DNA of 60,228 nucleotides, from contig JAPLPQ010000086.1 in NCBI GenBank assembly GCA_026400105.1, forward strand, positions 1 through 60,228, written 5' to 3'. Under the pieces are notes generated by a model that was not told the DNA's origin, did not search any database, and was given only the letters and a program-made list of their open reading frames with translations. The position numbers were made by a program, and so were the translations under genes. This DNA comes from Burkholderiales bacterium (GTDB lineage: Bacteria > Pseudomonadota > Gammaproteobacteria > Burkholderiales > Burkholderiaceae_C). This document shows, in pieces, positions 1 through 60,228 of the stretch. Positions within the stretch are counted from its first letter, which is position 1. Each line of letters starts with the position of its first letter.

Positions 1-1005
1 GGCGCTCTGGGCCAGCTGGTTGGCCTGGCGCGCGCTGTCCGAGTTCTGCCGCACGGTCGAGCCCAGCTGCTCCATCGAGGCCGAGGTTTCCTCGAGCGCG
101 CTGGCCTGGTTCTCGGTGCGCGAGGACAGGTCCATGTTGCCTTGCGCGATCTGGCTGCTGGCGCTGGCCACGCCATCGGCATTGGCCAGAACTGCCTGCA
201 CCGTCTTGACCAGACCGCTCTGCATCAGCTCGAGCGAGCGCAGCAACTGTCCGGTTTCGTCCTGGGAGTTGGCTTCAATCCGGTTGCCCAGATCCCCTTC
301 GGCGATCCGGTTCGCCACCGCCACCGCCTGACCCAGCGGCACGGTGATGCCGCGCGCAATCAGCCAGCTCGTCACGACAGCAGCGGCAATGGCCACCAGG
401 CAGGCGATGATCAGCTGGATCTTCTGCGCCAGGTAGGCATCTTCCGCGTCCTGCTTCAACTCGGCAGTCCGGGCTTCAGCCGCTTCGCGGTACGCATCGG
501 TGGCCTGGCGCAACTCGGCCAGCAGCGGGCGGCATTCGTCGTTGATCTTGGCGATGGCTTGCGCCTGCTGTCCCTGCAGCGCCAGTTCGACGATGGACAG
601 CGCCACCGGGCCATAGCGCTGCTCGACGCGATCGATGTCCGCCACCAGCTGACGGGCCTGCGCGGTGGTGTCAGTGGCACTGGCGATCAGCTGCTTGAGT
701 CGGCCCAGACTGGATTGGACCTCCTGATGTGCCTGCTGGACACTGGCTTTTTCAAGCGCGACATCCTCGGGCTTGCTGGCCAGGACCAGGTTGCGGGCCG
801 CGATGGCCCGGCCATCGACGGCAGCCTGGACATGTGCCGCCAGCGTGGCGCGCATGTTGAGTCCGTCGACATAGCTCATGAAGCGCTGGTTGGCGGCATC
901 GAGCGCCAGCAGGGACAGGCCGGCAACCAGCAATACCAAGGCCGCCAGACCGCCGAAGGCCAGGCTCAATCTGAGCCGGACCGACATATCACGCAAATTC
1001 ATCAT
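1..1005 (-). CDS. methyl-accepting chemotaxis protein, C-terminal part cut by window edge
   Basis: This is a membrane chemoreceptor that would signal to CheA/CheW. The visible 335 codons start MMNLRDMSVRLRLSLAFGG. They contain TM1 (about residues 10-32), a periplasmic four-helix-bundle ligand region rich in Ala and Gln, TM2 (about 190-212, sequence like IACLVAIAAAVVTSWLIARG), a HAMP domain (ITVPLGQAV...IAEGDL) and the start of the methylation helix (SSRTENQASALEETSASMEQ). The highly conserved signalling hairpin lies beyond base 1. A GAAGAAG ribosome site precedes two tandem ATGs at 1005 and 1002; a third ATG at 1011 is too close to it. The ligand cannot be predicted from the sequence. Confidence 0.93.
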   Translation of the reverse strand, partial: MMNLRDMSVRLRLSLAFGGLAALVLLVAGLSLLALDAANQRFMSYVDGLNMRATLAAHVQAAVDGRAIAARNLVLASKPEDVALEKASVQQAHQEVQSSLGRLKQLIASATDTTAQARQLVADIDRVEQRYGPVALSIVELALQGQQAQAIAKINDECRPLLAELRQATDAYREAAEARTAELKQDAEDAYLAQKIQLIIACLVAIAAAVVTSWLIARGITVPLGQAVAVANRIAEGDLGNRIEANSQDETGQLLRSLELMQSGLVKTVQAVLANADGVASASSQIAQGNMDLSSRTENQASALEETSASMEQLGSTVRQNSDSARQANQLAQSA

Positions 1006-1226
1006 CGTCATCACTTCTTCAGGCGCTGCCCGGCCTGGGTGGGACTGCTTATCGAAATAATCATTCCCCCGAATGTTCGATGAGCAATTTAGTTAATTAC
1101 TTTCATTAGAAACATTTTTATAATAATCATATTGCTTAATTTGTCAATGAAAACCCAGCAGGACCTAAGGGTATTCAGAGCTTGACTTTAGAAGGGGTAC
1201 GTGCCGCGCACCCCTGTTCACAGGCT

Positions 1227-1703
1227 TCAGTGGTGATGGCCGTGTGCGCCATGCGCGTGGCCATGCGCGACTTCCTCGGCGGAGGCGGCCTGCACCTGCT
1301 CGACCTTGAGGCTGAAGCGCAGCGTCTTGCCGGCATGCGGGTGGTTGCCGTCCAGGATCACCTGCGGGCCCTTGATCTTGACCACGGTGAAGATGCGCTC
1401 GCCGCCGTCATCGGCCACGCCGCGCAGGGTGCCGCCGACCTTGACGCCGGGCGGAAAATCGGCCTTCGAGATGGTCTGCACCAGGCTCTCGTCGCGCTCG
1501 CCGAAGGCATCGGACGGCTCGAGCACCACGGTGGTCGCGAAGCCGGCCTGCTGGCCTTCGAGCGCGGCCTCGATCTTCTCGAAGGTGTTGCCGTAGCCGC
1601 CGTGCAGGTAGGCCATCGGCTCGGGGCTGGCTTCGAGCAGCTTGCCCTGGGCATCGGCAACCTGGTAGCTGATCGTGACGACGGTGTCTTTGGTGATTTG
1701 CAT
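1227..1703 (-). CDS. slyD: SlyD-like FKBP-type peptidyl-prolyl cis-trans isomerase
   Basis: This 158-residue protein would catalyse proline isomerisation and act as a cytoplasmic folding helper. The N-terminus (MQITKDTVVTISYQVAD) and the motif YLHGGYGN are typical of SlyD. The FKBP core is interrupted by an insert-in-flap domain (about residues 65-120, with DAFGERDE and VKVGGTLRG). The C-terminus is histidine-rich (GHAHGAHGHHH), as in metal-binding SlyD proteins, though shorter than in E. coli. I chose the ATG at 1703 because the homology begins there; an upstream in-frame extension is unlike the family. It lies 82 bp downstream of birA on the same strand. Confidence 0.9.
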   Translation of the reverse strand: MQITKDTVVTISYQVADAQGKLLEASPEPMAYLHGGYGNTFEKIEAALEGQQAGFATTVVLEPSDAFGERDESLVQTISKADFPPGVKVGGTLRGVADDGGERIFTVVKIKGPQVILDGNHPHAGKTLRFSLKVEQVQAASAEEVAHGHAHGAHGHHH

Positions 1704-1785
1704 GGGGACTTTCGAAGCGGCGTTGAAAAAAGACGTGATTGTGCCGGCTTGGCAGCCACCCTGCCGAGCGCCAGGGCAGGCGTCG

Positions 1786-2622
1786 TCAGCGCGGACGGAC
1801 GCTGACTTCGGCGCTCGTGATGTCGACCAGGCCGGTCCCGGTGCGCAGGCGCAGCGCGCCGTCCGGTCCGACGCCGGCAGCCTGGCCTTGCTGCCCGTCG
1901 GACAGGCGCAGCTCCAGGCCGGCCAGCGCATCGCGCGCGGCGAAGCGGGCGGCGAAAGCGGCGAAGCCCGCGCGCTCGAAGGCCTGCAGATCCTGCACCA
2001 GGGCGGGAATCAGCGCGGCCAGCCATTGACCGGCATCGCGGCCGGGGACCAGTTCGCACAGCGCGGCCGGCGGCACCGGCGGCAGGGCCTGGGCAGCGGC
2101 CTCGTCAACCGGGACCGGCGACCAGGCCGGCAGCTCGGGCAACAACAAGTTCAGGCCGACGCCAATCACCGCATAGCGCTGCGCGCCCAGCGTGGCTGCC
2201 TCGATCAGGATGCCGCCGATCTTGCGCCCGCGCCACCAGAGGTCGTTCGGCCATTTGAGCCGGATCTCGGGATGCAGGCTTTCGGCCAGGCTGACGCCGA
2301 CCGCCAGCGACAGGCCGGACCAGTCCGCCGGCTGATAGGGCAGCCCGAGCGAGAAGGTCAGCGAGGCGCCGGGCCGGCTGTGCCAGGACTTGCCGCGCCG
2401 CCCGCGCCCGGCGCTCTGCTCGAGCGCGACCAGCAGGGTCGGCGAGCGGTCGCCAGCGCGCGCACGCTGCATCAGCGCGGTGTTGGTCGAGTCGATGCTC
2501 GGCAGCACCTCGACCGAGAAGTCGGGCCACAACGGATAGACCGCTTGCCACAAGCCCTCGGCCTGGCGCGTCAGGGCGTGCAGCGCAGCCTCCGGGCCGC
2601 TGGCGGGGCTCGGCCCACTCAT
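1786..2622 (-). CDS. birA: biotin--[acetyl-CoA-carboxylase] ligase
   Basis: BirA activates biotin with ATP and attaches it to the biotin carboxyl carrier protein. The 278-residue protein has the catalytic-domain signatures: IDSTNT, the adenylation loop GRGRRGKSWHS, LKWPNDLWW and KIGGILIEA, followed by the small C-terminal SH3-like domain. It has no N-terminal helix-turn-helix, so it is a group I ligase and not a biotin repressor. Its ATG overlaps the TGA of the upstream SET gene by four bases (ATGA), which suggests translational coupling. Confidence 0.96.
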   Translation of the reverse strand: MSGPSPASGPEAALHALTRQAEGLWQAVYPLWPDFSVEVLPSIDSTNTALMQRARAGDRSPTLLVALEQSAGRGRRGKSWHSRPGASLTFSLGLPYQPADWSGLSLAVGVSLAESLHPEIRLKWPNDLWWRGRKIGGILIEAATLGAQRYAVIGVGLNLLLPELPAWSPVPVDEAAAQALPPVPPAALCELVPGRDAGQWLAALIPALVQDLQAFERAGFAAFAARFAARDALAGLELRLSDGQQGQAAGVGPDGALRLRTGTGLVDITSAEVSVRPR

Positions 2623-3152
2623 GCTGCCTGGCCCTGGGCCACGGCCTTGGCCTTGGCCGGCCGCTTGGGCGCCAGCATGGTGCCGCGGCAGTTCGGGCTG
2701 CCGCAGTGGCAGGCGTACTCGGCCTTGAGCTTGGCCGTGTAGCGCCCGTCGACCACCAGGCCATAGTCGAAGAACAGCTCCTCGCCGGCCGCGATGTCGC
2801 GCAGCGCATGGAGGAAGACCCGCTTGCGCGCGTCCTCCTCGGCCTCGCAGTTGGGCGCGCAGCTGTGGTTGATCCAGCGCGAGGAATTGCCGCCCTGGCC
2901 GCCGTCGATCACATGGCCGTCGTCGATGTGGAAGTAGAAGGTGTGGTTGGGCTGGGCCGGATCGTGCGGGTGACGGCGCAGCGCCTCGTCCCAGCTGATG
3001 ACCTCGCCGGTGTACTCGATCAGCGGCTCGCCCGCCGCCAGATCGACGACGGCAAACACACCCTTGCCATGCACGCCGGAGCGGCGCACCTGCAGGCGGC
3101 GGCGCGGTTGGGCGGTGCTGGCGGAGGAAGAAACGTCGATGCCGTCAGCCAT
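2619..3152 (-). CDS. SET-domain protein (putative lysine methyltransferase)
   Basis: This 177-residue protein consists almost entirely of a SET domain. Visible motifs are GVHGKGVFA near the N-terminus, the SAM-binding pseudoknot INHSCAPN, the catalytic-tyrosine segment ELFFDYG, and a post-SET cysteine cluster (CHCGSPNC) that would bind zinc. These are the parts of an active SAM-dependent protein lysine methyltransferase, but its bacterial substrate is unknown. I chose the ATG at 3152 because upstream sequence is low-complexity and unlike the family. It is divergent from topB and coupled to birA by a four-base overlap. Confidence 0.85.
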   Translation of the reverse strand: MADGIDVSSSASTAQPRRRLQVRRSGVHGKGVFAVVDLAAGEPLIEYTGEVISWDEALRRHPHDPAQPNHTFYFHIDDGHVIDGGQGGNSSRWINHSCAPNCEAEEDARKRVFLHALRDIAAGEELFFDYGLVVDGRYTAKLKAEYACHCGSPNCRGTMLAPKRPAKAKAVAQGQAA

Positions 3153-3185
3153 GGGCCAAATTTTTGGTATGGTGAATTCATGCAG

Positions 3186-3233
3186 GTGCGCGCGAGTGCG
3201 CACGTACACACAGATGCGCGCATAGGCGCGCAT
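3186..3233. promoter_or_regulatory. tandem GC-rich inverted repeats in the SET/topB divergent spacer
   Basis: Two short perfect inverted repeats lie just before topB: GTGCGC-N6-GCGCAC (3186-3203) and ATGCGCGC-ATAG-GCGCGCAT (3214-3233). Position and symmetry fit operators in a shared promoter region, but simple GC-rich sequence could also form them by chance. No regulator can be named. Confidence 0.3.
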
Positions 3234-3249
3234 GGGAGCGATTGTAGAG

Positions 3250-5970
<2,721 letters not shown>

Positions 5971-5984
5971 GGCACTGAAGGCGT

Positions 5985-6012
5985 CTGGCCGCTACCGGCA
6001 TCAGGCGGCCAG
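5985..6012. terminator. hairpin between convergent topB and sensor kinase genes
   Basis: A perfect 8-bp stem, CTGGCCGC/GCGGCCAG, with a 12-base loop lies between two convergent genes. There is no clear T-tract on either side, so rho-independent termination is only possible and not shown. Confidence 0.4.
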
Positions 6013-6013
6013 G

Positions 6014-7504
6014 TCAGGCCGATGCCGGTCGCGGCGGAAACCGCACCGTGACCTTGAGTCCGCGGCGCGTGGCCTGCTCCGGGTGCGCGTCGGCCAGCTC
6101 GACCTGGGCGCGGTACTGCTGCGCGACCTCGCTGACAATCGCCAGCCCCAGGCCCGAACCATCGACGTTGCTGCCCAGCACGCGGTAGAAGGGCTGGAAC
6201 ACCAGCTCGCGCTCGGCCTCGGGGATGCCGGGGCCGTTGTCCTCGACCTCGAGCTGCTGGGCGCCGCTGTCGCCATCGAGCCGCACCCGCACCGTCACCA
6301 CCCCGCCGGCCGGCGTGTAGTGAATCGCGTTGTCGACCAGATTGCGCACCAGCTCCTGCAGCAAGGTCGGATTGCCGTCGAGCAGGCAGGACTCGGGTAT
6401 GCGGTCAGGCCCCTCGTAGCCGAGGTCGATCCGCTTGTCCTGCGCCAGCGGGAAGGAATCGGCGATGACCTCGGTCGCCAGGTCGCCGAGGTCGACCGGC
6501 TCGCTCGGCAGCGCGCGCCCGGTGGTCTCGGCGCGCGCCAGCGACAGCAGCTGGTTGACGGTATGGGTCGCGCGCACGCTCGAGCGCGTGATCTGCTGCA
6601 GGCAGCGCCTGACTTCCTCGGTGTCCTGCGCGCGCAGCGCCATGTCGGCCTGCATGCGCAGGCCCGCCAGCGGCGTCCTGAGCTGGTGCGCGGCGTCGGC
6701 CAGGAAGCGCCGCTGCGTCGTCAGCGACACCGCCAGGCGCTCCAGCAGGTCGTTGATCGAGCCGACCAGCGGCGTCACCTCCTGCGGGATCGACTCCTGC
6801 TCGAGCGGGCTCAGGTCGTCGGGCTTGCGCGCGCGGATGCGCTGCTCGAGCTCGTTGAGCGGCCGGATGCCGCGCACCAGCGCCATCCAGACCAGCAGCA
6901 CCGCCAGCGGCAACGTGACGAACTGCGGCACCATCACGCCCTTGATGATCTCGGTCGCCAGCCGCGAACGCTTGCCCAGCGTCTCGGCGACCTGCAGCAG
7001 CACCAGTTGCTCCTCGCGCTCGCCGCGCGCGATCCAGGTGTAGGCCACCCGCACCTCCTCGCCGCGGATCTGGTCGTCGCGCAGGCGCACATGGCCGGCA
7101 TCGGGCAGCACATAGTTGGGTGGTGCCGGGAACTCGGGGTCGCCGCTGATGAACTGGCCATCGGCCTTGCGCACCGCGTAGAACACCTGGTCGGTGTCGT
7201 CGGCGCGCAGCAGGTCGCGCGCCTGCGCGGTCAGGTTGAACTGCGGCTGCTCGCTGCGCAGCACGACGAACTGGGTCAGCGCCTGCAGGTTGAACTCGAG
7301 CGCGCGATCGAACGGCTTGTTCGCGATGCCCTGCGCGACGAACCAGGTCAGCGCGAGCGACAGCGGCCACAACAGCAGCAAGGGCGTCAGCATCCAGTCC
7401 AGGATCTCGCCGAACAGGCTGCGCTGCTCGCGCTGGAACAGCCCGAACGCGGTCGTGCCGCGCTGGCGGGCCGGACGGTCGGAATCAGCCAGGAATTTTT
7501 TCAA
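6014..7504 (-). CDS. two-component sensor histidine kinase (TctE/QseC type)
   Basis: This 496-residue inner-membrane kinase would phosphorylate the adjacent response regulator. TM1 lies at about residues 37-60 and TM2 at about 165-190, enclosing a periplasmic 2CSK_N-type sensor region, then a HAMP-like linker. The H-box is AAHQLRTPL, followed by the N-box (LVDNAIHYT), the G1 box (DNGPGIP) and the G2 box (GSGLGLAI). All residues needed for activity appear present. Its first 20 bases overlap the end of the regulator gene, so the two are cotranscribed. The N-terminal family often senses tricarboxylates, but the ligand here is unknown. Confidence 0.93.
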
Positions 7505-8159
7505 GACAGTAGCCCAGCCCGCGCACGGTCGCGATCCGGATCGGTCCCTTCTCGATCTTCTTGCGCAGGCGGTGGATATAGACCTCGATCGCGTTGTTGC
7601 TGACCTCCTCGCCCCATTCGCACAGGCGCTCGACCAGCTGGTCCTTGCTGACCAGGCGGCCGGCGCGCTGCAGCAGCACCTCGAGCAGCCCGAGCTCGCG
7701 CGCCGACAGGTCGATCATCTTGCCGTCGATGCTGGCGACGCGGCCGGCCTGGTCATAGAGCAGCGGCCCATGCTTGATCTGGCTGGTGGCGCCGCCCAGG
7801 CCGCGGCGCGTCAGCGCGCGCACGCGCGCCTCGAGCTCCTGCAGCGCGAAGGGCTTGGCCATGTAGTCGTCGGCGCCATAGTCCAGGCCCTTGACCCGGT
7901 CCTCGACGCTGTCAGCGGCGGTCAGGATCAGCACCGGCAGCGTCGAGCCGCGCGAGCGCAGGCGCTTGAGCACCTCCAGACCATGCATCCTGGGTAGACC
8001 GAGGTCGAGGATCAGCAGATCGAACTCGTGGTTGGTCATCAGCGCCGCGTCGGCCTCGCTGCCGCTCGCGACATGATCGACCGCGGCACCGGCGGCGCGC
8101 AGGGTGCGCAACAGGCCATCGGCCAGGACCTGGTCGTCTTCTGCAATCAGGATGCGCAT
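7485..8159 (-). CDS. OmpR/PhoB-family response regulator
   Basis: This is a 224-residue transcriptional regulator. The receiver domain (1-115) has the acidic pair EDD near residue 8, the phospho-acceptor aspartate in [13 protein letters not shown], and the conserved K in MAKPF. A winged-helix DNA-binding domain follows ([13 protein letters not shown]...[10 protein letters not shown]...VRGLGYCLE). It lies upstream of its partner kinase with a 20-bp overlap. Targets cannot be read from the sequence. Confidence 0.94.
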
Positions 8160-8182
8160 GTAATCTCCTATTGTTATGCGCA

Positions 8183-8731
8183 CTATTTTAGGCCTCGGCC
8201 CGCGGCCTGCCCGCGCGTGCGCGCCGGCCGGCGATCGGCCTGATAGCCGTTGGCATAGGCTTCCAGGCCGAGCGCGACCACGGTGGCGACCGGTGCGCCG
8301 ACCTGGTCGCGGAACTCGGCCTCGGCCTGCTGGACCGCGAGCCGGAAGGCCTGCAGCCACTCGAGCCCGACCGGCGTGAAGCGGATGCGGCGCGCGCGCG
8401 CGTCGAGCGGGTCCGGCCCGCGCTGCACCAGACCCCAGGCCTCGCACTGGTCGACCAGGTCGGCCATGGCCTGCTTGCTCATGCCCGCGCTCTGCGCGAG
8501 TTCGGTCAGGCGCGCGCCGGCCAGCGGCAGGTGGCGCGTGATGTGCACATGCGCCGCGCCGACCTGGCCGCGCGCGGCCAGGTTGGACAGCGCCAGCGGC
8601 ACATCGAGCGCATGCGCCATCAGCTCGAGCACCCGTTCGTCGAAACGGCGCAGGGCATGACCCAGCAAGCGGCCCATGTGGGTCAGCCGCCAGCCCTCGT
8701 CCAGGACCGCGTAATCCAGGCTTTTTTCCAT
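8183..8731 (-). CDS. MarR-family transcriptional regulator
   Basis: This 182-residue protein has a central winged helix ([30 protein letters not shown]...[17 protein letters not shown]), the usual MarR layout. It would bind DNA as a dimer and respond to a small ligand. I chose the ATG at 8731; a TTG six codons upstream is also open but less likely. The C-terminus is an arginine-rich tail. It is divergent from recA and sits behind the two-component operon with a 23-bp gap. No target can be assigned. Confidence 0.85.
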
Positions 8732-8870
8732 GATCAAATGGTAATGCAAACTGACTAAAAAACTCGTTTTTTATTTTCAATAACTCGCTACACTGCATCC
8801 CAAGCACTCCAGGCGATCCGAAAAATCCGCTCCAGGGTGCTGCAACCCATTGTTTTTCAAGGAGCCCAGC

Positions 8871-9955
<1,085 letters not shown>

Positions 9956-9959
<4 letters not shown>

Positions 9960-10525
9960 CAGGCTGGCGCCGCCCCGACCCGGCCCGCAGCCGGCCTGAG
10001 CGGTCCGACGCCGACGCCGACAGCGCACCGCTACCCGCCGACGACGAACCGGCCGGGTCGGCACCGGCCAGGCGCACGCGGCCCGAGCTCTCGCTCAAGG
10101 GCCGGGCGTTGCGGCTGCTCTCGATGCGCGAGCATTCGCGCCTCGAGCTCGAGCGCAAGCTCAGCTCGTACGAGACGCGCGAGGGCGAACTGGCCGAGGC
10201 GCTCGACGCGCTGACCGCGCGCGGCTTCATCAGCGACGAACGCGTGGCCGACAGCCTGCTGCACCGCAGGGCGGCCAAGCTCGGGTCCAGCCGCATCAAG
10301 GCCGAACTGCAGGCCAAGGGCCTGGACGAAGCCGTGGTGCGCGAGGCGGTCGAATCGCTGCGTGCGACCGAGCTCGAACGCGCGCGCGAAGTCTGGCGCC
10401 GGAAATTTGGCCAGCCGCCAGCCGATGCCAGCGAGCGCGCCCGGCAGATGCGCTTCCTGACCACGCGGGGGTTTTCCGGCGAAACGGTCAGGAAAGCGAT
10501 CGAGGGCGCGGACGACGAGGACTGA
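9956..10525 (+). CDS. recX: RecA regulator RecX
   Basis: RecX binds RecA filaments and limits their activity. The 189-residue protein has an extended Arg/Asp-rich N-terminus (residues 1-40) ahead of the three-helix RecX repeats ([20 protein letters not shown], then [22 protein letters not shown], then [16 protein letters not shown]). The start is fixed by the four-base overlap with the recA stop. The N-terminal extension is common in this group and is probably disordered. Confidence 0.95.
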
Positions 10526-10637
10526 GCCGCCCTGACGACCAGCCTGCAGCGCTGGCGTGGCCGTGCGACCGGCACGGTACGATAGCCAGTCCGCAAACCT
10601 GTGGCACAGTGACAGGTATCGACACAAAAATCCAGAT

Positions 10638-11792
10638 ATGAACAGCCCGACCTTCCAGATCCTGATGCTCTTGACAGTGATCCTGGTCGTGATCATGATC
10701 GTCGTGCTGTTTGCGGTACGGTACGCCAACCAGCAGATCCCCGGCTTGCGCGCCTGGGCCTGTTCCTACCTGGTTGGCCTGCTGGTTTGCTTCAACTTCC
10801 TGGCCAGGCCCCATGTCCCCGAGGGGCTGTCGGTCGTCATCACCCAAGCCCTGATCTTCACCTCGGCCTGGCTGAACTTGGCTGCGGCAAGGGCCTACAC
10901 CGGCCGGCGACCCTGGCCACGGGCCTACTTCGGCTGGACGCTACTCGCCAGCCTGTGTCTGTCAAGCTATCTGACCTGGCAGCAACCCGAGCCCAAGCTG
11001 CGGCTGGCGCTGGGCTTGATGGCCGCCAGCACGCTGATGCTGCTGAGCGCGCTGGCGATGCTGACGAAAGAGATCAAAAGGCAGCCGGAACGCTACCTGT
11101 TCACCCTGGCCTGCGGCGGACATGGCCTGTTGATGCTGGCGACCGCCCTGACCCAGCTGCTGGGACAGGCCGACCTGACCGATCCCGAGCGCATGGGAGC
11201 CGTCGCGCAATTCGTGCTGGTCGAATCGATCGTCGTGCTGGTCATGCGCGCCTTCGGGGTGCTGATGCTGGCCAATGCCCATATCACGGCCGAGCTGCGG
11301 CATTTCGCCGAGCGCGACCCGCTGACCAGCATCTACAACCGCCGCTCGTTCATGACCCTGCTCGACAAGTCAGTCAACCTGATGCAGCGCATGAACTCGC
11401 CGTTGTCGCTGCTGGCGCTGGACCTGGACCATTTCAAGCGCATCAACGATACCTGGGGTCACGGCAGCGGAGACCAGGCCTTGCGCCACTTCGTCCAGCT
11501 CGCCACCGACCACCTGCGCAACGAGGACGTGATCGGCCGCGTCGGCGGCGAGGAATTCCTCATCTTCCTGCCCAACACCGGACTCGAGGCGGCGGCCGGC
11601 GTCGCAGAACGGCTGCGCGCGCTGATCGCATCACAACCCGTGGCCGGCGCCCAGAGCTCGATCACCTTGACGGTAAGCATAGGCGTGACGCTGATCGCCC
11701 GGGGTGAAACGCAGGAAGCTGCCCTGCAGCGGGTGGATGAGGCGATGTACCGGGCCAAGGCCAAGGGACGCAACCGGGTCGAGATGGCCTAG
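10638..11792 (+). CDS. membrane-bound GGDEF diguanylate cyclase
   Basis: This 384-residue protein would make the second messenger c-di-GMP. The N-terminal half has about six membrane helices (for example LMLLTVILVVIMIVVLFAV at the start, and segments near 45, 70, 95, 115-135, 150-170 and 190-210). The C-terminal GGDEF domain has DLDHFKRINDTWGH, the active-site motif RVGGEEF, and the closing segment YRAKAKGRNRV. GGEEF is a functional variant of the motif. No inhibitory RxxD site is obvious before it. There is no EAL domain. Confidence 0.92.
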   Translation: MNSPTFQILMLLTVILVVIMIVVLFAVRYANQQIPGLRAWACSYLVGLLVCFNFLARPHVPEGLSVVITQALIFTSAWLNLAAARAYTGRRPWPRAYFGWTLLASLCLSSYLTWQQPEPKLRLALGLMAASTLMLLSALAMLTKEIKRQPERYLFTLACGGHGLLMLATALTQLLGQADLTDPERMGAVAQFVLVESIVVLVMRAFGVLMLANAHITAELRHFAERDPLTSIYNRRSFMTLLDKSVNLMQRMNSPLSLLALDLDHFKRINDTWGHGSGDQALRHFVQLATDHLRNEDVIGRVGGEEFLIFLPNTGLEAAAGVAERLRALIASQPVAGAQSSITLTVSIGVTLIARGETQEAALQRVDEAMYRAKAKGRNRVEMA

Positions 11793-12107
11793 CGGTCGAT
11801 ATGGAAGCTTGAAAAATGCATATGTTTTCATAGAGAAGACATATGCATTTGCTGGCTCTTTGGCACCCAGGCTTGTACCTGAAGGACAAAGCCATATCCA
11901 ACCGCAGCGCTGCCCTGCTCATGCAGGCACGCACGGAAGTCAGACGGCGTCCGCTTAATCCGAGCTTAATGTTCATCTTTACAGTTCATAGATGCCTGAC
12001 TGTCATTGATTGAACTCTCTCATTGTTCAACACAATGTCAATTGGCGAAAAATTGCAAGCAAACTCTTGCTTGATAATCGATAAAATCGCTATATAAAAA
12101 GGGAAAT
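11793..12107. other. noncoding spacer, AT-rich, with two inverted repeats
   Basis: No coding sequence is visible in these 315 bp. The spacer holds the 11-bp inverted repeat described separately and a smaller one, CATTGT-TCAAC-ACAATG (12021-12037). A weak promoter-like pair, TTGCTT (12067-12072) and TATATA (12091-12096) with 18-bp spacing, precedes the next gene. It is clearly richer in A and T than the surrounding genes. Confidence 0.6.
11814..11850. repeat. perfect 11-bp inverted repeat
   Basis: The arms AAATGCATATG (11814-11824) and CATATGCATTT (11840-11850) flank a 15-base spacer. It begins 22 bp after the diguanylate cyclase stop codon. The arms are AT-rich and lack a T-tract, so it is a poor terminator; a protein-binding site is equally possible. 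Confidence 0.6.
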
Positions 12108-12731
12108 ATGAAAATCAAAAACCTATTGATGGTATTGGCCATGGCTGGTGCAGGTTTGGTCACCCAAGCTCATGCACAAAGCGTCAATCCCCTGAGCCAC
12201 TTCATTGGTGTCTGGGAAGGCGATCAAGGGGTGGATGTGTCGCCGGCACAGAAAAAAACCCGTGCGCCTGGCTCGGCTGCCGTCAGTCCGTTCTTCGAGC
12301 GCATTGAAATCTCGGCAGGCCCGACGGCCACCAATGCCAGCGAGCAAGATCTGGAGGCCCTCACCGTTCGCCAGCAGGTTTTCCGCAAGTCAGACCAGCA
12401 ACAGTTCCATGACCAGCTGGGCTACCTGATTTGGGACAAGAAGAACTCCAAGGTCATCTACTCCTTCTGCGTGCCGCGTGGGGTATGCGTCTCGGCCGAA
12501 GGGGATCTGAACAAGAAGGATGAATTCAGCGCCAGCACCAAGACCGCTTTTGCCGAAACCGAATTCATGCGCAAGAATGCCAAGACCGAAGGCTTCTCGA
12601 TTGGCATGAACATCAACGCGGACAACACCCTGAGTTATTCACAAATCACCGCCTTGAATATCTACGGCAATCAGTTCAGTCATGCCGACTCGAATGTCTT
12701 GCGAAAAGTTGCGAACAAGCCCGCCCAATAA
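12108..12731 (+). CDS. exported protein with nitrobindin/THAP4-like heme-binding beta-barrel fold (probable)
   Basis: This 207-residue protein has a Sec signal peptide (about residues 1-23, ending AHA before QSVNP). The mature part begins PLSHFIGVWEGDQGVD, resembling the opening strand of the heme-binding beta-barrel family (DUF1794/THAP4 C-terminal type), with alternating strand-like segments to the end. I cannot identify the axial histidine with confidence. Function is unknown; relatives bind heme or nitric oxide. Codon use and base composition are visibly less GC-rich than neighbouring genes, which hints at horizontal acquisition. Confidence 0.6.
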   Translation: MKIKNLLMVLAMAGAGLVTQAHAQSVNPLSHFIGVWEGDQGVDVSPAQKKTRAPGSAAVSPFFERIEISAGPTATNASEQDLEALTVRQQVFRKSDQQQFHDQLGYLIWDKKNSKVIYSFCVPRGVCVSAEGDLNKKDEFSASTKTAFAETEFMRKNAKTEGFSIGMNINADNTLSYSQITALNIYGNQFSHADSNVLRKVANKPAQ

Positions 12732-12740
12732 GCCAAGGCT

Positions 12741-12769
12741 GTGAGACCCAGGTGTTGTGCCTGGGGTCA
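12741..12769. terminator. hairpin between convergent genes
   Basis: Imperfect arms (ACCCAGG / CCTGGGGT, extended by GTGA / TCAC) enclose TGTTGTG between two convergent stop codons. No T-tract follows on either strand. The position fits a bidirectional transcription stop, but the call is weak. Confidence 0.35.
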
Positions 12770-12776
12770 CTGGAAA

Positions 12777-14231
12777 CTACTTGCCGATGCAGAACGACGA
12801 GAAGATTACACCGAGCAGATCGTCCGAGCTGAAGGCACCCGTGATCTGGTTCAGCGCGTTCTGCGCCAGCCGCAGCTCCTCGGCCAGCAGGTCGAGCGCC
12901 TGCGCCTGCTGGGCCAGCAGCAGGTTGGCCACCTCGAGATGCTCGCCGACCTGGCGCAGCGCCTGCACATGGCGCTCACGCGCGATGTAGAGGCCCTCGC
13001 CGCCGCCTTGCCAGCCAGCGAGCTCGAGCAGACGCTGCCTGAGCGCGTCGAGGCCGTCGCCGGTCCTGGCCGACAGGCGCAGCTGCTCATGCGGCGCGTG
13101 CCCGGCCACGGGTTCCAGGCCTGCCGCCGCCAGCGGGGCCAGCGCCAGGCCGGCATCGGCCTTGTTCCAGACATCGATCACCGGCACCCGCGCCGGCAGC
13201 CGGGATTCGAGCGTGACGGCGATCTCGCGCTCGGCCGCGTCGTACTCGGGCTGGCCGATCCGGGTCAGGTCGTGCAGCAGCAGCACCGCGTCGGCGCCCT
13301 CGATCTGGCCCCAGGCGCGCGCAATGCCGATGCGCTCGACCTCGTCGATGCCCTCGCCCTCGCGCAGGCCGGCAGTGTCGATCACATGCAGCGGCACGCC
13401 ATCGATCTGGATCGTCTGCTGCACCACGTCGCGCGTGGTGCCGGCAATCGGCGTCACGATCGCGAGCTCGGCGCCGGCCAGCGCATTGAGCAGCGAGCTC
13501 TTGCCCGCATTGGGCTGGCCCGCGATCACGACCTTGATGCCCTCGCGCAGCAGCGCACCCTGGCGCGTGCGCTGCATGACCTGGCCCAGCCGCGCCTGCA
13601 GGCGGTCGAGCTGGCCCTGCGCATCGGCCTGCTGCAGGAAATCGATCTCCTCCTCGGGGAAGTCGAGCGTGGCCTCGACCAGCATGCGCAGATGGACCAG
13701 CGCCTCGCGCAGCTGGCCGACCTCGCGCGAGAACTCGCCCGCGAGCGAACGGCTGGCGCTGCGCGCGGCCGCCTCGGTGCTGGCGTCGATCAGGTCGGCA
13801 ATCGCCTCGGCCTGCGCCAGGTCGATCTTGTCGTTCAGGAAGGCCCGCTCGGTGAACTCGCCCGGTTGCGCCAGCCGCAGGCTGCTCAGGCGCGGCTGCT
13901 GCGTCGCCGGGTCGATCTCGGCGGCGGCGGCCAGGCAGCGCGCCAGCAGCAGCTGCAGCACCACTGGCCCGCCATGCGCCTGCAGCTCGAGCACGTCCTC
14001 GCCGGTGTAGGAATGCGGCGCCGGGAAGTACAGCGCGAGCCCATGGTCGATTGCGCCGCCATCGGCATCGCGCAGCGGGCCGTAGGTCGCCTCGCGCGCC
14101 TTGAGCGCCTTGCCGCAAAGCGCCTGCACCAGGCGGTCCAGGCCGCGGCCCGAGACGCGGACGATGCCGACGGCTCCGCGTCCCGGGGCGGTGGCAATGG
14201 CGACGATGGGGTCCTGGTGGCGCGACAGCAT
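12777..14231 (-). CDS. mnmE: tRNA uridine-5-carboxymethylaminomethyl modification GTPase MnmE
   Basis: MnmE works with MnmG to modify the wobble uridine (U34) of certain tRNAs. The 484-residue protein has the N-terminal folate-binding domain ([22 protein letters not shown]), a helical domain, and an inserted G domain (G1 [10 protein letters not shown]3 DTAGLRE; G4 NKAD). It ends with the obligatory C-terminal FCIGK, whose cysteine is essential. I chose the ATG at 14231 because the family N-terminus begins there. It is the last gene of the leftward rpmH-rnpA-yidD-yidC-mnmE series. Confidence 0.97.
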
Positions 14232-14299
14232 GTGAGGAGTTTCGGACAAAAAGAGGACGGGGAGAAGGCGGCGCGGCTGGGCATCGCCCGCCGCCAATG

Positions 14300-14323
14300 A
14301 AAAAGGGCCGCTGTCGCGGCCCC
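14300..14323 (-). terminator. rho-independent terminator after yidC
   Basis: On the minus strand, GGGCCGC-GACA-GCGGCCC is followed by TTTTT. This is a perfect 7-bp GC stem with a tetraloop and U-tract, 17 bp past the yidC stop. mnmE therefore probably depends on read-through or its own promoter. Confidence 0.85.
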
Positions 14324-14339
14324 TCGGGGAATCGGCCGA

Positions 14340-16022
14340 TCAGGCCTTCTTGAACAGCTGGGTCGGCAGCGTGATCTTCAGCGGCACGCCCATGCGGCGG
14401 TTGATATGCGCCTGCTGCAGGATGGTCAGCGTGTTGTTGGTGATCCAGTACAGCACCAGACCGGCCGGGAAGCTGAAGAACATGACCGAGAACACCAGCG
14501 GCATGATCCACATCATCTTGGCCTGCATCGGGTCCGGCGGCAGCGGGTTCAGCGAGGTCTGGACAATCGTGGTCAGCGTCAGCACCACCGGCAGGATGTA
14601 GAACGGATCCTTGGACGACAGGTCGGTGATCCAGCCCAGCCAGGGTGCATTGCGCATCTCGACGCTGGCCAGCAGCACGGTGTAGAGCGCAATGAAGACC
14701 GGGATCTGGATCACGATCGGCAGGCAGCCACCGAGCGGGTTGACCTTTTCCTCGCGGTAGATGCGCATCATCTCCTGCTGCATCTGCTGCGGCTTGTCCT
14801 TCAGGCGCTCGCGCATTTCCTGGATGCGCGGGTTGACCGCCTTCATCTTGGCCATGCTGCGGTAGGCATTGGCGTTGAGCCAGTAGAAAGCGGCCTTGAT
14901 CACGACCACCAGCAGCACGATCGCCCAGCCCCAGTTGCGCACGATGCTATGGATCTTTTCGAGCAGCCAGTAGAGCGGCTTGGCGACGATGGTCGTCCAG
15001 CCGTAGTCCTTGACCAGCTCCAGGCCGGGGGCCAGCTGCTCGAGCACCTTCTCTTCCTGCGGACCGACGAACAGGCGGGCCTCGACGGCCTTGCTCTGGC
15101 CGGGCGCGATCGCGCCGAGCTCGATCTTCTGGCCGGCACGATACAGGGTGCCGCCCGGCACCTTCTCGGCATAGTTCTCGCGCGCGATGCCCGCGCCGAG
15201 CAGCCAGGCGCTGGCGAAATGGTGCTGCACCATCGCGACATAGCCATCGTTGGCGTTCTTGCTGAAGTCGGCCTTGTTCTTGTCGATGTCCTCGAACTTG
15301 ATCTTCTGGAACTTGGCGGCGTCGCTGTAGATGGCCGGACCGGTGAAGGTCGAGGCGAAGGGCACGCCGCTGTCCTTGGTCATGCCGTCGCGCACCAGTT
15401 GCAGATAGAGCGAGGGCGAGACCGGAGCGCTGCCCTGGTTGATCACCTCATGCTTGACCGCGATGTCGTAGGCGCCACGCTTGAGCGTGTAGGTCTTGGC
15501 CAGCACCACGCCGCCGACCGGGGCCGACTCGAAGCGCAGGCTCAGGCTGTCCTGACCCTCGGCCAGGTCGCGGGCCTGACCGACCAGGCGCATCGCCACC
15601 TTGTGGTTGGGCAGCGCGGCGCTGCCGAGCAGACCGGTCTGTGCCACATAGGTGTGCTGATCGGTCTGCTGCAGCAGGCGCACCGGATCGGACTGGCCGG
15701 TCGTGGTGTGGTGCTTGAGCAGATCAACGCCGATCAGGGAGCCGCCTTCGCTGTCGAAGCTCAGCTTGAGCAGGTCGGTGCTCACGACATAGGTCTGGCG
15801 CGGAATTGCGGGCGCGGCGGCGGCGTCAGCCACTGCGGGAGCCGCACCGGGCAGGGCCGCGACCGGCTGGGCGCCGGTTGCCGGCGCGCTGACGGCCGGC
15901 TTGTCCTGCGGCGCCGGGAAGAAGGTCTTGGGTCGGCCGTTGTGAACCTGCCACGCATCCCAGAGCAGGACCAGGGAAAAGGCGAATATCACCCAGAGTA
16001 TGGATCGGCGGATGTCACTCAT
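14340..16022 (-). CDS. yidC: membrane protein insertase YidC
   Basis: YidC inserts and folds inner-membrane proteins, alone or with SecYEG. The 560-residue Gram-negative form has TM1 (residues 7-25), a Pro/Ala linker, a large periplasmic beta-domain (about 75-330), and the conserved five-helix core (YWLLEKIHSIVRNWGWAIVL...NPLGGCLPIVIQIPVFIALY...FSFPAGLVLYWITNN). The start at 16022 overlaps the yidD stop by 8 bp, as expected for this operon. A strong terminator follows. Confidence 0.97.
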   Translation of the reverse strand: MSDIRRSILWVIFAFSLVLLWDAWQVHNGRPKTFFPAPQDKPAVSAPATGAQPVAALPGAAPAVADAAAAPAIPRQTYVVSTDLLKLSFDSEGGSLIGVDLLKHHTTTGQSDPVRLLQQTDQHTYVAQTGLLGSAALPNHKVAMRLVGQARDLAEGQDSLSLRFESAPVGGVVLAKTYTLKRGAYDIAVKHEVINQGSAPVSPSLYLQLVRDGMTKDSGVPFASTFTGPAIYSDAAKFQKIKFEDIDKNKADFSKNANDGYVAMVQHHFASAWLLGAGIARENYAEKVPGGTLYRAGQKIELGAIAPGQSKAVEARLFVGPQEEKVLEQLAPGLELVKDYGWTTIVAKPLYWLLEKIHSIVRNWGWAIVLLVVVIKAAFYWLNANAYRSMAKMKAVNPRIQEMRERLKDKPQQMQQEMMRIYREEKVNPLGGCLPIVIQIPVFIALYTVLLASVEMRNAPWLGWITDLSSKDPFYILPVVLTLTTIVQTSLNPLPPDPMQAKMMWIMPLVFSVMFFSFPAGLVLYWITNNTLTILQQAHINRRMGVPLKITLPTQLFKKA

Positions 16023-16305
16023 GACGGGTCGTTTCCGTAGGGTCGGTAATGAGGCGGGAAAACAGGCGCGAGGCCCGCTCGGGCACGGGGTCGCAGCCGC
16101 CGGCACACCAAGGATGACAGCGGCCCAAGCGCTTGAGCGTAAGCCAGGAGCCTAACACCGCACCGTGATGCTCGAGCGCCTGCAGCGAGTAAGCGGAGCA
16201 AGTCGGTTCGAAACGGCAGCCCGAACCGACCCAGGGGCTCAGCAGCAGCCGGTAGGCCCTGACCAGGGCCATCAGGCCATGCCGGGGCAGGTCAGGCAGC
16301 GGCAT
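16015..16305 (-). CDS. yidD: membrane protein insertion efficiency factor YidD
   Basis: This 96-residue protein assists YidC-dependent membrane insertion. The signature is intact: LVRAYRLLLSPWVGSGCRFEPTCSAYSLQAL...LKRLGRCHPWCAGGCDPVP, with the conserved cysteines. An N-terminal amphipathic helix would sit on the membrane. The start overlaps the rnpA end by 14 bp and the stop overlaps the yidC start by 8 bp, so the order rnpA-yidD-yidC is translationally tight. Confidence 0.95.
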   Translation of the reverse strand: MPLPDLPRHGLMALVRAYRLLLSPWVGSGCRFEPTCSAYSLQALEHHGAVLGSWLTLKRLGRCHPWCAGGCDPVPERASRLFSRLITDPTETTRHE

Positions 16306-16768
16306 CGTCAGCCTGGGGTGCCGGGGCTGGGGGCGCAGCGACAACCGGCGCCCACTGACGCCTGGCCAGCCGTTCGCCGAGCAGCAGCAGCAGTTCGGCG
16401 CGTGCCTCGCGCTTGAGCGCGTCGGAGGTCGCGCTCGGGAAATCGTCACGCGAAAAACCGCTGCGCAGCCGCACCACCATCGGGAGTTGCGGCAAGCCAG
16501 CGGTCAATTCCCGCGCCACGGCATAAATCTGCCGGCGCAGGGTATTTCGGGTCACGGCGCGACGCGCCCAGCGTTTGGGAACGAGTACACCCAGCCAGGC
16601 ACCTCCACCCGGAAACAAGTCCGGTACACCGCCCGGCTCATGGCTTTTGGCCATGTGGAGCGCGAAATGCACCGTCTTGGCCACGGGAGGGCCGGACGAC
16701 ATCACCGCGTCGAACTGGGCGCGCTGAAGGATGCGTTGCGTGGACACAGGGGTCGGCAGGACCGACAC
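16292..16768 (-). CDS. rnpA: ribonuclease P protein component
   Basis: RnpA is the protein subunit of RNase P, which matures tRNA 5' ends with the M1 RNA. The basic-motif helix is present (WARRAVTRNTLRRQIYAVAR), preceded by LGVLVPKRWA. The protein (158 residues from the GTG at 16768) has a proline/alanine-rich C-terminal extension unlike short RnpA proteins. A second GTG seven codons downstream (in TPVSTQRILQRAQFDAV) could be the true start, since the family usually begins at QRIL-type sequence. It is 21 bp from rpmH. Confidence 0.93.
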   Translation of the reverse strand: MSVLPTPVSTQRILQRAQFDAVMSSGPPVAKTVHFALHMAKSHEPGGVPDLFPGGGAWLGVLVPKRWARRAVTRNTLRRQIYAVARELTAGLPQLPMVVRLRSGFSRDDFPSATSDALKREARAELLLLLGERLARRQWAPVVAAPPAPAPQADDAAA

Positions 16769-16789
16769 GGCGCGCCGGGACGCCGGAGC

Positions 16790-16924
16790 TTAGACGCCCA
16801 GGCGCTTGCGGCCCTTGGCGCGGCGAGCGTTCAGGACGGCGCGGCCGCCCTTGGTGGCCATGCGGACCAGGAAGCCGTGGGTACGTGCGCGCTTGATTTT
16901 GGAAGGCTGATAGGTGCGTTTCAT
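16790..16924 (-). CDS. rpmH: 50S ribosomal protein L34
   Basis: This 44-residue ribosomal protein starts [20 protein letters not shown] and ends [11 protein letters not shown]. It contains the invariant MKRTYQPS and HGFLVRM segments and has standard length. It heads the leftward rnpA-yidD-yidC series and is divergent from dnaA. Confidence 0.98.
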
Positions 16925-17077
16925 GATGGGTTCCTGTCGGGCGCACCGCTGTCAGCACGCCGGGTTGAAATTTGACGGTATCGGGAAAACCCATGATTAT
17001 CACAAAAAACGGCCCGAAAGACAAACCTTGTTTCGCATGGACCGCTTCGGAGCGGCGGCCGGAGCGGTTTTCCAGCT

Positions 17078-17154
17078 TGTGGATAACTCGCCGATAGCAC
17101 TACAATCACTACCCCGGCGACCCGCGCGCCGCAGTTTTCCCGTGTTTTTCCACA
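17078..17154. promoter_or_regulatory. DnaA boxes in the dnaA promoter region
   Basis: One perfect DnaA box in reverse orientation (TGTGGATAA, 17078-17086) and one imperfect box (TTTTCCACA, 17146-17154) lie in the 246-bp rpmH-dnaA spacer. They fit DnaA autoregulation of dnaA. I see no AT-rich unwinding element or TAG/CTA trinucleotide run beside them, so this spacer alone is a weak origin candidate. Confidence 0.65.
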
Positions 17155-17170
17155 CCCTCCCCCCTTGCCC

Positions 17171-18574
17171 ATGAGCCAACCCAGCCTGTTGCCCGATGCG
17201 TCCGACCTGTGGCAAGCGTGCACCGAGCGGCTGGCGCAGGAGATCCCCGAACAGCAGTTCAACACCTGGATCCGCCCGCTGCTGGCGCGCGTGTCCGAAA
17301 GCGGTGACCGGGTCACGCTGGCCGTGGCCAACCGCTTCAAGATGGACTGGATCCGCGCCCAGTACGCCGGCAAGATCAGCGCCGCGCTGGAAGCCGTGGC
17401 CGGGCGCCAGGTGATGCTCGAGCTCACGCTGGCACCGCGCGAGCCGGCCCAGCGCACCAGCATGCCAGCGCAGCGCAGCGCACATATGTATCAGCCGCCG
17501 GTGTTCGCCGAACTGCCTGACAGTCCGGTGCCGGAACCCAAGGTCGATACGCACAAGCACCGCCTGAACAACGCGCTGACCTTCGCAACCCTGGTCGAGG
17601 GCTCGGCCAACCGGATGGCGCGCGCTGCCGCGATGCATGTCGCGCACAACCCGGGCCAGCTCTACAACCCGCTGTTCATCTATGGCGGCGTGGGCTTGGG
17701 CAAGACCCACCTGATGCACGCGATCGGCAACCAGCTGCTGGCCGACAAGCCCGGTGCCAAGGCGCTCTATATCCACGCCGAGCAGTTCGTGACCGACGTG
17801 GTCAAGTCCTACCAGAAGAAGACCTTCGACGAGTTCAAGGAACGCTACCACTCGCTCGACCTGCTGCTGATCGATGACGTGCAGTTCTTCGCCAACAAGG
17901 AACGCACGCAGGAGGAGTTCTTCAACGCCTTCGAGGCGCTGCTGACCAAGAAGAGCCATATCGTGATGACCAGCGACACCTATCCCAAGGGCCTGGCCGA
18001 CATCCACGAACGCCTGGTCTCGCGCTTCGACTCCGGCCTGACGGTCGCGATCGAACCGCCCGAGCTCGAGATGCGGGTCGCGATCCTGATCAGCAAGGCC
18101 GAGTCCGAGGGCGCCTCGATGCCCGAGGACGTCGCCTTCTTCGTCGCCAAGAACGTGCGCTCCAACGTGCGCGAGCTCGAAGGCGCGCTGCGCAAGATCC
18201 TGGCCTACTCGCGCTTCAACCAGAAGGAAGTCTCGATCCAGCTCGCGCGCGACGCGCTGAAGGACCTGCTGTCGATCCAGAATCGCCAGATCAGCGTCGA
18301 GAACATCCAGAAGACCGTCGCCGACTTCTACAAGATCAAGATCGCCGACATGTACTCGAAGAAGCGGCCGGCCAACATCGCGCGGCCGCGCCAGATCGCG
18401 ATGTTCCTGGCCAAGGAACTGACGCAGAAGAGCCTGCCCGAGATCGGCGAGCTGTTCGGCGGTCGCGACCACACCACGGTGCTGCATGCGGTGCGCAAGA
18501 TCGCCGCCGAGCGCCAGACCGTCAGCGAGCTCAATCAGCAGCTGCATGTACTCGAACAGACCCTCAAGGGCTGA
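17171..18574 (+). CDS. dnaA: chromosomal replication initiator DnaA
   Basis: DnaA binds DnaA boxes at oriC and opens the duplex. The 467-residue protein has domain I (residues 1-90; WIRPLLARV), a short linker, AAA+ domain III (Walker [11 protein letters not shown]; Walker [11 protein letters not shown]; sensor region VSRFDSG), and DNA-binding domain IV with the signature [16 protein letters not shown] chose the ATG at 17171; a TTG two codons earlier is open but less likely. dnaN follows after 56 bp. Confidence 0.99.
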
Positions 18575-18630
18575 GCCGGATCGCTTAAGCTAGGCCCAGA
18601 CCCATACGGAAACAGAAGAAAGCCCTGAAC

Positions 18631-19737
18631 ATGATCGTCTTCCAGTCGACCCAGGACAAAGTGCTGGCCGCCCTGCAATCGGTGGCGGGCATCGTCGAAC
18701 GCCGCCACACCCTGCCGGTGCTGGCCAACGTGCTGATCCGCAAGACCGCCGGCGAGGTGCAACTGACCACCTCCGACCTCGAGATCCAGATCCGGACCCA
18801 GGTCGACCTCGGCGGCGAGGACGCCGCCTTCGCGACCACGGTCGGCGCGCGCAAGCTGATCGACATCCTGCGCACCCTGCCGTCCGACCAGCTCGTGAGC
18901 CTGGAATCGGCGCAGAACAAGCTGATCCTCAAGGGCGGCAAGTCCAAGTTCACGCTGCAGACGCTGCCGGCCGATGACTTCCCGCTGGTGCAGGAAGCGC
19001 CCAGCTTCGGCCCCGCCTTCAGCGTGCCGCAGAAGACGCTCAAGAGCCTGCTGAACCAGGTCAGCTTCTCGATGGCGGTGCACGACATCCGCTACTACCT
19101 CAACGGCATCCTGTTCGTCGCCGAAGGCAAGAAGCTGAGTCTGGTCGCGACCGACGGCCACCGGCTGGCATTCGCCAGCGCCGAGCTCGACGTCGAAGTG
19201 CCCAAGCAGGAAGTCATCCTGCCGCGCAAGACCGTGCTCGAGCTGCAGCGCCTGCTGTCGGACAAGGACGGCGCGATCGAGCTGCAGTTCGCCGCCAACC
19301 AGGCGCGCTTCCGCTTCGAGGGCATGGAGTTCGTCACCAAGCTGGTCGAGGGCAAGTTCCCTGACTACAACCGCGTGATCCCGCGCAACCACCCCAACAT
19401 CGTGATCCTGGGCCGCACTGCGCTGCTGGCCGCGCTGCAGCGCGCCGCGATCATGACGAGCGAGAAGTTCAAGGGCGTGCGCCTGAACCTCGAGCGCGGC
19501 AGCCTGCGCGTGGCCGCCAACAACGCCGACCAGGAAGAGGCCGTCGATGAACTCGACATCCAGTACGACGGCAGCGCGATCGAGATCGGCTTCAACGTCA
19601 GCTACCTGATCGACGCCCTGTCCAACATGAGCCAGGACATGGTCAGGCTGGAACTCAACGACGGCAACAGCTCGGCGCTGCTGACCATCCCCGACAACGA
19701 ACACTTCAAGTATGTCGTGATGCCCATGCGCATCTGA
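18631..19737 (+). CDS. dnaN: DNA polymerase III beta subunit (sliding clamp)
   Basis: The 368-residue clamp encircles DNA and tethers polymerase III. The three-fold repeat architecture is visible from the start (VFQSTQDKVLAALQSVAGIVERRHTLPVLANVL), through ATDGHRLAF, to the canonical end EHFKYVVMPMRI, where the C-terminal residues form part of the binding cleft. Length matches the family (about 366-370). It lies in the dnaA-dnaN-gyrB series and is followed by a small terminator-like hairpin. Confidence 0.99.
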   Translation: MIVFQSTQDKVLAALQSVAGIVERRHTLPVLANVLIRKTAGEVQLTTSDLEIQIRTQVDLGGEDAAFATTVGARKLIDILRTLPSDQLVSLESAQNKLILKGGKSKFTLQTLPADDFPLVQEAPSFGPAFSVPQKTLKSLLNQVSFSMAVHDIRYYLNGILFVAEGKKLSLVATDGHRLAFASAELDVEVPKQEVILPRKTVLELQRLLSDKDGAIELQFAANQARFRFEGMEFVTKLVEGKFPDYNRVIPRNHPNIVILGRTALLAALQRAAIMTSEKFKGVRLNLERGSLRVAANNADQEEAVDELDIQYDGSAIEIGFNVSYLIDALSNMSQDMVRLELNDGNSSALLTIPDNEHFKYVVMPMRI

Positions 19738-19766
19738 GGCGGACTAGCAGGCAGACCTGCCCCTAG

Positions 19767-22460
<2,694 letters not shown>

Positions 22461-22491
22461 TCGTCAAAAAACAAATAAATCTGCGAAACTG

Positions 22492-22526
22492 ATGCCCATG
22501 AGCTTCCAAGCTCATGGGCATTTTTC
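22492..22526 (+). terminator. rho-independent terminator of gyrB
   Basis: A perfect 14-bp stem has arms ATGCCCATGAGCTT (22492-22505) and AAGCTCATGGGCAT (22508-22521). A two-base loop and TTTTTC follow. It lies 31 bp past the gyrB stop and is the clearest terminator in the window. Confidence 0.92.
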
Positions 22527-22658
22527 TTGATTGACTTCTGGCACGACCCGCCTCCAAACTACCCTCCGGTAAATTCCAGGAAAGTCATGCGGGTTCCCGC
22601 CTCAGAGTTGCCGCCTGGCCATTCGTCGGCTGGTAGTTGATCCAACAGGGAGAACATC

Positions 22659-23144
22659 ATGCGTTTTTTCACCATCGCCGGGCTGATCACGGCCCTGCTT
22701 GTTTCCGGCTGTGCCGTGACTCAGCCCCCCAAGGCCGAGGAGGACCATTCCGCGCTCCAACCGGAAGGCAATGCTCCCACCACGGTCGCCATCCAGGCCG
22801 CGCCCATGCAGACGCCCACCCCTGAGGCGTTCAATCGCCAGCTGCAGGCCATGAAGGCGGTGCACCAGAAGATACAGGCCGCCAGGACTCCGGCCAAGCG
22901 TGCGGCGCTCTTGGACGAGCAGATGAAGCTGATGCAGTCGGGCATGACCATGATGGCTCAGATGCGCGGTGCGGCTCCAGCAGGTGCCGAGGGGATACCG
23001 GCGATGGGCGACATGATGGGCATGTACCTGCAGATGGAGCGACGCATGGCCATGACGGAACAGATGGTGCAGATGATGGTGGACCGACTGCCCGCCCCCG
23101 CCCCCGCACCCGCAGGCGCCAAGCGCCCGAAAATCCCGAAGTGA
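22659..23144 (+). CDS. small methionine-rich lipoprotein, function unknown
   Basis: This 161-residue protein begins with a lipoprotein signal peptide (MRFFTIAGLITALLVSGC, lipobox LVSGC, lipidated Cys18). The mature chain has a Pro/Ala-rich spacer, a helical middle (NRQLQAMKAVHQKIQAARTP), an exceptionally methionine-rich segment (MKLMQSGMTMMAQMRGA; MGDMMGMYLQMERRMAMTEQMVQMMV), and a proline-rich end. Methionine-rich periplasmic proteins sometimes bind copper(I), but that is inference. GGGAGA precedes the ATG at good spacing. I recognise no named family. Confidence 0.8.
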   Translation: MRFFTIAGLITALLVSGCAVTQPPKAEEDHSALQPEGNAPTTVAIQAAPMQTPTPEAFNRQLQAMKAVHQKIQAARTPAKRAALLDEQMKLMQSGMTMMAQMRGAAPAGAEGIPAMGDMMGMYLQMERRMAMTEQMVQMMVDRLPAPAPAPAGAKRPKIPK

Positions 23145-23293
23145 CACGCCGAGCTCCAACCCTGGGCCGTATTTCCCGACACTGCCTGGCATCCCGCGCC
23201 CGCATCTGTAAGACCCCGGCAATCCCCGGCGCATAGCATGTGGTTCACCTTGCGCATTTAGACGCAGGGCATTTCTTCAAAAAAGAGGCAGAC

Positions 23294-24478
23294 ATGAATC
23301 AGCGTGACGTGGTGGTACTCAGTGCGGTGCGGTCGGCGGTTGGCACTTTTGGCGGCGCCCTGGCGGAGATCGAACCGGCGGAACTGGCCGGCAGCGTGAT
23401 GAAGGCGGCGGTCGAGCGCTCCGGCGTCGACCCGCTGGCGATCAACTACGTGACGGTGGGCAACACGATCCCGACCGAAAGCCGCTTTGCCTATGTGGCG
23501 CGCGTCGCCTCGATCCAGGCCGGCCTGCCGATGGACTCGGTGGCGATGTCGGTCAACCGGCTCTGCTCGTCCGGGCTGCAGGGCATCGTGACGACGGCGC
23601 AGAACATCCTGCTCGGTGACTGCGACTACGGCATCGGCGGCGGCGTCGAGGTGATGAGCCGCGGCGGCTACCTGTCGGCGGCGATGCGCAACGGCGCCCG
23701 CATGGGCAACACCCAGCTGATCGACACCATGGTCGCCACCTTGACCGATCCGTTTGGCGTCGGCCACATGGGCATCACGGCCGAGAACCTGGTCAGCAAA
23801 TGGGGCATCACGCGCGATGAGCAGGATGCGCTGGCGGTCGAGTCGCACCGGCGCGCCGCCGCCGCGATCGCCGAAGGCCGCTTCCAGTCGCAGATCGTGC
23901 CGATCGTCCGGCAGACGCGCAAGGGCGACGTCGTGTTCGACACCGACGAGCATGTGAAGCCTGCCACCACGCTCGAGTCGCTCGGCAAGATGAAGCCGGC
24001 GTTCAAGAAGGACGGTTCGGTCACCGCCGGCAACGCCTCGGGCATCAACGACGGCGCCGCCTTCTTCGTGCTGGCCGACGCCGCGGTTGCCGCCGCCCAT
24101 GGCCACCAGCCGATCGCCCGCCTCGCCTCCTACGCGGTGGCTGGCGTGCCGAACGATGTCATGGGCGAGGGCCCGATCCCGGCCACCCGGCTCGCGCTCA
24201 AGAAGGCCGGCCTGACGCTGGACCAGATCGACGTGATCGAGAGCAACGAGGCCTTCGCGGCGCAGGCGATCGCGGTCTCGCGCGGCCTCGGCCTCGACCC
24301 GAGCAAGACCAACGTCAACGGCGGCGCGATCGCGCTCGGCCATCCGATCGGTGCCTCGGGTGCGGTGATCGCGACCAAGGCGCTGTACGAGCTGCAGCGC
24401 ACTGGCGGCCGTTACGCGCTGGTGACGATGTGCATCGGCGGCGGCCAGGGTATCGCCGCCGTGTTCGAACGGCTCTAA
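23294..24478 (+). CDS. acetyl-CoA acyltransferase / beta-ketothiolase (BktB-like)
   Basis: This 394-residue thiolase would condense or cleave acyl-CoAs, for example making beta-ketoacyl-CoA for polyhydroxyalkanoate synthesis or finishing beta-oxidation. The nucleophilic cysteine is C91 (NRLCSSGLQ). The catalytic histidine lies in GGAIALGHPIGASGA, and the second cysteine in TMCIGGGQG. The sequence pattern (VVVLSAVRSAVGTFGG; AGNASGINDGAA) resembles BktB-type broad-range ketothiolases of Burkholderiales. AAAGAGGCAG precedes the ATG at 23294. The phasin gene at 36.5 kb shows the strain handles polyhydroxyalkanoate, which fits. Confidence 0.92.
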   Translation: MNQRDVVVLSAVRSAVGTFGGALAEIEPAELAGSVMKAAVERSGVDPLAINYVTVGNTIPTESRFAYVARVASIQAGLPMDSVAMSVNRLCSSGLQGIVTTAQNILLGDCDYGIGGGVEVMSRGGYLSAAMRNGARMGNTQLIDTMVATLTDPFGVGHMGITAENLVSKWGITRDEQDALAVESHRRAAAAIAEGRFQSQIVPIVRQTRKGDVVFDTDEHVKPATTLESLGKMKPAFKKDGSVTAGNASGINDGAAFFVLADAAVAAAHGHQPIARLASYAVAGVPNDVMGEGPIPATRLALKKAGLTLDQIDVIESNEAFAAQAIAVSRGLGLDPSKTNVNGGAIALGHPIGASGAVIATKALYELQRTGGRYALVTMCIGGGQGIAAVFERL

Positions 24479-24550
24479 GCTGTCCCCCCAGGCGCCGCCT
24501 GCCATGAGCGGCAGCAGCGGCGCCGGCATCACGCTCACGAGGGGGACCGC

Positions 24551-25714
24551 ATGCCAGCCACCGACACCAGTCCGGACCGAACAGCCGCCGAGGTCGCGCG
24601 CCGGGGTGGCCCGCAGTTGCTGGCGCAGTGCTTGCGTGCCAGCCGCCAGGACACGCTGTCGACCTTCGCGGCGCTCGAGGCCGCACTGCCCGGGCTGCAG
24701 GTACCGCTGCGCCCGGAGCTGAATCCCCCGCTCTGGGAACTGGGCCATATCGGCTGGTTCCAGCAGCACTGGATCAGCCGCAACCCGCAGCGGCACCGGG
24801 GCTGGGACGCCGATCCGGGCACACCACAGGCCGACGCCGACGACCGGCTCTATGACTCGGGCGCGGTGCCGCACGACAGCCGCTGGCAGCTGAAGCTGCC
24901 CGACGCCGACACCCTGCGCGCCCAGCTCGCCGGACAGCTGGAGCAGACCCTGGCCTGCCTGCAGACACTGGACGGCGCCGACCCGCGGGCACTGTATTTT
25001 TACCGCCTCGTGCTGCTGCACGAGGACATGCACCACGAAGCCGCGCTCTACATGGCCCAGCACCTGGGCCTGCCACTCGAGAACGCGCGCTGGCAGGCGC
25101 CAGTGCTGCCCGCACCGGGTCCGGCACTGGAAATCTCGGCCAGCACGCTCATGCTGGGCGCCGGCATGGCAGAAGGCTTTCGCTTCGACAACGAGCTGGG
25201 CCATGCCGTGCAGCAGATGGACCCGTTTCAGATCGATGCGCAGGTGTTGCGCTGGGCCGAGTACCTGCCTTGCGTCGAGACCGGCGCCAGCCCCATGCCG
25301 CGCTACCTGCGACGCGAGGGCCGGCATTGGGAACAATGGCGGCACGGCCGCTGGCAGGCGCTCGACCTGCACCAGCCCGCCTGCCACCTGAGCTGGCACG
25401 AGGCGCAGTCATGGTGCCGCTGGGCCGGCCGTCGCCTGCCGACCGAGGCCGAATGGGTCTGGGCGCTGCGCTCGAGTCCGGAGCGCTGGCGCTGGGGCGA
25501 TGTGTGGGAATGGACCGCCAGCGCCTTCGCGCCCTGGCCCGGCTTTCAGCCTCACCCCTACCGCGATTACTCGCTGCCCTGGTTCGATGGCCGGCCGGTG
25601 CTGCGCGGCGCCTCCTTCATGACCCAGCTCAGGGTGCGCCATCCGGACTACCGCAACTTCTTTCCCGCCGCGCGCAACGACATCGCGGCCGGATTTCGCA
25701 GCTGTGCGCCCTGA
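24551..25714 (+). CDS. EgtB/SenA-family nonheme-iron sulfoxide or selenoxide synthase
   Basis: Enzymes of this family join hercynine to a thiol (EgtB, ergothioneine) or a selenosugar (SenA, selenoneine) using iron and oxygen. The 387-residue protein has an N-terminal DinB-like domain with the likely iron ligands H66 (WELGHIGWF) and H157/H161 (LLHEDMHHEA). A formylglycine-generating-enzyme-like domain follows (HLSWHEAQSWCRWAGRRLPTEAEW...VWEWTAS...RGASFMT...RNDIAAGFRSC). It is convergent with egtD, which makes hercynine. No selD or senB-like gene is next to it, so EgtB or SenA cannot be decided here. Confidence 0.85.
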   Translation: MPATDTSPDRTAAEVARRGGPQLLAQCLRASRQDTLSTFAALEAALPGLQVPLRPELNPPLWELGHIGWFQQHWISRNPQRHRGWDADPGTPQADADDRLYDSGAVPHDSRWQLKLPDADTLRAQLAGQLEQTLACLQTLDGADPRALYFYRLVLLHEDMHHEAALYMAQHLGLPLENARWQAPVLPAPGPALEISASTLMLGAGMAEGFRFDNELGHAVQQMDPFQIDAQVLRWAEYLPCVETGASPMPRYLRREGRHWEQWRHGRWQALDLHQPACHLSWHEAQSWCRWAGRRLPTEAEWVWALRSSPERWRWGDVWEWTASAFAPWPGFQPHPYRDYSLPWFDGRPVLRGASFMTQLRVRHPDYRNFFPAARNDIAAGFRSCAP

Positions 25715-25751
25715 GCCAGCGCTGGCGCTGGCCCAGCAACGGCAACGGGAA

Positions 25752-26723
25752 TCAGCCGGACACGAGGCAGACCGCGAACCAGCCCTTGGGATCGCACCAG
25801 GTCTGCACCGAGCCGAAACCGGCGCGCTGCAAGAGCGACTCGAAGCCGGCCGGGGTCCATTTGTAGGAGTTCTCGGTGTGCAGCCGCTCGCCAGCCGCGA
25901 AACGGCGCTGGCCGCCCGGCCAGCTCACCAGCAGCGCGCGCCGCGCTTCGAGGTGCATCTCGATGCGCGATTCGCCCGCGTTGAAGCCGGCGACATGGCG
26001 CCAGTCGGCCGGCCGGAAATCGCTGCCGAGCACGCGGTTCAGATGCAGCAGCATGTTGAGGTTGAAGGCGGCGGTCAGCCCCAGCTCGTCGTCATAGGCC
26101 GCCTCGAGCAACGCGCTGGACTTGAGCAGGTCGACGCCGATCAACAGCGCTCCGCCGCCGGCCAGCTGATGCATGTCACGCAGCAGGCGCAGCGCCTCGT
26201 CGGGCGCGAAATTGCCGATGCTCGAGCCCGGGTAGAACAGCAGGCGCGGGCCGCTGTCGAGCACCGGCAGGTCAGCCGGCAAGTCGAGGCTGGCCGAGAA
26301 ATCCAACCCGACGCCGGCCAGGTCCATCTCCGGGTGCAGCTGCTGCAGGTTCAGCAGCGACTGGCGCAGGAATTCGACCGAGATATCCACCGCGACATAG
26401 GCTCGGGCCTGCAGCAGCGCGAACAGGCGCGCGGCCTTGCTGCAGTTGCCCGCCCCCAGCTCGACCAGCACCGGCGGGCGGCCCAGACAGGCGCGCACGG
26501 CCTCGGCAATCGCAGCGCCCTGGGTGTCGAACACCAGGGCCTCGGTCCGGGTCGGGTAGTAGGCTTCGAGCTCGGTGATGGCATCGAACAGGCGCGAGCC
26601 CAGCGCATCGTAGAAGAACTTGGGCGAGGCCGAGGCCGGCTGGCGCAACAGGCCCTGCGCGGCTTCCTCGGCCAGGCGCAGGTCGCTGGCGTGGTGCAAC
26701 TGGATGAAATGGGGCGTCTTCAT
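25752..26723 (-). CDS. egtD: L-histidine N-alpha-methyltransferase
   Basis: EgtD trimethylates histidine with SAM to hercynine, the first step of ergothioneine or selenoneine synthesis. The 323-residue protein has the family motifs PKFFYDALGSRLFDAI, YYPTRTE, the SAM site LVELGAGNCSKA, and LLFYPGSSIGNF. C-terminal residues for histidine binding (SRIEMHL; HTENSYKWT) are present. It is convergent with the egtB/senA-like gene (37-bp gap), so both pathway steps are encoded together but on separate transcripts. Confidence 0.94.
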   Translation of the reverse strand: MKTPHFIQLHHASDLRLAEEAAQGLLRQPASASPKFFYDALGSRLFDAITELEAYYPTRTEALVFDTQGAAIAEAVRACLGRPPVLVELGAGNCSKAARLFALLQARAYVAVDISVEFLRQSLLNLQQLHPEMDLAGVGLDFSASLDLPADLPVLDSGPRLLFYPGSSIGNFAPDEALRLLRDMHQLAGGGALLIGVDLLKSSALLEAAYDDELGLTAAFNLNMLLHLNRVLGSDFRPADWRHVAGFNAGESRIEMHLEARRALLVSWPGGQRRFAAGERLHTENSYKWTPAGFESLLQRAGFGSVQTWCDPKGWFAVCLVSG

Positions 26724-26797
26724 GCGTCTTCGAACCTGGAATGGGCCCCGGAACTGACGCTGCCTGGCCAGCTGGCAGCGCCGCTGGGTTCGGCTTC

Positions 26798-27400
26798 CTA
26801 CTGGCCGAACAGCTTGTTGGCGGTCTCGGCGATCAGCTGGCCCTGGTAGCGGGCGCCATCGAGCTCGATCGCGCTCGGCGCGCGCTGGCCCTGGCCGCCG
26901 GCAATGGTCGAGGCACCGTAGGGGCTGCCGCCGACGATCTCGTCCAGCGTGGTCTGGCCCTGGAAACTGTAGGGCAGGCCGACGATGACCATGCCGAAGT
27001 GCATCAGGTTGGTGATGATCGAGAACAGCGTGACCTCCTGGCCGCCATGCTGGGTGGCGGTCGAGGTGAAGGCGCCGCCGACCTTGCCGTTCAGCGCGCC
27101 ACGGGCCCAGAGGCCGCCGGTCTGGTCGAGGAAGGCCGCCAGCTGTGACGGCATGCGGCCGTAGCGGGTCGGGGCACCGACGATGATGGCGTCATAGCCT
27201 TCGAGTTCGGCCACGGTTGCGACCGGAGCGGCCTGGTCGAGCTTGAAATGGGCCGACTTGGCGATCTCGGCCGGCACGGTTTCCGGCACGCGCTTGACAT
27301 CCACCTGGGCGCCGGTGGCGCGAGCGCCCTCGGCAACGGCCTGGGCCAGGGTCTCGATATGACCGTAGGTCGAATAGTAGAGCACGAGGACTTTGGACAT
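26798..27400 (-). CDS. wrbA: NAD(P)H:quinone oxidoreductase, WrbA family
   Basis: WrbA is an FMN-dependent enzyme that reduces quinones by two electrons, avoiding semiquinone radicals. The 200-residue flavodoxin-like protein shows the phosphate loop [13 protein letters not shown], the isoalloxazine-binding segment [21 protein letters not shown] and PYGASTIAG. Length matches the family. I chose the ATG at 27400, where homology begins and an AGGAG motif lies upstream. Confidence 0.94.
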
Positions 27401-27514
27401 GGGTTCTCCTGAAGTGACAGCAGAGAGGCAAGCAGCAGCGCGAGCAAAACCGGGCCGGCCGCAGGCAGGATTGCGAACGGCCGCTTGCATGATGGAACAA
27501 GCGACCGCTTCTGT

Positions 27515-28258
27515 CTATCGCCCCGGATGGGTCGGCTGGCTGTCGGCGACCAGGCGGGACAAGCGCTGCACATAGCCGTCGACCATGCCGAGCCGGTCGA
27601 GCTGCTCCACCAGCTGTTCGAGGTAGTCCCGGTTGGTGCCATGGCTGCCCTGGGCGCGGCGGATGATGGCGGCTTCTTGCTCCAGGCTCAGCCCGCCCGC
27701 ATGGCTGGCATGGCCGGGGTTCGAGACCAGCGTCAGCGCCAGCAGCTCGCCCTGCGGGGTCGAGACCGGCAGCAGCCTGGGCTGGTAGCCGCCGACGATC
27801 ATCTCGCGGCGCCAGAACAGGCGCGACTCCTGCTCGGCGATGCTGGCATCGATCCGGAACGCCAGTCCCTCGCAGTGGCCCGGCTGCGCCTCGAGCGACA
27901 GCACCAGGCCGGCTTGCTCGGCATTGCCGCGCCCGATCGTCGTCAGGTAGCTGAAGCGGCGCTGGTAAGCCGGCAGCCTGGCCCGGCGCAGCTCGGTGAA
28001 ATGCAGGGCCGGGTCCCACATCAGCGAACCATAGGCAAAAATCCAGAGATCCTGCTGGCAGTCCAGGCGGCCCAGCAAGGCGCGGCGCGAGGCTTCCAGC
28101 CACTCGTCGCAGCAGCGCCAGCGCGCACCGAGCCCGAGCGCCAGGGCCTGCGCATCCCAGCTGGCGAACACGTCATCGGTGGCACGCAGGCGCGAGGCTT
28201 CGGCCGGGACGATCTTGCCGTACAGCTCCGGCAGATGCCTGAAGGCAAAAGCGTTCAT
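27515..28258 (-). CDS. gamma-glutamylcyclotransferase, ChaC-like
   Basis: This 247-residue protein resembles ChaC enzymes, which degrade glutathione to 5-oxoproline and Cys-Gly. The nucleotide-like loop WIFAYGSLMWDP is diagnostic, followed by RRFSYLTTIGRGNAEQAGLVLSL and the catalytic region EGLAFRI; the usual glutamate is probably in IAEQESRLFWRRE. It carries an N-terminal extension of about 70 residues before the ChaC core. Its ATG overlaps the pirin stop (ATGA), so the two are coupled. Confidence 0.85.
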   Translation of the reverse strand: MNAFAFRHLPELYGKIVPAEASRLRATDDVFASWDAQALALGLGARWRCCDEWLEASRRALLGRLDCQQDLWIFAYGSLMWDPALHFTELRRARLPAYQRRFSYLTTIGRGNAEQAGLVLSLEAQPGHCEGLAFRIDASIAEQESRLFWRREMIVGGYQPRLLPVSTPQGELLALTLVSNPGHASHAGGLSLEQEAAIIRRAQGSHGTNRDYLEQLVEQLDRLGMVDGYVQRLSRLVADSQPTHPGR

Positions 28259-29205
28259 GGCTGGCCGCTGGGCTGGGACCAGGGCAGTTTCGGCGCGTCG
28301 AGGCGTCGACCCTGATCGCCCTCGACCCGACCGAAGCGGGGCGAGCCCGACTCCCAGTCGGCCTGTGCCTGCGCGATGTAGTCCCGGTCGAAGCCGACGA
28401 AGTTCCACCACATGACGACGGGCGGCTCGAAGGGCTCGCCGCCGAGCAGCAGGACACGGCTGCCGGCTTCGAGTTCGAGCTCCAGCCGGTCCAGGCCCTG
28501 ACCGAGATAGACGAACTCATCGTCACGGAAACCTTCCGCGCCGAGGCGCAGCACGCCAGCCAGCGGCAGCAGGCCGTATTCGAACGCGGGGTTCAGCTCC
28601 AGGGTGGTCGAGGCGGCCAGCCCAGTCGCCAGATCCATGCCAAGCAAGGGCGTATGCACGCGCGTGGGCGCGCAGTGACCGGCGTAGGAGCCGGCCAGCA
28701 AGGTGCAAGCGATGCCGTCCTGCTGCCAGGTCGGCAATTCGGGGTAATGGTCGAAGCTGGGCTCGCTGTCGGCCTGTGCGGGCGGCAGGGCAATCCACAG
28801 CTGGGCCGCGTGCAGGTCCGATGCGCCGGGCAACGAGTCCTCGGTATGGACGATGCCGCGGCCGGCGCTCATGAGGTTGACCTGGCCCGGGCGGATCAGC
28901 TGCTCGCTGCCCAGGCTGTCGCGGTGCAGGAGCTGGCCCTGGATCATCCAGGTGAAGGTCTGCAGCGCCGTGTGCGGGTGGGCGCCGACATGCAGGCCTT
29001 CGGCGCGCTCGAACCGGACCGGCCCGACATGGTCGAGAAAGCACCAGGCCCCGACCATGCGGCGCTGGCGGGTGGGCAAGGCGCGGCGTATCGCCAGGCC
29101 CTGGCCGAGCTCGGCTGAGCGCAGGACGATGCGGCTGACCGCGGGCTGGCGGCGGTCGGCCGCATCAGCCGGCTGCTGCGGGGGCGTCTGCTGCGAGGGG
29201 TTCAT
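28255..29205 (-). CDS. pirin family protein
   Basis: This 316-residue bicupin has the pirin metal-site motifs: FLDHVGPVRF, GLHVGAHPHTALQTFTWMIQG and GRGIVHTE. The histidines in HVGAHPH, with a later His/Glu, would hold iron. Some pirins are quercetin dioxygenases and others are regulators; the sequence does not tell which. It is cotranscribed with the ChaC-like gene. Confidence 0.92.
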   Translation of the reverse strand: MNPSQQTPPQQPADAADRRQPAVSRIVLRSAELGQGLAIRRALPTRQRRMVGAWCFLDHVGPVRFERAEGLHVGAHPHTALQTFTWMIQGQLLHRDSLGSEQLIRPGQVNLMSAGRGIVHTEDSLPGASDLHAAQLWIALPPAQADSEPSFDHYPELPTWQQDGIACTLLAGSYAGHCAPTRVHTPLLGMDLATGLAASTTLELNPAFEYGLLPLAGVLRLGAEGFRDDEFVYLGQGLDRLELELEAGSRVLLLGGEPFEPPVVMWWNFVGFDRDYIAQAQADWESGSPRFGRVEGDQGRRLDAPKLPWSQPSGQP

Positions 29206-29305
29206 GCCAGCTCCTGGATTGATCGAGGCTCAAGCATAAGACCTCTGGCCCGCCTGGAGCTGCGCCTGAGCGCCCCCACAGGCGACCCGCAAGACCAGCG
29301 ACGGC

Positions 29306-29602
29306 TCAGGAACCGCTGTAAACCGGCGACTGCCCGCTGCGGATGGCTTCTGCCAGCTCGGCCTTGACCTGTTCGCGGGTCTTGCCCTGGACAGCCGGCT
29401 TGGCCGGGTACTGCTGCGGGAACAGCTCGTTGAGCTTCTGGCCGTTCTCGCCGTAGCTGATGTCGCCAGTTCGGATGGCTTCGGCCAGTTCGGCCTTGAC
29501 CTATTCGCGGGTCTTGGGTACGGAGGCGTCGCTGGCGAACGCCGAGCCGGCGGAGAAGGCAGCCAGGGTCAGGGCGAAGATGGAGGCGTAGGTGCGTTGC
29601 AT
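29306..29602 (-). pseudogene. DUF4148-type exported small protein with in-frame amber stop
   Basis: Read through, this would be a 98-codon protein with a signal peptide (MQRTYASIFALTLAAFSAGSAFA) and two copies of the motif KTRE-(Q)-VKAELAEAIR, the layout of the DUF4148 family common in Burkholderiales. Codon 34 (bases 29501-29503) is TAG. In the second motif the same position is CAG (Gln), so one C-to-T change explains the stop. The frame is otherwise intact and ends SPVYSGS. The function of the family is unknown. It is divergent from the LysR gene. Confidence 0.8.
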
Positions 29603-29742
29603 GACAAGAGTCCTTTCAAGATCAACAAGCAAGAGGGCATGCGGAGCGGGCGATCGGCTGATCGGGTCCACGGCCCTGTCGATGAGGCGGCGGATGCAGT
29701 CTTTACATCGATGGCATCAACTGTAAAATTTCTGAAGGAATA

Positions 29743-29782
29743 GATAAATAACGGTTTCGTTATCTGTACGTTCCCAATAACG
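29743..29782. promoter_or_regulatory. inverted-repeat operator upstream of lysR-type gene
   Basis: Nested inverted repeats AGATAA...TTATCT and ATAACG-GTTT-CGTTAT lie at 29743-29765. A third half-site, AATAACG, ends at 29782. The site sits about 40-75 bp before the LysR start, as expected for LysR-type self-regulation. The surrounding DNA is AT-rich. Confidence 0.5.
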
Positions 29783-29819
29783 AAATAATCCAGGACTTGA
29801 GTCCGACACAGGAGACAAG

Positions 29820-30758
29820 ATGGACCGCTTGCTGTCGATGCGCGTGTTCGAGCGCGTGGTGGATGAGGGCGGCTTCGCGGCCGCGGCCCGGGCCATGGAC
29901 ATGTCGGCCCCGGTGGTGACCCGGCTGGTGGCGGACCTCGAGGACCACCTGGGCACGCGCCTGCTGCAGCGCACGACCCGGCGCCTGTCGCTGACCGAAG
30001 CCGGACAGAGCTACCTGAGCCGGGTACGCAACATCCTGCAGGACATCGACGAGGCCCATGCCGTGACCAGCTCGCACACCACCGAACTGGCCGGGCTGCT
30101 GCGCCTGCACGCATCGCCGGTGCTGGCCAGCTATGTGATTGCCCCGCTGCTGGCGGAGTTTCGCCGCCGCTACCCCAAGATCCTGCTCGAGATCGAGGTC
30201 CAGTCGATCAAGGAGCCGCCGATCGAGGACTTCGACATCACCTTGCTGGGCGCGGACGACAGCTTCGATGCCGATATCGTGGCGCGCAAGGTGATCGAGT
30301 CCGAAGCCATCCTGGTGGCTTCACCCGGCTATCTGGAGCGACGCGGGGCGCCCGAACAGCCGCAGGATCTGGCCGGGCACGAATGCCTGCGGCTCAAGCA
30401 GCCGAATGACCGGACCCGGATCTGGCGCATGTGGCGACCGCAGCTGCCAGAGCAGATCGCCGAAGTGGCGATCGCGCCCGTGCTGCAGGCCAACCACACC
30501 GACACGCTGCTGCGCGCGGCCCTTGACGGTGTCGGCATCACCTCGGTGGCAATGGATCTGGTGGCGCCTTATCTGAGCCGGGGCGAACTGGTGCGGGTGC
30601 TGTCGCCCTGGATCACGGGTCGGCTGGCGATGTACGCGGCCCTGCCGAGCCGCAAGTTCATCCCGCAGCGGACCCGGGTCTTCCTCGATTTCCTGCTGCA
30701 GGAAACCCGCCAGCAAGCCAGCCAGGCGCTCGAGGCCTGCAGCAGCTGCCGCGGCTGA
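29820..30758 (+). CDS. LysR-family transcriptional regulator
   Basis: This 312-residue protein has an N-terminal winged helix (MDRLLSMRVFERVVDEGGFAAAARAMDMSAPVVTRLVADLEDHLGTRLLQRTTRRLSLTEAG in overall pattern) and an effector-binding domain (LRLHASPVLASYVIAPLLAEF...). It resembles the broad CrgA/DsdC-like group of single-gene regulators. It is divergent from the broken DUF4148 gene, with a likely operator between them. Its natural targets are unknown. Confidence 0.93.
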   Translation: MDRLLSMRVFERVVDEGGFAAAARAMDMSAPVVTRLVADLEDHLGTRLLQRTTRRLSLTEAGQSYLSRVRNILQDIDEAHAVTSSHTTELAGLLRLHASPVLASYVIAPLLAEFRRRYPKILLEIEVQSIKEPPIEDFDITLLGADDSFDADIVARKVIESEAILVASPGYLERRGAPEQPQDLAGHECLRLKQPNDRTRIWRMWRPQLPEQIAEVAIAPVLQANHTDTLLRAALDGVGITSVAMDLVAPYLSRGELVRVLSPWITGRLAMYAALPSRKFIPQRTRVFLDFLLQETRQQASQALEACSSCRG

Positions 30759-30770
30759 GCGCGGGCCGGC

Positions 30771-31199
30771 TCAATCAGCGCACAGCCGCTGCCTGAACGC
30801 CTCGGGCATGAGGCTGGGCTTGCGGCTGACCCGGTCGACACAGACCAGGCCGATCTTGCCGAGCGCCACCTCGCGGCCGGACTGCGACTCGCTGACGCGG
30901 AACATCAGGTCGAAGCCCTTGGGGTTGAGGTCGGCTGGCGTCATCTCGATGCGCAGGACCTCGCCGGGCTGGCCCTCGGAGCGGTATTGCACCGCCTGGT
31001 CGGCGACAAAAAAGGCATGGCCCGCGACGTCGAGCACGCTGTAGCCGAGCCAGGCGAAGAAGCGCGTGCGGGCGACCGACACCAGGCCCAGCAGCTGGAC
31101 ATTGTCGAGATGACCGCCCTCGTTGATCTGGCCGGGCTCGATCGGCATTTCGGTGGCAAAGGCGTAGCGCGTGGCGGGCTGGAACTGGAGGCGTGGCAT
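30771..31199 (-). CDS. acyl-CoA thioesterase, 4HBT hotdog family
   Basis: This 142-residue protein has hotdog-fold features: an N-terminal strand with EPGQINEGGHLDNVQLLGLVSVARTRFF, where the Asn-Glu/Asp and helix pattern resemble 4-hydroxybenzoyl-CoA thioesterase relatives, then VADQAVQYRSEGQPGEVLRIEM. It would hydrolyse acyl-CoA thioesters; the substrate is not evident. I chose the ATG at 31199. It is convergent with the LysR gene, 12 bp apart. Confidence 0.82.
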   Translation of the reverse strand: MPRLQFQPATRYAFATEMPIEPGQINEGGHLDNVQLLGLVSVARTRFFAWLGYSVLDVAGHAFFVADQAVQYRSEGQPGEVLRIEMTPADLNPKGFDLMFRVSESQSGREVALGKIGLVCVDRVSRKPSLMPEAFRQRLCAD

Positions 31200-31349
31200 G
31201 GTCGGACGGTGCAGAAATAACTGGGATCGGAACGCTACGGTATCACTTCGGCCCGGAGCCATGCGACGGAACAGACAAGGATTACAGTAGACCGGCCTGG
31301 GATGGCCGATGCTCATCCCTCGAACCTAACGTCACCGGAGACCCATCAC

Positions 31350-32384
31350 ATGAAATTGATCACTGCACTGATCACCACCCTGCCCCTTGCGCTCGGCGCC
31401 AGCGCCCTGCAGGCCCAGACTGTCACGCTCAAGGTCTCGCATTACCTGGGCTCGAACCACAACTTCCACAGCCAGGTGCTCGAACCCTGGTGCGCCGAGC
31501 TCGACAAGGACTCGGGCGGCAAGCTCAAGTGCCAGATCTACCCGGCGCTGCAGCTCGGCGGTACCGTGGGCCAGCTGCCCGACCAGGTCAAGAACGGCGT
31601 GGCCGACATCGCCTGGGTTTCGCCGAGCTTCTCGACCGGGCGCTTCCCGCGCTCCGAGGCGCTCGAACTGCCGTTCACGCTGCCGCGCAGCAGCCTGGGC
31701 GGCTCGCTGGCGATGTGGGAGTTCACGCAGAAGCACGCGATGGAGGATTTCAAGGACTTCAAGGTGCTGTCGATCTGGAGCGGCTCGAGCGTGGTGATCA
31801 GCACCGCGAGCAAGCCGGTCATCGTGCCCGATGACATCAAGGGCCTGAAGCTGCGCAGCCCCTCGCGCTACCCCTCCCTGTTCCTGCAGGCGCTCGGCGG
31901 CGTGCCCGTGACGATGCCACCAGCGCAGATCACCGAAGGCATCTCCAAGGGCGTCATCGATGGCGCCATGGCGCCCTGGGAGGTGCTGCCGGCGGTCAAG
32001 GTCGACGAGGTGACCAAGTACCACATCGAAGGTCCGGCCAAGCAGCCCGGCTTCACCCAGACGCCGTTCGCGCTGCTGATGAACAAGCGCAAGTACGAGT
32101 CGCTGACGCCCGAGCTCAAGGCCGTGCTCGACAAGCACAGCGGCCTGCCGCTGCTCGAGCGCACCGCCAAGGTCTGGGACGACGGTAACGAGGCCGCGCG
32201 CAAGGCCATGCTGGCGCGTGGCAACAAGGTGCTGGTGATCAAGGAAGCCGACTACAAGGCGATGCAGAAGACGACGGCTCCGGTCGAGGCCGACTGGATC
32301 AAGCAGGCCACGGCCAAGGGCCTCGACGGCGCCAAGCTGGCCGCCGAGGTGCATGCCATCGGCAACAAGTACCTGAACAAGTAA
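31350..32384 (+). CDS. TRAP transporter solute-binding protein, DctP type (orphan)
   Basis: This 344-residue periplasmic protein has a signal peptide (MKLITALITTLPLALGASALQA). The mature chain (VTLKVSHYLGSNHNFHSQVLEPWCAELDKDSGGKLKCQIYPALQLGG...) is typical of DctP/TAXI-like binding proteins for carboxylates. The ligand-anchoring arginine is probably in LKLRSPSRYPSLFL. There are no DctQ or DctM membrane genes beside it, so it must pair with subunits encoded elsewhere. Confidence 0.9.
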   Translation: MKLITALITTLPLALGASALQAQTVTLKVSHYLGSNHNFHSQVLEPWCAELDKDSGGKLKCQIYPALQLGGTVGQLPDQVKNGVADIAWVSPSFSTGRFPRSEALELPFTLPRSSLGGSLAMWEFTQKHAMEDFKDFKVLSIWSGSSVVISTASKPVIVPDDIKGLKLRSPSRYPSLFLQALGGVPVTMPPAQITEGISKGVIDGAMAPWEVLPAVKVDEVTKYHIEGPAKQPGFTQTPFALLMNKRKYESLTPELKAVLDKHSGLPLLERTAKVWDDGNEAARKAMLARGNKVLVIKEADYKAMQKTTAPVEADWIKQATAKGLDGAKLAAEVHAIGNKYLNK

Positions 32385-32404
32385 ACGGCGGCGGCGGCGC
32401 AGCC

Positions 32405-33151
32405 TCAGCCGCGCTGGATCGTCAACCCGGCGAAGGACTGCGCCACCGGCATCAGCTCGATCGTGTTGACGTTGACATGGGCGGGCCGGGTCGCGATCCA
32501 GTGCACGGTATCGGCGATGTCATCGGCGGTCAGCGCCTGGACATCCTGATAGACCTTGGCGGCCTTTTCGTCGTCGCCATGGAAGCGCACGTTGGAGAAC
32601 TCGGTGCCAGCGCACAGGCCGGGCTCGACATCGGTCACGCGCAAGGCGGTGCCGGCCAGGTCGGCACGCAGATTGAGGCTGAACTGGCGCACGAAGGCCT
32701 TGGTCGCGCCGTAGACGTTGCCGCCCGCATAGGGCCAGCTGCCGGCAACCGAGCCGAGGTTGAAGACATGGCCCCGGTTGCGCTCGACCATGCCGGGCAG
32801 GAAGGCACGCGTGACCTGGACCAGCCCGCTGCAGTTGGTGTCGATCATGGTCTGCCAGTCGTCCAGGCTCGCGCGCTGGGCGGGTTCGAGCCCGAGCGCG
32901 AGGCCGGCATTGTTGACCAGCACATCGACGGCGGCGAACCCGGGCGGCAGCGCGGCGGGCAAGGCCTCGACGGCGACACGGTCGCGCACATCGAGCTCGA
33001 GCGGCAGCAGCGCGTCGCCGAGCTCGGCCGCCAGCGCCTCGAGGCGGTCCTGGCGCCTGGCGGTCGCGATCACGCGATGGCCGGACTGTACGAACTTGCG
33101 GGCAATGGCCGCGCCAAAGCCGGCGGATGCGCCGGTGACTAATACGATCAA
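32405..33151 (-). CDS. short-chain dehydrogenase, YdfG-like
   Basis: This 248-residue SDR has the cofactor motif TGASAGFGAAIA, NNAGLAL, the catalytic serine in GSVAGSWPY, and Y-x3-K in VYGATKAF. The sequence pattern (VIATARRQDRLEAL; PGLCAGTEFSNVRFHGD) matches YdfG-type NADP-dependent 3-hydroxy acid / malonic semialdehyde reductases. The substrate remains inferred from family. Confidence 0.92.
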   Translation of the reverse strand: MIVLVTGASAGFGAAIARKFVQSGHRVIATARRQDRLEALAAELGDALLPLELDVRDRVAVEALPAALPPGFAAVDVLVNNAGLALGLEPAQRASLDDWQTMIDTNCSGLVQVTRAFLPGMVERNRGHVFNLGSVAGSWPYAGGNVYGATKAFVRQFSLNLRADLAGTALRVTDVEPGLCAGTEFSNVRFHGDDEKAAKVYQDVQALTADDIADTVHWIATRPAHVNVNTIELMPVAQSFAGLTIQRG

Positions 33152-33220
33152 GGCGATCTCCTGTGGTGATGGGATAGCGCCATTATCGACAGACCCACCC
33201 GCTGCGCCACCGATGGGCGC

Positions 33221-33781
33221 TCAAGGCGCCTTGATGACTCCGCAGGCGACGCGCCGGCCGGAATTGCCCGCTGGCTGGGACTGGTAGTCGTCCGCGTCGG
33301 CATGCACGATCACGCTGCGCCCGACCAGGCCACGCGCACTGCCGTCCACCTGGAGCCCGGTGACCTCGGTCCGGTAATAGGCCTGACCGCTCGAGTCGGC
33401 GACCAGATTGGGCAGATCGCCCGCATGGCGCTGGGCATGGTGCATCTGATGGTAGTGGCCATGCGGCATGCCGGCCGGATTGAAGTGCCCCTTGGCGCCG
33501 CTGGCATCGGCTGCCGAGCAGTCGCCGCCCTCGTGCACATGGAAGCCATGCTCGCCAGGCGTCAAGCCGGTCACATAGGCCTCGACCAGCAGCTTGTCGC
33601 CGACGGGCGTGAAGCTGACCTTGCCGCTGACCTGGCTGCCCGAACGGGGTTCGAGCATGGCCTTGGCCACCGGCTGCTGGCCCGGTAGCTGGGGCGTCAA
33701 TTGGGTCGGCAGATAGGAACAACCGGACAGCGCGGCCAAGGCCACGGCAGTCGAAAGGAAGGCAATCTTGCTATATCTCAC
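33221..33781 (-). CDS. sodC: Cu/Zn superoxide dismutase, lipoprotein form
   Basis: SodC dismutates superoxide in the periplasm. The protein has a lipoprotein signal ending LAALSGC. The metal ligands are visible: HGFHVHEGGDCS, GHFNPAGMPHG (His/Asp bridge), GDLPNL, and SVIVHADADDY; the C-terminal ACGVI cysteine pairs with the first. I prefer a GTG start at 33781 (186 residues) because AAGGAG lies 9 bases before it. The upstream ATG at 33802 has no ribosome site and would put that site inside the gene. A histidine-rich insert (HGHYHQMHHAQRH) lies in the loop near the active site. Confidence 0.93.
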   Translation of the reverse strand: MRYSKIAFLSTAVALAALSGCSYLPTQLTPQLPGQQPVAKAMLEPRSGSQVSGKVSFTPVGDKLLVEAYVTGLTPGEHGFHVHEGGDCSAADASGAKGHFNPAGMPHGHYHQMHHAQRHAGDLPNLVADSSGQAYYRTEVTGLQVDGSARGLVGRSVIVHADADDYQSQPAGNSGRRVACGVIKAP

Positions 33782-33824
33782 AGTCAAATTCTCCTTGTTC
33801 ATGACGAATCAACCCAGTCAGTGC

Positions 33825-33840
33825 ATCAGATAAATCTGAT
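33825..33840. promoter_or_regulatory. palindrome upstream of sodC
   Basis: A perfect inverted repeat, ATCAGAT-AA-ATCTGAT, sits 43 bp before the proposed sodC start in the divergent spacer with the ABC exporter gene. Size and symmetry fit a dimeric repressor site; the regulator is unknown. Confidence 0.4.
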
Positions 33841-33958
33841 TCATTCCATGACAATAGCAGCAAAGAGCAGGGGCGAGTAGGCAAAGATTTTGTTCCGCAG
33901 CGCTTTTTTGCGGGCATGATCTGAATCCGTCTCGTTCAGCGGGACCGACCGGCCCAAC

Positions 33959-35662
33959 ATGAAACCCGTCAATCGCCAACTCTGGCAGCGCTTTCTCGAC
34001 ATCGCAGCGCCCTACTGGCGCTCGGAAGAGCGCTGGTCGGCCCTGGGCCGGCTGGCCTTGCTGCTGCTGCTGCTGCTGGGCCAGACCGCCTTTGCGGTGC
34101 TGCTCAACGAGCAGACCGGCGAATTCACCTCGGCGCTGGCGGCGCGCGATGAACACCGTTTCTGGCAGGCGATCCTGCTCTGCCTGGGCCTGCTGGTCGG
34201 TGCCGTGCCGACCTACGCCTGCTATTACTGGGTGCGCGACACGCTGGGCAACCACTGGCGGCGCTGGCTGACACAGCGCTTCTTGCTGCGCTACTTTGGC
34301 GAGCGCCATTATTACTCGCTCAATGGCCTGGCAGCGCTCGACAACCCGGACCAGCGCATCGCCGAGGACATCAACACCTTCACCCAGCGCTCGCTGTTCT
34401 TCCTGCTGATCCTGATCGGTGCGACCATGCAGCTGACCGCCTTCAGCCGCGTGCTGTGGGGAATCTCGCACACCCTGGTCTATTTCCTCGTGGTCTACGC
34501 GATCAGCGGCACCGTGATCACGCTGCGCGTCTATGGCAAGCCCTTGACCGGGCTCAACTTCCGCCAGCTCAAGCGCGAGGCGGACTTGCGCTACAGCCTG
34601 GTGCGGGTGCGCGAGAAAGCCGAATCGATCGCGCTCTACCGCGGCGAGCAACAGGAGCTGCAACAGATCCGACACCGCTTCGGCCTGGCCTACGACAACT
34701 TCAGGCAGCTGATCCGGGGCCAGTTCTTCCTGAACCTGTTCCAGTATGGCTACAGCATGCTGACCATCGTGCTGCCGAGCATGCTGATTGCCGAGCGCGT
34801 GCTGTCGGGCGAGCTCGAGGTCGGCATGGCGGTGCGCGCCGCTGGTGCCTTCACCGCGGTGCTGAGCGCGGTCTCGGTCGTGATCGACAACTTCGAAAGC
34901 CTGAGCCGCTTTGCCGCCGGCATCGAGCGCCTCGATGTGTTCTCGCACCAGCTCGACGGCCCGGCCGGCGACAGGCGCGCCGCCGGCCGCATCGAGTCGA
35001 TCGAGGGTGCACCCCAGCTCGAGCTCGAGCGCGTCACCTTGCAGACCCCGGGCGCCGAGCGGGTGCTGGTGCAGGAACTGTCGCTGGCGGTGGAACCGGG
35101 CCAGGGCCTGCTGGTGGTCGGCGCCAGCGGCTGCGGCAAGAGCTCGCTGTTGCGCGCCATCGTCGGCCTCTGGGACAGCGGCAGCGGCAAGATCCTGCGG
35201 CCCCATCCGGACGAGATCATGTTCCTGCCACAACAGCCCTATATGCTGCTGGGCAGCTTGCGCAGCCAGCTGCTCTACCCCAGGCAGGAGCGTCAGGTCG
35301 GCGACCAGGAGCTGCTCGCCTTGCTCGAACGGGTCAACCTGCCCGATCTGGCCGAGCGCTCGGGTGGCCTGGATGCCGAGCTCGACTGGGAAAAGACCCT
35401 GTCGATGGGCGAGCAGCAGCGACTGGCCTTTGCCCGCCTGCTGCTGACGCAGCCGCGCTACGCGATCCTGGACGAGGCGACCAGCGCACTCGACCTGGCC
35501 AACGAACGCTGGCTTTACCAGCAACTGATGGACGGCCAGACCACGCTGATCAGCGTCGGTCATCGCTCGACCCTGTTGACCTACCATAGCCAGGTGCTCG
35601 AGCTCGATGGCAACGGAGGTTGGCAGGCCCATGTAGCTCAAGGCTACCGATTCGAGCATTGA
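33959..35662 (+). CDS. SbmA/BacA-YddA-type ABC transporter, fused permease and ATPase
   Basis: This 567-residue protein has an N-terminal membrane domain of about six helices (first at about residues 30-50, LALLLLLLLGQTAFAVLL) similar to SbmA/BacA and human ABCD proteins. A C-terminal ATPase follows: Walker A GASGCGKSS (about residue 390), signature LSMGEQQRLAF, Walker B YAILDEATSALD. The signature starts LSMGEQQ instead of LSGGQ. Relatives import peptides or move acyl compounds; the substrate here is unknown. It runs toward the origin-like segment that follows. Confidence 0.92.
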   Translation: MKPVNRQLWQRFLDIAAPYWRSEERWSALGRLALLLLLLLGQTAFAVLLNEQTGEFTSALAARDEHRFWQAILLCLGLLVGAVPTYACYYWVRDTLGNHWRRWLTQRFLLRYFGERHYYSLNGLAALDNPDQRIAEDINTFTQRSLFFLLILIGATMQLTAFSRVLWGISHTLVYFLVVYAISGTVITLRVYGKPLTGLNFRQLKREADLRYSLVRVREKAESIALYRGEQQELQQIRHRFGLAYDNFRQLIRGQFFLNLFQYGYSMLTIVLPSMLIAERVLSGELEVGMAVRAAGAFTAVLSAVSVVIDNFESLSRFAAGIERLDVFSHQLDGPAGDRRAAGRIESIEGAPQLELERVTLQTPGAERVLVQELSLAVEPGQGLLVVGASGCGKSSLLRAIVGLWDSGSGKILRPHPDEIMFLPQQPYMLLGSLRSQLLYPRQERQVGDQELLALLERVNLPDLAERSGGLDAELDWEKTLSMGEQQRLAFARLLLTQPRYAILDEATSALDLANERWLYQQLMDGQTTLISVGHRSTLLTYHSQVLELDGNGGWQAHVAQGYRFEH

Positions 35663-35677
35663 CCATCAGGAATACTT

Positions 35678-35894
35678 CCTTATTAACCTTTTTTAATATA
35701 TAAAAGAAATAGTTGTAGTAGTAGAGCCCCCCGAGTTTCCGTGGACAAGCGGTTTTTGCATCATTGAATCAAATCGCTATCCAGTGGATAAGTCTGTGGA
35801 TCAACGCGCAGATGGAGCGGGAGCCACCAGGGGGAAGTCCACAGCATCGATCCGGGCTGTGGATAACCCTGCGATACCTTCGATCTTGTACACA
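35678..35894. other. oriC: candidate chromosomal replication origin (oriC-like)
   Basis: Elements in order on the + strand: an AT-rich stretch (35680-35711, with TTATTAAC and TTTTTTAATATATAAAAG); five trinucleotides TAG-TTG-TAG-TAG-TAG (35710-35724); a GC-rich block (35725-35734); then DnaA-box-like 9-mers. The boxes are CGTGGACAA (35740-35748), AGTGGATAA (35783-35791), TGTGGATCA (35795-35803), TGTGGATAA (35858-35866, perfect) and TTGTACACA (35886-35894). Read on the minus strand, this is box, GC block, CTA-type trios, AT-rich region, the order of the bacterial unwinding module. The boxes overlap the 3' end of the BLUF gene. Confidence 0.7.
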
Positions 35895-36385
35895 GGGTTA
35901 TCAGACAGCCGCTGGCTGCGCTCGCCACGGCGCTCCAGATGCTCGACAAGCGCTGACGACTGACCGGCAACCGCCGCCTGTTGTCGCGACAGACAGTCCT
36001 CGAGCAAGGCGTCCATGTCGCCCGGCTGCACCGTGGAAAAGCCGGTCATCTGGTACTGCTGGAAGTAGGAATTGCTCGAGAACATCAGCGGCCAGCTGGC
36101 ACAGCGCCGCTGCGCCAGCGGAAAGCGCGCGAGCAGTTCGACGTCGTAATGCCGGGGGTCCTGCCTGAGGTTGCGCCACAGGGCGTCGAGTGCCGCCGTA
36201 GGCCCCTCAAGGTATTCCATGAAGCTGTGATCGAGGTAGATCAGCTGTCCGGTGATTCCCTCGGCCTGATTGGCCAGTCGCGCCCGCTCCACGAGCAGGA
36301 ACATGTGCAGCGGCCCGATGCGGTTGACGATCCGGGATCGGTACAGCAGGCCTTCGATGGCTGTTGGCAAGGGCTGGAGTCCCAT
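35801..36385 (-). CDS. BLUF-domain-like protein with degenerate flavin site
   Basis: This 194-residue protein has a BLUF fold in residues 10-105 (EGLLYRSRIVNRI; ANQAEGITGQLIYLDHSFMEYLEG; DPRHYDVELL; RRCASWPLMF) and a C-terminal helical tail. Compared with AppA at a constant offset of six, Tyr21, Asn45 and Trp104 are kept as Y15, N39 and W98. The photocycle glutamine Gln63 is Glu (E57) and Met106 is Leu (L100). Light sensing may therefore be lost or altered. AGGAG precedes the ATG at 36385. The 3' end overlaps the origin-like segment, so DnaA boxes are partly coding. Confidence 0.82.
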   Translation of the reverse strand: MGLQPLPTAIEGLLYRSRIVNRIGPLHMFLLVERARLANQAEGITGQLIYLDHSFMEYLEGPTAALDALWRNLRQDPRHYDVELLARFPLAQRRCASWPLMFSSNSYFQQYQMTGFSTVQPGDMDALLEDCLSRQQAAVAGQSSALVEHLERRGERSQRLSDNPVYKIEGIAGLSTARIDAVDFPLVAPAPSAR

Positions 36386-36398
36386 GGGCGCTCCTGTG

Positions 36399-36435
36399 AA
36401 AAAGCCCCGCAACCCAGTCAAGGGCGCGCGGGGCT
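36399..36435 (-). terminator. rho-independent terminator of the phasin gene
   Basis: On the minus strand, AGCCCCGC (36435-36428) pairs with GCGGGGCT (36410-36403), followed by TTTTT. It lies 25 bp past the phasin stop and just before the BLUF ribosome site. Confidence 0.85.
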
Positions 36436-36459
36436 GGTTGGCTTAAGCGAGCCGGACGA

Positions 36460-37014
36460 TCAGGCGGCTTTCTTGGCCTTGACGTCGGTGACGGTAGCGG
36501 TGCTCGTTGCGCCGTGGGTCATGGTTTCGATGCTGGCGGCAGCCTGCTCGGAAGCCTGCTTGACAGCCTTCTGGACCGATTCGAACGCATTGCCGGCAGT
36601 GGCAACAGCGCTCTGGAGCGCAGCGACGGCCTGCTCGGTGCCCTTGGGGGCGTTCTTGACCGCGCTGTCAACGAAGGCGCTGATCTGCTTCTGGGTTTCG
36701 GCGGCGCGGACTTCGGCAGCCTTGGCGAATTCGCCACCGAAACCGGAAGCGATTTCGTACAGTTCACGGCCGTAGGCGCTGGCCTTCTCGGCCGCAGCCT
36801 TGAGGTCGCTGTTCTGCAGCGCCATGATGCCTTGCACGTCCTTGACGCTGAACAGGGCTTCGGTCTGAGCGGCGCTGTCGGCCATGGTCGACTTGAGTGC
36901 CTTCAGGTTCAGATCGGCCAGGCGCTCGACGCCAGTGACAGCCTGGTTGGCCAGCGCGTAGAAAGCGGCGGCTTGGTCTTTTTGGGTAGAGACGATTTGT
37001 TCAACGGTCAGCAT
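36460..37014 (-). CDS. phaP: phasin (polyhydroxyalkanoate granule-associated protein)
   Basis: Phasins coat polyhydroxyalkanoate granules. The 184-residue protein is all helical and alanine-rich (MLTVEQIVSTQKDQAAAFYALANQAVTGVERLADLNL in pattern), with YGRELYEIASGFGGEFAKAAE and a lysine-rich end (VKAKKAA) typical of Burkholderiales PhaP. A strong AGGAGGATT site precedes the ATG at 37014. Two PhaR-type sites upstream suggest repression until granules titrate PhaR away. Confidence 0.93.
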   Translation of the reverse strand: MLTVEQIVSTQKDQAAAFYALANQAVTGVERLADLNLKALKSTMADSAAQTEALFSVKDVQGIMALQNSDLKAAAEKASAYGRELYEIASGFGGEFAKAAEVRAAETQKQISAFVDSAVKNAPKGTEQAVAALQSAVATAGNAFESVQKAVKQASEQAAASIETMTHGATSTATVTDVKAKKAA

Positions 37015-37083
37015 GGTAATCCTCCTGAATATGGATATGAACTCTGCCGCGACGCCGGTCTCAGGAGACTCCCAAGACTTATA

Positions 37084-37094
37084 TTGCACCGCAA
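37084..37094. promoter_or_regulatory. PhaR-type operator 1
   Basis: TTGCACCGCAA contains the TGC-N3-GCA core known for PhaR, the repressor of phasin genes. It lies 70 bp before the phasin start. Confidence 0.55.
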
Positions 37095-37136
37095 CATGGA
37101 TTCCATTCTAGGAGTGGTATCGGACTCGTGCAAGAC

Positions 37137-37159
37137 TTTTTGTTGCGCTGCAACAAAAA
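37137..37159. promoter_or_regulatory. PhaR-type operator 2, long palindrome
   Basis: TTTTTGTTGC-GCT-GCAACAAAAA is a perfect 10-bp inverted repeat with the same TTGC-N3-GCAA core as operator 1. The T-tract precedes and the A-tract follows the stem on both strands, which is the wrong polarity for a terminator. A repressor site is the better reading. It ends 3 bp from the GGDEF gene's stop. Confidence 0.6.
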
Positions 37160-37162
37160 AAT

Positions 37163-38479
37163 TCAGACTGTCTCGAGGATCTCGGGCAAGTCGTCTGGCA
37201 GGCGGTCCGGCAAGGCGATGCGGTCGCGTCCAGCCTCCTTGGCGCGCTTGATGGCAAGCCCGGCGCACAGGCTCAACTCGTCCTCGTCCATGCCGTGCAG
37301 GGGATAGAGCGCGACGCCGACGCTGCTCGTCAACGCGAGCCGCTGGCCGCGCAGCGGCATCGGTTCGCGCAGCGCACGGCGGATCTTGTCCGCCACCTCG
37401 AGCGCCTCGCGTTCGCAGCCGACAGCGGGCAGCAGGACCATGAACTGGTCGCCGCCAGCGCGGCCGACCGTATCGGAGCGGCGCACGCAGGCGGTGATCC
37501 GGGCCGCCACTTCCAGCAGCACGAGGTCGCCGATGGCATGGCCCCAGCGTTCATTGAGGGACTTGAAATGGTCGAGCTCGACCTGCAGCCAGGCGGCTCG
37601 CTCGCCATGGCGCTCGGCCTGGAGCAAGGCCTGCTGCAGCCGGTCCAGGCACAGGATGCGGCCGGGCAGCCCGGTCAGCGCGTCGAAATGCGCCCGCTGC
37701 AGCGCGCCCGGCCGCAGGCCTGCGCCGAGTTCGCGCGCGACGCCGAGCAGGCCGACCATGCGCCCGCCCGGGTCGAACAGGGGCGCGACCCTGGCCGCAT
37801 GCCAGTGCCAGTCGCCTTCGGCGTGACGAATCCGGTACTCGACTTCGCCCTGCAGGCTGCGGCTGGCCAGCGCGCGCTCGATGATCCGCTGGCAGGCCGG
37901 CAGGTCGTCGGAGTGCACCAGCCAGGCATGACTCTGGCCGAGCAGGCAATCCGGGTCCACGCCCAGCGCCTGGCGCCAGTTGGTCGACAGCTGCTGGAAG
38001 CGGCCATCGAGGTCGAGCGCGAATACCAGCTCGCTGGCACATTCGAGGTGGCGCAGCAGTCTTTGCTCGCTGCTAAACAGCGCCTGCTCGAACCGGTCGC
38101 GCTCGCTGGCGGCAGCCTGTCTGGCGCAGTCAGCCTGCTCGATGGCGGACTGCCAGCGCGCCTCGGTAGCCTGCCAGCCCTGCTGCAGAGAGGCCAGGCT
38201 GGCCTGGTGCTGGCGCAAGGCCAGGTCGGCGCGTCGCTTCGCGAGCCAGAGCGCGACCAGCGTGGCGACCAGCATCAGTCCGGTCACCGGAGCGGCCACT
38301 GACGGCTCGACCGAGCTGGCCCAGGCCGGCATCGGCAAGCTGGCCAGGCTGATGAACCCGACCGTCAATGAGGGGGCAGCAGATGGAGCAGCCGCACTTT
38401 CTCTAGCAGACATAGCATTTGATGATAGGGATTTTCGAGCTATTTCCTCATAGTAATTACCATTAGGATGATCTACCAT
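37163..38479 (-). CDS. PAS-GGDEF membrane protein with degenerate active site
   Basis: This 438-residue protein has an N-terminal membrane helix (VTGLMLVATLVALWLAKRRADLAL), a coiled-coil stretch, a PAS domain (about 145-265; LVFALDLDGRFQQLSTNWRQALG; WHWHAARVAPLFD) and a GGDEF domain (HFDALTGLPGRILCLDRL; LDHFKSLNERWGHAIGD; VGRAGGDQF at about residue 340). The motif is GGDQF: the catalytic glutamate is Gln, so cyclase activity is doubtful. It may be a c-di-GMP or GTP sensor. An alternative ATG at 38413 would shorten it by 22 residues. It is divergent from the next small gene. Confidence 0.88.
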   Translation of the reverse strand: MVDHPNGNYYEEIARKSLSSNAMSARESAAAPSAAPSLTVGFISLASLPMPAWASSVEPSVAAPVTGLMLVATLVALWLAKRRADLALRQHQASLASLQQGWQATEARWQSAIEQADCARQAAASERDRFEQALFSSEQRLLRHLECASELVFALDLDGRFQQLSTNWRQALGVDPDCLLGQSHAWLVHSDDLPACQRIIERALASRSLQGEVEYRIRHAEGDWHWHAARVAPLFDPGGRMVGLLGVARELGAGLRPGALQRAHFDALTGLPGRILCLDRLQQALLQAERHGERAAWLQVELDHFKSLNERWGHAIGDLVLLEVAARITACVRRSDTVGRAGGDQFMVLLPAVGCEREALEVADKIRRALREPMPLRGQRLALTSSVGVALYPLHGMDEDELSLCAGLAIKRAKEAGRDRIALPDRLPDDLPEILETV

Positions 38480-38523
38480 GGAGCAGCCTTACTCAATACC
38501 GGACTCCGAGCCGATTTACCGCC

Positions 38524-38949
38524 ATGACTTGCGAAACCATCTGGGAAAACAAAGGGGTGCTCAAGCGCCTGTCGGGTCATGTGTCGGCTGACGAATTCGT
38601 GAGCTCGGTCGAGGCGATACAGGCTGATCCGCGTTTCGATGACATCCGCTACGTGATCAACGACTTCAGCCAGGTCAGCAGCCATGAACTCGACGCGGAT
38701 CTGCTGCAGGAGCTCGCCGCGATCCAGTACGGCGCGCAGGCCAGCAATCCGCAGGTGCGGGCGGTCTATGTCGGGCTCGGGGGCGATCCGGTACTGACGC
38801 AGCTGCTGCAGTCGATCCTGATCGGCTCGCAGCGCTCGGTCTACCGGGTGGCGCTGTTCGAGACCTTGCCGCAAGCGCGCGACTGGCTGCAAGGCGAGAT
38901 GCGTTCAGCCTGGCGCAGCGGACTGCCCACCCGCTCCAGCGCAAGCTGA
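38524..38949 (+). CDS. hypothetical protein, possibly STAS/SEC14-like
   Basis: This 141-residue soluble protein has no signal peptide. The pattern LKRLSGHVSADEFVSSVEAIQADPRFDDIRYVINDFSQV, then VRAVYVGLGGDPVLTQLLQS and LFETLPQARDWL, resembles small SpoIIAA/STAS-like proteins of unknown role, but I cannot assign the family firmly. It is divergent from the degenerate GGDEF gene with a 44-bp gap, so they may share a promoter and a signalling role. Confidence 0.7.
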   Translation: MTCETIWENKGVLKRLSGHVSADEFVSSVEAIQADPRFDDIRYVINDFSQVSSHELDADLLQELAAIQYGAQASNPQVRAVYVGLGGDPVLTQLLQSILIGSQRSVYRVALFETLPQARDWLQGEMRSAWRSGLPTRSSAS

Positions 38950-38996
38950 GCCCGGCGCGGGACCGGCCCGCAAGCAGCGCTTAGACTAGCGCCATC

Positions 38997-39614
38997 ATGA
39001 GCGCCATCGCCGTCATAGACTTTGAAACCAGCGGGCTGATGCCCGAAGCCGGCGGCCGCGCGACCGAGGTCGCCATCGTGCTGGTCGAGCAGGGCCGGGT
39101 CGTCGACCGTTTTGCCAGCCTGATGAATGCCGGGGTCTGGATTCCGCCCTTCATCACCGAGCTGACCGGCATCAGCAACGAGATGGTGCGCGCCGCGCCA
39201 GCCGCCGCGCAGGTGATGGCGCAGGCCGCGCAATTCGTCGGCGACCGGCCGCTGGTCGCGCACAACGCCTCTTTCGACCGCAAGTTCTGGCAGTCCGAGC
39301 TTGCGCGCGTCGGCCTGGTGGCGGCACAGCCATTCGCCTGTACCGTGCTGCTGTCGCGCCGGCTCTACCCGCAGGCGCCGAACCACAAGCTCGGCACCCT
39401 GGCCGACTTCCACGCCCTGCCCCGCAATGGCCGCGCGCACCGGGCGCTGTCCGATGCCGAGGTCACGGCCGAGCTGCTGCTGCGCATCCAGCGCGATCTG
39501 CGCCAGCGCCACGGCGTGGTCGCGCCCGAACATGATTTCCTGCAGGCCTTGCAGCAATGCTCCAAGGCCACCTTGCCGCGCTTCTGGCAACGCCAGGCCG
39601 GCGCCACCGCCTGA
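38997..39614 (+). CDS. DnaQ-like 3'-5' exonuclease (DEDDh)
   Basis: This 205-residue protein has the exonuclease motifs: ExoI D8-F-E10 (IAVIDFETSGL), ExoII LVAHNASFDRKF, and ExoIII HRALSDAEVTAELL with the catalytic His and Asp. It resembles the polymerase III epsilon subunit but lacks the usual C-terminal clamp and alpha-binding extension of true DnaQ, so it is a stand-alone exonuclease. The next gene starts 15 bp downstream. Confidence 0.9.
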   Translation: MSAIAVIDFETSGLMPEAGGRATEVAIVLVEQGRVVDRFASLMNAGVWIPPFITELTGISNEMVRAAPAAAQVMAQAAQFVGDRPLVAHNASFDRKFWQSELARVGLVAAQPFACTVLLSRRLYPQAPNHKLGTLADFHALPRNGRAHRALSDAEVTAELLLRIQRDLRQRHGVVAPEHDFLQALQQCSKATLPRFWQRQAGATA

Positions 39615-39628
39615 TTTTCCCGCTTGCC

Positions 39629-40738
39629 ATGCATACCCCCAGCCAGACCCATACCCAGGACAAGACCCGTACCGACGACCTGCGCATCCGCGCCGTGCGA
39701 CCGCTGCTGACACCCGCGCTGCTGCAGGAATGGCTGCCGACGCCCGAGCCGGCACAGGCGCTGGTCGAAGCGAGCCGGGCCGAGATCGCGCGCGTGCTGC
39801 ACGGCCAGGACGACCGGCTGCTGGTGGTGGTCGGACCCTGCTCGATCCACGACCATGAACAGGCGCTCGACTACGCGCGCCGGCTCAAGCAGCAGGCCGA
39901 CGCATTGCAGCAGGATCTGCTGATCGTGATGCGGGTCTATTTCGAGAAGCCGCGCACCACGGTGGGCTGGAAGGGCTATATCAACGATCCGCACCTGGAC
40001 GGCAGCTTCGCGATCAACGAGGGACTGGAACGCGCCCGCGCGCTGCTGCTCGATGTGCTGCAGATCGGCCTGCCGGTCGGCACCGAGTTCCTCGACCTGC
40101 TGTCGCCGCAGTTCATCAGCGACCTGGTCAGCTGGGGCGCGATCGGCGCGCGCACCACCGAAAGCCAGAGCCACCGCCAGCTCGCCAGCGGCCTGAGCTG
40201 CCCGATCGGCTTCAAGAACGGCACCGACGGCGGGGTCAAGGTCGCGGCCGACGCCATCGTCGCCGCGCAGTCCGAGCACGCCTTCATGGGCATGACCAAG
40301 ATGGGGCTGGCGGCGATCTTCGAGACCCGCGGCAACCAGGACTGCCACCTGATCCTGCGCGGCGGCAAGCAGCCCAACTACTCGGCCGCCGATGTCGCAG
40401 CCGCCTGCGCCGTGCTGCGCACGGCCGGCCTGTGCGAGCAGGTGATGGTTGACTGCTCGCATGCCAACAGCAGCAAGCAGCACCGGCGCCAGATCGAGGT
40501 CGGTGCCGATGTGGCGGGCCAGATCGCCGCTGGCGAACGCCGCATCACCGGCCTCATGGTCGAAAGCCATCTGCACGAGGGCCGGCAGGACATCGTGCCG
40601 GGCCAGCCGCTGCAGCCCGGGGTCTCGGTGACCGACGCCTGCATCAGCTTCGAGCAGACCGTGCCGCTGCTGCAGCAGCTCGCGCAGGCGGTGCGGACCC
40701 GGCGCGCGCTGCAGGCAACGGAGCCTGACGCGGACTGA
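39629..40738 (+). CDS. aroG: 3-deoxy-7-phosphoheptulonate synthase (DAHP synthase, type I)
   Basis: This enzyme joins phosphoenolpyruvate and erythrose 4-phosphate, the first step of aromatic amino acid synthesis. The 369-residue protein shows the AroFGH pattern: VVVGPCSIHDHEQALDYA, MRVYFEKPRTTVGWKGYINDP, LPVGTEFLDLLSPQ, GARTTESQSHRQLASG, PIGFKNGTDG, and VDCSHANSSK, with the metal-binding Cys and His. Which feedback amino acid it answers to cannot be decided by eye. Confidence 0.95.
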   Translation: MHTPSQTHTQDKTRTDDLRIRAVRPLLTPALLQEWLPTPEPAQALVEASRAEIARVLHGQDDRLLVVVGPCSIHDHEQALDYARRLKQQADALQQDLLIVMRVYFEKPRTTVGWKGYINDPHLDGSFAINEGLERARALLLDVLQIGLPVGTEFLDLLSPQFISDLVSWGAIGARTTESQSHRQLASGLSCPIGFKNGTDGGVKVAADAIVAAQSEHAFMGMTKMGLAAIFETRGNQDCHLILRGGKQPNYSAADVAAACAVLRTAGLCEQVMVDCSHANSSKQHRRQIEVGADVAGQIAAGERRITGLMVESHLHEGRQDIVPGQPLQPGVSVTDACISFEQTVPLLQQLAQAVRTRRALQATEPDAD

Positions 40739-40811
40739 GCTTGCTCCGGGCCGGTCGCTGCGCGAGAATGCGCGGATACCCCCTACCCTTTCCTGGACAG
40801 GAGCCTTCCGC

Positions 40812-41192
40812 ATGAAAACCGCAATGGATCTGGTCGCCGCCGCCAAGGCGCAGGTCGCCGAAATCCCCGTCGCTGACGCCGAAGCCGCGATCCGCGACGC
40901 CGATGTACTGCTCGACGTGCGCGAGGCCGAGGAGTTTGCCGCCGGCCATCTGCCCGGCGCGATCCACGCCTCGCGCGGGCTGCTGGAGTTCAAGCTCAGC
41001 GGCTCGCCGCAGCTGGCCAGCCGCGACCTGAGCTTCGTGATCTATTGCAAGACCAGCGGTCGCGCCGCGCTGGCCGCGGTCGCGATGCGGGAGATGGGCT
41101 ATCTGAACGTGAAGTCGATCGCCGGCGGCTTCGACGCCTGGGCGGCTGCCGGCAAGCCGGTGCACAAGCCCGAGCTGCCGCCATTCAACTGA
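40812..41192 (+). CDS. rhodanese-like sulfurtransferase
   Basis: This 126-residue single-domain rhodanese has DVLLDVREAEEFAAGHLPGAIHASRG and the active-site loop YCKTSGRA with catalytic C79. It would carry a sulfane sulfur. It has no signal peptide. CAGGAGC precedes the ATG. It marks the left, chromosomal side of the catabolic region; the OMP-tail relic begins 2 bp after its stop. Confidence 0.9.
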   Translation: MKTAMDLVAAAKAQVAEIPVADAEAAIRDADVLLDVREAEEFAAGHLPGAIHASRGLLEFKLSGSPQLASRDLSFVIYCKTSGRAALAAVAMREMGYLNVKSIAGGFDAWAAAGKPVHKPELPPFN

Positions 41193-41194
41193 AG

Positions 41195-41242
41195 CGCCCC
41201 TGGCTGGCGCAACGCCTGGCTAGGTCGGAACGGCTTGTCCAG
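41195..41242 (-). pseudogene. relic of the outer-membrane protein gene's 3' end (left boundary copy)
   Basis: These 48 bases match 51974-52021 with about five differences. The right copy covers the last codons and 3' flank of the SphA-like gene. In this left copy the stop codon TGA has become CGA, and the reading frame continues two codons to TAG. No further part of the gene is present. It lies between the rhodanese and tmoT stops. Confidence 0.75.
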
Positions 41243-41249
41243 ACCAGAC

Positions 41250-41876
41250 CTACTGTTGCTTCAGCCGATGAAGCGCCAAGGTCAGCTCAGCGCTGGAGCG
41301 AATTCCCATCTTCCTCATCGCATTGTGCTTGTGGACTTTGACAGTACTCTCGGTCACGCAATGATCAAAGGCGATCCGCTTGTTTGCCTTGCCCAGCGCC
41401 GACTCAAGGACAACTTCCTTCTCTCTGGGAGTCAGTGTTTCGAAACGTCGACGCAAATCGGACAGTTGCGACCGTTCATCTAGCGTGGTGCTGGCCCGAG
41501 AGAGGGCCGACGCGATAGCATCGAGCAGATCGGTATCCTTGAATGGTTTCTTCAGGAAGTCGATGGCCCCCATCTTCATCGCACGAACTACCAGGGGAAC
41601 TTCGCCGTGACCCGTGATGAAGATGATGGGTATGCCCTTGCCGCTTTCCAGCAATTTTTTCTGAAGCGACAGCCCGTCAAGACCAGGCATTCGGACGTCT
41701 AGCACGACACAAGCCACCTCATCAAGCGGCTCCAGCTCCAGAAAATCAAGCGGCGAGGCAAAGACCTTGACAGCCATGCCTGCGGAGCGGATCAGGCTGT
41801 TGAGAGACTCCCTTACCGATGCATCGTCATCGACGACATAGACAGTGGCACGGGAAGAAACGTGATCGGTCGTCAT
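41250..41876 (-). CDS. tmoT: TodT/TmoT-type response regulator
   Basis: This 208-residue FixJ/NarL-type regulator would activate the tmo operon when phosphorylated by TmoS. The receiver has VVDDDASVRESL, phospho-acceptor Asp in VVLDVRMPGLDGL, and KKPF. A LuxR-type helix-turn-helix follows (LTPREKEVVLESALGKANKRIAFDHCVTESTVKVHKHNAMRKMG). The start overlaps the tmoS stop by four bases (ATGA). Length agrees with TodT (about 206). Confidence 0.93.
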   Translation of the reverse strand: MTTDHVSSRATVYVVDDDASVRESLNSLIRSAGMAVKVFASPLDFLELEPLDEVACVVLDVRMPGLDGLSLQKKLLESGKGIPIIFITGHGEVPLVVRAMKMGAIDFLKKPFKDTDLLDAIASALSRASTTLDERSQLSDLRRRFETLTPREKEVVLESALGKANKRIAFDHCVTESTVKVHKHNAMRKMGIRSSAELTLALHRLKQQ

Positions 41877-44770
41877 GGACTCTCCGGAATATTGAAGACG
41901 AAATTAGCACCACCTCCCACCGCCCTTTTCAGCCTGAGCCGACCGCCATGCTTCTCCACGATGGAGCGGCAGATTGCCAGTCCCATGCCGAGCCCGTTGG
42001 ACTTCGTCGAAAACAGGGCATCGAAAATATTCTCGCCGTACTCGGGCGAAACGCCTGGCCCAGTGTCGGAGACCGAGAACACCACGCCTTCAGCCGGGTC
42101 TCGCTGCACGGTGATAGCCAGCACACGGCTTGCAGTATCCTGGTTTTGCATGGCATCAACGGCATTCACGGCCAAGTTGAGCAAGACCTGCTGAAGCTGG
42201 ACTGGGTCCGCAATGGGATCTGGCAGAGCCGGATCGATCTTCACGTTCACCTCGATACTCGACTCCTGCAGCAAGGACTGCAACATGAGCAGCAGATTCT
42301 CGACAATGCGCCCGACATTGACACGTTCCTGTTTCACCTCGCCTCGACCGAGAAACTCCCGAATGCGCGCAATCACGTCACCGGCGAGGGTCGCATCACG
42401 GTTGACCCGATGGAGCGCGGCTGCCACCTCCTGGTAATCCGGCAGGTCCCGCTCCATCCACCGCAAGGCCGCCTGGCTGTTGGTGACTATCGCCGAAAGT
42501 GGTTGATTCACCTCATGCGCGATAGAGGCAGCCAACTCTCCCATGGCCGTGAAACGGGTGACCCGTGCCAACTCGGCCTGCGTCGCGGCCAGGGAGTTTT
42601 CGGCTTCCTTGCGTGAGCTGATGTCTTCGACAATCACAGCCAGTCGCGGCCCCTCCTCGTCGATAGCAGGAATCAGCGACGCACTGACGTTGACCCAGAG
42701 CCAGTCCCCATTGGCTTTCTCATAGCGCTTTTGCACCTGGTAATTGCCGATGACGCCATCAAAGACACCATGCACGTTGCGCTTGGTCATGGCACGCTGG
42801 GATTCCTCGGCCAGATCAATGAACGAGATGCCGACAATCTCATCCTCGGCGTAGCCGAGCATGCGTTGCAAGGCGGGATTGGCCTTCAAAATCCGCCCTT
42901 CCCGATCGGCCAGCGCAATGCCGACCGAGGTGTTCTGATAAAGCCCTTGCCAGCGCCGCTCGGAAATCTGCAGCGCCAACAGCCCCTGCTGCAGCGACTT
43001 CCGGCTGGCTACCAGATTGGCCGTCAGTTCTGACACATCAGAAGCCTGGGAGTTGAGCTCGTTTTGCAGCAGGTCGACCGTGCGCTTGACGGTCACCAGG
43101 TTGCGCACCCGCGCCCGCAGCTCCTGGGGCGAAAACGGTTTCATGAGGTAGTCCTGCACCAGATTTTCCAGCAGAGTGGCGCGCAGCGCGTCATCGGCCC
43201 TTGCGGAAAGCACCAGCACGGGCAGGTTCAGGCAGCGCCCGCTGACGCGCAGCTCGCGCACGAACTGCACGCCATCGAAGTGGGGCATCATCAGATCGGT
43301 GATCACCAGGTCCGGAGGGCTCTCCAGGGCGGATGCGAGGGCCTCCGCACCATCGGTCACCAGTGTGACGTTGTAGTCGTCGATCAGCACGTCATACAGG
43401 AAATGGCGTAGATCGGGATTGTCCTCGGCGACGAGAATCCGTGGGAGCCCGGCTTTATGCGCCCTGGCCGGGGGACTGAGGGTCGCTGACAGATCCAGGC
43501 TGGAATGATTTGACCACGCCACGGTCTCGCTGCTCTCACGAACAAAAACACCTTTCGGTGCTCGCATCGGCATTTCCACCTGAAAGATCGCACCACCCCC
43601 TGGAGCATCAAGCACAACTACGGTGCCAAGATGCAGCTCAACGAACTCCTTGACGATGTTCAGTCCCAAGCCGCTGCCACCAACCGACAGCCCATCCTGG
43701 CCTTGAGCGAAACGGGAAAAAATCTGCTCCTTCAGCTGCGGCGGAATACCCGGTCCGTTGTCCTGCAGGCTGAACAGGAATCGGCGATTGGCCACCCGCT
43801 GAAGGGAACAACTGATGCGCCCCCCCTTGGGGGTGAACTTGAACGCGTTCGACAGCAGATTCACCATGATCCGCACAATCTTGGCCCGATCGACGTCCGC
43901 ATACAACTCGTCCGCGCCGTTCAGCAGCAGGGCAATTGATCGTTCCTCCGCTGCGGCGGCAAAGCTCGCAGCAACATCCCTGAGCAAGGCCGTGACGTTG
44001 GCACAGACATAAGCCATCGGCATCTGCTGTGCATCGATGCGCGCCAAGTCGAGCAGATCGTTCACCTGCTGCTGCAGGGACTCGGCATTGCGCTTGATCG
44101 TGGCCAGCCGGAAGCGGTCCCGCTCCACTGCCGGACGGGCTTGCGCCTCCTTCAGGAGTTGATCGATGGGCCCGAGAATCAGCGCCAGTGGCGTGCGCAA
44201 ATCATGGCTCACGTTGGCGAAGAACTTGGTCTTGAAACCATCGATCTCGCGCAACCTCTCCAGCGCCAGTTGCAGCTCGCCATTCTTGCGCGTGAGTTCA
44301 GCCTCGATGGCGATCTTCTCGGTAATGTTTCGCCCCTCCGGCAACAGAAATGCGATATGGCCTTCATCATCGTGGATCGGTGTCAGAGAAAAATCGACGT
44401 AGATCGATTTGCTTCCCTGTTGGTCGCCAAACACCTCGATATCACAACGGACAAACTCCCCTCGCCTGGCAATCGCCACCATGTCGCGCACCCGGCGACG
44501 GGCCTCATCCGAGATCGCCCACCAGCGCGCCTCCCAGAAGGGTTTCCCCACCACATCCTCGAGCAGCACCCCCGCTCCGTCCAGCGCCGCCTGGTTGATT
44601 TCCAGGACGGTCCCGTCGACATCAAGCAATCCGAGGAACTGATACATCGCATCCACGATGATGCGGGCCAGCTTCTGCCGACGCATCTCCGGTGGCTCAC
44701 CCACGGTGAGAGCAACACCCTTGACGGAAACCAGCGTTGGCGGGTCTGAGGTAAATAATTCGGGATTCAT
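41873..44770 (-). CDS. tmoS: TodS/TmoS-type hybrid sensor kinase
   Basis: This 965-residue soluble phosphorelay kinase senses aromatic hydrocarbons. Domains in order: PAS1 (about 35-155), kinase 1 (H-box FFANVSHDLRTPLA, H189; GSGLGL), receiver (about 444-560, phospho-Asp D492 in VITDLMMPHFDG), PAS2 (about 605-725) and kinase 2 (ASIAHEVNQPLSA, H752). This matches TodS, whose sites are H190, D500 and H760. Residues equivalent to the TodS toluene pocket F46, F79 and W85 are kept (F45, F78, W84), with Val at the I74 equivalent. I chose the ATG at 44770. A terminator separates it from tmoX. Confidence 0.93.
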   Translation of the reverse strand: MNPELFTSDPPTLVSVKGVALTVGEPPEMRRQKLARIIVDAMYQFLGLLDVDGTVLEINQAALDGAGVLLEDVVGKPFWEARWWAISDEARRRVRDMVAIARRGEFVRCDIEVFGDQQGSKSIYVDFSLTPIHDDEGHIAFLLPEGRNITEKIAIEAELTRKNGELQLALERLREIDGFKTKFFANVSHDLRTPLALILGPIDQLLKEAQARPAVERDRFRLATIKRNAESLQQQVNDLLDLARIDAQQMPMAYVCANVTALLRDVAASFAAAAEERSIALLLNGADELYADVDRAKIVRIMVNLLSNAFKFTPKGGRISCSLQRVANRRFLFSLQDNGPGIPPQLKEQIFSRFAQGQDGLSVGGSGLGLNIVKEFVELHLGTVVVLDAPGGGAIFQVEMPMRAPKGVFVRESSETVAWSNHSSLDLSATLSPPARAHKAGLPRILVAEDNPDLRHFLYDVLIDDYNVTLVTDGAEALASALESPPDLVITDLMMPHFDGVQFVRELRVSGRCLNLPVLVLSARADDALRATLLENLVQDYLMKPFSPQELRARVRNLVTVKRTVDLLQNELNSQASDVSELTANLVASRKSLQQGLLALQISERRWQGLYQNTSVGIALADREGRILKANPALQRMLGYAEDEIVGISFIDLAEESQRAMTKRNVHGVFDGVIGNYQVQKRYEKANGDWLWVNVSASLIPAIDEEGPRLAVIVEDISSRKEAENSLAATQAELARVTRFTAMGELAASIAHEVNQPLSAIVTNSQAALRWMERDLPDYQEVAAALHRVNRDATLAGDVIARIREFLGRGEVKQERVNVGRIVENLLLMLQSLLQESSIEVNVKIDPALPDPIADPVQLQQVLLNLAVNAVDAMQNQDTASRVLAITVQRDPAEGVVFSVSDTGPGVSPEYGENIFDALFSTKSNGLGMGLAICRSIVEKHGGRLRLKRAVGGGANFVFNIPESP

Positions 44771-44823
44771 AGCGCTAGAAAATCGAACCGGACCCAGATA
44801 GTGGACCCATGTCTGACAAGGTG

Positions 44824-44852
44824 AAAACAAAATGGCGAGGGTGACCTCGCCA
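44824..44852 (-). terminator. rho-independent terminator after tmoX
   Basis: On the minus strand, TGGCGAGG-TCAC-CCTCGCCA is followed by TTTTGTTTT. The perfect 8-bp stem lies 24 bp after the tmoX stop and before tmoS. It should end most tmoABCDEFX transcripts. Confidence 0.88.
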
Positions 44853-44876
44853 GAACTCCACTGGAAAAAAGCGATA

Positions 44877-46289
44877 TCAGAAACTGTACCGATAGCCCAG
44901 GACGACATTGTTCTGGGAATGCTTGACCTGGATCGGCGCCGAGGTGTTGGGCAGACTGGTGTTGCTCATGGTTTCCTCAAGCGCATGAGAATAAGCAAAG
45001 TCAAGCTTGCTCTGGTTGGAGAGCGCATAAGTGAAGCCAGCGCTCAGGTGTGTTTTCGGCGTGGCCGGTATCACCGCGAACAAGGTCGATGAGCGCAGGG
45101 CCTGGCTGGCCACTCGCAAGCCTGCGCGCAGGGTGAGCCTGTCGTGCAACTGATAGGCGGTGCCCAGCGCCAGAACGGTCTGATTCTTGTAGTCCTGCGG
45201 CAGGCGGATATTGATGTCTCCCCCGCCGTCGGACAGAAACTTCACCTTGATGTCTTTCATCGCGTCTTTCCAGAACACCTGGGACAAGTCAGCCGCCAGC
45301 AGCCATTGAGGCGTCACCCGATGGCTGATGCCTAGGTTCAAGGAACTGGGCATCTGGAAGTCCTGGATCTTGATCTTTCCAGCCAAGGGGACTGGCCCGG
45401 CAACGGCATCCACTGCGGTCAAGGTTGCACGTCCCGACAGGTCGTTCATGCGGCTCTTGATGGTGTACGAAGCGCCCACCGTCGTGTCCGGTGCGGCCTT
45501 GTAGACCATGCCCAGGCGCCCGCCAAAACCCCAGGCATCGACGCCGCTGCCCAGGAGCTTGTCCTGGGTCAGGCTGAAGTGTGCCCCGCGCAGGTCCGGC
45601 AGACCGCCCAGCACCGGCACCAATGACCCGCTGGCTCGCCCATTTCCGATCAAGCTGCCGACCTGGTCAGCGCCGAGCAACAGATCCAGGTTAAGGCCCT
45701 GCCACATCGCATCGATGCCGCCACCAATGGCAAGCTTGTCGTTGACCTGGAAGCTGGCCGCAAGGGGAATGTCGAGCACCAGCAAGCGGCTGGAATTTTC
45801 AAGTCCGGTATCGACCCCACCGCTGGCCCGCGACAGGAAGCTGCGATTTCCATACTCGGTACCCAGCCCACCCTGGGCGAATGCGCCGGCACCGAAGGTC
45901 CAGGCGCCGACCCGCTTCGTGTAGGCCAGTTCCGGGGCGAAATAGGGACCTCGGTTGTTGCCGTGGGTTCTGGACGAAGCTGTTTCGCCGCTGGCCTTGT
46001 TCTTGACGTCGATCTCGGTTGTGATCAGATCCAGGCCCCCCATGACCTGCTCACTCTCCCGCATCAGGGCCAATGTGGCGGGGTTGGTCATCATGCCAGC
46101 GGGACCGACGTCCTGTGCCACCGCCGTCCCCCCCATGGCACGCGAAATCGCCCCAAACCCCTCCAGCCGGAAGACATCAGTGGCTTGGGCCATCTGTGCG
46201 CCACCCGCAAGCGTCGACAACAGCATCAAGGGTGCGACCCTCCGCGCAGACATGCCGGCCTTCTCTGTTGCGATTGCCATTCGTGCCAT
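44877..46289 (-). CDS. tmoX: TodX/TbuX-type FadL-family outer-membrane channel for aromatic hydrocarbons
   Basis: This 470-residue beta-barrel would let toluene cross the outer membrane. It has a signal peptide ending AQMAQA, then the FadL hatch-domain start TDVFRLEGFGAISRAMGGTAVA and NPA segments (GMMTNPATLALM), many alternating strands, and a terminal aromatic strand ending VVLGYRYSF. I chose the ATG at 46289 because AAGGGGA precedes it; the ATG at 46310 has no ribosome site. It follows tmoF by 31 bp and closes the operon. Confidence 0.92.
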   Translation of the reverse strand: MARMAIATEKAGMSARRVAPLMLLSTLAGGAQMAQATDVFRLEGFGAISRAMGGTAVAQDVGPAGMMTNPATLALMRESEQVMGGLDLITTEIDVKNKASGETASSRTHGNNRGPYFAPELAYTKRVGAWTFGAGAFAQGGLGTEYGNRSFLSRASGGVDTGLENSSRLLVLDIPLAASFQVNDKLAIGGGIDAMWQGLNLDLLLGADQVGSLIGNGRASGSLVPVLGGLPDLRGAHFSLTQDKLLGSGVDAWGFGGRLGMVYKAAPDTTVGASYTIKSRMNDLSGRATLTAVDAVAGPVPLAGKIKIQDFQMPSSLNLGISHRVTPQWLLAADLSQVFWKDAMKDIKVKFLSDGGGDINIRLPQDYKNQTVLALGTAYQLHDRLTLRAGLRVASQALRSSTLFAVIPATPKTHLSAGFTYALSNQSKLDFAYSHALEETMSNTSLPNTSAPIQVKHSQNNVVLGYRYSF

Positions 46290-46320
46290 ATTGAGTCCCC
46301 TTGTTTTCATGTGACAGGCA

Positions 46321-47337
46321 TCAGAAGAATCTATCGAAATGGATCTGCTGGAAGGGCACCTCGCCCTCAACCATCAGCAACTCCTGCAGCGCCTGTGTCA
46401 TCGGAGGCGGTCCAGCGAAGTAGAACTCGTAGTTCGCCAGGGCGGCGGGCAGGGCACGGCTCATGGCGTGGTGCACAAACCCTGTTTCACCCTGCCAAGC
46501 CTCGCCATCACCGGGCATAGAAACCACGGGGATGTAAACGATATTTGCAGCGAAGCCTCCAAGATCGCGCAAGCACTCTCCGCCACAGACATCGCGCGGT
46601 GTCCTGGCCCCGTAAAAGAAGTACAGCTTGCGGTCCGCCAGCATGGCCGCCTCGGCCGCGCCACGGGCAATGGACACCATGGGCGCCAGCCCAGAGCCAC
46701 CAGCCACGCAAACGAGGTCACGAGGCGAATCGGTGCGCAGGTAGGCCACGCCATACGGCCCGTCAAGGCCAATCTCATCGCCCGCGGCCAATGACTCGAA
46801 CAGCGTCTGCGTGCCCCGGCCATTGGGCACCCGGCGAACCTGGAAATGCCATTCGCCTAGCCCGTTACCGGTGTTGGACATCGAATAGGCCCGCGAGCTG
46901 TCGAGACCCGGCAGATCCAGCATGGCGAACTGGCCAGGCAGGAAATCCGCGCCTTGTTCCGCCTGAAAGCAGAATTCTCGAATGTCGTGGCTGATGTCCG
47001 CGCTTCTGACCAGGCGTGCACGCTGGCGCCGGGGCAGGATCCTGGGCTGGTATTCCGGGGCTGTCGCAGCCTTGATGGTGATGGACCCCTTGGCTCGACA
47101 CTGACAGGCCAGATGCCGGCCTCGCTGACGGTCTCGCGCAGTAAGACCAGGCGCATCCGTCCACAAGGTTTCGATTTCCCCATCGACGAGCTCAAATTTG
47201 CACCCTCCGCATCCACCAGAGTTGCATTCGTAACCAAAGCCCAAACCGGCGCGCAGCGCCGCACGCAGGATCGTATCGCCCTCAGCCTGTTCGCAGACGG
47301 CGCCGTCCTTCTCGTTGCGGATTGTTGATATTGTCAT
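46321..47337 (-). CDS. tmoF: toluene monooxygenase NADH:ferredoxin oxidoreductase
   Basis: TmoF passes electrons from NADH through FAD and a [2Fe-2S] cluster to the Rieske ferredoxin TmoC. The 338-residue protein has the plant-type ferredoxin motif C38-x4-C43-x2-C46 and C78 (YECNSGGCGGCKFELVDG; LACQC). The FAD site RAYSMSNTG and the NAD site VAGGSGLAPM follow. The end FDRFF is like that of known TmoF/TbuC proteins. I chose the ATG at 47337, 66 bp from tmoE. Confidence 0.94.
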   Translation of the reverse strand: MTISTIRNEKDGAVCEQAEGDTILRAALRAGLGFGYECNSGGCGGCKFELVDGEIETLWTDAPGLTARDRQRGRHLACQCRAKGSITIKAATAPEYQPRILPRRQRARLVRSADISHDIREFCFQAEQGADFLPGQFAMLDLPGLDSSRAYSMSNTGNGLGEWHFQVRRVPNGRGTQTLFESLAAGDEIGLDGPYGVAYLRTDSPRDLVCVAGGSGLAPMVSIARGAAEAAMLADRKLYFFYGARTPRDVCGGECLRDLGGFAANIVYIPVVSMPGDGEAWQGETGFVHHAMSRALPAALANYEFYFAGPPPMTQALQELLMVEGEVPFQQIHFDRFF

Positions 47338-47403
47338 GGCATTCCCTTGCAAGGGTGGGGTCCGAGCCGCAGTCGCAGCCCGGAGGACCAAGTGGTCAGC
47401 GGG

Positions 47404-48390
47404 TCACAGACCCAGTGAACGGCGGAAGTCGCGCGTGGCCGACTTGGCGGCTTCGGCTGCATCGACAACATCGGGCAGTTTTTCGCAGTACGCATCAATG
47501 GCCTTGTCGGCCAGCGGCTCCCATTTCCTGATCCAGCCCGAGATCAGCTCCTGATTGCCAGGGGTTTCCAGCGCCATCTTGACCAGCGCAGAAATCCACC
47601 GATGGTGACGGGCCACATCCATCAACTGGGCGTCGGTGAGCAGCCCGAGCAAGGTATCCCCGTTGTGACGCGCCGATTCACCCAGTTTGCGCAACACCGC
47701 CTCTTCGATCGCAGGCTTGGCCACCAGGTTGATGACCACGATCGCCTCACCCCAGTCCCAAACCGTGAGAGCCTTCTCCATCAGTTCGCGGAAGCCCTGC
47801 CAGACCGGATCGTTTTCCCAATAGTTGCGCTCAGCAACGGCAAACCCTTTGTCCGGGAAAGCAAGCGACAGTTCCTTGGTACGGTAGGCCGTGTGGCTCA
47901 ACCAGCGCAGGCTGTCGGCCATCTGGAAGTAGTTGCAACTGGTGATCGTGCTGGCTGGCGATACCTGTCCGACATAGGCTGACGCCATCTGAAGCGTATG
48001 GAAAAGATAGCGAGACGGCGTGTAGTAGCGCGCCAGCGTTCCGGCCCAGCGCGGATCGAGCGAGCTGTCATGCTCACGCTTGCTGAACTGGTCGAGCACC
48101 CCGAAGACATAGGTCTCCTGGCCGTCCTGCATCATGTTGTAGGTTCGGTAGACCACCTCGTCCGGGTCGCGGAAGGCGTTCCAGTCCGCATGTTTCAGCA
48201 AGGTACCGAAGGTGTTCTTCTTGTACCAGGTATTCATGAACATGTTGGGATCAAGCTCATACGGAGCATTAGGGTCCCGATCGTTGTAATGCAAATTGGC
48301 ACCAACAATCTCATACTCGCTCGGCTTGCGCCGACGTGCAGCGAGATGACTCCATGTTTTCAGAGGCTTGAGCACTTGGGTTTCCGACAT
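47404..48390 (-). CDS. tmoE: toluene monooxygenase hydroxylase beta subunit
   Basis: This 328-residue subunit has the ferritin-like fold without diiron ligands and pairs with TmoA and TmoB in the (alpha beta gamma)2 hydroxylase. The sequence opens with LKPLKTWSHLAARRRKPSEYEIVGANLHYN, followed by RDPDEVVYRTYNMMQDGQE, both typical of TmoE/TbuA2. Length agrees with the family (about 307-330). It lies between tmoD and tmoF. Confidence 0.95.
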   Translation of the reverse strand: MSETQVLKPLKTWSHLAARRRKPSEYEIVGANLHYNDRDPNAPYELDPNMFMNTWYKKNTFGTLLKHADWNAFRDPDEVVYRTYNMMQDGQETYVFGVLDQFSKREHDSSLDPRWAGTLARYYTPSRYLFHTLQMASAYVGQVSPASTITSCNYFQMADSLRWLSHTAYRTKELSLAFPDKGFAVAERNYWENDPVWQGFRELMEKALTVWDWGEAIVVINLVAKPAIEEAVLRKLGESARHNGDTLLGLLTDAQLMDVARHHRWISALVKMALETPGNQELISGWIRKWEPLADKAIDAYCEKLPDVVDAAEAAKSATRDFRRSLGL

Positions 48391-48439
48391 TCTTGTCTCC
48401 TGGATTTATTTGACCAAACAGTACAGTGCTTTGGAAGGC

Positions 48440-48754
48440 TTACATTTTTTTGACGTAATAGAATCGAATCGATTCATCACCACTTTCGATCAGGCCGGCA
48501 AAGGAACTCAAGTCCACCTCCAGGTCGTTCATCTTGAATGGTCGACCCAGCTCCTCCTCGATGGTTTCACGATGCAGGATCATCTCCTGGTCGGTATGAA
48601 TCCGGAGATAAGCCCGCTTGTCATCGACAAAGACCTCTTTGCCTGGATTGTCGATTTTTGCCGCCTCAATGACCGCCATCGCCAACTCGCCAGCACGCAT
48701 CACTGGGCCAACCATGTTGTTGTAAATGGCCGATCCGGAACTATTGACACTCAT
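48440..48754 (-). CDS. tmoD: toluene monooxygenase effector (coupling) protein
   Basis: The 104-residue cofactorless effector binds the hydroxylase, controls access to the diiron site and raises coupling. NNMVGPVMRAGELAMAVIEAA, IDNPGKEVFVDDKRAY, and EELGRPFKMNDLEVDLSSFAG match the MmoB/TmoD family closely. Length equals that of known TmoD (103-110). Confidence 0.96.
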   Translation of the reverse strand: MSVNSSGSAIYNNMVGPVMRAGELAMAVIEAAKIDNPGKEVFVDDKRAYLRIHTDQEMILHRETIEEELGRPFKMNDLEVDLSSFAGLIESGDESIRFYYVKKM

Positions 48755-48824
48755 TACTCGCTCCTTTTTTATCTTTCACATGCCCATCGGCTTCATCCTG
48801 GAAATCGATGGGCAAAGACCCGCT

Positions 48825-49160
48825 TCAGGTGTGTGCAAAGAGCGGTTGAACACCTTCGGTCTTGATCAGGACATCCGTACCGTCGACTTGAACCGGATAC
48901 TCGGCCAGGGCACAGTCGCTGGGGTTGACCCCTTTGCCCGATTTGGCATCAAACTGCCAAAGATGTGCTCGGCAGATCAATTTTCCATTTTCAAACCTGC
49001 CTTCAACGAGCGGAATATCCTGATGCGGGCATATGCCCTGAAATGCCTTGAATTCTCCACCATCGGCACAGACCAGGAGCACCTCCTGCCCATCCACGGT
49101 GAAGGACTCCATCTCACCTTCCCAGAGATCATCCACCGAGCATACTTTTTTAAAGCTCAT
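48825..49160 (-). CDS. tmoC: toluene monooxygenase Rieske ferredoxin
   Basis: TmoC carries electrons from TmoF to the hydroxylase. The 111-residue protein has both Rieske half-sites, C44-P-H46 (GICPHQDIPL) and C63-x2-H66 (ICRAHLWQF). I chose the ATG at 49160 with GGAG upstream; a GTG two codons earlier is open but less likely. The N-terminus MSFKKVCSVDDLWEGEME matches the family. Confidence 0.96.
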   Translation of the reverse strand: MSFKKVCSVDDLWEGEMESFTVDGQEVLLVCADGGEFKAFQGICPHQDIPLVEGRFENGKLICRAHLWQFDAKSGKGVNPSDCALAEYPVQVDGTDVLIKTEGVQPLFAHT

Positions 49161-49205
49161 TACCACTCCAACTTTATCTACCTATGACAGTCCGGCATCA
49201 GGCAG

Positions 49206-49472
49206 TTATTGCCTGGGTGCCTCCCAGATGATTTCCACTGCTTCGGTCGGTTTCAGTCCGGATTCGGAAACCTTCATGGCTCGGGGAAGAAACTCTGCAC
49301 TGCCTGGTCGACGCACCCGCAGGATATGCCCAGGTCTTGCCCGAACCCGACGCCCGACGGAGTGGACCGCCGCCGCAGCAGCCACCTCGTCCATGGTGTT
49401 TTCACTGTCAACGGCGACCAGTTGCAAGAGGAAGTCGCCTTCAAAGTTGGAAGCCAACGGGAACAAAGCCAT
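49206..49472 (-). CDS. tmoB: toluene monooxygenase hydroxylase gamma subunit
   Basis: This 88-residue ubiquitin-like subunit packs on the hydroxylase alpha subunit. MALFPLASNFEGDFLLQLVAVDSENTMDEVA in pattern, then ESGLKPTEAVEIIWE, matches TmoB/TbuU. I chose the ATG at 49472 with GGAG nine bases upstream. Confidence 0.94.
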   Translation of the reverse strand: MALFPLASNFEGDFLLQLVAVDSENTMDEVAAAAAVHSVGRRVRARPGHILRVRRPGSAEFLPRAMKVSESGLKPTEAVEIIWEAPRQ

Positions 49473-49501
49473 TTTCAAATCTCCTATTTATGCGCAATGA
49501 C

Positions 49502-49519
49502 TGGTGCCCGCAGGCACCA
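49502..49519 (-). repeat. intercistronic hairpin between tmoA and tmoB
   Basis: TGGTGCC-CGCA-GGCACCA forms a 7-bp stem in the 66-bp gap after tmoA. There is no T-tract, so it is more likely to protect the tmoA 3' end or tune tmoB expression than to terminate. Confidence 0.5.
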
Positions 49520-49538
49520 TGCCGAACAGCCGCAGCGA

Positions 49539-51044
49539 TTACGCGATCTTCTTGCTGGCACGCAGAGCCCGATAGACCTCGGCCCAGGCGTAGTTATGCG
49601 CGTCGTCGCCACATTCACCCGGGGCAATGTCCATGTACTTGAGCGCACCTTCGAGATTCATGGGCTGGATCATTCCGGCCAGGAAGCGATCGACCAGGCT
49701 CAAGTGGTCGGCATAGCGTTCCGGTTCCTGCTCGAAGCACCAACGGTCAACTTCGGAGCCGAAGTGGTAGAGGCGACCCTTGTATTCAAGCGGATGGTCC
49801 TTGACGTTCCATTTCTTGCCCGGAACCCCAATGATCGGCAGCTGACACATGTTGCAGATGTAAGGCAGGGTTTCCGGATAGGTCATGGCCATGTTGCCGT
49901 CAACCACGTTGTCGATGATGACGTCCCAGCATTGACCCCAGCTATCGTTCCAGCCCGGATATTTCTCTTCGAGCCAGGCGCGCTCATCGGGCGTTACGCC
50001 TGCAGCCGGATTCCACCAGACGGTGGGGCGCCAGTAATAGACACCCAGGTGCATTCCATGATGGGTGTCATTCAGGCCTTCCAGCAACTGATCCCAGTAC
50101 CACGGCATGTCCAGCCCCATGTCGGCCAGTGCACGTTCGAATTGGGCGACAATCCATTCCTCCATGAACTCCTTGAACGATTGCTTGCGGTGTTCCAAGG
50201 GGGTGTAGTAGTCCATGGCCGGACCCGTCAGCACGGAGAACAGCTTCCAGGCGCGCCAGACGGCAATATCCACCCGCTTTTGCGCTTCTGCTTTCTGGCC
50301 GTTCTCGATCAGCACCTTCAAGGCTGGTCCGCCGATCTGGGCATGACGGGACTCGTCGGTCTGGATACTCGAAATGAGGTTGGCAAAGGTATGGTCGCCC
50401 GCTTCGGCCGCATCGGCAGCCAGCCCCAGGAACTGCATATTGGTGAAGCCCGTCTCGAAGCTGAAAGTCAGCATGATCGAGACGCTGATGGCATCACGGG
50501 TCAGCATGATGTCATCGAAGAAATGGCGCGCTGCAATCATCGCCCATTCATTGGTGTCATAAGCCTTGAAGGCCCAATCCATCTGGCGATCTTTTGCCAC
50601 ATGTTCATGCGGGAAATACAGCTGGATCTGGCCATGCCGCACCTCGTCCAGGCAACCCAGGGTAGCCATGTTGCGCATGCCCGGCGCCTTGGAGAATCGC
50701 ATCATGCGAGCTTCTGCACTGGCAGCCCCATATTCTCCACGGGCAATTGCGCCATAGTGGGACTTCATGACCGATTTCCATCCGGGATCAGCATTCTCAA
50801 AGATCTGACTGCGTTCCAGAGCCGCCTTCACCGAATAGGCGCCAGCGTCTTTCTCCCGCTGGACCTTCACATACTCAGGATAAGTCTGCTTGTACGGCTC
50901 GTCGTATTTTTCCCATGCATCCTGCGGCAAACCGAAATTACCGGCCATCAGGGGCGGAAACAACTCGTCCTCCGTGACGTATTTGGGCGTCCAGTTCGTG
51001 GTCCTGGCCAAATCGTACCAATCCATCCTGTTAAGCAAAGCCAT
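49539..51044 (-). CDS. tmoA: toluene 4-monooxygenase-type hydroxylase alpha subunit
   Basis: This 501-residue subunit holds the diiron centre that hydroxylates toluene. All six ligands occur at the numbering used for T4MO: E104, E134 and H137 (DEVRH), E197, E231 and H234 (DESRH). Active-site shaping residues I100, G103, Q141, F176, F196 and T201 are also those of T4MO, which supports mainly para hydroxylation to p-cresol. Long stretches match T4MO TmoA by eye (for example MLTFSFETGFTNMQFLGLAA). AGGAG precedes the ATG at 51044. It is the first gene of the operon. Confidence 0.96.
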   Translation of the reverse strand: MALLNRMDWYDLARTTNWTPKYVTEDELFPPLMAGNFGLPQDAWEKYDEPYKQTYPEYVKVQREKDAGAYSVKAALERSQIFENADPGWKSVMKSHYGAIARGEYGAASAEARMMRFSKAPGMRNMATLGCLDEVRHGQIQLYFPHEHVAKDRQMDWAFKAYDTNEWAMIAARHFFDDIMLTRDAISVSIMLTFSFETGFTNMQFLGLAADAAEAGDHTFANLISSIQTDESRHAQIGGPALKVLIENGQKAEAQKRVDIAVWRAWKLFSVLTGPAMDYYTPLEHRKQSFKEFMEEWIVAQFERALADMGLDMPWYWDQLLEGLNDTHHGMHLGVYYWRPTVWWNPAAGVTPDERAWLEEKYPGWNDSWGQCWDVIIDNVVDGNMAMTYPETLPYICNMCQLPIIGVPGKKWNVKDHPLEYKGRLYHFGSEVDRWCFEQEPERYADHLSLVDRFLAGMIQPMNLEGALKYMDIAPGECGDDAHNYAWAEVYRALRASKKIA

Positions 51045-51861
51045 CTATGTCTCCTTAGTCGCAGGGTTATGCACCCTGCTTGGTCCAAAATCAAGTCAAA
51101 CGCGGTTGCCAGGCAACGTAACGGATTGATGTTGATCGATTCCATGCGTTGCGCGTCAAGTCTAGGATGAAATGATTTTTCCAGGTATTAGACTTTGGTT
51201 TAGACGAGGCTCGCCTATTTGGAAGGCATTGCTCCGGAAATTGCTTGGCGGACTTATTGCCGCTGGTCCATTGCGGGTTTACCCCATGTTCAGGGTTTGC
51301 TGTGTTCCGGCCTGCGCGAACCGTAATCAGAATGACGGCAGATGCCTGTGGCTCAGCCACTGATCGAAGCTCGATGCCACCATGCATCAGAAAATCAATT
51401 TGCCTATCATTGGCGCAGGACGATTCTTGCTGCAAGGACCGGCATTGTTTCGGACTGGAATGATGGCTTGGGTATCACGCCCGGCAATGGCTGTATTGCA
51501 GCCGTGTCTCACGGCTCCGTCGTCGCGGACCGATGACTGATTGCCGATGGCAGCGTCGCCTGCGACTTGTCTGTGCTGTAGTCAGACGCTTGCCGTTCCG
51601 TTGTTCCGTACCAGGCCGCATCATCTCGAGTGCCAGCCAGAGCAGATCATGGATAGGCTGCTTGGCTGCAGGACAGCTGTGCCGTGCAGCAGTTGGTCAT
51701 CTTGTACTTGGCTGGCCTTGGCCCGGCCCGGTCGCGGATGGGCTCCGCCAACGCCGGCTCATGGCGCATTTCTGCAACCTGCGCCCTTCCAGCACCCATG
51801 CAGTGGCAGTCAGTTTCCAGTTGAAGCTGCCTGGACATCAAAAGCATGACAGGTCGCAGCT
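51045..51861. other. long noncoding region upstream of tmoA
   Basis: No convincing gene lies in these 817 bp; the short open frames resemble no family I know. The part nearest tmoA is AT-rich and must hold the tmo promoter. I see no full palindromic TodT box, only the direct repeat described separately. The far part (51540-51860) is GC-richer and looks like decayed coding DNA, but I cannot name its source. Confidence 0.6.
51188..51205. promoter_or_regulatory. direct repeat upstream of tmoA, candidate TmoT half-sites
   Basis: TTAGAC-TTTGGT-TTAGAC lies about 145-160 bp before tmoA. On the operon strand it reads GTCTAA-ACCAAA-GTCTAA and contains TAAAC, part of the known TodT box half-site. The spacing and position are suitable for an activator but the match is weak. 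Confidence 0.3.
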
Positions 51862-51944
51862 TCAGATGTTGATGCCGCATTTGCCCGTAGCCAGGATGCT
51901 GTTCGGCTTCCGTGCGGGCTTGATCTGGCGTTCGACGGAAACGC
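51862..51944 (-). pseudogene. relic of a pchF 3' end
   Basis: These 83 bases align with the 3' end of pchF (52935-53016) and include the stop codon. The fragment reads SVERQIKPARKPNSILATG then KCGINI, against SVERKIKRALDPNGILSPG then KSGINI in the intact gene. Nothing of the gene upstream of this tail remains. It adjoins the OMP gene's terminator. Confidence 0.8.
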
Positions 51945-51947
51945 AAA

Positions 51948-51978
51948 GGGCGAAGGGGGATACAAGCCCCCTTCGCCC
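51948..51978 (-). terminator. terminator hairpin after the outer-membrane protein gene
   Basis: GGGCGAAGGGGG (51948-51959) and CCCCCTTCGCCC (51967-51978) form a perfect 12-bp stem with a 7-base loop, 25 bp after the OMP stop. The minus-strand tail is short (TTT). It should end the pch operon. Confidence 0.75.
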
Positions 51979-52021
51979 CTGGCTGGCGCAGCGCCTGGCT
52001 GGGTCAGAACGGTTTGACCAG
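51974..52021. repeat. right copy of 48-bp direct repeat
   Basis: This copy matches 41195-41242 with about five differences and covers one terminator arm plus the last six OMP codons. The two copies are in the same orientation, 10.8 kb apart, and bracket the tmo block. Confidence 0.75.
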
Positions 52022-52891
52022 GCTCAGTCGCAGCAGATTGCCCTTGGGCTCGGGGCCGCTGCCGCCGTGCACGCTGAATTCCTGGTACGCCGCGCCCTTG
52101 AGGAACAGGCCTGCCGAGGCGACCGGGTACACCACCTCGACGCCAGCCGCATGGCGCTCGGCCTTGCCGGCGACGGCAGCGGCGCCCTTGTCATTGCTCA
52201 GCTGCCACTGGCTGTAGCCGACCACGCCCAGCGAGTAGGCACCGTAGTTCTTGCCCAGGCCCCATTCCAGCGACAGCTGGTCGCCCGGGCGCACGCCGTT
52301 GTCCTTCTTGCCGTTGTACTCGTAGCGGAACAGGGCCGAGCCGGAAATGGACTTCTGCTGGTCGAAGTAGTAGGTCATGCCGCCGGTCAGCATGGTGGAC
52401 TGGTAGCCCTTGCCCGGCGAGGTCGGATCGCCCAGGGTGTTGGACGCGGTGTCCAGCCAGATGCCGGCAGCAGCGACGGCATCCCACTGGGCGCCGTGCC
52501 AGCCCAGCACCAGCGGACCCACGTAGACATCGCCCACGCCGCTGTCGCTCGCGTCCAGCGGGCCGACCTTCACCGAGGTGCGCAGCACCGGGATGATGGT
52601 CTCGAAACCGTAGTCGGCACCGAACAGCTTGGTATCGGTGACCTTGACGAAGCGGTTGGCCAGCGCAGTGACCTTGCCGGAACCGCCGATGCCGTCCTTG
52701 GAGTCCGGGGCCTGGAAGCCGTTGATGTCGTAATGGACCAGATAGCCCAGGTAGTAGTTGCCGGCCGGCGGCACGCTGGAGCCCTGCAGCCCCTCGACGC
52801 CGGTGACGTAATGGCCTTCGGCCTGGGCGGCTCCGGCTGCCAGTGCAGCAGCGAGTGCGACGGCACTCGCGAGGGAGGTTTTGTTTTTCAT
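52004..52891 (-). CDS. outer-membrane protein, SphA / phenol-degradation MetA-pathway family
   Basis: This 295-residue beta-barrel has a signal peptide (MKNKTSLASAVALAAALAAGAAQA) and the family opening EGHYVTGVEGLQGSSVPPAGNYYLGYLVHYDI. Alternating strands follow and the last strand ends LLRLSLVKPF with a terminal Phe. Members sit in aromatic degradation clusters and are thought to take up hydrophobic aromatics. It is the last gene of the pch operon, 43 bp after pchF, with a C/G hairpin between them. Confidence 0.88.
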   Translation of the reverse strand: MKNKTSLASAVALAAALAAGAAQAEGHYVTGVEGLQGSSVPPAGNYYLGYLVHYDINGFQAPDSKDGIGGSGKVTALANRFVKVTDTKLFGADYGFETIIPVLRTSVKVGPLDASDSGVGDVYVGPLVLGWHGAQWDAVAAAGIWLDTASNTLGDPTSPGKGYQSTMLTGGMTYYFDQQKSISGSALFRYEYNGKKDNGVRPGDQLSLEWGLGKNYGAYSLGVVGYSQWQLSNDKGAAAVAGKAERHAAGVEVVYPVASAGLFLKGAAYQEFSVHGGSGPEPKGNLLRLSLVKPF

Positions 52892-52903
52892 GTTTCTTCT
52901 CTG

Positions 52904-52920
52904 CCCCCCCCGCAGGGGGG
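52904..52920 (-). repeat. homopolymeric C/G hairpin before the outer-membrane protein gene
   Basis: Eight C followed by GCA and six G can fold into a tight hairpin between pchF and the OMP gene, just upstream of its ribosome site (AGAAGAA). The C8 tract could slip during replication. Confidence 0.5.
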
Positions 52921-52934
52921 ACTCTCAAACGGAA

Positions 52935-54485
52935 TCAGATGTTGATGCCGCTCTTGCCCGGGGACAGGATGCCGTTCGGATCGAGCGCGCGCTTGATCTT
53001 GCGTTCGACCGAACGCTTGACCGGACCGTAGCTGTTGGCGACGCGTTCCTGGAAGGCGGTGTTGACGCGGTAGACGGCGTAGCCTTCCTTCTCGAACTCG
53101 TCGAGCAGTTCATTGAAGCAGGCGTTGGCGCGCTTGGTTTCCTCTTCGCTGCTGCGGTCGTACAGCACGTCGATCACATGGTGCATGTCGCGCCAGCCGA
53201 CGATGAACTCGCCGACATAGTCCAGGCCATGCTTGTTCAGGATCTTCTTGGCCAGCGCGTACTGCTTGTCGCACTCGCTGCCGCGGGCCTGGCTGACCGG
53301 GGCGAACCACATCGAGCCACCGCCGCCACGCCAGTTGTAGAGGCCGAACTCCTGCAGGTTCGGCACGCCCGACATCAGCTGCGCGCGGTACTTGAACGGC
53401 TGGGTATCACCGGCCTCTTCCTGCGTGACGATGCGGCCCTTGCCGGCGCGCTTGATGGTTTCGGTGACGATCTTCCAGTTGACCTCGACCTGCTCGGGCG
53501 AACCGTAGAGCGCGCAGTAGACGTTCCAGGCGCCCAGATGCTTGTCCTTGCGGATCTGCGCCAGCACGGAATCCGGCGTGGCGCCCGGCTCGGTGATGTA
53601 GTCGGAGCGGCGCACGCCACAGGTGGCGGCTTCCCACAACGTGCCGGCGATCACCACCGCGTTCGGGATGATGTTGGCGATGCGCAGCGGGCGCAGCATC
53701 TCGACGATCTCGTTGATGTCGGCTTCGTTGTCGAACTTGATCTCGAACGGCTTGAACACCGGCGGCTTGGGCATCAGCCAGAAGCCCATCTTGGTGCAGA
53801 TGCCGTAGTTGGACTGGGTGAACATGCCGTCCAGCGTCGGGCCGTAACCCCACTTGAACACCTGCCAGGCCTTGTCGCCCTTGACGCCACCCATGCCGGT
53901 ACGCAGCACATCGCCGTTGGCCAGCACCAGTTCCATGCCGCACTGCATCAGGAAATGCTCGCCGTAGGGGGTGTAGCCGACGCCGCGGTCCATCGTGTTG
54001 CCAACCGGGCCGGCAATCGCCGACGGCGCCGAGAACGACAGCATCAGCGGCAGCTTGTGCTCCTCGATGTAGTCGTAGAGCATCTGGTAGGTCACGCCAG
54101 GCTCGACCAGGGCCGTGCACAGCTCGGGGTCGATGTGCAGGATCTTGTTCATCTTCTTGAGATCGAGCACGATCTGGCCGCGTTCGACCGGCGCGGCCGA
54201 GCCGTAGCCGAAGTTGCGACCGGTCGAGATGGTCCAGACCGGGATCTTGTACTCGTTGCAGATCTTGACCACGGCCTGCACCTGCTCGACGCTGGTCGCG
54301 GTGACGACGGCTGACGGCTGGTGACGCGCATCGGGCACCGCCATCATGACCTTGGTGTAGGGCCGCAGATGCTCAGCCGAGGTCAGCACCTGGTCGGCGC
54401 CGAGGGCAGCCTGGAACTTCTTGATTGCCGCATCAAAGCGGTTTTCGCTTACGCCCTTGGGCAGGGCCTGGTATTTGCTTTTCAT
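52935..54485 (-). CDS. pchF: 4-cresol dehydrogenase (hydroxylating), flavoprotein subunit
   Basis: PchF oxidises p-cresol to 4-hydroxybenzyl alcohol and on to 4-hydroxybenzaldehyde, passing electrons to cytochrome PchC. The 516-residue vanillyl-alcohol-oxidase-family protein has the FAD-binding core (PVWTISTGRNFGYGSAAP; SAPSAIAGPVGNTMDRG). Y383 in GLYNWRGGGGSMWFAP is the expected covalent FAD attachment site (Tyr384 in the P. putida enzyme). Y94 corresponds to an active-site tyrosine. There is no signal peptide, although the enzyme is periplasmic in known strains. AGGAG precedes the ATG. Confidence 0.95.
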   Translation of the reverse strand: MKSKYQALPKGVSENRFDAAIKKFQAALGADQVLTSAEHLRPYTKVMMAVPDARHQPSAVVTATSVEQVQAVVKICNEYKIPVWTISTGRNFGYGSAAPVERGQIVLDLKKMNKILHIDPELCTALVEPGVTYQMLYDYIEEHKLPLMLSFSAPSAIAGPVGNTMDRGVGYTPYGEHFLMQCGMELVLANGDVLRTGMGGVKGDKAWQVFKWGYGPTLDGMFTQSNYGICTKMGFWLMPKPPVFKPFEIKFDNEADINEIVEMLRPLRIANIIPNAVVIAGTLWEAATCGVRRSDYITEPGATPDSVLAQIRKDKHLGAWNVYCALYGSPEQVEVNWKIVTETIKRAGKGRIVTQEEAGDTQPFKYRAQLMSGVPNLQEFGLYNWRGGGGSMWFAPVSQARGSECDKQYALAKKILNKHGLDYVGEFIVGWRDMHHVIDVLYDRSSEEETKRANACFNELLDEFEKEGYAVYRVNTAFQERVANSYGPVKRSVERKIKRALDPNGILSPGKSGINI

Positions 54486-54501
54486 GGAATCTTGCTCCTG
54501 T

Positions 54502-55035
54502 TCAGATCACGCAGCGCAGTGCGACATAGGCGCTGCCGTTCTCTTGCACGCGGCCGGCTGCGACCGCAGCGCCCGCACCGGCCACCAGGGCCTGGCCCAG
54601 CGCGCCAGCCTGTTTCTGGCCAGCGCTGTCCTGGCCGATCCGGTGATGCTCGACCGACAGCACGCGGCCACCGGCCGAGCGCACCAGGTCCAGCACCAGG
54701 ATGGCGGCGGCATCGTCGAGCAGGCCGACCAGCAGGGTCGGGGTGTCGTCGTTCAGCAGCGCATTGAGCTGCTGGTAGGTCGCTGCCTCGAGGCCTTGCA
54801 GCGGCGGGTTGACCAGGGCGCCAGCCGGCTGGCCCACAGCGTTGCGCACGCCGGCCAGGAAGGCTGCATCGAGCGCGCCGCCGCTGACCAGCGGGGTCAC
54901 GCGGGCAGTCGCATCGGCTGCGGCGGCACCAGCCAGCGGTGTCGCCGCGCTGGTGTTCGCCTGCGCCCAGGGCATGGCTGCCAGCAGGCCGGCAGCGGCC
55001 AGGCCTTTCAGGACAAAACGTCGATCATTGCTCAT
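54502..55035 (-). CDS. pchX: PchX-like protein with Tat signal
   Basis: This 177-residue protein occupies the pchX position between pchC and pchF, as in pchACXF clusters. It starts SNDRRFVLKGLAAAGLLAAMPWAQA, a twin-arginine-type signal. The mature part is Ala/Val-rich with a predicted alpha/beta character (LLVGLLDDAAAILVLDLVRSAGGRVLSVEHHRIG). No known enzyme motif is seen; the role of PchX is unknown. GAGGAG precedes the ATG at 55035. It lies 11 bp after pchC and 16 bp before pchF. Confidence 0.8.
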   Translation of the reverse strand: MSNDRRFVLKGLAAAGLLAAMPWAQANTSAATPLAGAAAADATARVTPLVSGGALDAAFLAGVRNAVGQPAGALVNPPLQGLEAATYQQLNALLNDDTPTLLVGLLDDAAAILVLDLVRSAGGRVLSVEHHRIGQDSAGQKQAGALGQALVAGAGAAVAAGRVQENGSAYVALRCVI

Positions 55036-55046
55036 GGCGGCTCTCC

Positions 55047-55346
55047 TCAAGGGTTCTTGACCGGCGTGCTGGCCAGATAGTCGGCCAGTTGCTGCAGCGT
55101 CGCATCGTCGATATCGGTGATGCGGAAGGCGGGCATGGCACGGTTGCCGTTGCGCGCGATGCTGACATAGGTGATCGCGGGCAGGCCGCGGCCCGTGATG
55201 ACGGGGCCGATGCCCGCCTCATGGCATTTGGCGCAGACCTTCTGGTAGAACTGCTGGCCCGCGTTGACGGACTGTGCCGTGGCCGGCTGGACCGAGGCGA
55301 GCGCCAAGAAGGCCAGGCCCCAGGTTGAAGTCATCTTGTTGATCAA
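55047..55346 (-). CDS. pchC: 4-cresol dehydrogenase cytochrome c subunit
   Basis: PchC accepts electrons from the flavin of PchF and passes them to the respiratory chain. The 99-residue precursor has a Sec signal (about residues 1-25, ending ATA-QS), the heme motif C38-A-K-C41-H42 and a likely axial Met71 (NRAMPAF). I prefer the TTG start at 55346: AGGAG lies six bases before it, while the ATG at 55334 is too far and would shorten the signal's N-region. Confidence 0.92.
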   Translation of the reverse strand: MINKMTSTWGLAFLALASVQPATAQSVNAGQQFYQKVCAKCHEAGIGPVITGRGLPAITYVSIARNGNRAMPAFRITDIDDATLQQLADYLASTPVKNP

Positions 55347-55387
55347 TTGCTTCTCCTCTGTGATGTATTCGCTCGGAATCGATCGAA

Positions 55388-56839
55388 TCAGAACGGGTAG
55401 TGACGCGGCTGGTTCTGGATCGTGATCCAGCGCAGCTCGGTGAAGGAGTCAATGCCAGCCTGGCCGCCGAACTTGCCGTAGCCAGAAGACTTGACGCCGC
55501 CAAACGGCATCTGGGCCTCGTCATGCACGGTCGGGCCGTTGACATGGCAGATGCCGGACTCGATGCGGCCGGCGACCTGCCAGGCGCGCGAGACATCGCG
55601 ACCGAACACGGCGGCGGCCAGTCCGAACTCGTTGTCGTTGGCACAGGCCACCGCTTCCTCGACGCCATTGACGCGCACGATGGCCTTCACCGGCGCGAAC
55701 GACTCCTCGCGGTAGATTTCCATCTCGGGCGTGACATGGTCGAGCAGCGTGGCCGGCATCAGCGTGCTGTCGGCCTTGCCGCCGCACAGCAGCTTGGCGC
55801 CCTTGGCCAGCGCGTCGTCGATCAAGGCGTTGCAGCGTGTGACCGTGGCCTGGTCGGCCACCGAGCCCAGCACCACCGGGCCCAGGCGCGGGTCGCCCAG
55901 CGGCAGGCTTTGCGCGCGTGCCGTCAGCTTGGCGACGAACTCGTCGGCCACGGCCTGGTCGACGATCAGGCGCTCGGTCGACATGCAGATCTGGCCCGAG
56001 TTGGCGAAGGCGCCAAAGGTCGCGGCAGCGACCGCGGCGTCGATGTCGGCATCGTCGAGCACCACGAACGGCGCCTTGCCGCCGAGTTCGAGCACGGCCG
56101 GCTTGAGGTACTTGGCGCAGGTCTGGGCGATCAGCCGGCCGACCTTGGTCGAGCCGGTAAAGTTGACCCGGCGCAGCGCCGGGTGCGCCACGATCGCCTC
56201 CACCACCGCACCGGCATCGGCCGGAGCGTTGGTCACGAAGTTGACCACGCCGGGCGGCAGGCCGGCTTCCTGCAGCGCCTCGATGATCAGGCCGTGGGTG
56301 GCCGGACACAGTTCGGAGCCCTTGAGGATCACGGTGTTGCCGCAGGCCAGCGGGGTCGAGATGGCGCGCACGCCCAGGATCACCGGTGCGTTCCAGGGCG
56401 CGATGCCCAGCACCACGCCTGCCGGCTGGCGCACTGCCATCGCGACATTGCCTGGCACATTGGACGGGATCACCTGGCCGCTGATCTGGGTCGTCAGGGC
56501 GGCGGCCTCGAGCAGCATGTCGGCGGCCAGATGGACGTTGAAGCCAGCCCAGATGCCGGAGGCGCCGGTCTCGGCCGCCATCGCGGCGACGAAGGCGTCG
56601 GCCTTGGCTGCCAGCGACTGCGAGGCCTTCATCAGCAGGCCGCGGCGCTCGCCCGGACCCATGGCGGCCCAGGCCGGGAAGGCCTTGGCCGCCGCCTCGA
56701 CGGCGGCCTGGGCATCGGCGACCGTGGCGGCCGGTGCCCGCGTGGCCACGCTGTGGTCGAGCGGATTGCGGCGCTCGAAGGTCGCGCCGTTCGATGCAGC
56801 CCGCTGCTGGCCACCGATCAGCATCTGGATTTCGTTCAT
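55388..56839 (-). CDS. pchA: 4-hydroxybenzaldehyde dehydrogenase
   Basis: PchA oxidises 4-hydroxybenzaldehyde to 4-hydroxybenzoate with NAD(P). The 483-residue aldehyde dehydrogenase has N150 (IAPWNAPV), the nucleotide site FTGSTKVGR, general base E251 (LELGGKAPF), and nucleophile C285 (NSGQICMS). It is the first gene of the operon; position and order A-C-X-F match p-cresol clusters. Specificity is inferred from context, since benzaldehyde and vanillin dehydrogenases look alike. Confidence 0.92.
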   Translation of the reverse strand: MNEIQMLIGGQQRAASNGATFERRNPLDHSVATRAPAATVADAQAAVEAAAKAFPAWAAMGPGERRGLLMKASQSLAAKADAFVAAMAAETGASGIWAGFNVHLAADMLLEAAALTTQISGQVIPSNVPGNVAMAVRQPAGVVLGIAPWNAPVILGVRAISTPLACGNTVILKGSELCPATHGLIIEALQEAGLPPGVVNFVTNAPADAGAVVEAIVAHPALRRVNFTGSTKVGRLIAQTCAKYLKPAVLELGGKAPFVVLDDADIDAAVAAATFGAFANSGQICMSTERLIVDQAVADEFVAKLTARAQSLPLGDPRLGPVVLGSVADQATVTRCNALIDDALAKGAKLLCGGKADSTLMPATLLDHVTPEMEIYREESFAPVKAIVRVNGVEEAVACANDNEFGLAAAVFGRDVSRAWQVAGRIESGICHVNGPTVHDEAQMPFGGVKSSGYGKFGGQAGIDSFTELRWITIQNQPRHYPF

Positions 56840-56996
56840 TTCGTTCGTCCCGGAAAAATCTGAAGAGGACCGAATGGTAGGAAGGCAGGGCCGAACCGGC
56901 TTGTCCTGGAGTGCACAAAAGGCTTGACTGACAGCGCAAGGCCGCTAGGGAATGCACCGGCTTGCCACTGCGGCGAGTCCGTCAGATAATGAAAAA

Positions 56997-57968
56997 ATGA
57001 TGACTGGCTCCATCCTTTCCACCGATGAGCTCCCGTCGAACGAGCGGGCCCAGGCTTGGCGCGACTGGATGTCGACGCTGTTCTTCGGGCTGGAGTCCGA
57101 CCTGTACGGCGCCGAGGTATTCGACGGTCATCTGAGCAATGCGCGCGCCGGCGACGTGTTGATGACCCGGCTCGATGCCAACCGCCACCGAGTGATCCGC
57201 AGCCCCGGGCTGGCGCGTGCGAGCGAGGCCAGCTACATCAAGATCATCGCGCCCTGGGAAGGCAATGCCGCCGTCGAGCAGCATGGCCGCCAGGCCTGGG
57301 TCAGGCCGGGTGGCTGGGCCATCTACGACACCACCGGCAGCTACGAAGTCGCCAACCCCGAGCGTTCGCAGCACCTGATCGTGATGCTGCCCAAGGAGCA
57401 GTTGATCGAGCGCGGCCTGCGGCTCGACCCGCTGATGGGCCGGCATGTGGGCGGAGCCAGCGGCATCTCACGGGTGGCACTCGAGGCCATGCGCCACACC
57501 TACCAGGAGCTGCCGAGCATGACGCCCGAGGCCGCGCGCGGTGCCGGCGACCTGATCCTGGAAATGGTGCGGCTGTCGCTGCAGGAGCTGGCGGGCCGGG
57601 GCAATGGCGCGACCCAGCGCGAGGCGTTCAAGGACCGGATTCGCGACTACATCGGTCAGCATCTGCGCGACCCGGCGCTGTCGATCGACCGGATTGCCGA
57701 GGTGCTCAGGTGCAGCAAGCGCCATCTGCATCAGGCCTTTTCCGACGAGGAAGTCACGCTGGCCCAGTTCATCCTGCAGCGCCGGCTGCAGGCCTGCATG
57801 CGCGACCTGCGCAATCCCCAGTACCAGCCGCGCACGATCACCGACATCGCGTTTTCCTGGGGCTTCAATAACGGCGCCCATTTCAGCCGCGTGTTCCGCG
57901 AACATGCCGGACTGTCGCCGAGCGATTTCCGCGCCGCCTCGCTGGCAGCGGGTTTGCTGCCGCACTGA
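56997..57968 (+). CDS. AraC/XylS-family regulator of the p-cresol operon (probable)
   Basis: This 323-residue protein has an N-terminal AraC-binding-like domain of the FeaR type (LSTDELPSNERAQAWRDWMS) and a C-terminal double helix-turn-helix (LSIDRIAEVLRCSKRHLHQAF; TITDIAFSWGFNNGAHFSRVFREHAGLSPSDFR). It is divergent from pchA with about 157 bp between, the usual place for a pathway-specific activator such as PcuR. I chose tandem ATGs at 56997; an upstream ATG at 56952 would add 15 unlike residues. Confidence 0.88.
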   Translation: MMTGSILSTDELPSNERAQAWRDWMSTLFFGLESDLYGAEVFDGHLSNARAGDVLMTRLDANRHRVIRSPGLARASEASYIKIIAPWEGNAAVEQHGRQAWVRPGGWAIYDTTGSYEVANPERSQHLIVMLPKEQLIERGLRLDPLMGRHVGGASGISRVALEAMRHTYQELPSMTPEAARGAGDLILEMVRLSLQELAGRGNGATQREAFKDRIRDYIGQHLRDPALSIDRIAEVLRCSKRHLHQAFSDEEVTLAQFILQRRLQACMRDLRNPQYQPRTITDIAFSWGFNNGAHFSRVFREHAGLSPSDFRAASLAAGLLPH

Positions 57969-58008
57969 GCCGTCACCGGCTGGCGCACTCGAAAAGTCGG
58001 GCTGCCGG

Positions 58009-59061
58009 CTAACGCGCCGCGCAGCCGCGGCAGACCGCCAGTGCCAGCCGATGCAGCGCCTGCCAGGGATCGGCCGGCCAGTCGGCGTCCTTGAGTCCCT
58101 TGACGATGCCGTCGACCTTGTGCGCGTCCTGCAGCCACTGCGCGAGCTGGACCGGACTCAGGCGCGGCAGCACGCGCTCGAAGCGCTTTTCCTTCGCGCC
58201 CCAGATCCGCTGCTCGCGCAGCACCATCGGCAGCGGCCGGCCATCGGCGACCGCGCGCTTGACACGGTTCAGCGCCCGGATGTCGTCGGCCAGCGCCCAG
58301 TGCACCAGCACCGCGGCCTCGCCCTCGGCCTGCAGGCCGTCGAGCATGCGCTGCACCCGCGCCGGCTGGCCGTCGAGCACGGCCTCGGCCAGCTTGAACG
58401 GGTCGTAGCGCGCGACATTGAGCACCGCGCTCTCGACCTGCTCGAAGCTCAGTTCGCCCTGCGGGTGGAGCAGCGCCAGCTTCTGGATCTCCTGGTGTGC
58501 GGCCAGCAGGTTGCCCTCGACCCGGTCGGCCATGAAGGCCAGGGTACGCTGGCCCTGCTCGCCCGAGGCGACGCGCTGGCCCTGCTGCTGCAGGCGCTGT
58601 GCGATCCAGCCCGGTAGCTGGGCCCGCTCGACCGGATCGATCCGCACCGTCACGCCATGGGCGTCGAGCGCGCCGAACCAGGCGCTTTTCTGGGTCGCGG
58701 CATCGAGCCGTGGCAGCAGCACCAGCGTCAGCGTGCTGTCGTTGCCGGCCGCCCCGGCGGCGATCTGCTGCAGCGCGACCGAACCTTCCTTGCCCGGCTT
58801 GCCGGACGGGACCCGGATCTCGACCAGCTGCTTGTCGGCGAACAGGCTCAGGGAGCCACCGGCGGCCATCACCGCGCTCCAGTCGAAATGCGCGCCAGCG
58901 ACAGTGAAGACGCTGCGCTCGCTGTGACCCTGGGCGCGCGCGGCGGCGCGGATCGCGTCGGCCGCCTCCTGCTGCAGCAGCGGATCGTCACCGTGCAGGG
59001 TATAGAGGGTTTTCAGCCCGCGCTGCAGCTGCGCGGGTAATTGGAGGGCGGGGACTTGCAT
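58009..59061 (-). CDS. holA: DNA polymerase III delta subunit
   Basis: HolA opens the sliding clamp in the clamp loader. The 350-residue protein has the typical start (MQVPALQLPAQLQRGLKTLYTLHGDDPLLQQEAADAI in pattern), an AAA+-like fold without Walker motifs, and the family segments RLDAATQKSAWF, ALDAHGVTV and EGNLLAAHQEIQKLALL. I chose the ATG at 59061, where homology begins. The upstream partner lptE is separated from it by an arginase gene. Confidence 0.94.
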   Translation of the reverse strand: MQVPALQLPAQLQRGLKTLYTLHGDDPLLQQEAADAIRAAARAQGHSERSVFTVAGAHFDWSAVMAAGGSLSLFADKQLVEIRVPSGKPGKEGSVALQQIAAGAAGNDSTLTLVLLPRLDAATQKSAWFGALDAHGVTVRIDPVERAQLPGWIAQRLQQQGQRVASGEQGQRTLAFMADRVEGNLLAAHQEIQKLALLHPQGELSFEQVESAVLNVARYDPFKLAEAVLDGQPARVQRMLDGLQAEGEAAVLVHWALADDIRALNRVKRAVADGRPLPMVLREQRIWGAKEKRFERVLPRLSPVQLAQWLQDAHKVDGIVKGLKDADWPADPWQALHRLALAVCRGCAAR

Positions 59062-59108
59062 GGTGTGCGTTTGATTGTAGAGTGGCCCATCACCCCGAGG
59101 AGAACCGC

Positions 59109-60041
59109 ATGGACTGCTCATCCTGCATCAGCCTGATCGGCGCGCCGACCGACATCGGCGCCAGCGTGCGCGGCGCCTCGATGGGGCCGGAGGCGATGCG
59201 GGTCGCCGGCCTGCAAGTGGCGCTCGAACAGCGCGGGCTGCTGGTGTTTGACCAGGGCAATCTGGCCGGGCCGGCCAACCCCGACCAGCCGGCGCAAGGC
59301 GGCTACCGCCATCTGGCCCAGGTGGTCGACTGGAACCAGCGCGTGCACGAAGCCGTGCTGGCCGAGCTGCGGCAGGACCGGCTGCCGCTGTTGCTGGGCG
59401 GCGACCATTGCCTGGCGATCGGATCGATCAGCGCGGTCGCGCGCCATTGCCGCGCGCGCGGCCGGCGCCTGCGCGTGCTCTGGCTCGACGCCCATGCCGA
59501 CTTCAATACCCGCGAGCTGACGCCGAGCGGCAATCTGCACGGCATGCCAGTGGCCTGCCTGTGCGGCCTCGGACCGCCCGGATTGACCCGACTCGGTGGT
59601 GAAGGGCCGGCGCTGCGACCCGGGCAGCTGCGCCAGCTCGGCATCCGCAGCGTCGACCCGGGCGAGAAGCGGCTGGTGCACGAGCAGGGCCTCGAGGTCT
59701 ACGACATGCGCTACATCGACGAACATGGCATGCGCCACGCGATGGAGCAGGCGTTGCTCGGTGTCGATGCCGACACCCACCTGCATGTCAGCCTGGACCT
59801 GGACTTCCTGGACCCGGAGATCGCGCCCGGCGTCGGCACCCCGGTGCGCGGCGGACCGAACTACCGCGAGGCGCAGCTCTGCATGGAGATGATCGCCGAC
59901 AGCGGCCGGCTGTCGAGCCTGGACCTGATGGAGCTCAACCCGGCGCTCGATCTGCGCAACCGCAGCGCGCGGCTGGCGGTCGACCTGATCGAGAGCCTGT
60001 TCGGCAAGAGCACGCTGATGCGGCCGCGCGACGGCGCCTGA
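59109..60041 (+). CDS. rocF: arginase / ureohydrolase family
   Basis: Arginase splits arginine to ornithine and urea with a dimanganese centre. The 310-residue protein has all metal motifs: GGDHCLA, DAHADFNT and SLDLDFLDP, plus PTDIGASVRGASMGPEAMR near the start and the C-terminal DLMELNPALD. Length fits arginase (about 300), though agmatinase-like activity cannot be ruled out by eye. GAGGAGA precedes the ATG. It lies inside the usual lptE-holA junction, on the opposite strand. Confidence 0.92.
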   Translation: MDCSSCISLIGAPTDIGASVRGASMGPEAMRVAGLQVALEQRGLLVFDQGNLAGPANPDQPAQGGYRHLAQVVDWNQRVHEAVLAELRQDRLPLLLGGDHCLAIGSISAVARHCRARGRRLRVLWLDAHADFNTRELTPSGNLHGMPVACLCGLGPPGLTRLGGEGPALRPGQLRQLGIRSVDPGEKRLVHEQGLEVYDMRYIDEHGMRHAMEQALLGVDADTHLHVSLDLDFLDPEIAPGVGTPVRGGPNYREAQLCMEMIADSGRLSSLDLMELNPALDLRNRSARLAVDLIESLFGKSTLMRPRDGA

Positions 60042-60080
60042 AGCACACCAGCTAGCCGGGCGGGCCTGTGTGGCCGGGTA

Positions 60081-60228
60081 TCAGAGTCCCTGGAGAGCTG
60101 CCAGCCGGCGCATCAGCTGGCGCACGATGTCGGACTGCATCTCGCGGTAGAGCAGTTCTTCCTCGGCCTGCTTGCCGAGCACGAGTGCCTCGTCATAGCT
60201 GAGGTCGCGCTCCTGCAGCAGCTCGAGA
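60081..60228 (-). CDS. lptE: LPS-assembly lipoprotein LptE, C-terminal part
   Basis: The last 48 codons (ELLQERDLSYDEALVLGKQAEEELLYREMQSDIVRQLMRRLAAL in pattern) match the C-terminal helix of LptE, the plug of the LptD lipopolysaccharide translocon. The rest lies beyond the window. It is convergent with the arginase gene. Confidence 0.85.
   Translation of the reverse strand, partial: LELLQERDLSYDEALVLGKQAEEELLYREMQSDIVRQLMRRLAALQGL

Follow-up and report, generated by a model that had tools for sequence, protein, structure and literature searches.

A sequence unit of about 190 bp, in which AT-rich DNA is followed by a block of DnaA-trios, a GC-rich spacer and a series of DnaA boxes, is likely the replication origin (oriC) of the Comamonadaceae, and its distribution among genomes indicates that it has likely been relocated in many genera of the family. 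In the genus Malikia, from which the DNA studied here derives, the unit is found at three loci, denoted A, B and C. Judged from the sequences, the balance of probability tips slightly towards an arrangement in which copy B, near parS, is the main origin and copy A an auxiliary or former one.

An origin-type unit in the window

The window, that is, the whole stretch of DNA that was analysed, is 60,228 bp long and corresponds to the entire contig C8 of a draft Malikia genome (Comamonadaceae; 3.07 Mb in 110 contigs, 84% complete), referred to below as G000. Copy A and its reference points in the window are the following; R1 is the sequence model described in the next section, and offsets are counted from the start of the trio block.

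17171..18574, + strand: dnaA
18631..19737, + strand: dnaN (Pfam PF00712, PF02767, PF02768)
19830..22460, + strand: gyrB (Pfam PF00204)
33959..35662, + strand: SbmA/BacA-like ABC transporter gene, left flank of copy A (Pfam PF06472, PF00005, PF05992)
35678..35709, + strand: AT-rich stretch, presumed unwinding element (from the sequence)
35680..35872, + strand: copy A, conserved origin-type unit, full-length match to R1 (68.6 bits)
35710..35724, + strand: DnaA-trio block TAG TTG TAG TAG TAG (from the sequence)
35725..35739, + strand: GC-rich spacer of 15 bp between the trios and the first box (from the sequence)
35740..35748, - strand: trio-proximal DnaA box, two mismatches to TTATNCACA (box scan)
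35783..35791, - strand: DnaA box, one mismatch (box scan)
35795..35803, - strand: DnaA box, one mismatch, at +85 (box scan)
35801..36385, - strand: BLUF-domain gene, right flank of copy A, its 3' end overlapping the unit (Pfam PF04940)
35858..35866, - strand: perfect DnaA box TTATCCACA, at +148 (box scan)
35886..35894, + strand: DnaA box, one mismatch, at +176, outside the R1 match (box scan)
38997..40738, + strand: exonuclease-domain gene and DAHP synthase gene (Pfam PF00929, PF00793)

Copy A lies about 17 kb from dnaA, and its match to R1 has an E-value of 8.2e-20 in a search space of 434,587 bases. Much of this anatomy had been described in a first-pass annotation of the same DNA, and the description largely holds. 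The AT-rich stretch is present (80% A+T over 35,678-35,722), as is the GC-rich block (CCCCCC at 35,727-35,732, inside the GC-rich spacer); five DnaA-box-like 9-mers, one of them perfect, were found, with 2, 1, 1, 0 and 1 mismatches; and the 3' end of the BLUF gene is indeed shared with boxes, namely those at 35,858 and 35,886. The five trinucleotides described as TAG-type do form a block, but one made of four TAG and one TTG. The two spacers around dnaA, reported as poor in boxes, are so: that between rpmH and dnaA has one perfect box (17,078) and one with a single mismatch (17,146), and that between dnaA and dnaN has none with two mismatches or fewer.

According to PMC8287927, the basal unwinding system (BUS) of bacterial oriC consists of a DnaA box, a GC-rich spacer and DnaA-trios, and is recognized by at least three DnaA-trios (3'-GAT-5') within 16 bp of a DnaA box. 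In copy A, three contiguous TAG (35,716-35,724) are separated by 15 bp from the first box (35,740), which itself carries two mismatches. AT-rich DNA is found beside the trios, and the boxes are clustered beyond chance, two further features of a BUS-type oriC. That is, the box cluster of copy A is the densest in the window, with a score of 10.5 compared with 5.0 for the runner-up at rpmH-dnaA; none of 300 sequences simulated from the window with a first-order Markov model reached this score, and their maximum was 7.0. Taken singly, the DnaA-box 9-mer shows no enrichment across the window (15 occurrences with at most one mismatch, versus 10.25 expected), and thus the box signal resides in clustering and not in the overall frequency of the 9-mer. 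Across the Malikia copies, the recurring box positions are +30, +85, +148 and +176 relative to the start of the trios, with some copies exceeding one mismatch at some of these boxes. If the BUS mechanism demonstrated in other bacteria (PMC8287927) applies, DnaA would bind the boxes and then spread onto the trio strand, whereupon the AT-rich DNA would melt and the helicase would be loaded.

A plasmid or second-chromosome origin would have its own replication initiator gene adjacent to it; the neighbours of copy A are the ABC transporter, BLUF and phasin genes. Rfam and tRNA scans of the window gave no match. Elsewhere in the window, positions 41,250-51,026 form a block of lower G+C content (0.52-0.62) that encodes, all on the minus strand, subunits of a phenol/toluene-type monooxygenase, a Toluene_X porin, and a response regulator together with its PAS sensor kinase.

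Conservation of the unit in the family

Six of 59 relatives, its own genome not counted, gave a match to the spacer that contains copy A. From the core shared by these sequences a search pattern was defined, GTAGTAGTAGAG-N12..15-TGTGGNNAA, which occurs in 30 of 299 family genomes; the backward control gave 0. G000 counts among those 30 by virtue of two sites on another contig, C31, while copy A itself narrowly misses the pattern. When 35 copies from outside Malikia were aligned, their spacing proved near-constant over about 190 bp; the trio core GTAGTAGTAGAG is invariant among them, these copies having been selected by that core.

A sequence-only model, R1, was then built from the same 35 non-Malikia copies and run on 149 relatives. 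At an E-value of 0.001 or better the unit was detected in 98 genomes, a strict filter that may lose weak matches and, outside the family, still includes some weak ones. In the family itself it was detected in 87 of 90 genomes, six of which had supplied training sequences. The three family genomes in which R1 found no match are G012 (65% complete), G069 (80%) and G033 (99%). Programs that predict origins rely on dnaA, dnaN and skew; the unit by itself locates the likely origin in those 87 genomes. R1 was also run on 1.6 Mb from four complete relatives, dnaA regions included, and gave ten matches, in clusters of two or three units, none of which is at dnaA.

Position of the unit relative to dnaA

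We located dnaA in 148 of the 149 relatives, the exception (G110) being dropped, so that the position counts cover the 97 genomes with both a unit and dnaA; these counts ignore kinship and are not counts of independent events. The unit lies within 600 bp 3' of dnaA, where oriC is normally situated, in 42 genomes (37 of the family, 5 of other families), and is antisense to it in every one. It is elsewhere on the dnaA contig in 33 genomes (28 of the family), and on a contig without dnaA in 22 (21 of the family), in some of which a contig break could mimic displacement. Displaced units thus occur in 49 family genomes, and about half of the family has no unit in the dnaA neighbourhood. No genome among the 97 has copies both 3' of dnaA and elsewhere, at an E-value of 0.001 or better, a threshold at which weak matches may be lost.

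Two or three copies occur in 26 of the 49 displaced family genomes, versus 1 of the 37 with the unit 3' of dnaA. When a displaced unit shares a contig with dnaA, it lies on the 3' side of dnaA in 26 of 28 family genomes; this is in contig coordinates, and for one of the 26 (G100, at 2.4 Mb) the opposite way round the circle is probably shorter. In G099, another genome with a displaced unit, dnaA and the unit are 260 kb apart. In four named loci, from Aquabacterium, Rhizobacter and two Burkholderiales records, the unit is situated between dnaA and dnaN. In the 8-kb unit loci of Acidovorax, Hydrogenophaga, Variovorax and Delftia, neither dnaA nor dnaN was matched.

The unit is placed either 3' of dnaA or elsewhere, and never both. 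The simplest reading is that it is, very likely, the oriC of the family by descent and that it has been relocated in many genera. The unit would have left the dnaA-dnaN spacer in an ancestor, and would have multiplied after its departure. The family thereby offers a natural series, from one unit beside dnaA, to one or more far off, to scattered units. This series bears on a question raised in PMC4403523, namely whether one bacterial chromosome can use several origins. An origin that has likely moved and multiplied would be a test case for the rule that each bacterial chromosome has a single origin.

The three loci of Malikia

Besides copy A, two further full-length matches to R1 were found in G000, both on contig C31:

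C31 91,653-91,857, + strand: copy B (76.0 bits)
C31 129,487-129,687, - strand: copy C (78.8 bits)

By R1 score, copy C is thus the highest of the three and copy A the lowest. The flanking genes of locus B presumably encode a polyamine-binding protein and an aminotransferase; those of locus C we take to be a heavy-metal-binding gene and minC.

We compared the three loci in five Malikia genomes, G000 to G004, the first being that of the window. Locus B has its unit in all five. At locus A, between the ABC transporter and BLUF genes, the unit is present in four (G000, G001, G002 and G004). Locus C is intact in three (G000, G001 and G004); its copy in G003 is decayed, lacks trios and scores 19.2 bits, and in G002 no unit was found there. 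All three copies are full-length in G000, G001 and G004. They are present as well in the records that correspond to the cultured species M. spinosa and M. granosa, and so are not an artefact of binning.

The ABC transporter gene to the left of copy A has an orthologue in all five genomes. In G003, however, the orthologous ABC transporter and BLUF genes are 6 bp apart and the site is empty. A sole origin would be present in every member of the genus; copy A is absent from one in five. The first-pass annotation had named absence from close relatives as evidence against its proposal, and the outcome is mixed, with the unit missing in G003 and present in the other four. Its proposal that the window copy is the oriC of this organism is not supported, given two further copies in the genome, of which B is kept throughout the genus sample. 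Comparison of G003 (C18 13,301-14,500) with window positions 35,663-35,960 shows that in the former 6 bp separate the end of the BLUF gene from the ABC transporter gene, and that in the latter the BLUF gene ends inside the unit; gain or loss of the unit was thus accompanied by an altered 3' end of BLUF.

In four species-level genomes, copy A still has its trios, its AT-rich DNA and the spacing of its boxes. Between G000 and G004, conservation of its spacer is average, ranking 13th of the 22 fully aligned spacers (24 in all), and pairwise identities of A, B and C among the Malikia genomes gave no clear order. Copy A is likely an auxiliary origin, a former origin or a relic.

In other genera, the neighbours of the unit include those of both loci A and C. 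It stands beside minC in Hydrogenophaga, and near DAHP synthase or thiolase genes in Acidovorax and others; the exonuclease-domain and DAHP synthase genes found in the window adjoin the unit in other genera. Loci A and C therefore look like pieces of one ancestral neighbourhood, which appears to have been broken up in Malikia, where rearrangement would have scattered the copies.

parS sites and GC skew

In bacteria, parS sites are most often near the origin (PMC7333895). We searched for parS as TGTTNCACGTGNAACA, and all distances given here rest on the parS sites listed by that search. In 14 displaced genomes, a single contig carries parS, the unit and dnaA. In 13 of these, parS is closer to the unit (2-43 kb) than to dnaA (51-288 kb); in the exception, G035, the unit is 7.6 kb from dnaA. 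In seven more displaced genomes, parS and the unit share a contig that lacks dnaA. Over these 21 displaced genomes, the parS-unit distance is 0.1-43 kb, with a median of 23.5 kb. For 10 undisplaced genomes, the distance falls between 11 and 47 kb in eight, the other two having 108 and 1,011 kb. No unit was found on the contig of the listed parS sites in 16 drafts. Since the par and gid genes could have been inherited together with the unit from a common ancestor, this proximity is support and not proof. The proposal that the origin lies away from dnaA holds for much of the family, in which the unit is conserved and parS tracks it.

In G000, five parS sites were found, all on C31 with copies B and C, and none in the window. 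The parS site nearest to copy B is 32 kb away in G000 and 33 kb away in G001; in G002, G003 and G004, the parS contig has neither a unit nor dnaA. The distance between copy A and the nearest parS, reckoned to the contig ends, is about 61 kb or more.

GC skew was evaluated both raw and after correction for gene strand at fourfold sites. A skew minimum at the rpmH-dnaA spacer had been proposed as a counter-indication to a displaced origin, and the six relatives sampled divide on this point. Specifically, in the fourfold-site skew a switch at dnaA fits better in three (G007, G287 and, weakly, G008), one at the units fits better in two (G216 and G308), and G099 favours neither. Within Malikia, the corrected skew rises from dnaA to copy A, both in the window (about -0.05 to +0.04) and in G004 (-0.06 to +0.08), neither rise being significant. 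At copy B on C31, the step has the wrong sign and there is no switch. The rise in the window mildly favours the region of copy A over B. Overall, neither raw nor corrected skew is strong or consistent enough to locate the origin to a few tens of kilobases.

Likely main origin and alternative assignments

Of the three copies, B is the most probable main origin, being the sole one retained in all five Malikia genomes and close to parS wherever this can be seen; the main evidence against it is the divided skew together with the wrong-sign step at B. The higher R1 score of copy C, the parS contigs of G002, G003 and G004 with neither unit nor dnaA, the average conservation of the copy A spacer and the lack of a clear order in the pairwise identities also speak against this reading. 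That copy A is instead the main oriC we consider unlikely. In favour of such an assignment are its box cluster, unsurpassed in the window, its presence in four of the five genomes, the non-significant rise of corrected skew towards it in the window and in G004, and the general tendency of displaced units to lie 3' of dnaA (26 of 28 family genomes). Against it stand the empty site in G003, the lowest R1 score of the three copies, the two mismatches in its trio-proximal box and its separation from parS, which exceeds the 0.1-43 kb seen in the 21 displaced genomes for the sites listed. The transcription of dnaA, dnaN and gyrB toward the fork, which the first-pass annotation had pointed out, would occur only if copy A fires. 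A return to the conventional location, with oriC in the rpmH-dnaA or dnaA-dnaN spacer, seems very improbable. The perfect box at 17,078 and the skew switch nearer dnaA in three of six relatives would fit it, but these spacers contain no unit, trio block or box cluster, a displaced unit is never accompanied by one 3' of dnaA at an E-value of 0.001 or better, and parS follows the unit.

It is also conceivable, although rather doubtful, that two or more copies serve as origins on one chromosome. The three full-length copies in G000, G001 and G004 are in line with this idea, as is the prevalence of two or three copies in displaced genomes of the family (26 of 49, compared with 1 of 37 undisplaced). 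However, copy A has been lost in G003, and copy C has been lost or has decayed in G002 and G003, so not all copies are needed; moreover, PMC4403523 states that in 2015 no bacterial chromosome was known to make natural use of two origins. We would be similarly doubtful of the broader proposition that the Comamonadaceae are natural multi-origin bacteria, in which each of two or three complete copies per chromosome could start replication. Less plausible is that the extra copies, among them A, do not start replication and either serve to titrate or regulate DnaA or are relics in decay; this we deem improbable. DnaA-titrating and nucleotide-switch loci such as datA and DARS alter the state or level of DnaA and do not unwind DNA. 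The loss of A in G003, the decay of C there and the weak trio-proximal box of A would be explained, but the trios, AT-rich DNA and box spacing that A retains in four genomes go beyond what titration needs.

Comparison with known origins

In Escherichia coli, oriC is present in a single copy about 40 kb from dnaA, which is transcribed away from it. The Comamonadaceae unit resembles this functional origin in being displaced from dnaA, and differs in that the displaced unit is mostly 3' of dnaA and often multiple. Its likeness to the BUS (PMC8287927) lies in the three or more trios at most 16 bp from a box, with AT-rich DNA beyond them in the same order and polarity. In contrast to that system, the family unit has further boxes whose positions recur across a span of about 190 bp, and here is found away from dnaA and in three copies in one genome.

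The bipartite origins of Bacillus subtilis and Helicobacter pylori, to which PMC4403523 refers, likewise comprise two or more box clusters in an origin region; their sub-regions flank dnaA, whereas each copy here comes with trios and an AT-rich stretch of its own. The putative double origins predicted from DoriC, for example in Ralstonia pickettii, also comprise more than one origin-like region per chromosome (PMC4403523). Those were called from skew, boxes and neighbouring genes (PMC4403523), while the copies described here are homologous to one another. Our literature search, which reached few subscription journals, returned no recognisable description of a displaced or multiple oriC in Comamonadaceae.

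Matches outside the family

A wider scan with the pattern gave at least 115 stretches, including some from cyanobacteria, clostridia and others. Two Bacillota records among the matches listed (L148 and L149) have the trio-box pattern close to dnaA, and the pattern may therefore mark origins well outside the Comamonadaceae. Records labelled Chitinophaga pinensis (L171 and L191, CALPRQ020) and Pantoea sp. (L112, NZ_CACSJA010) contain Malikia-like or comamonad-like loci, and are probably mislabelled or contaminated.
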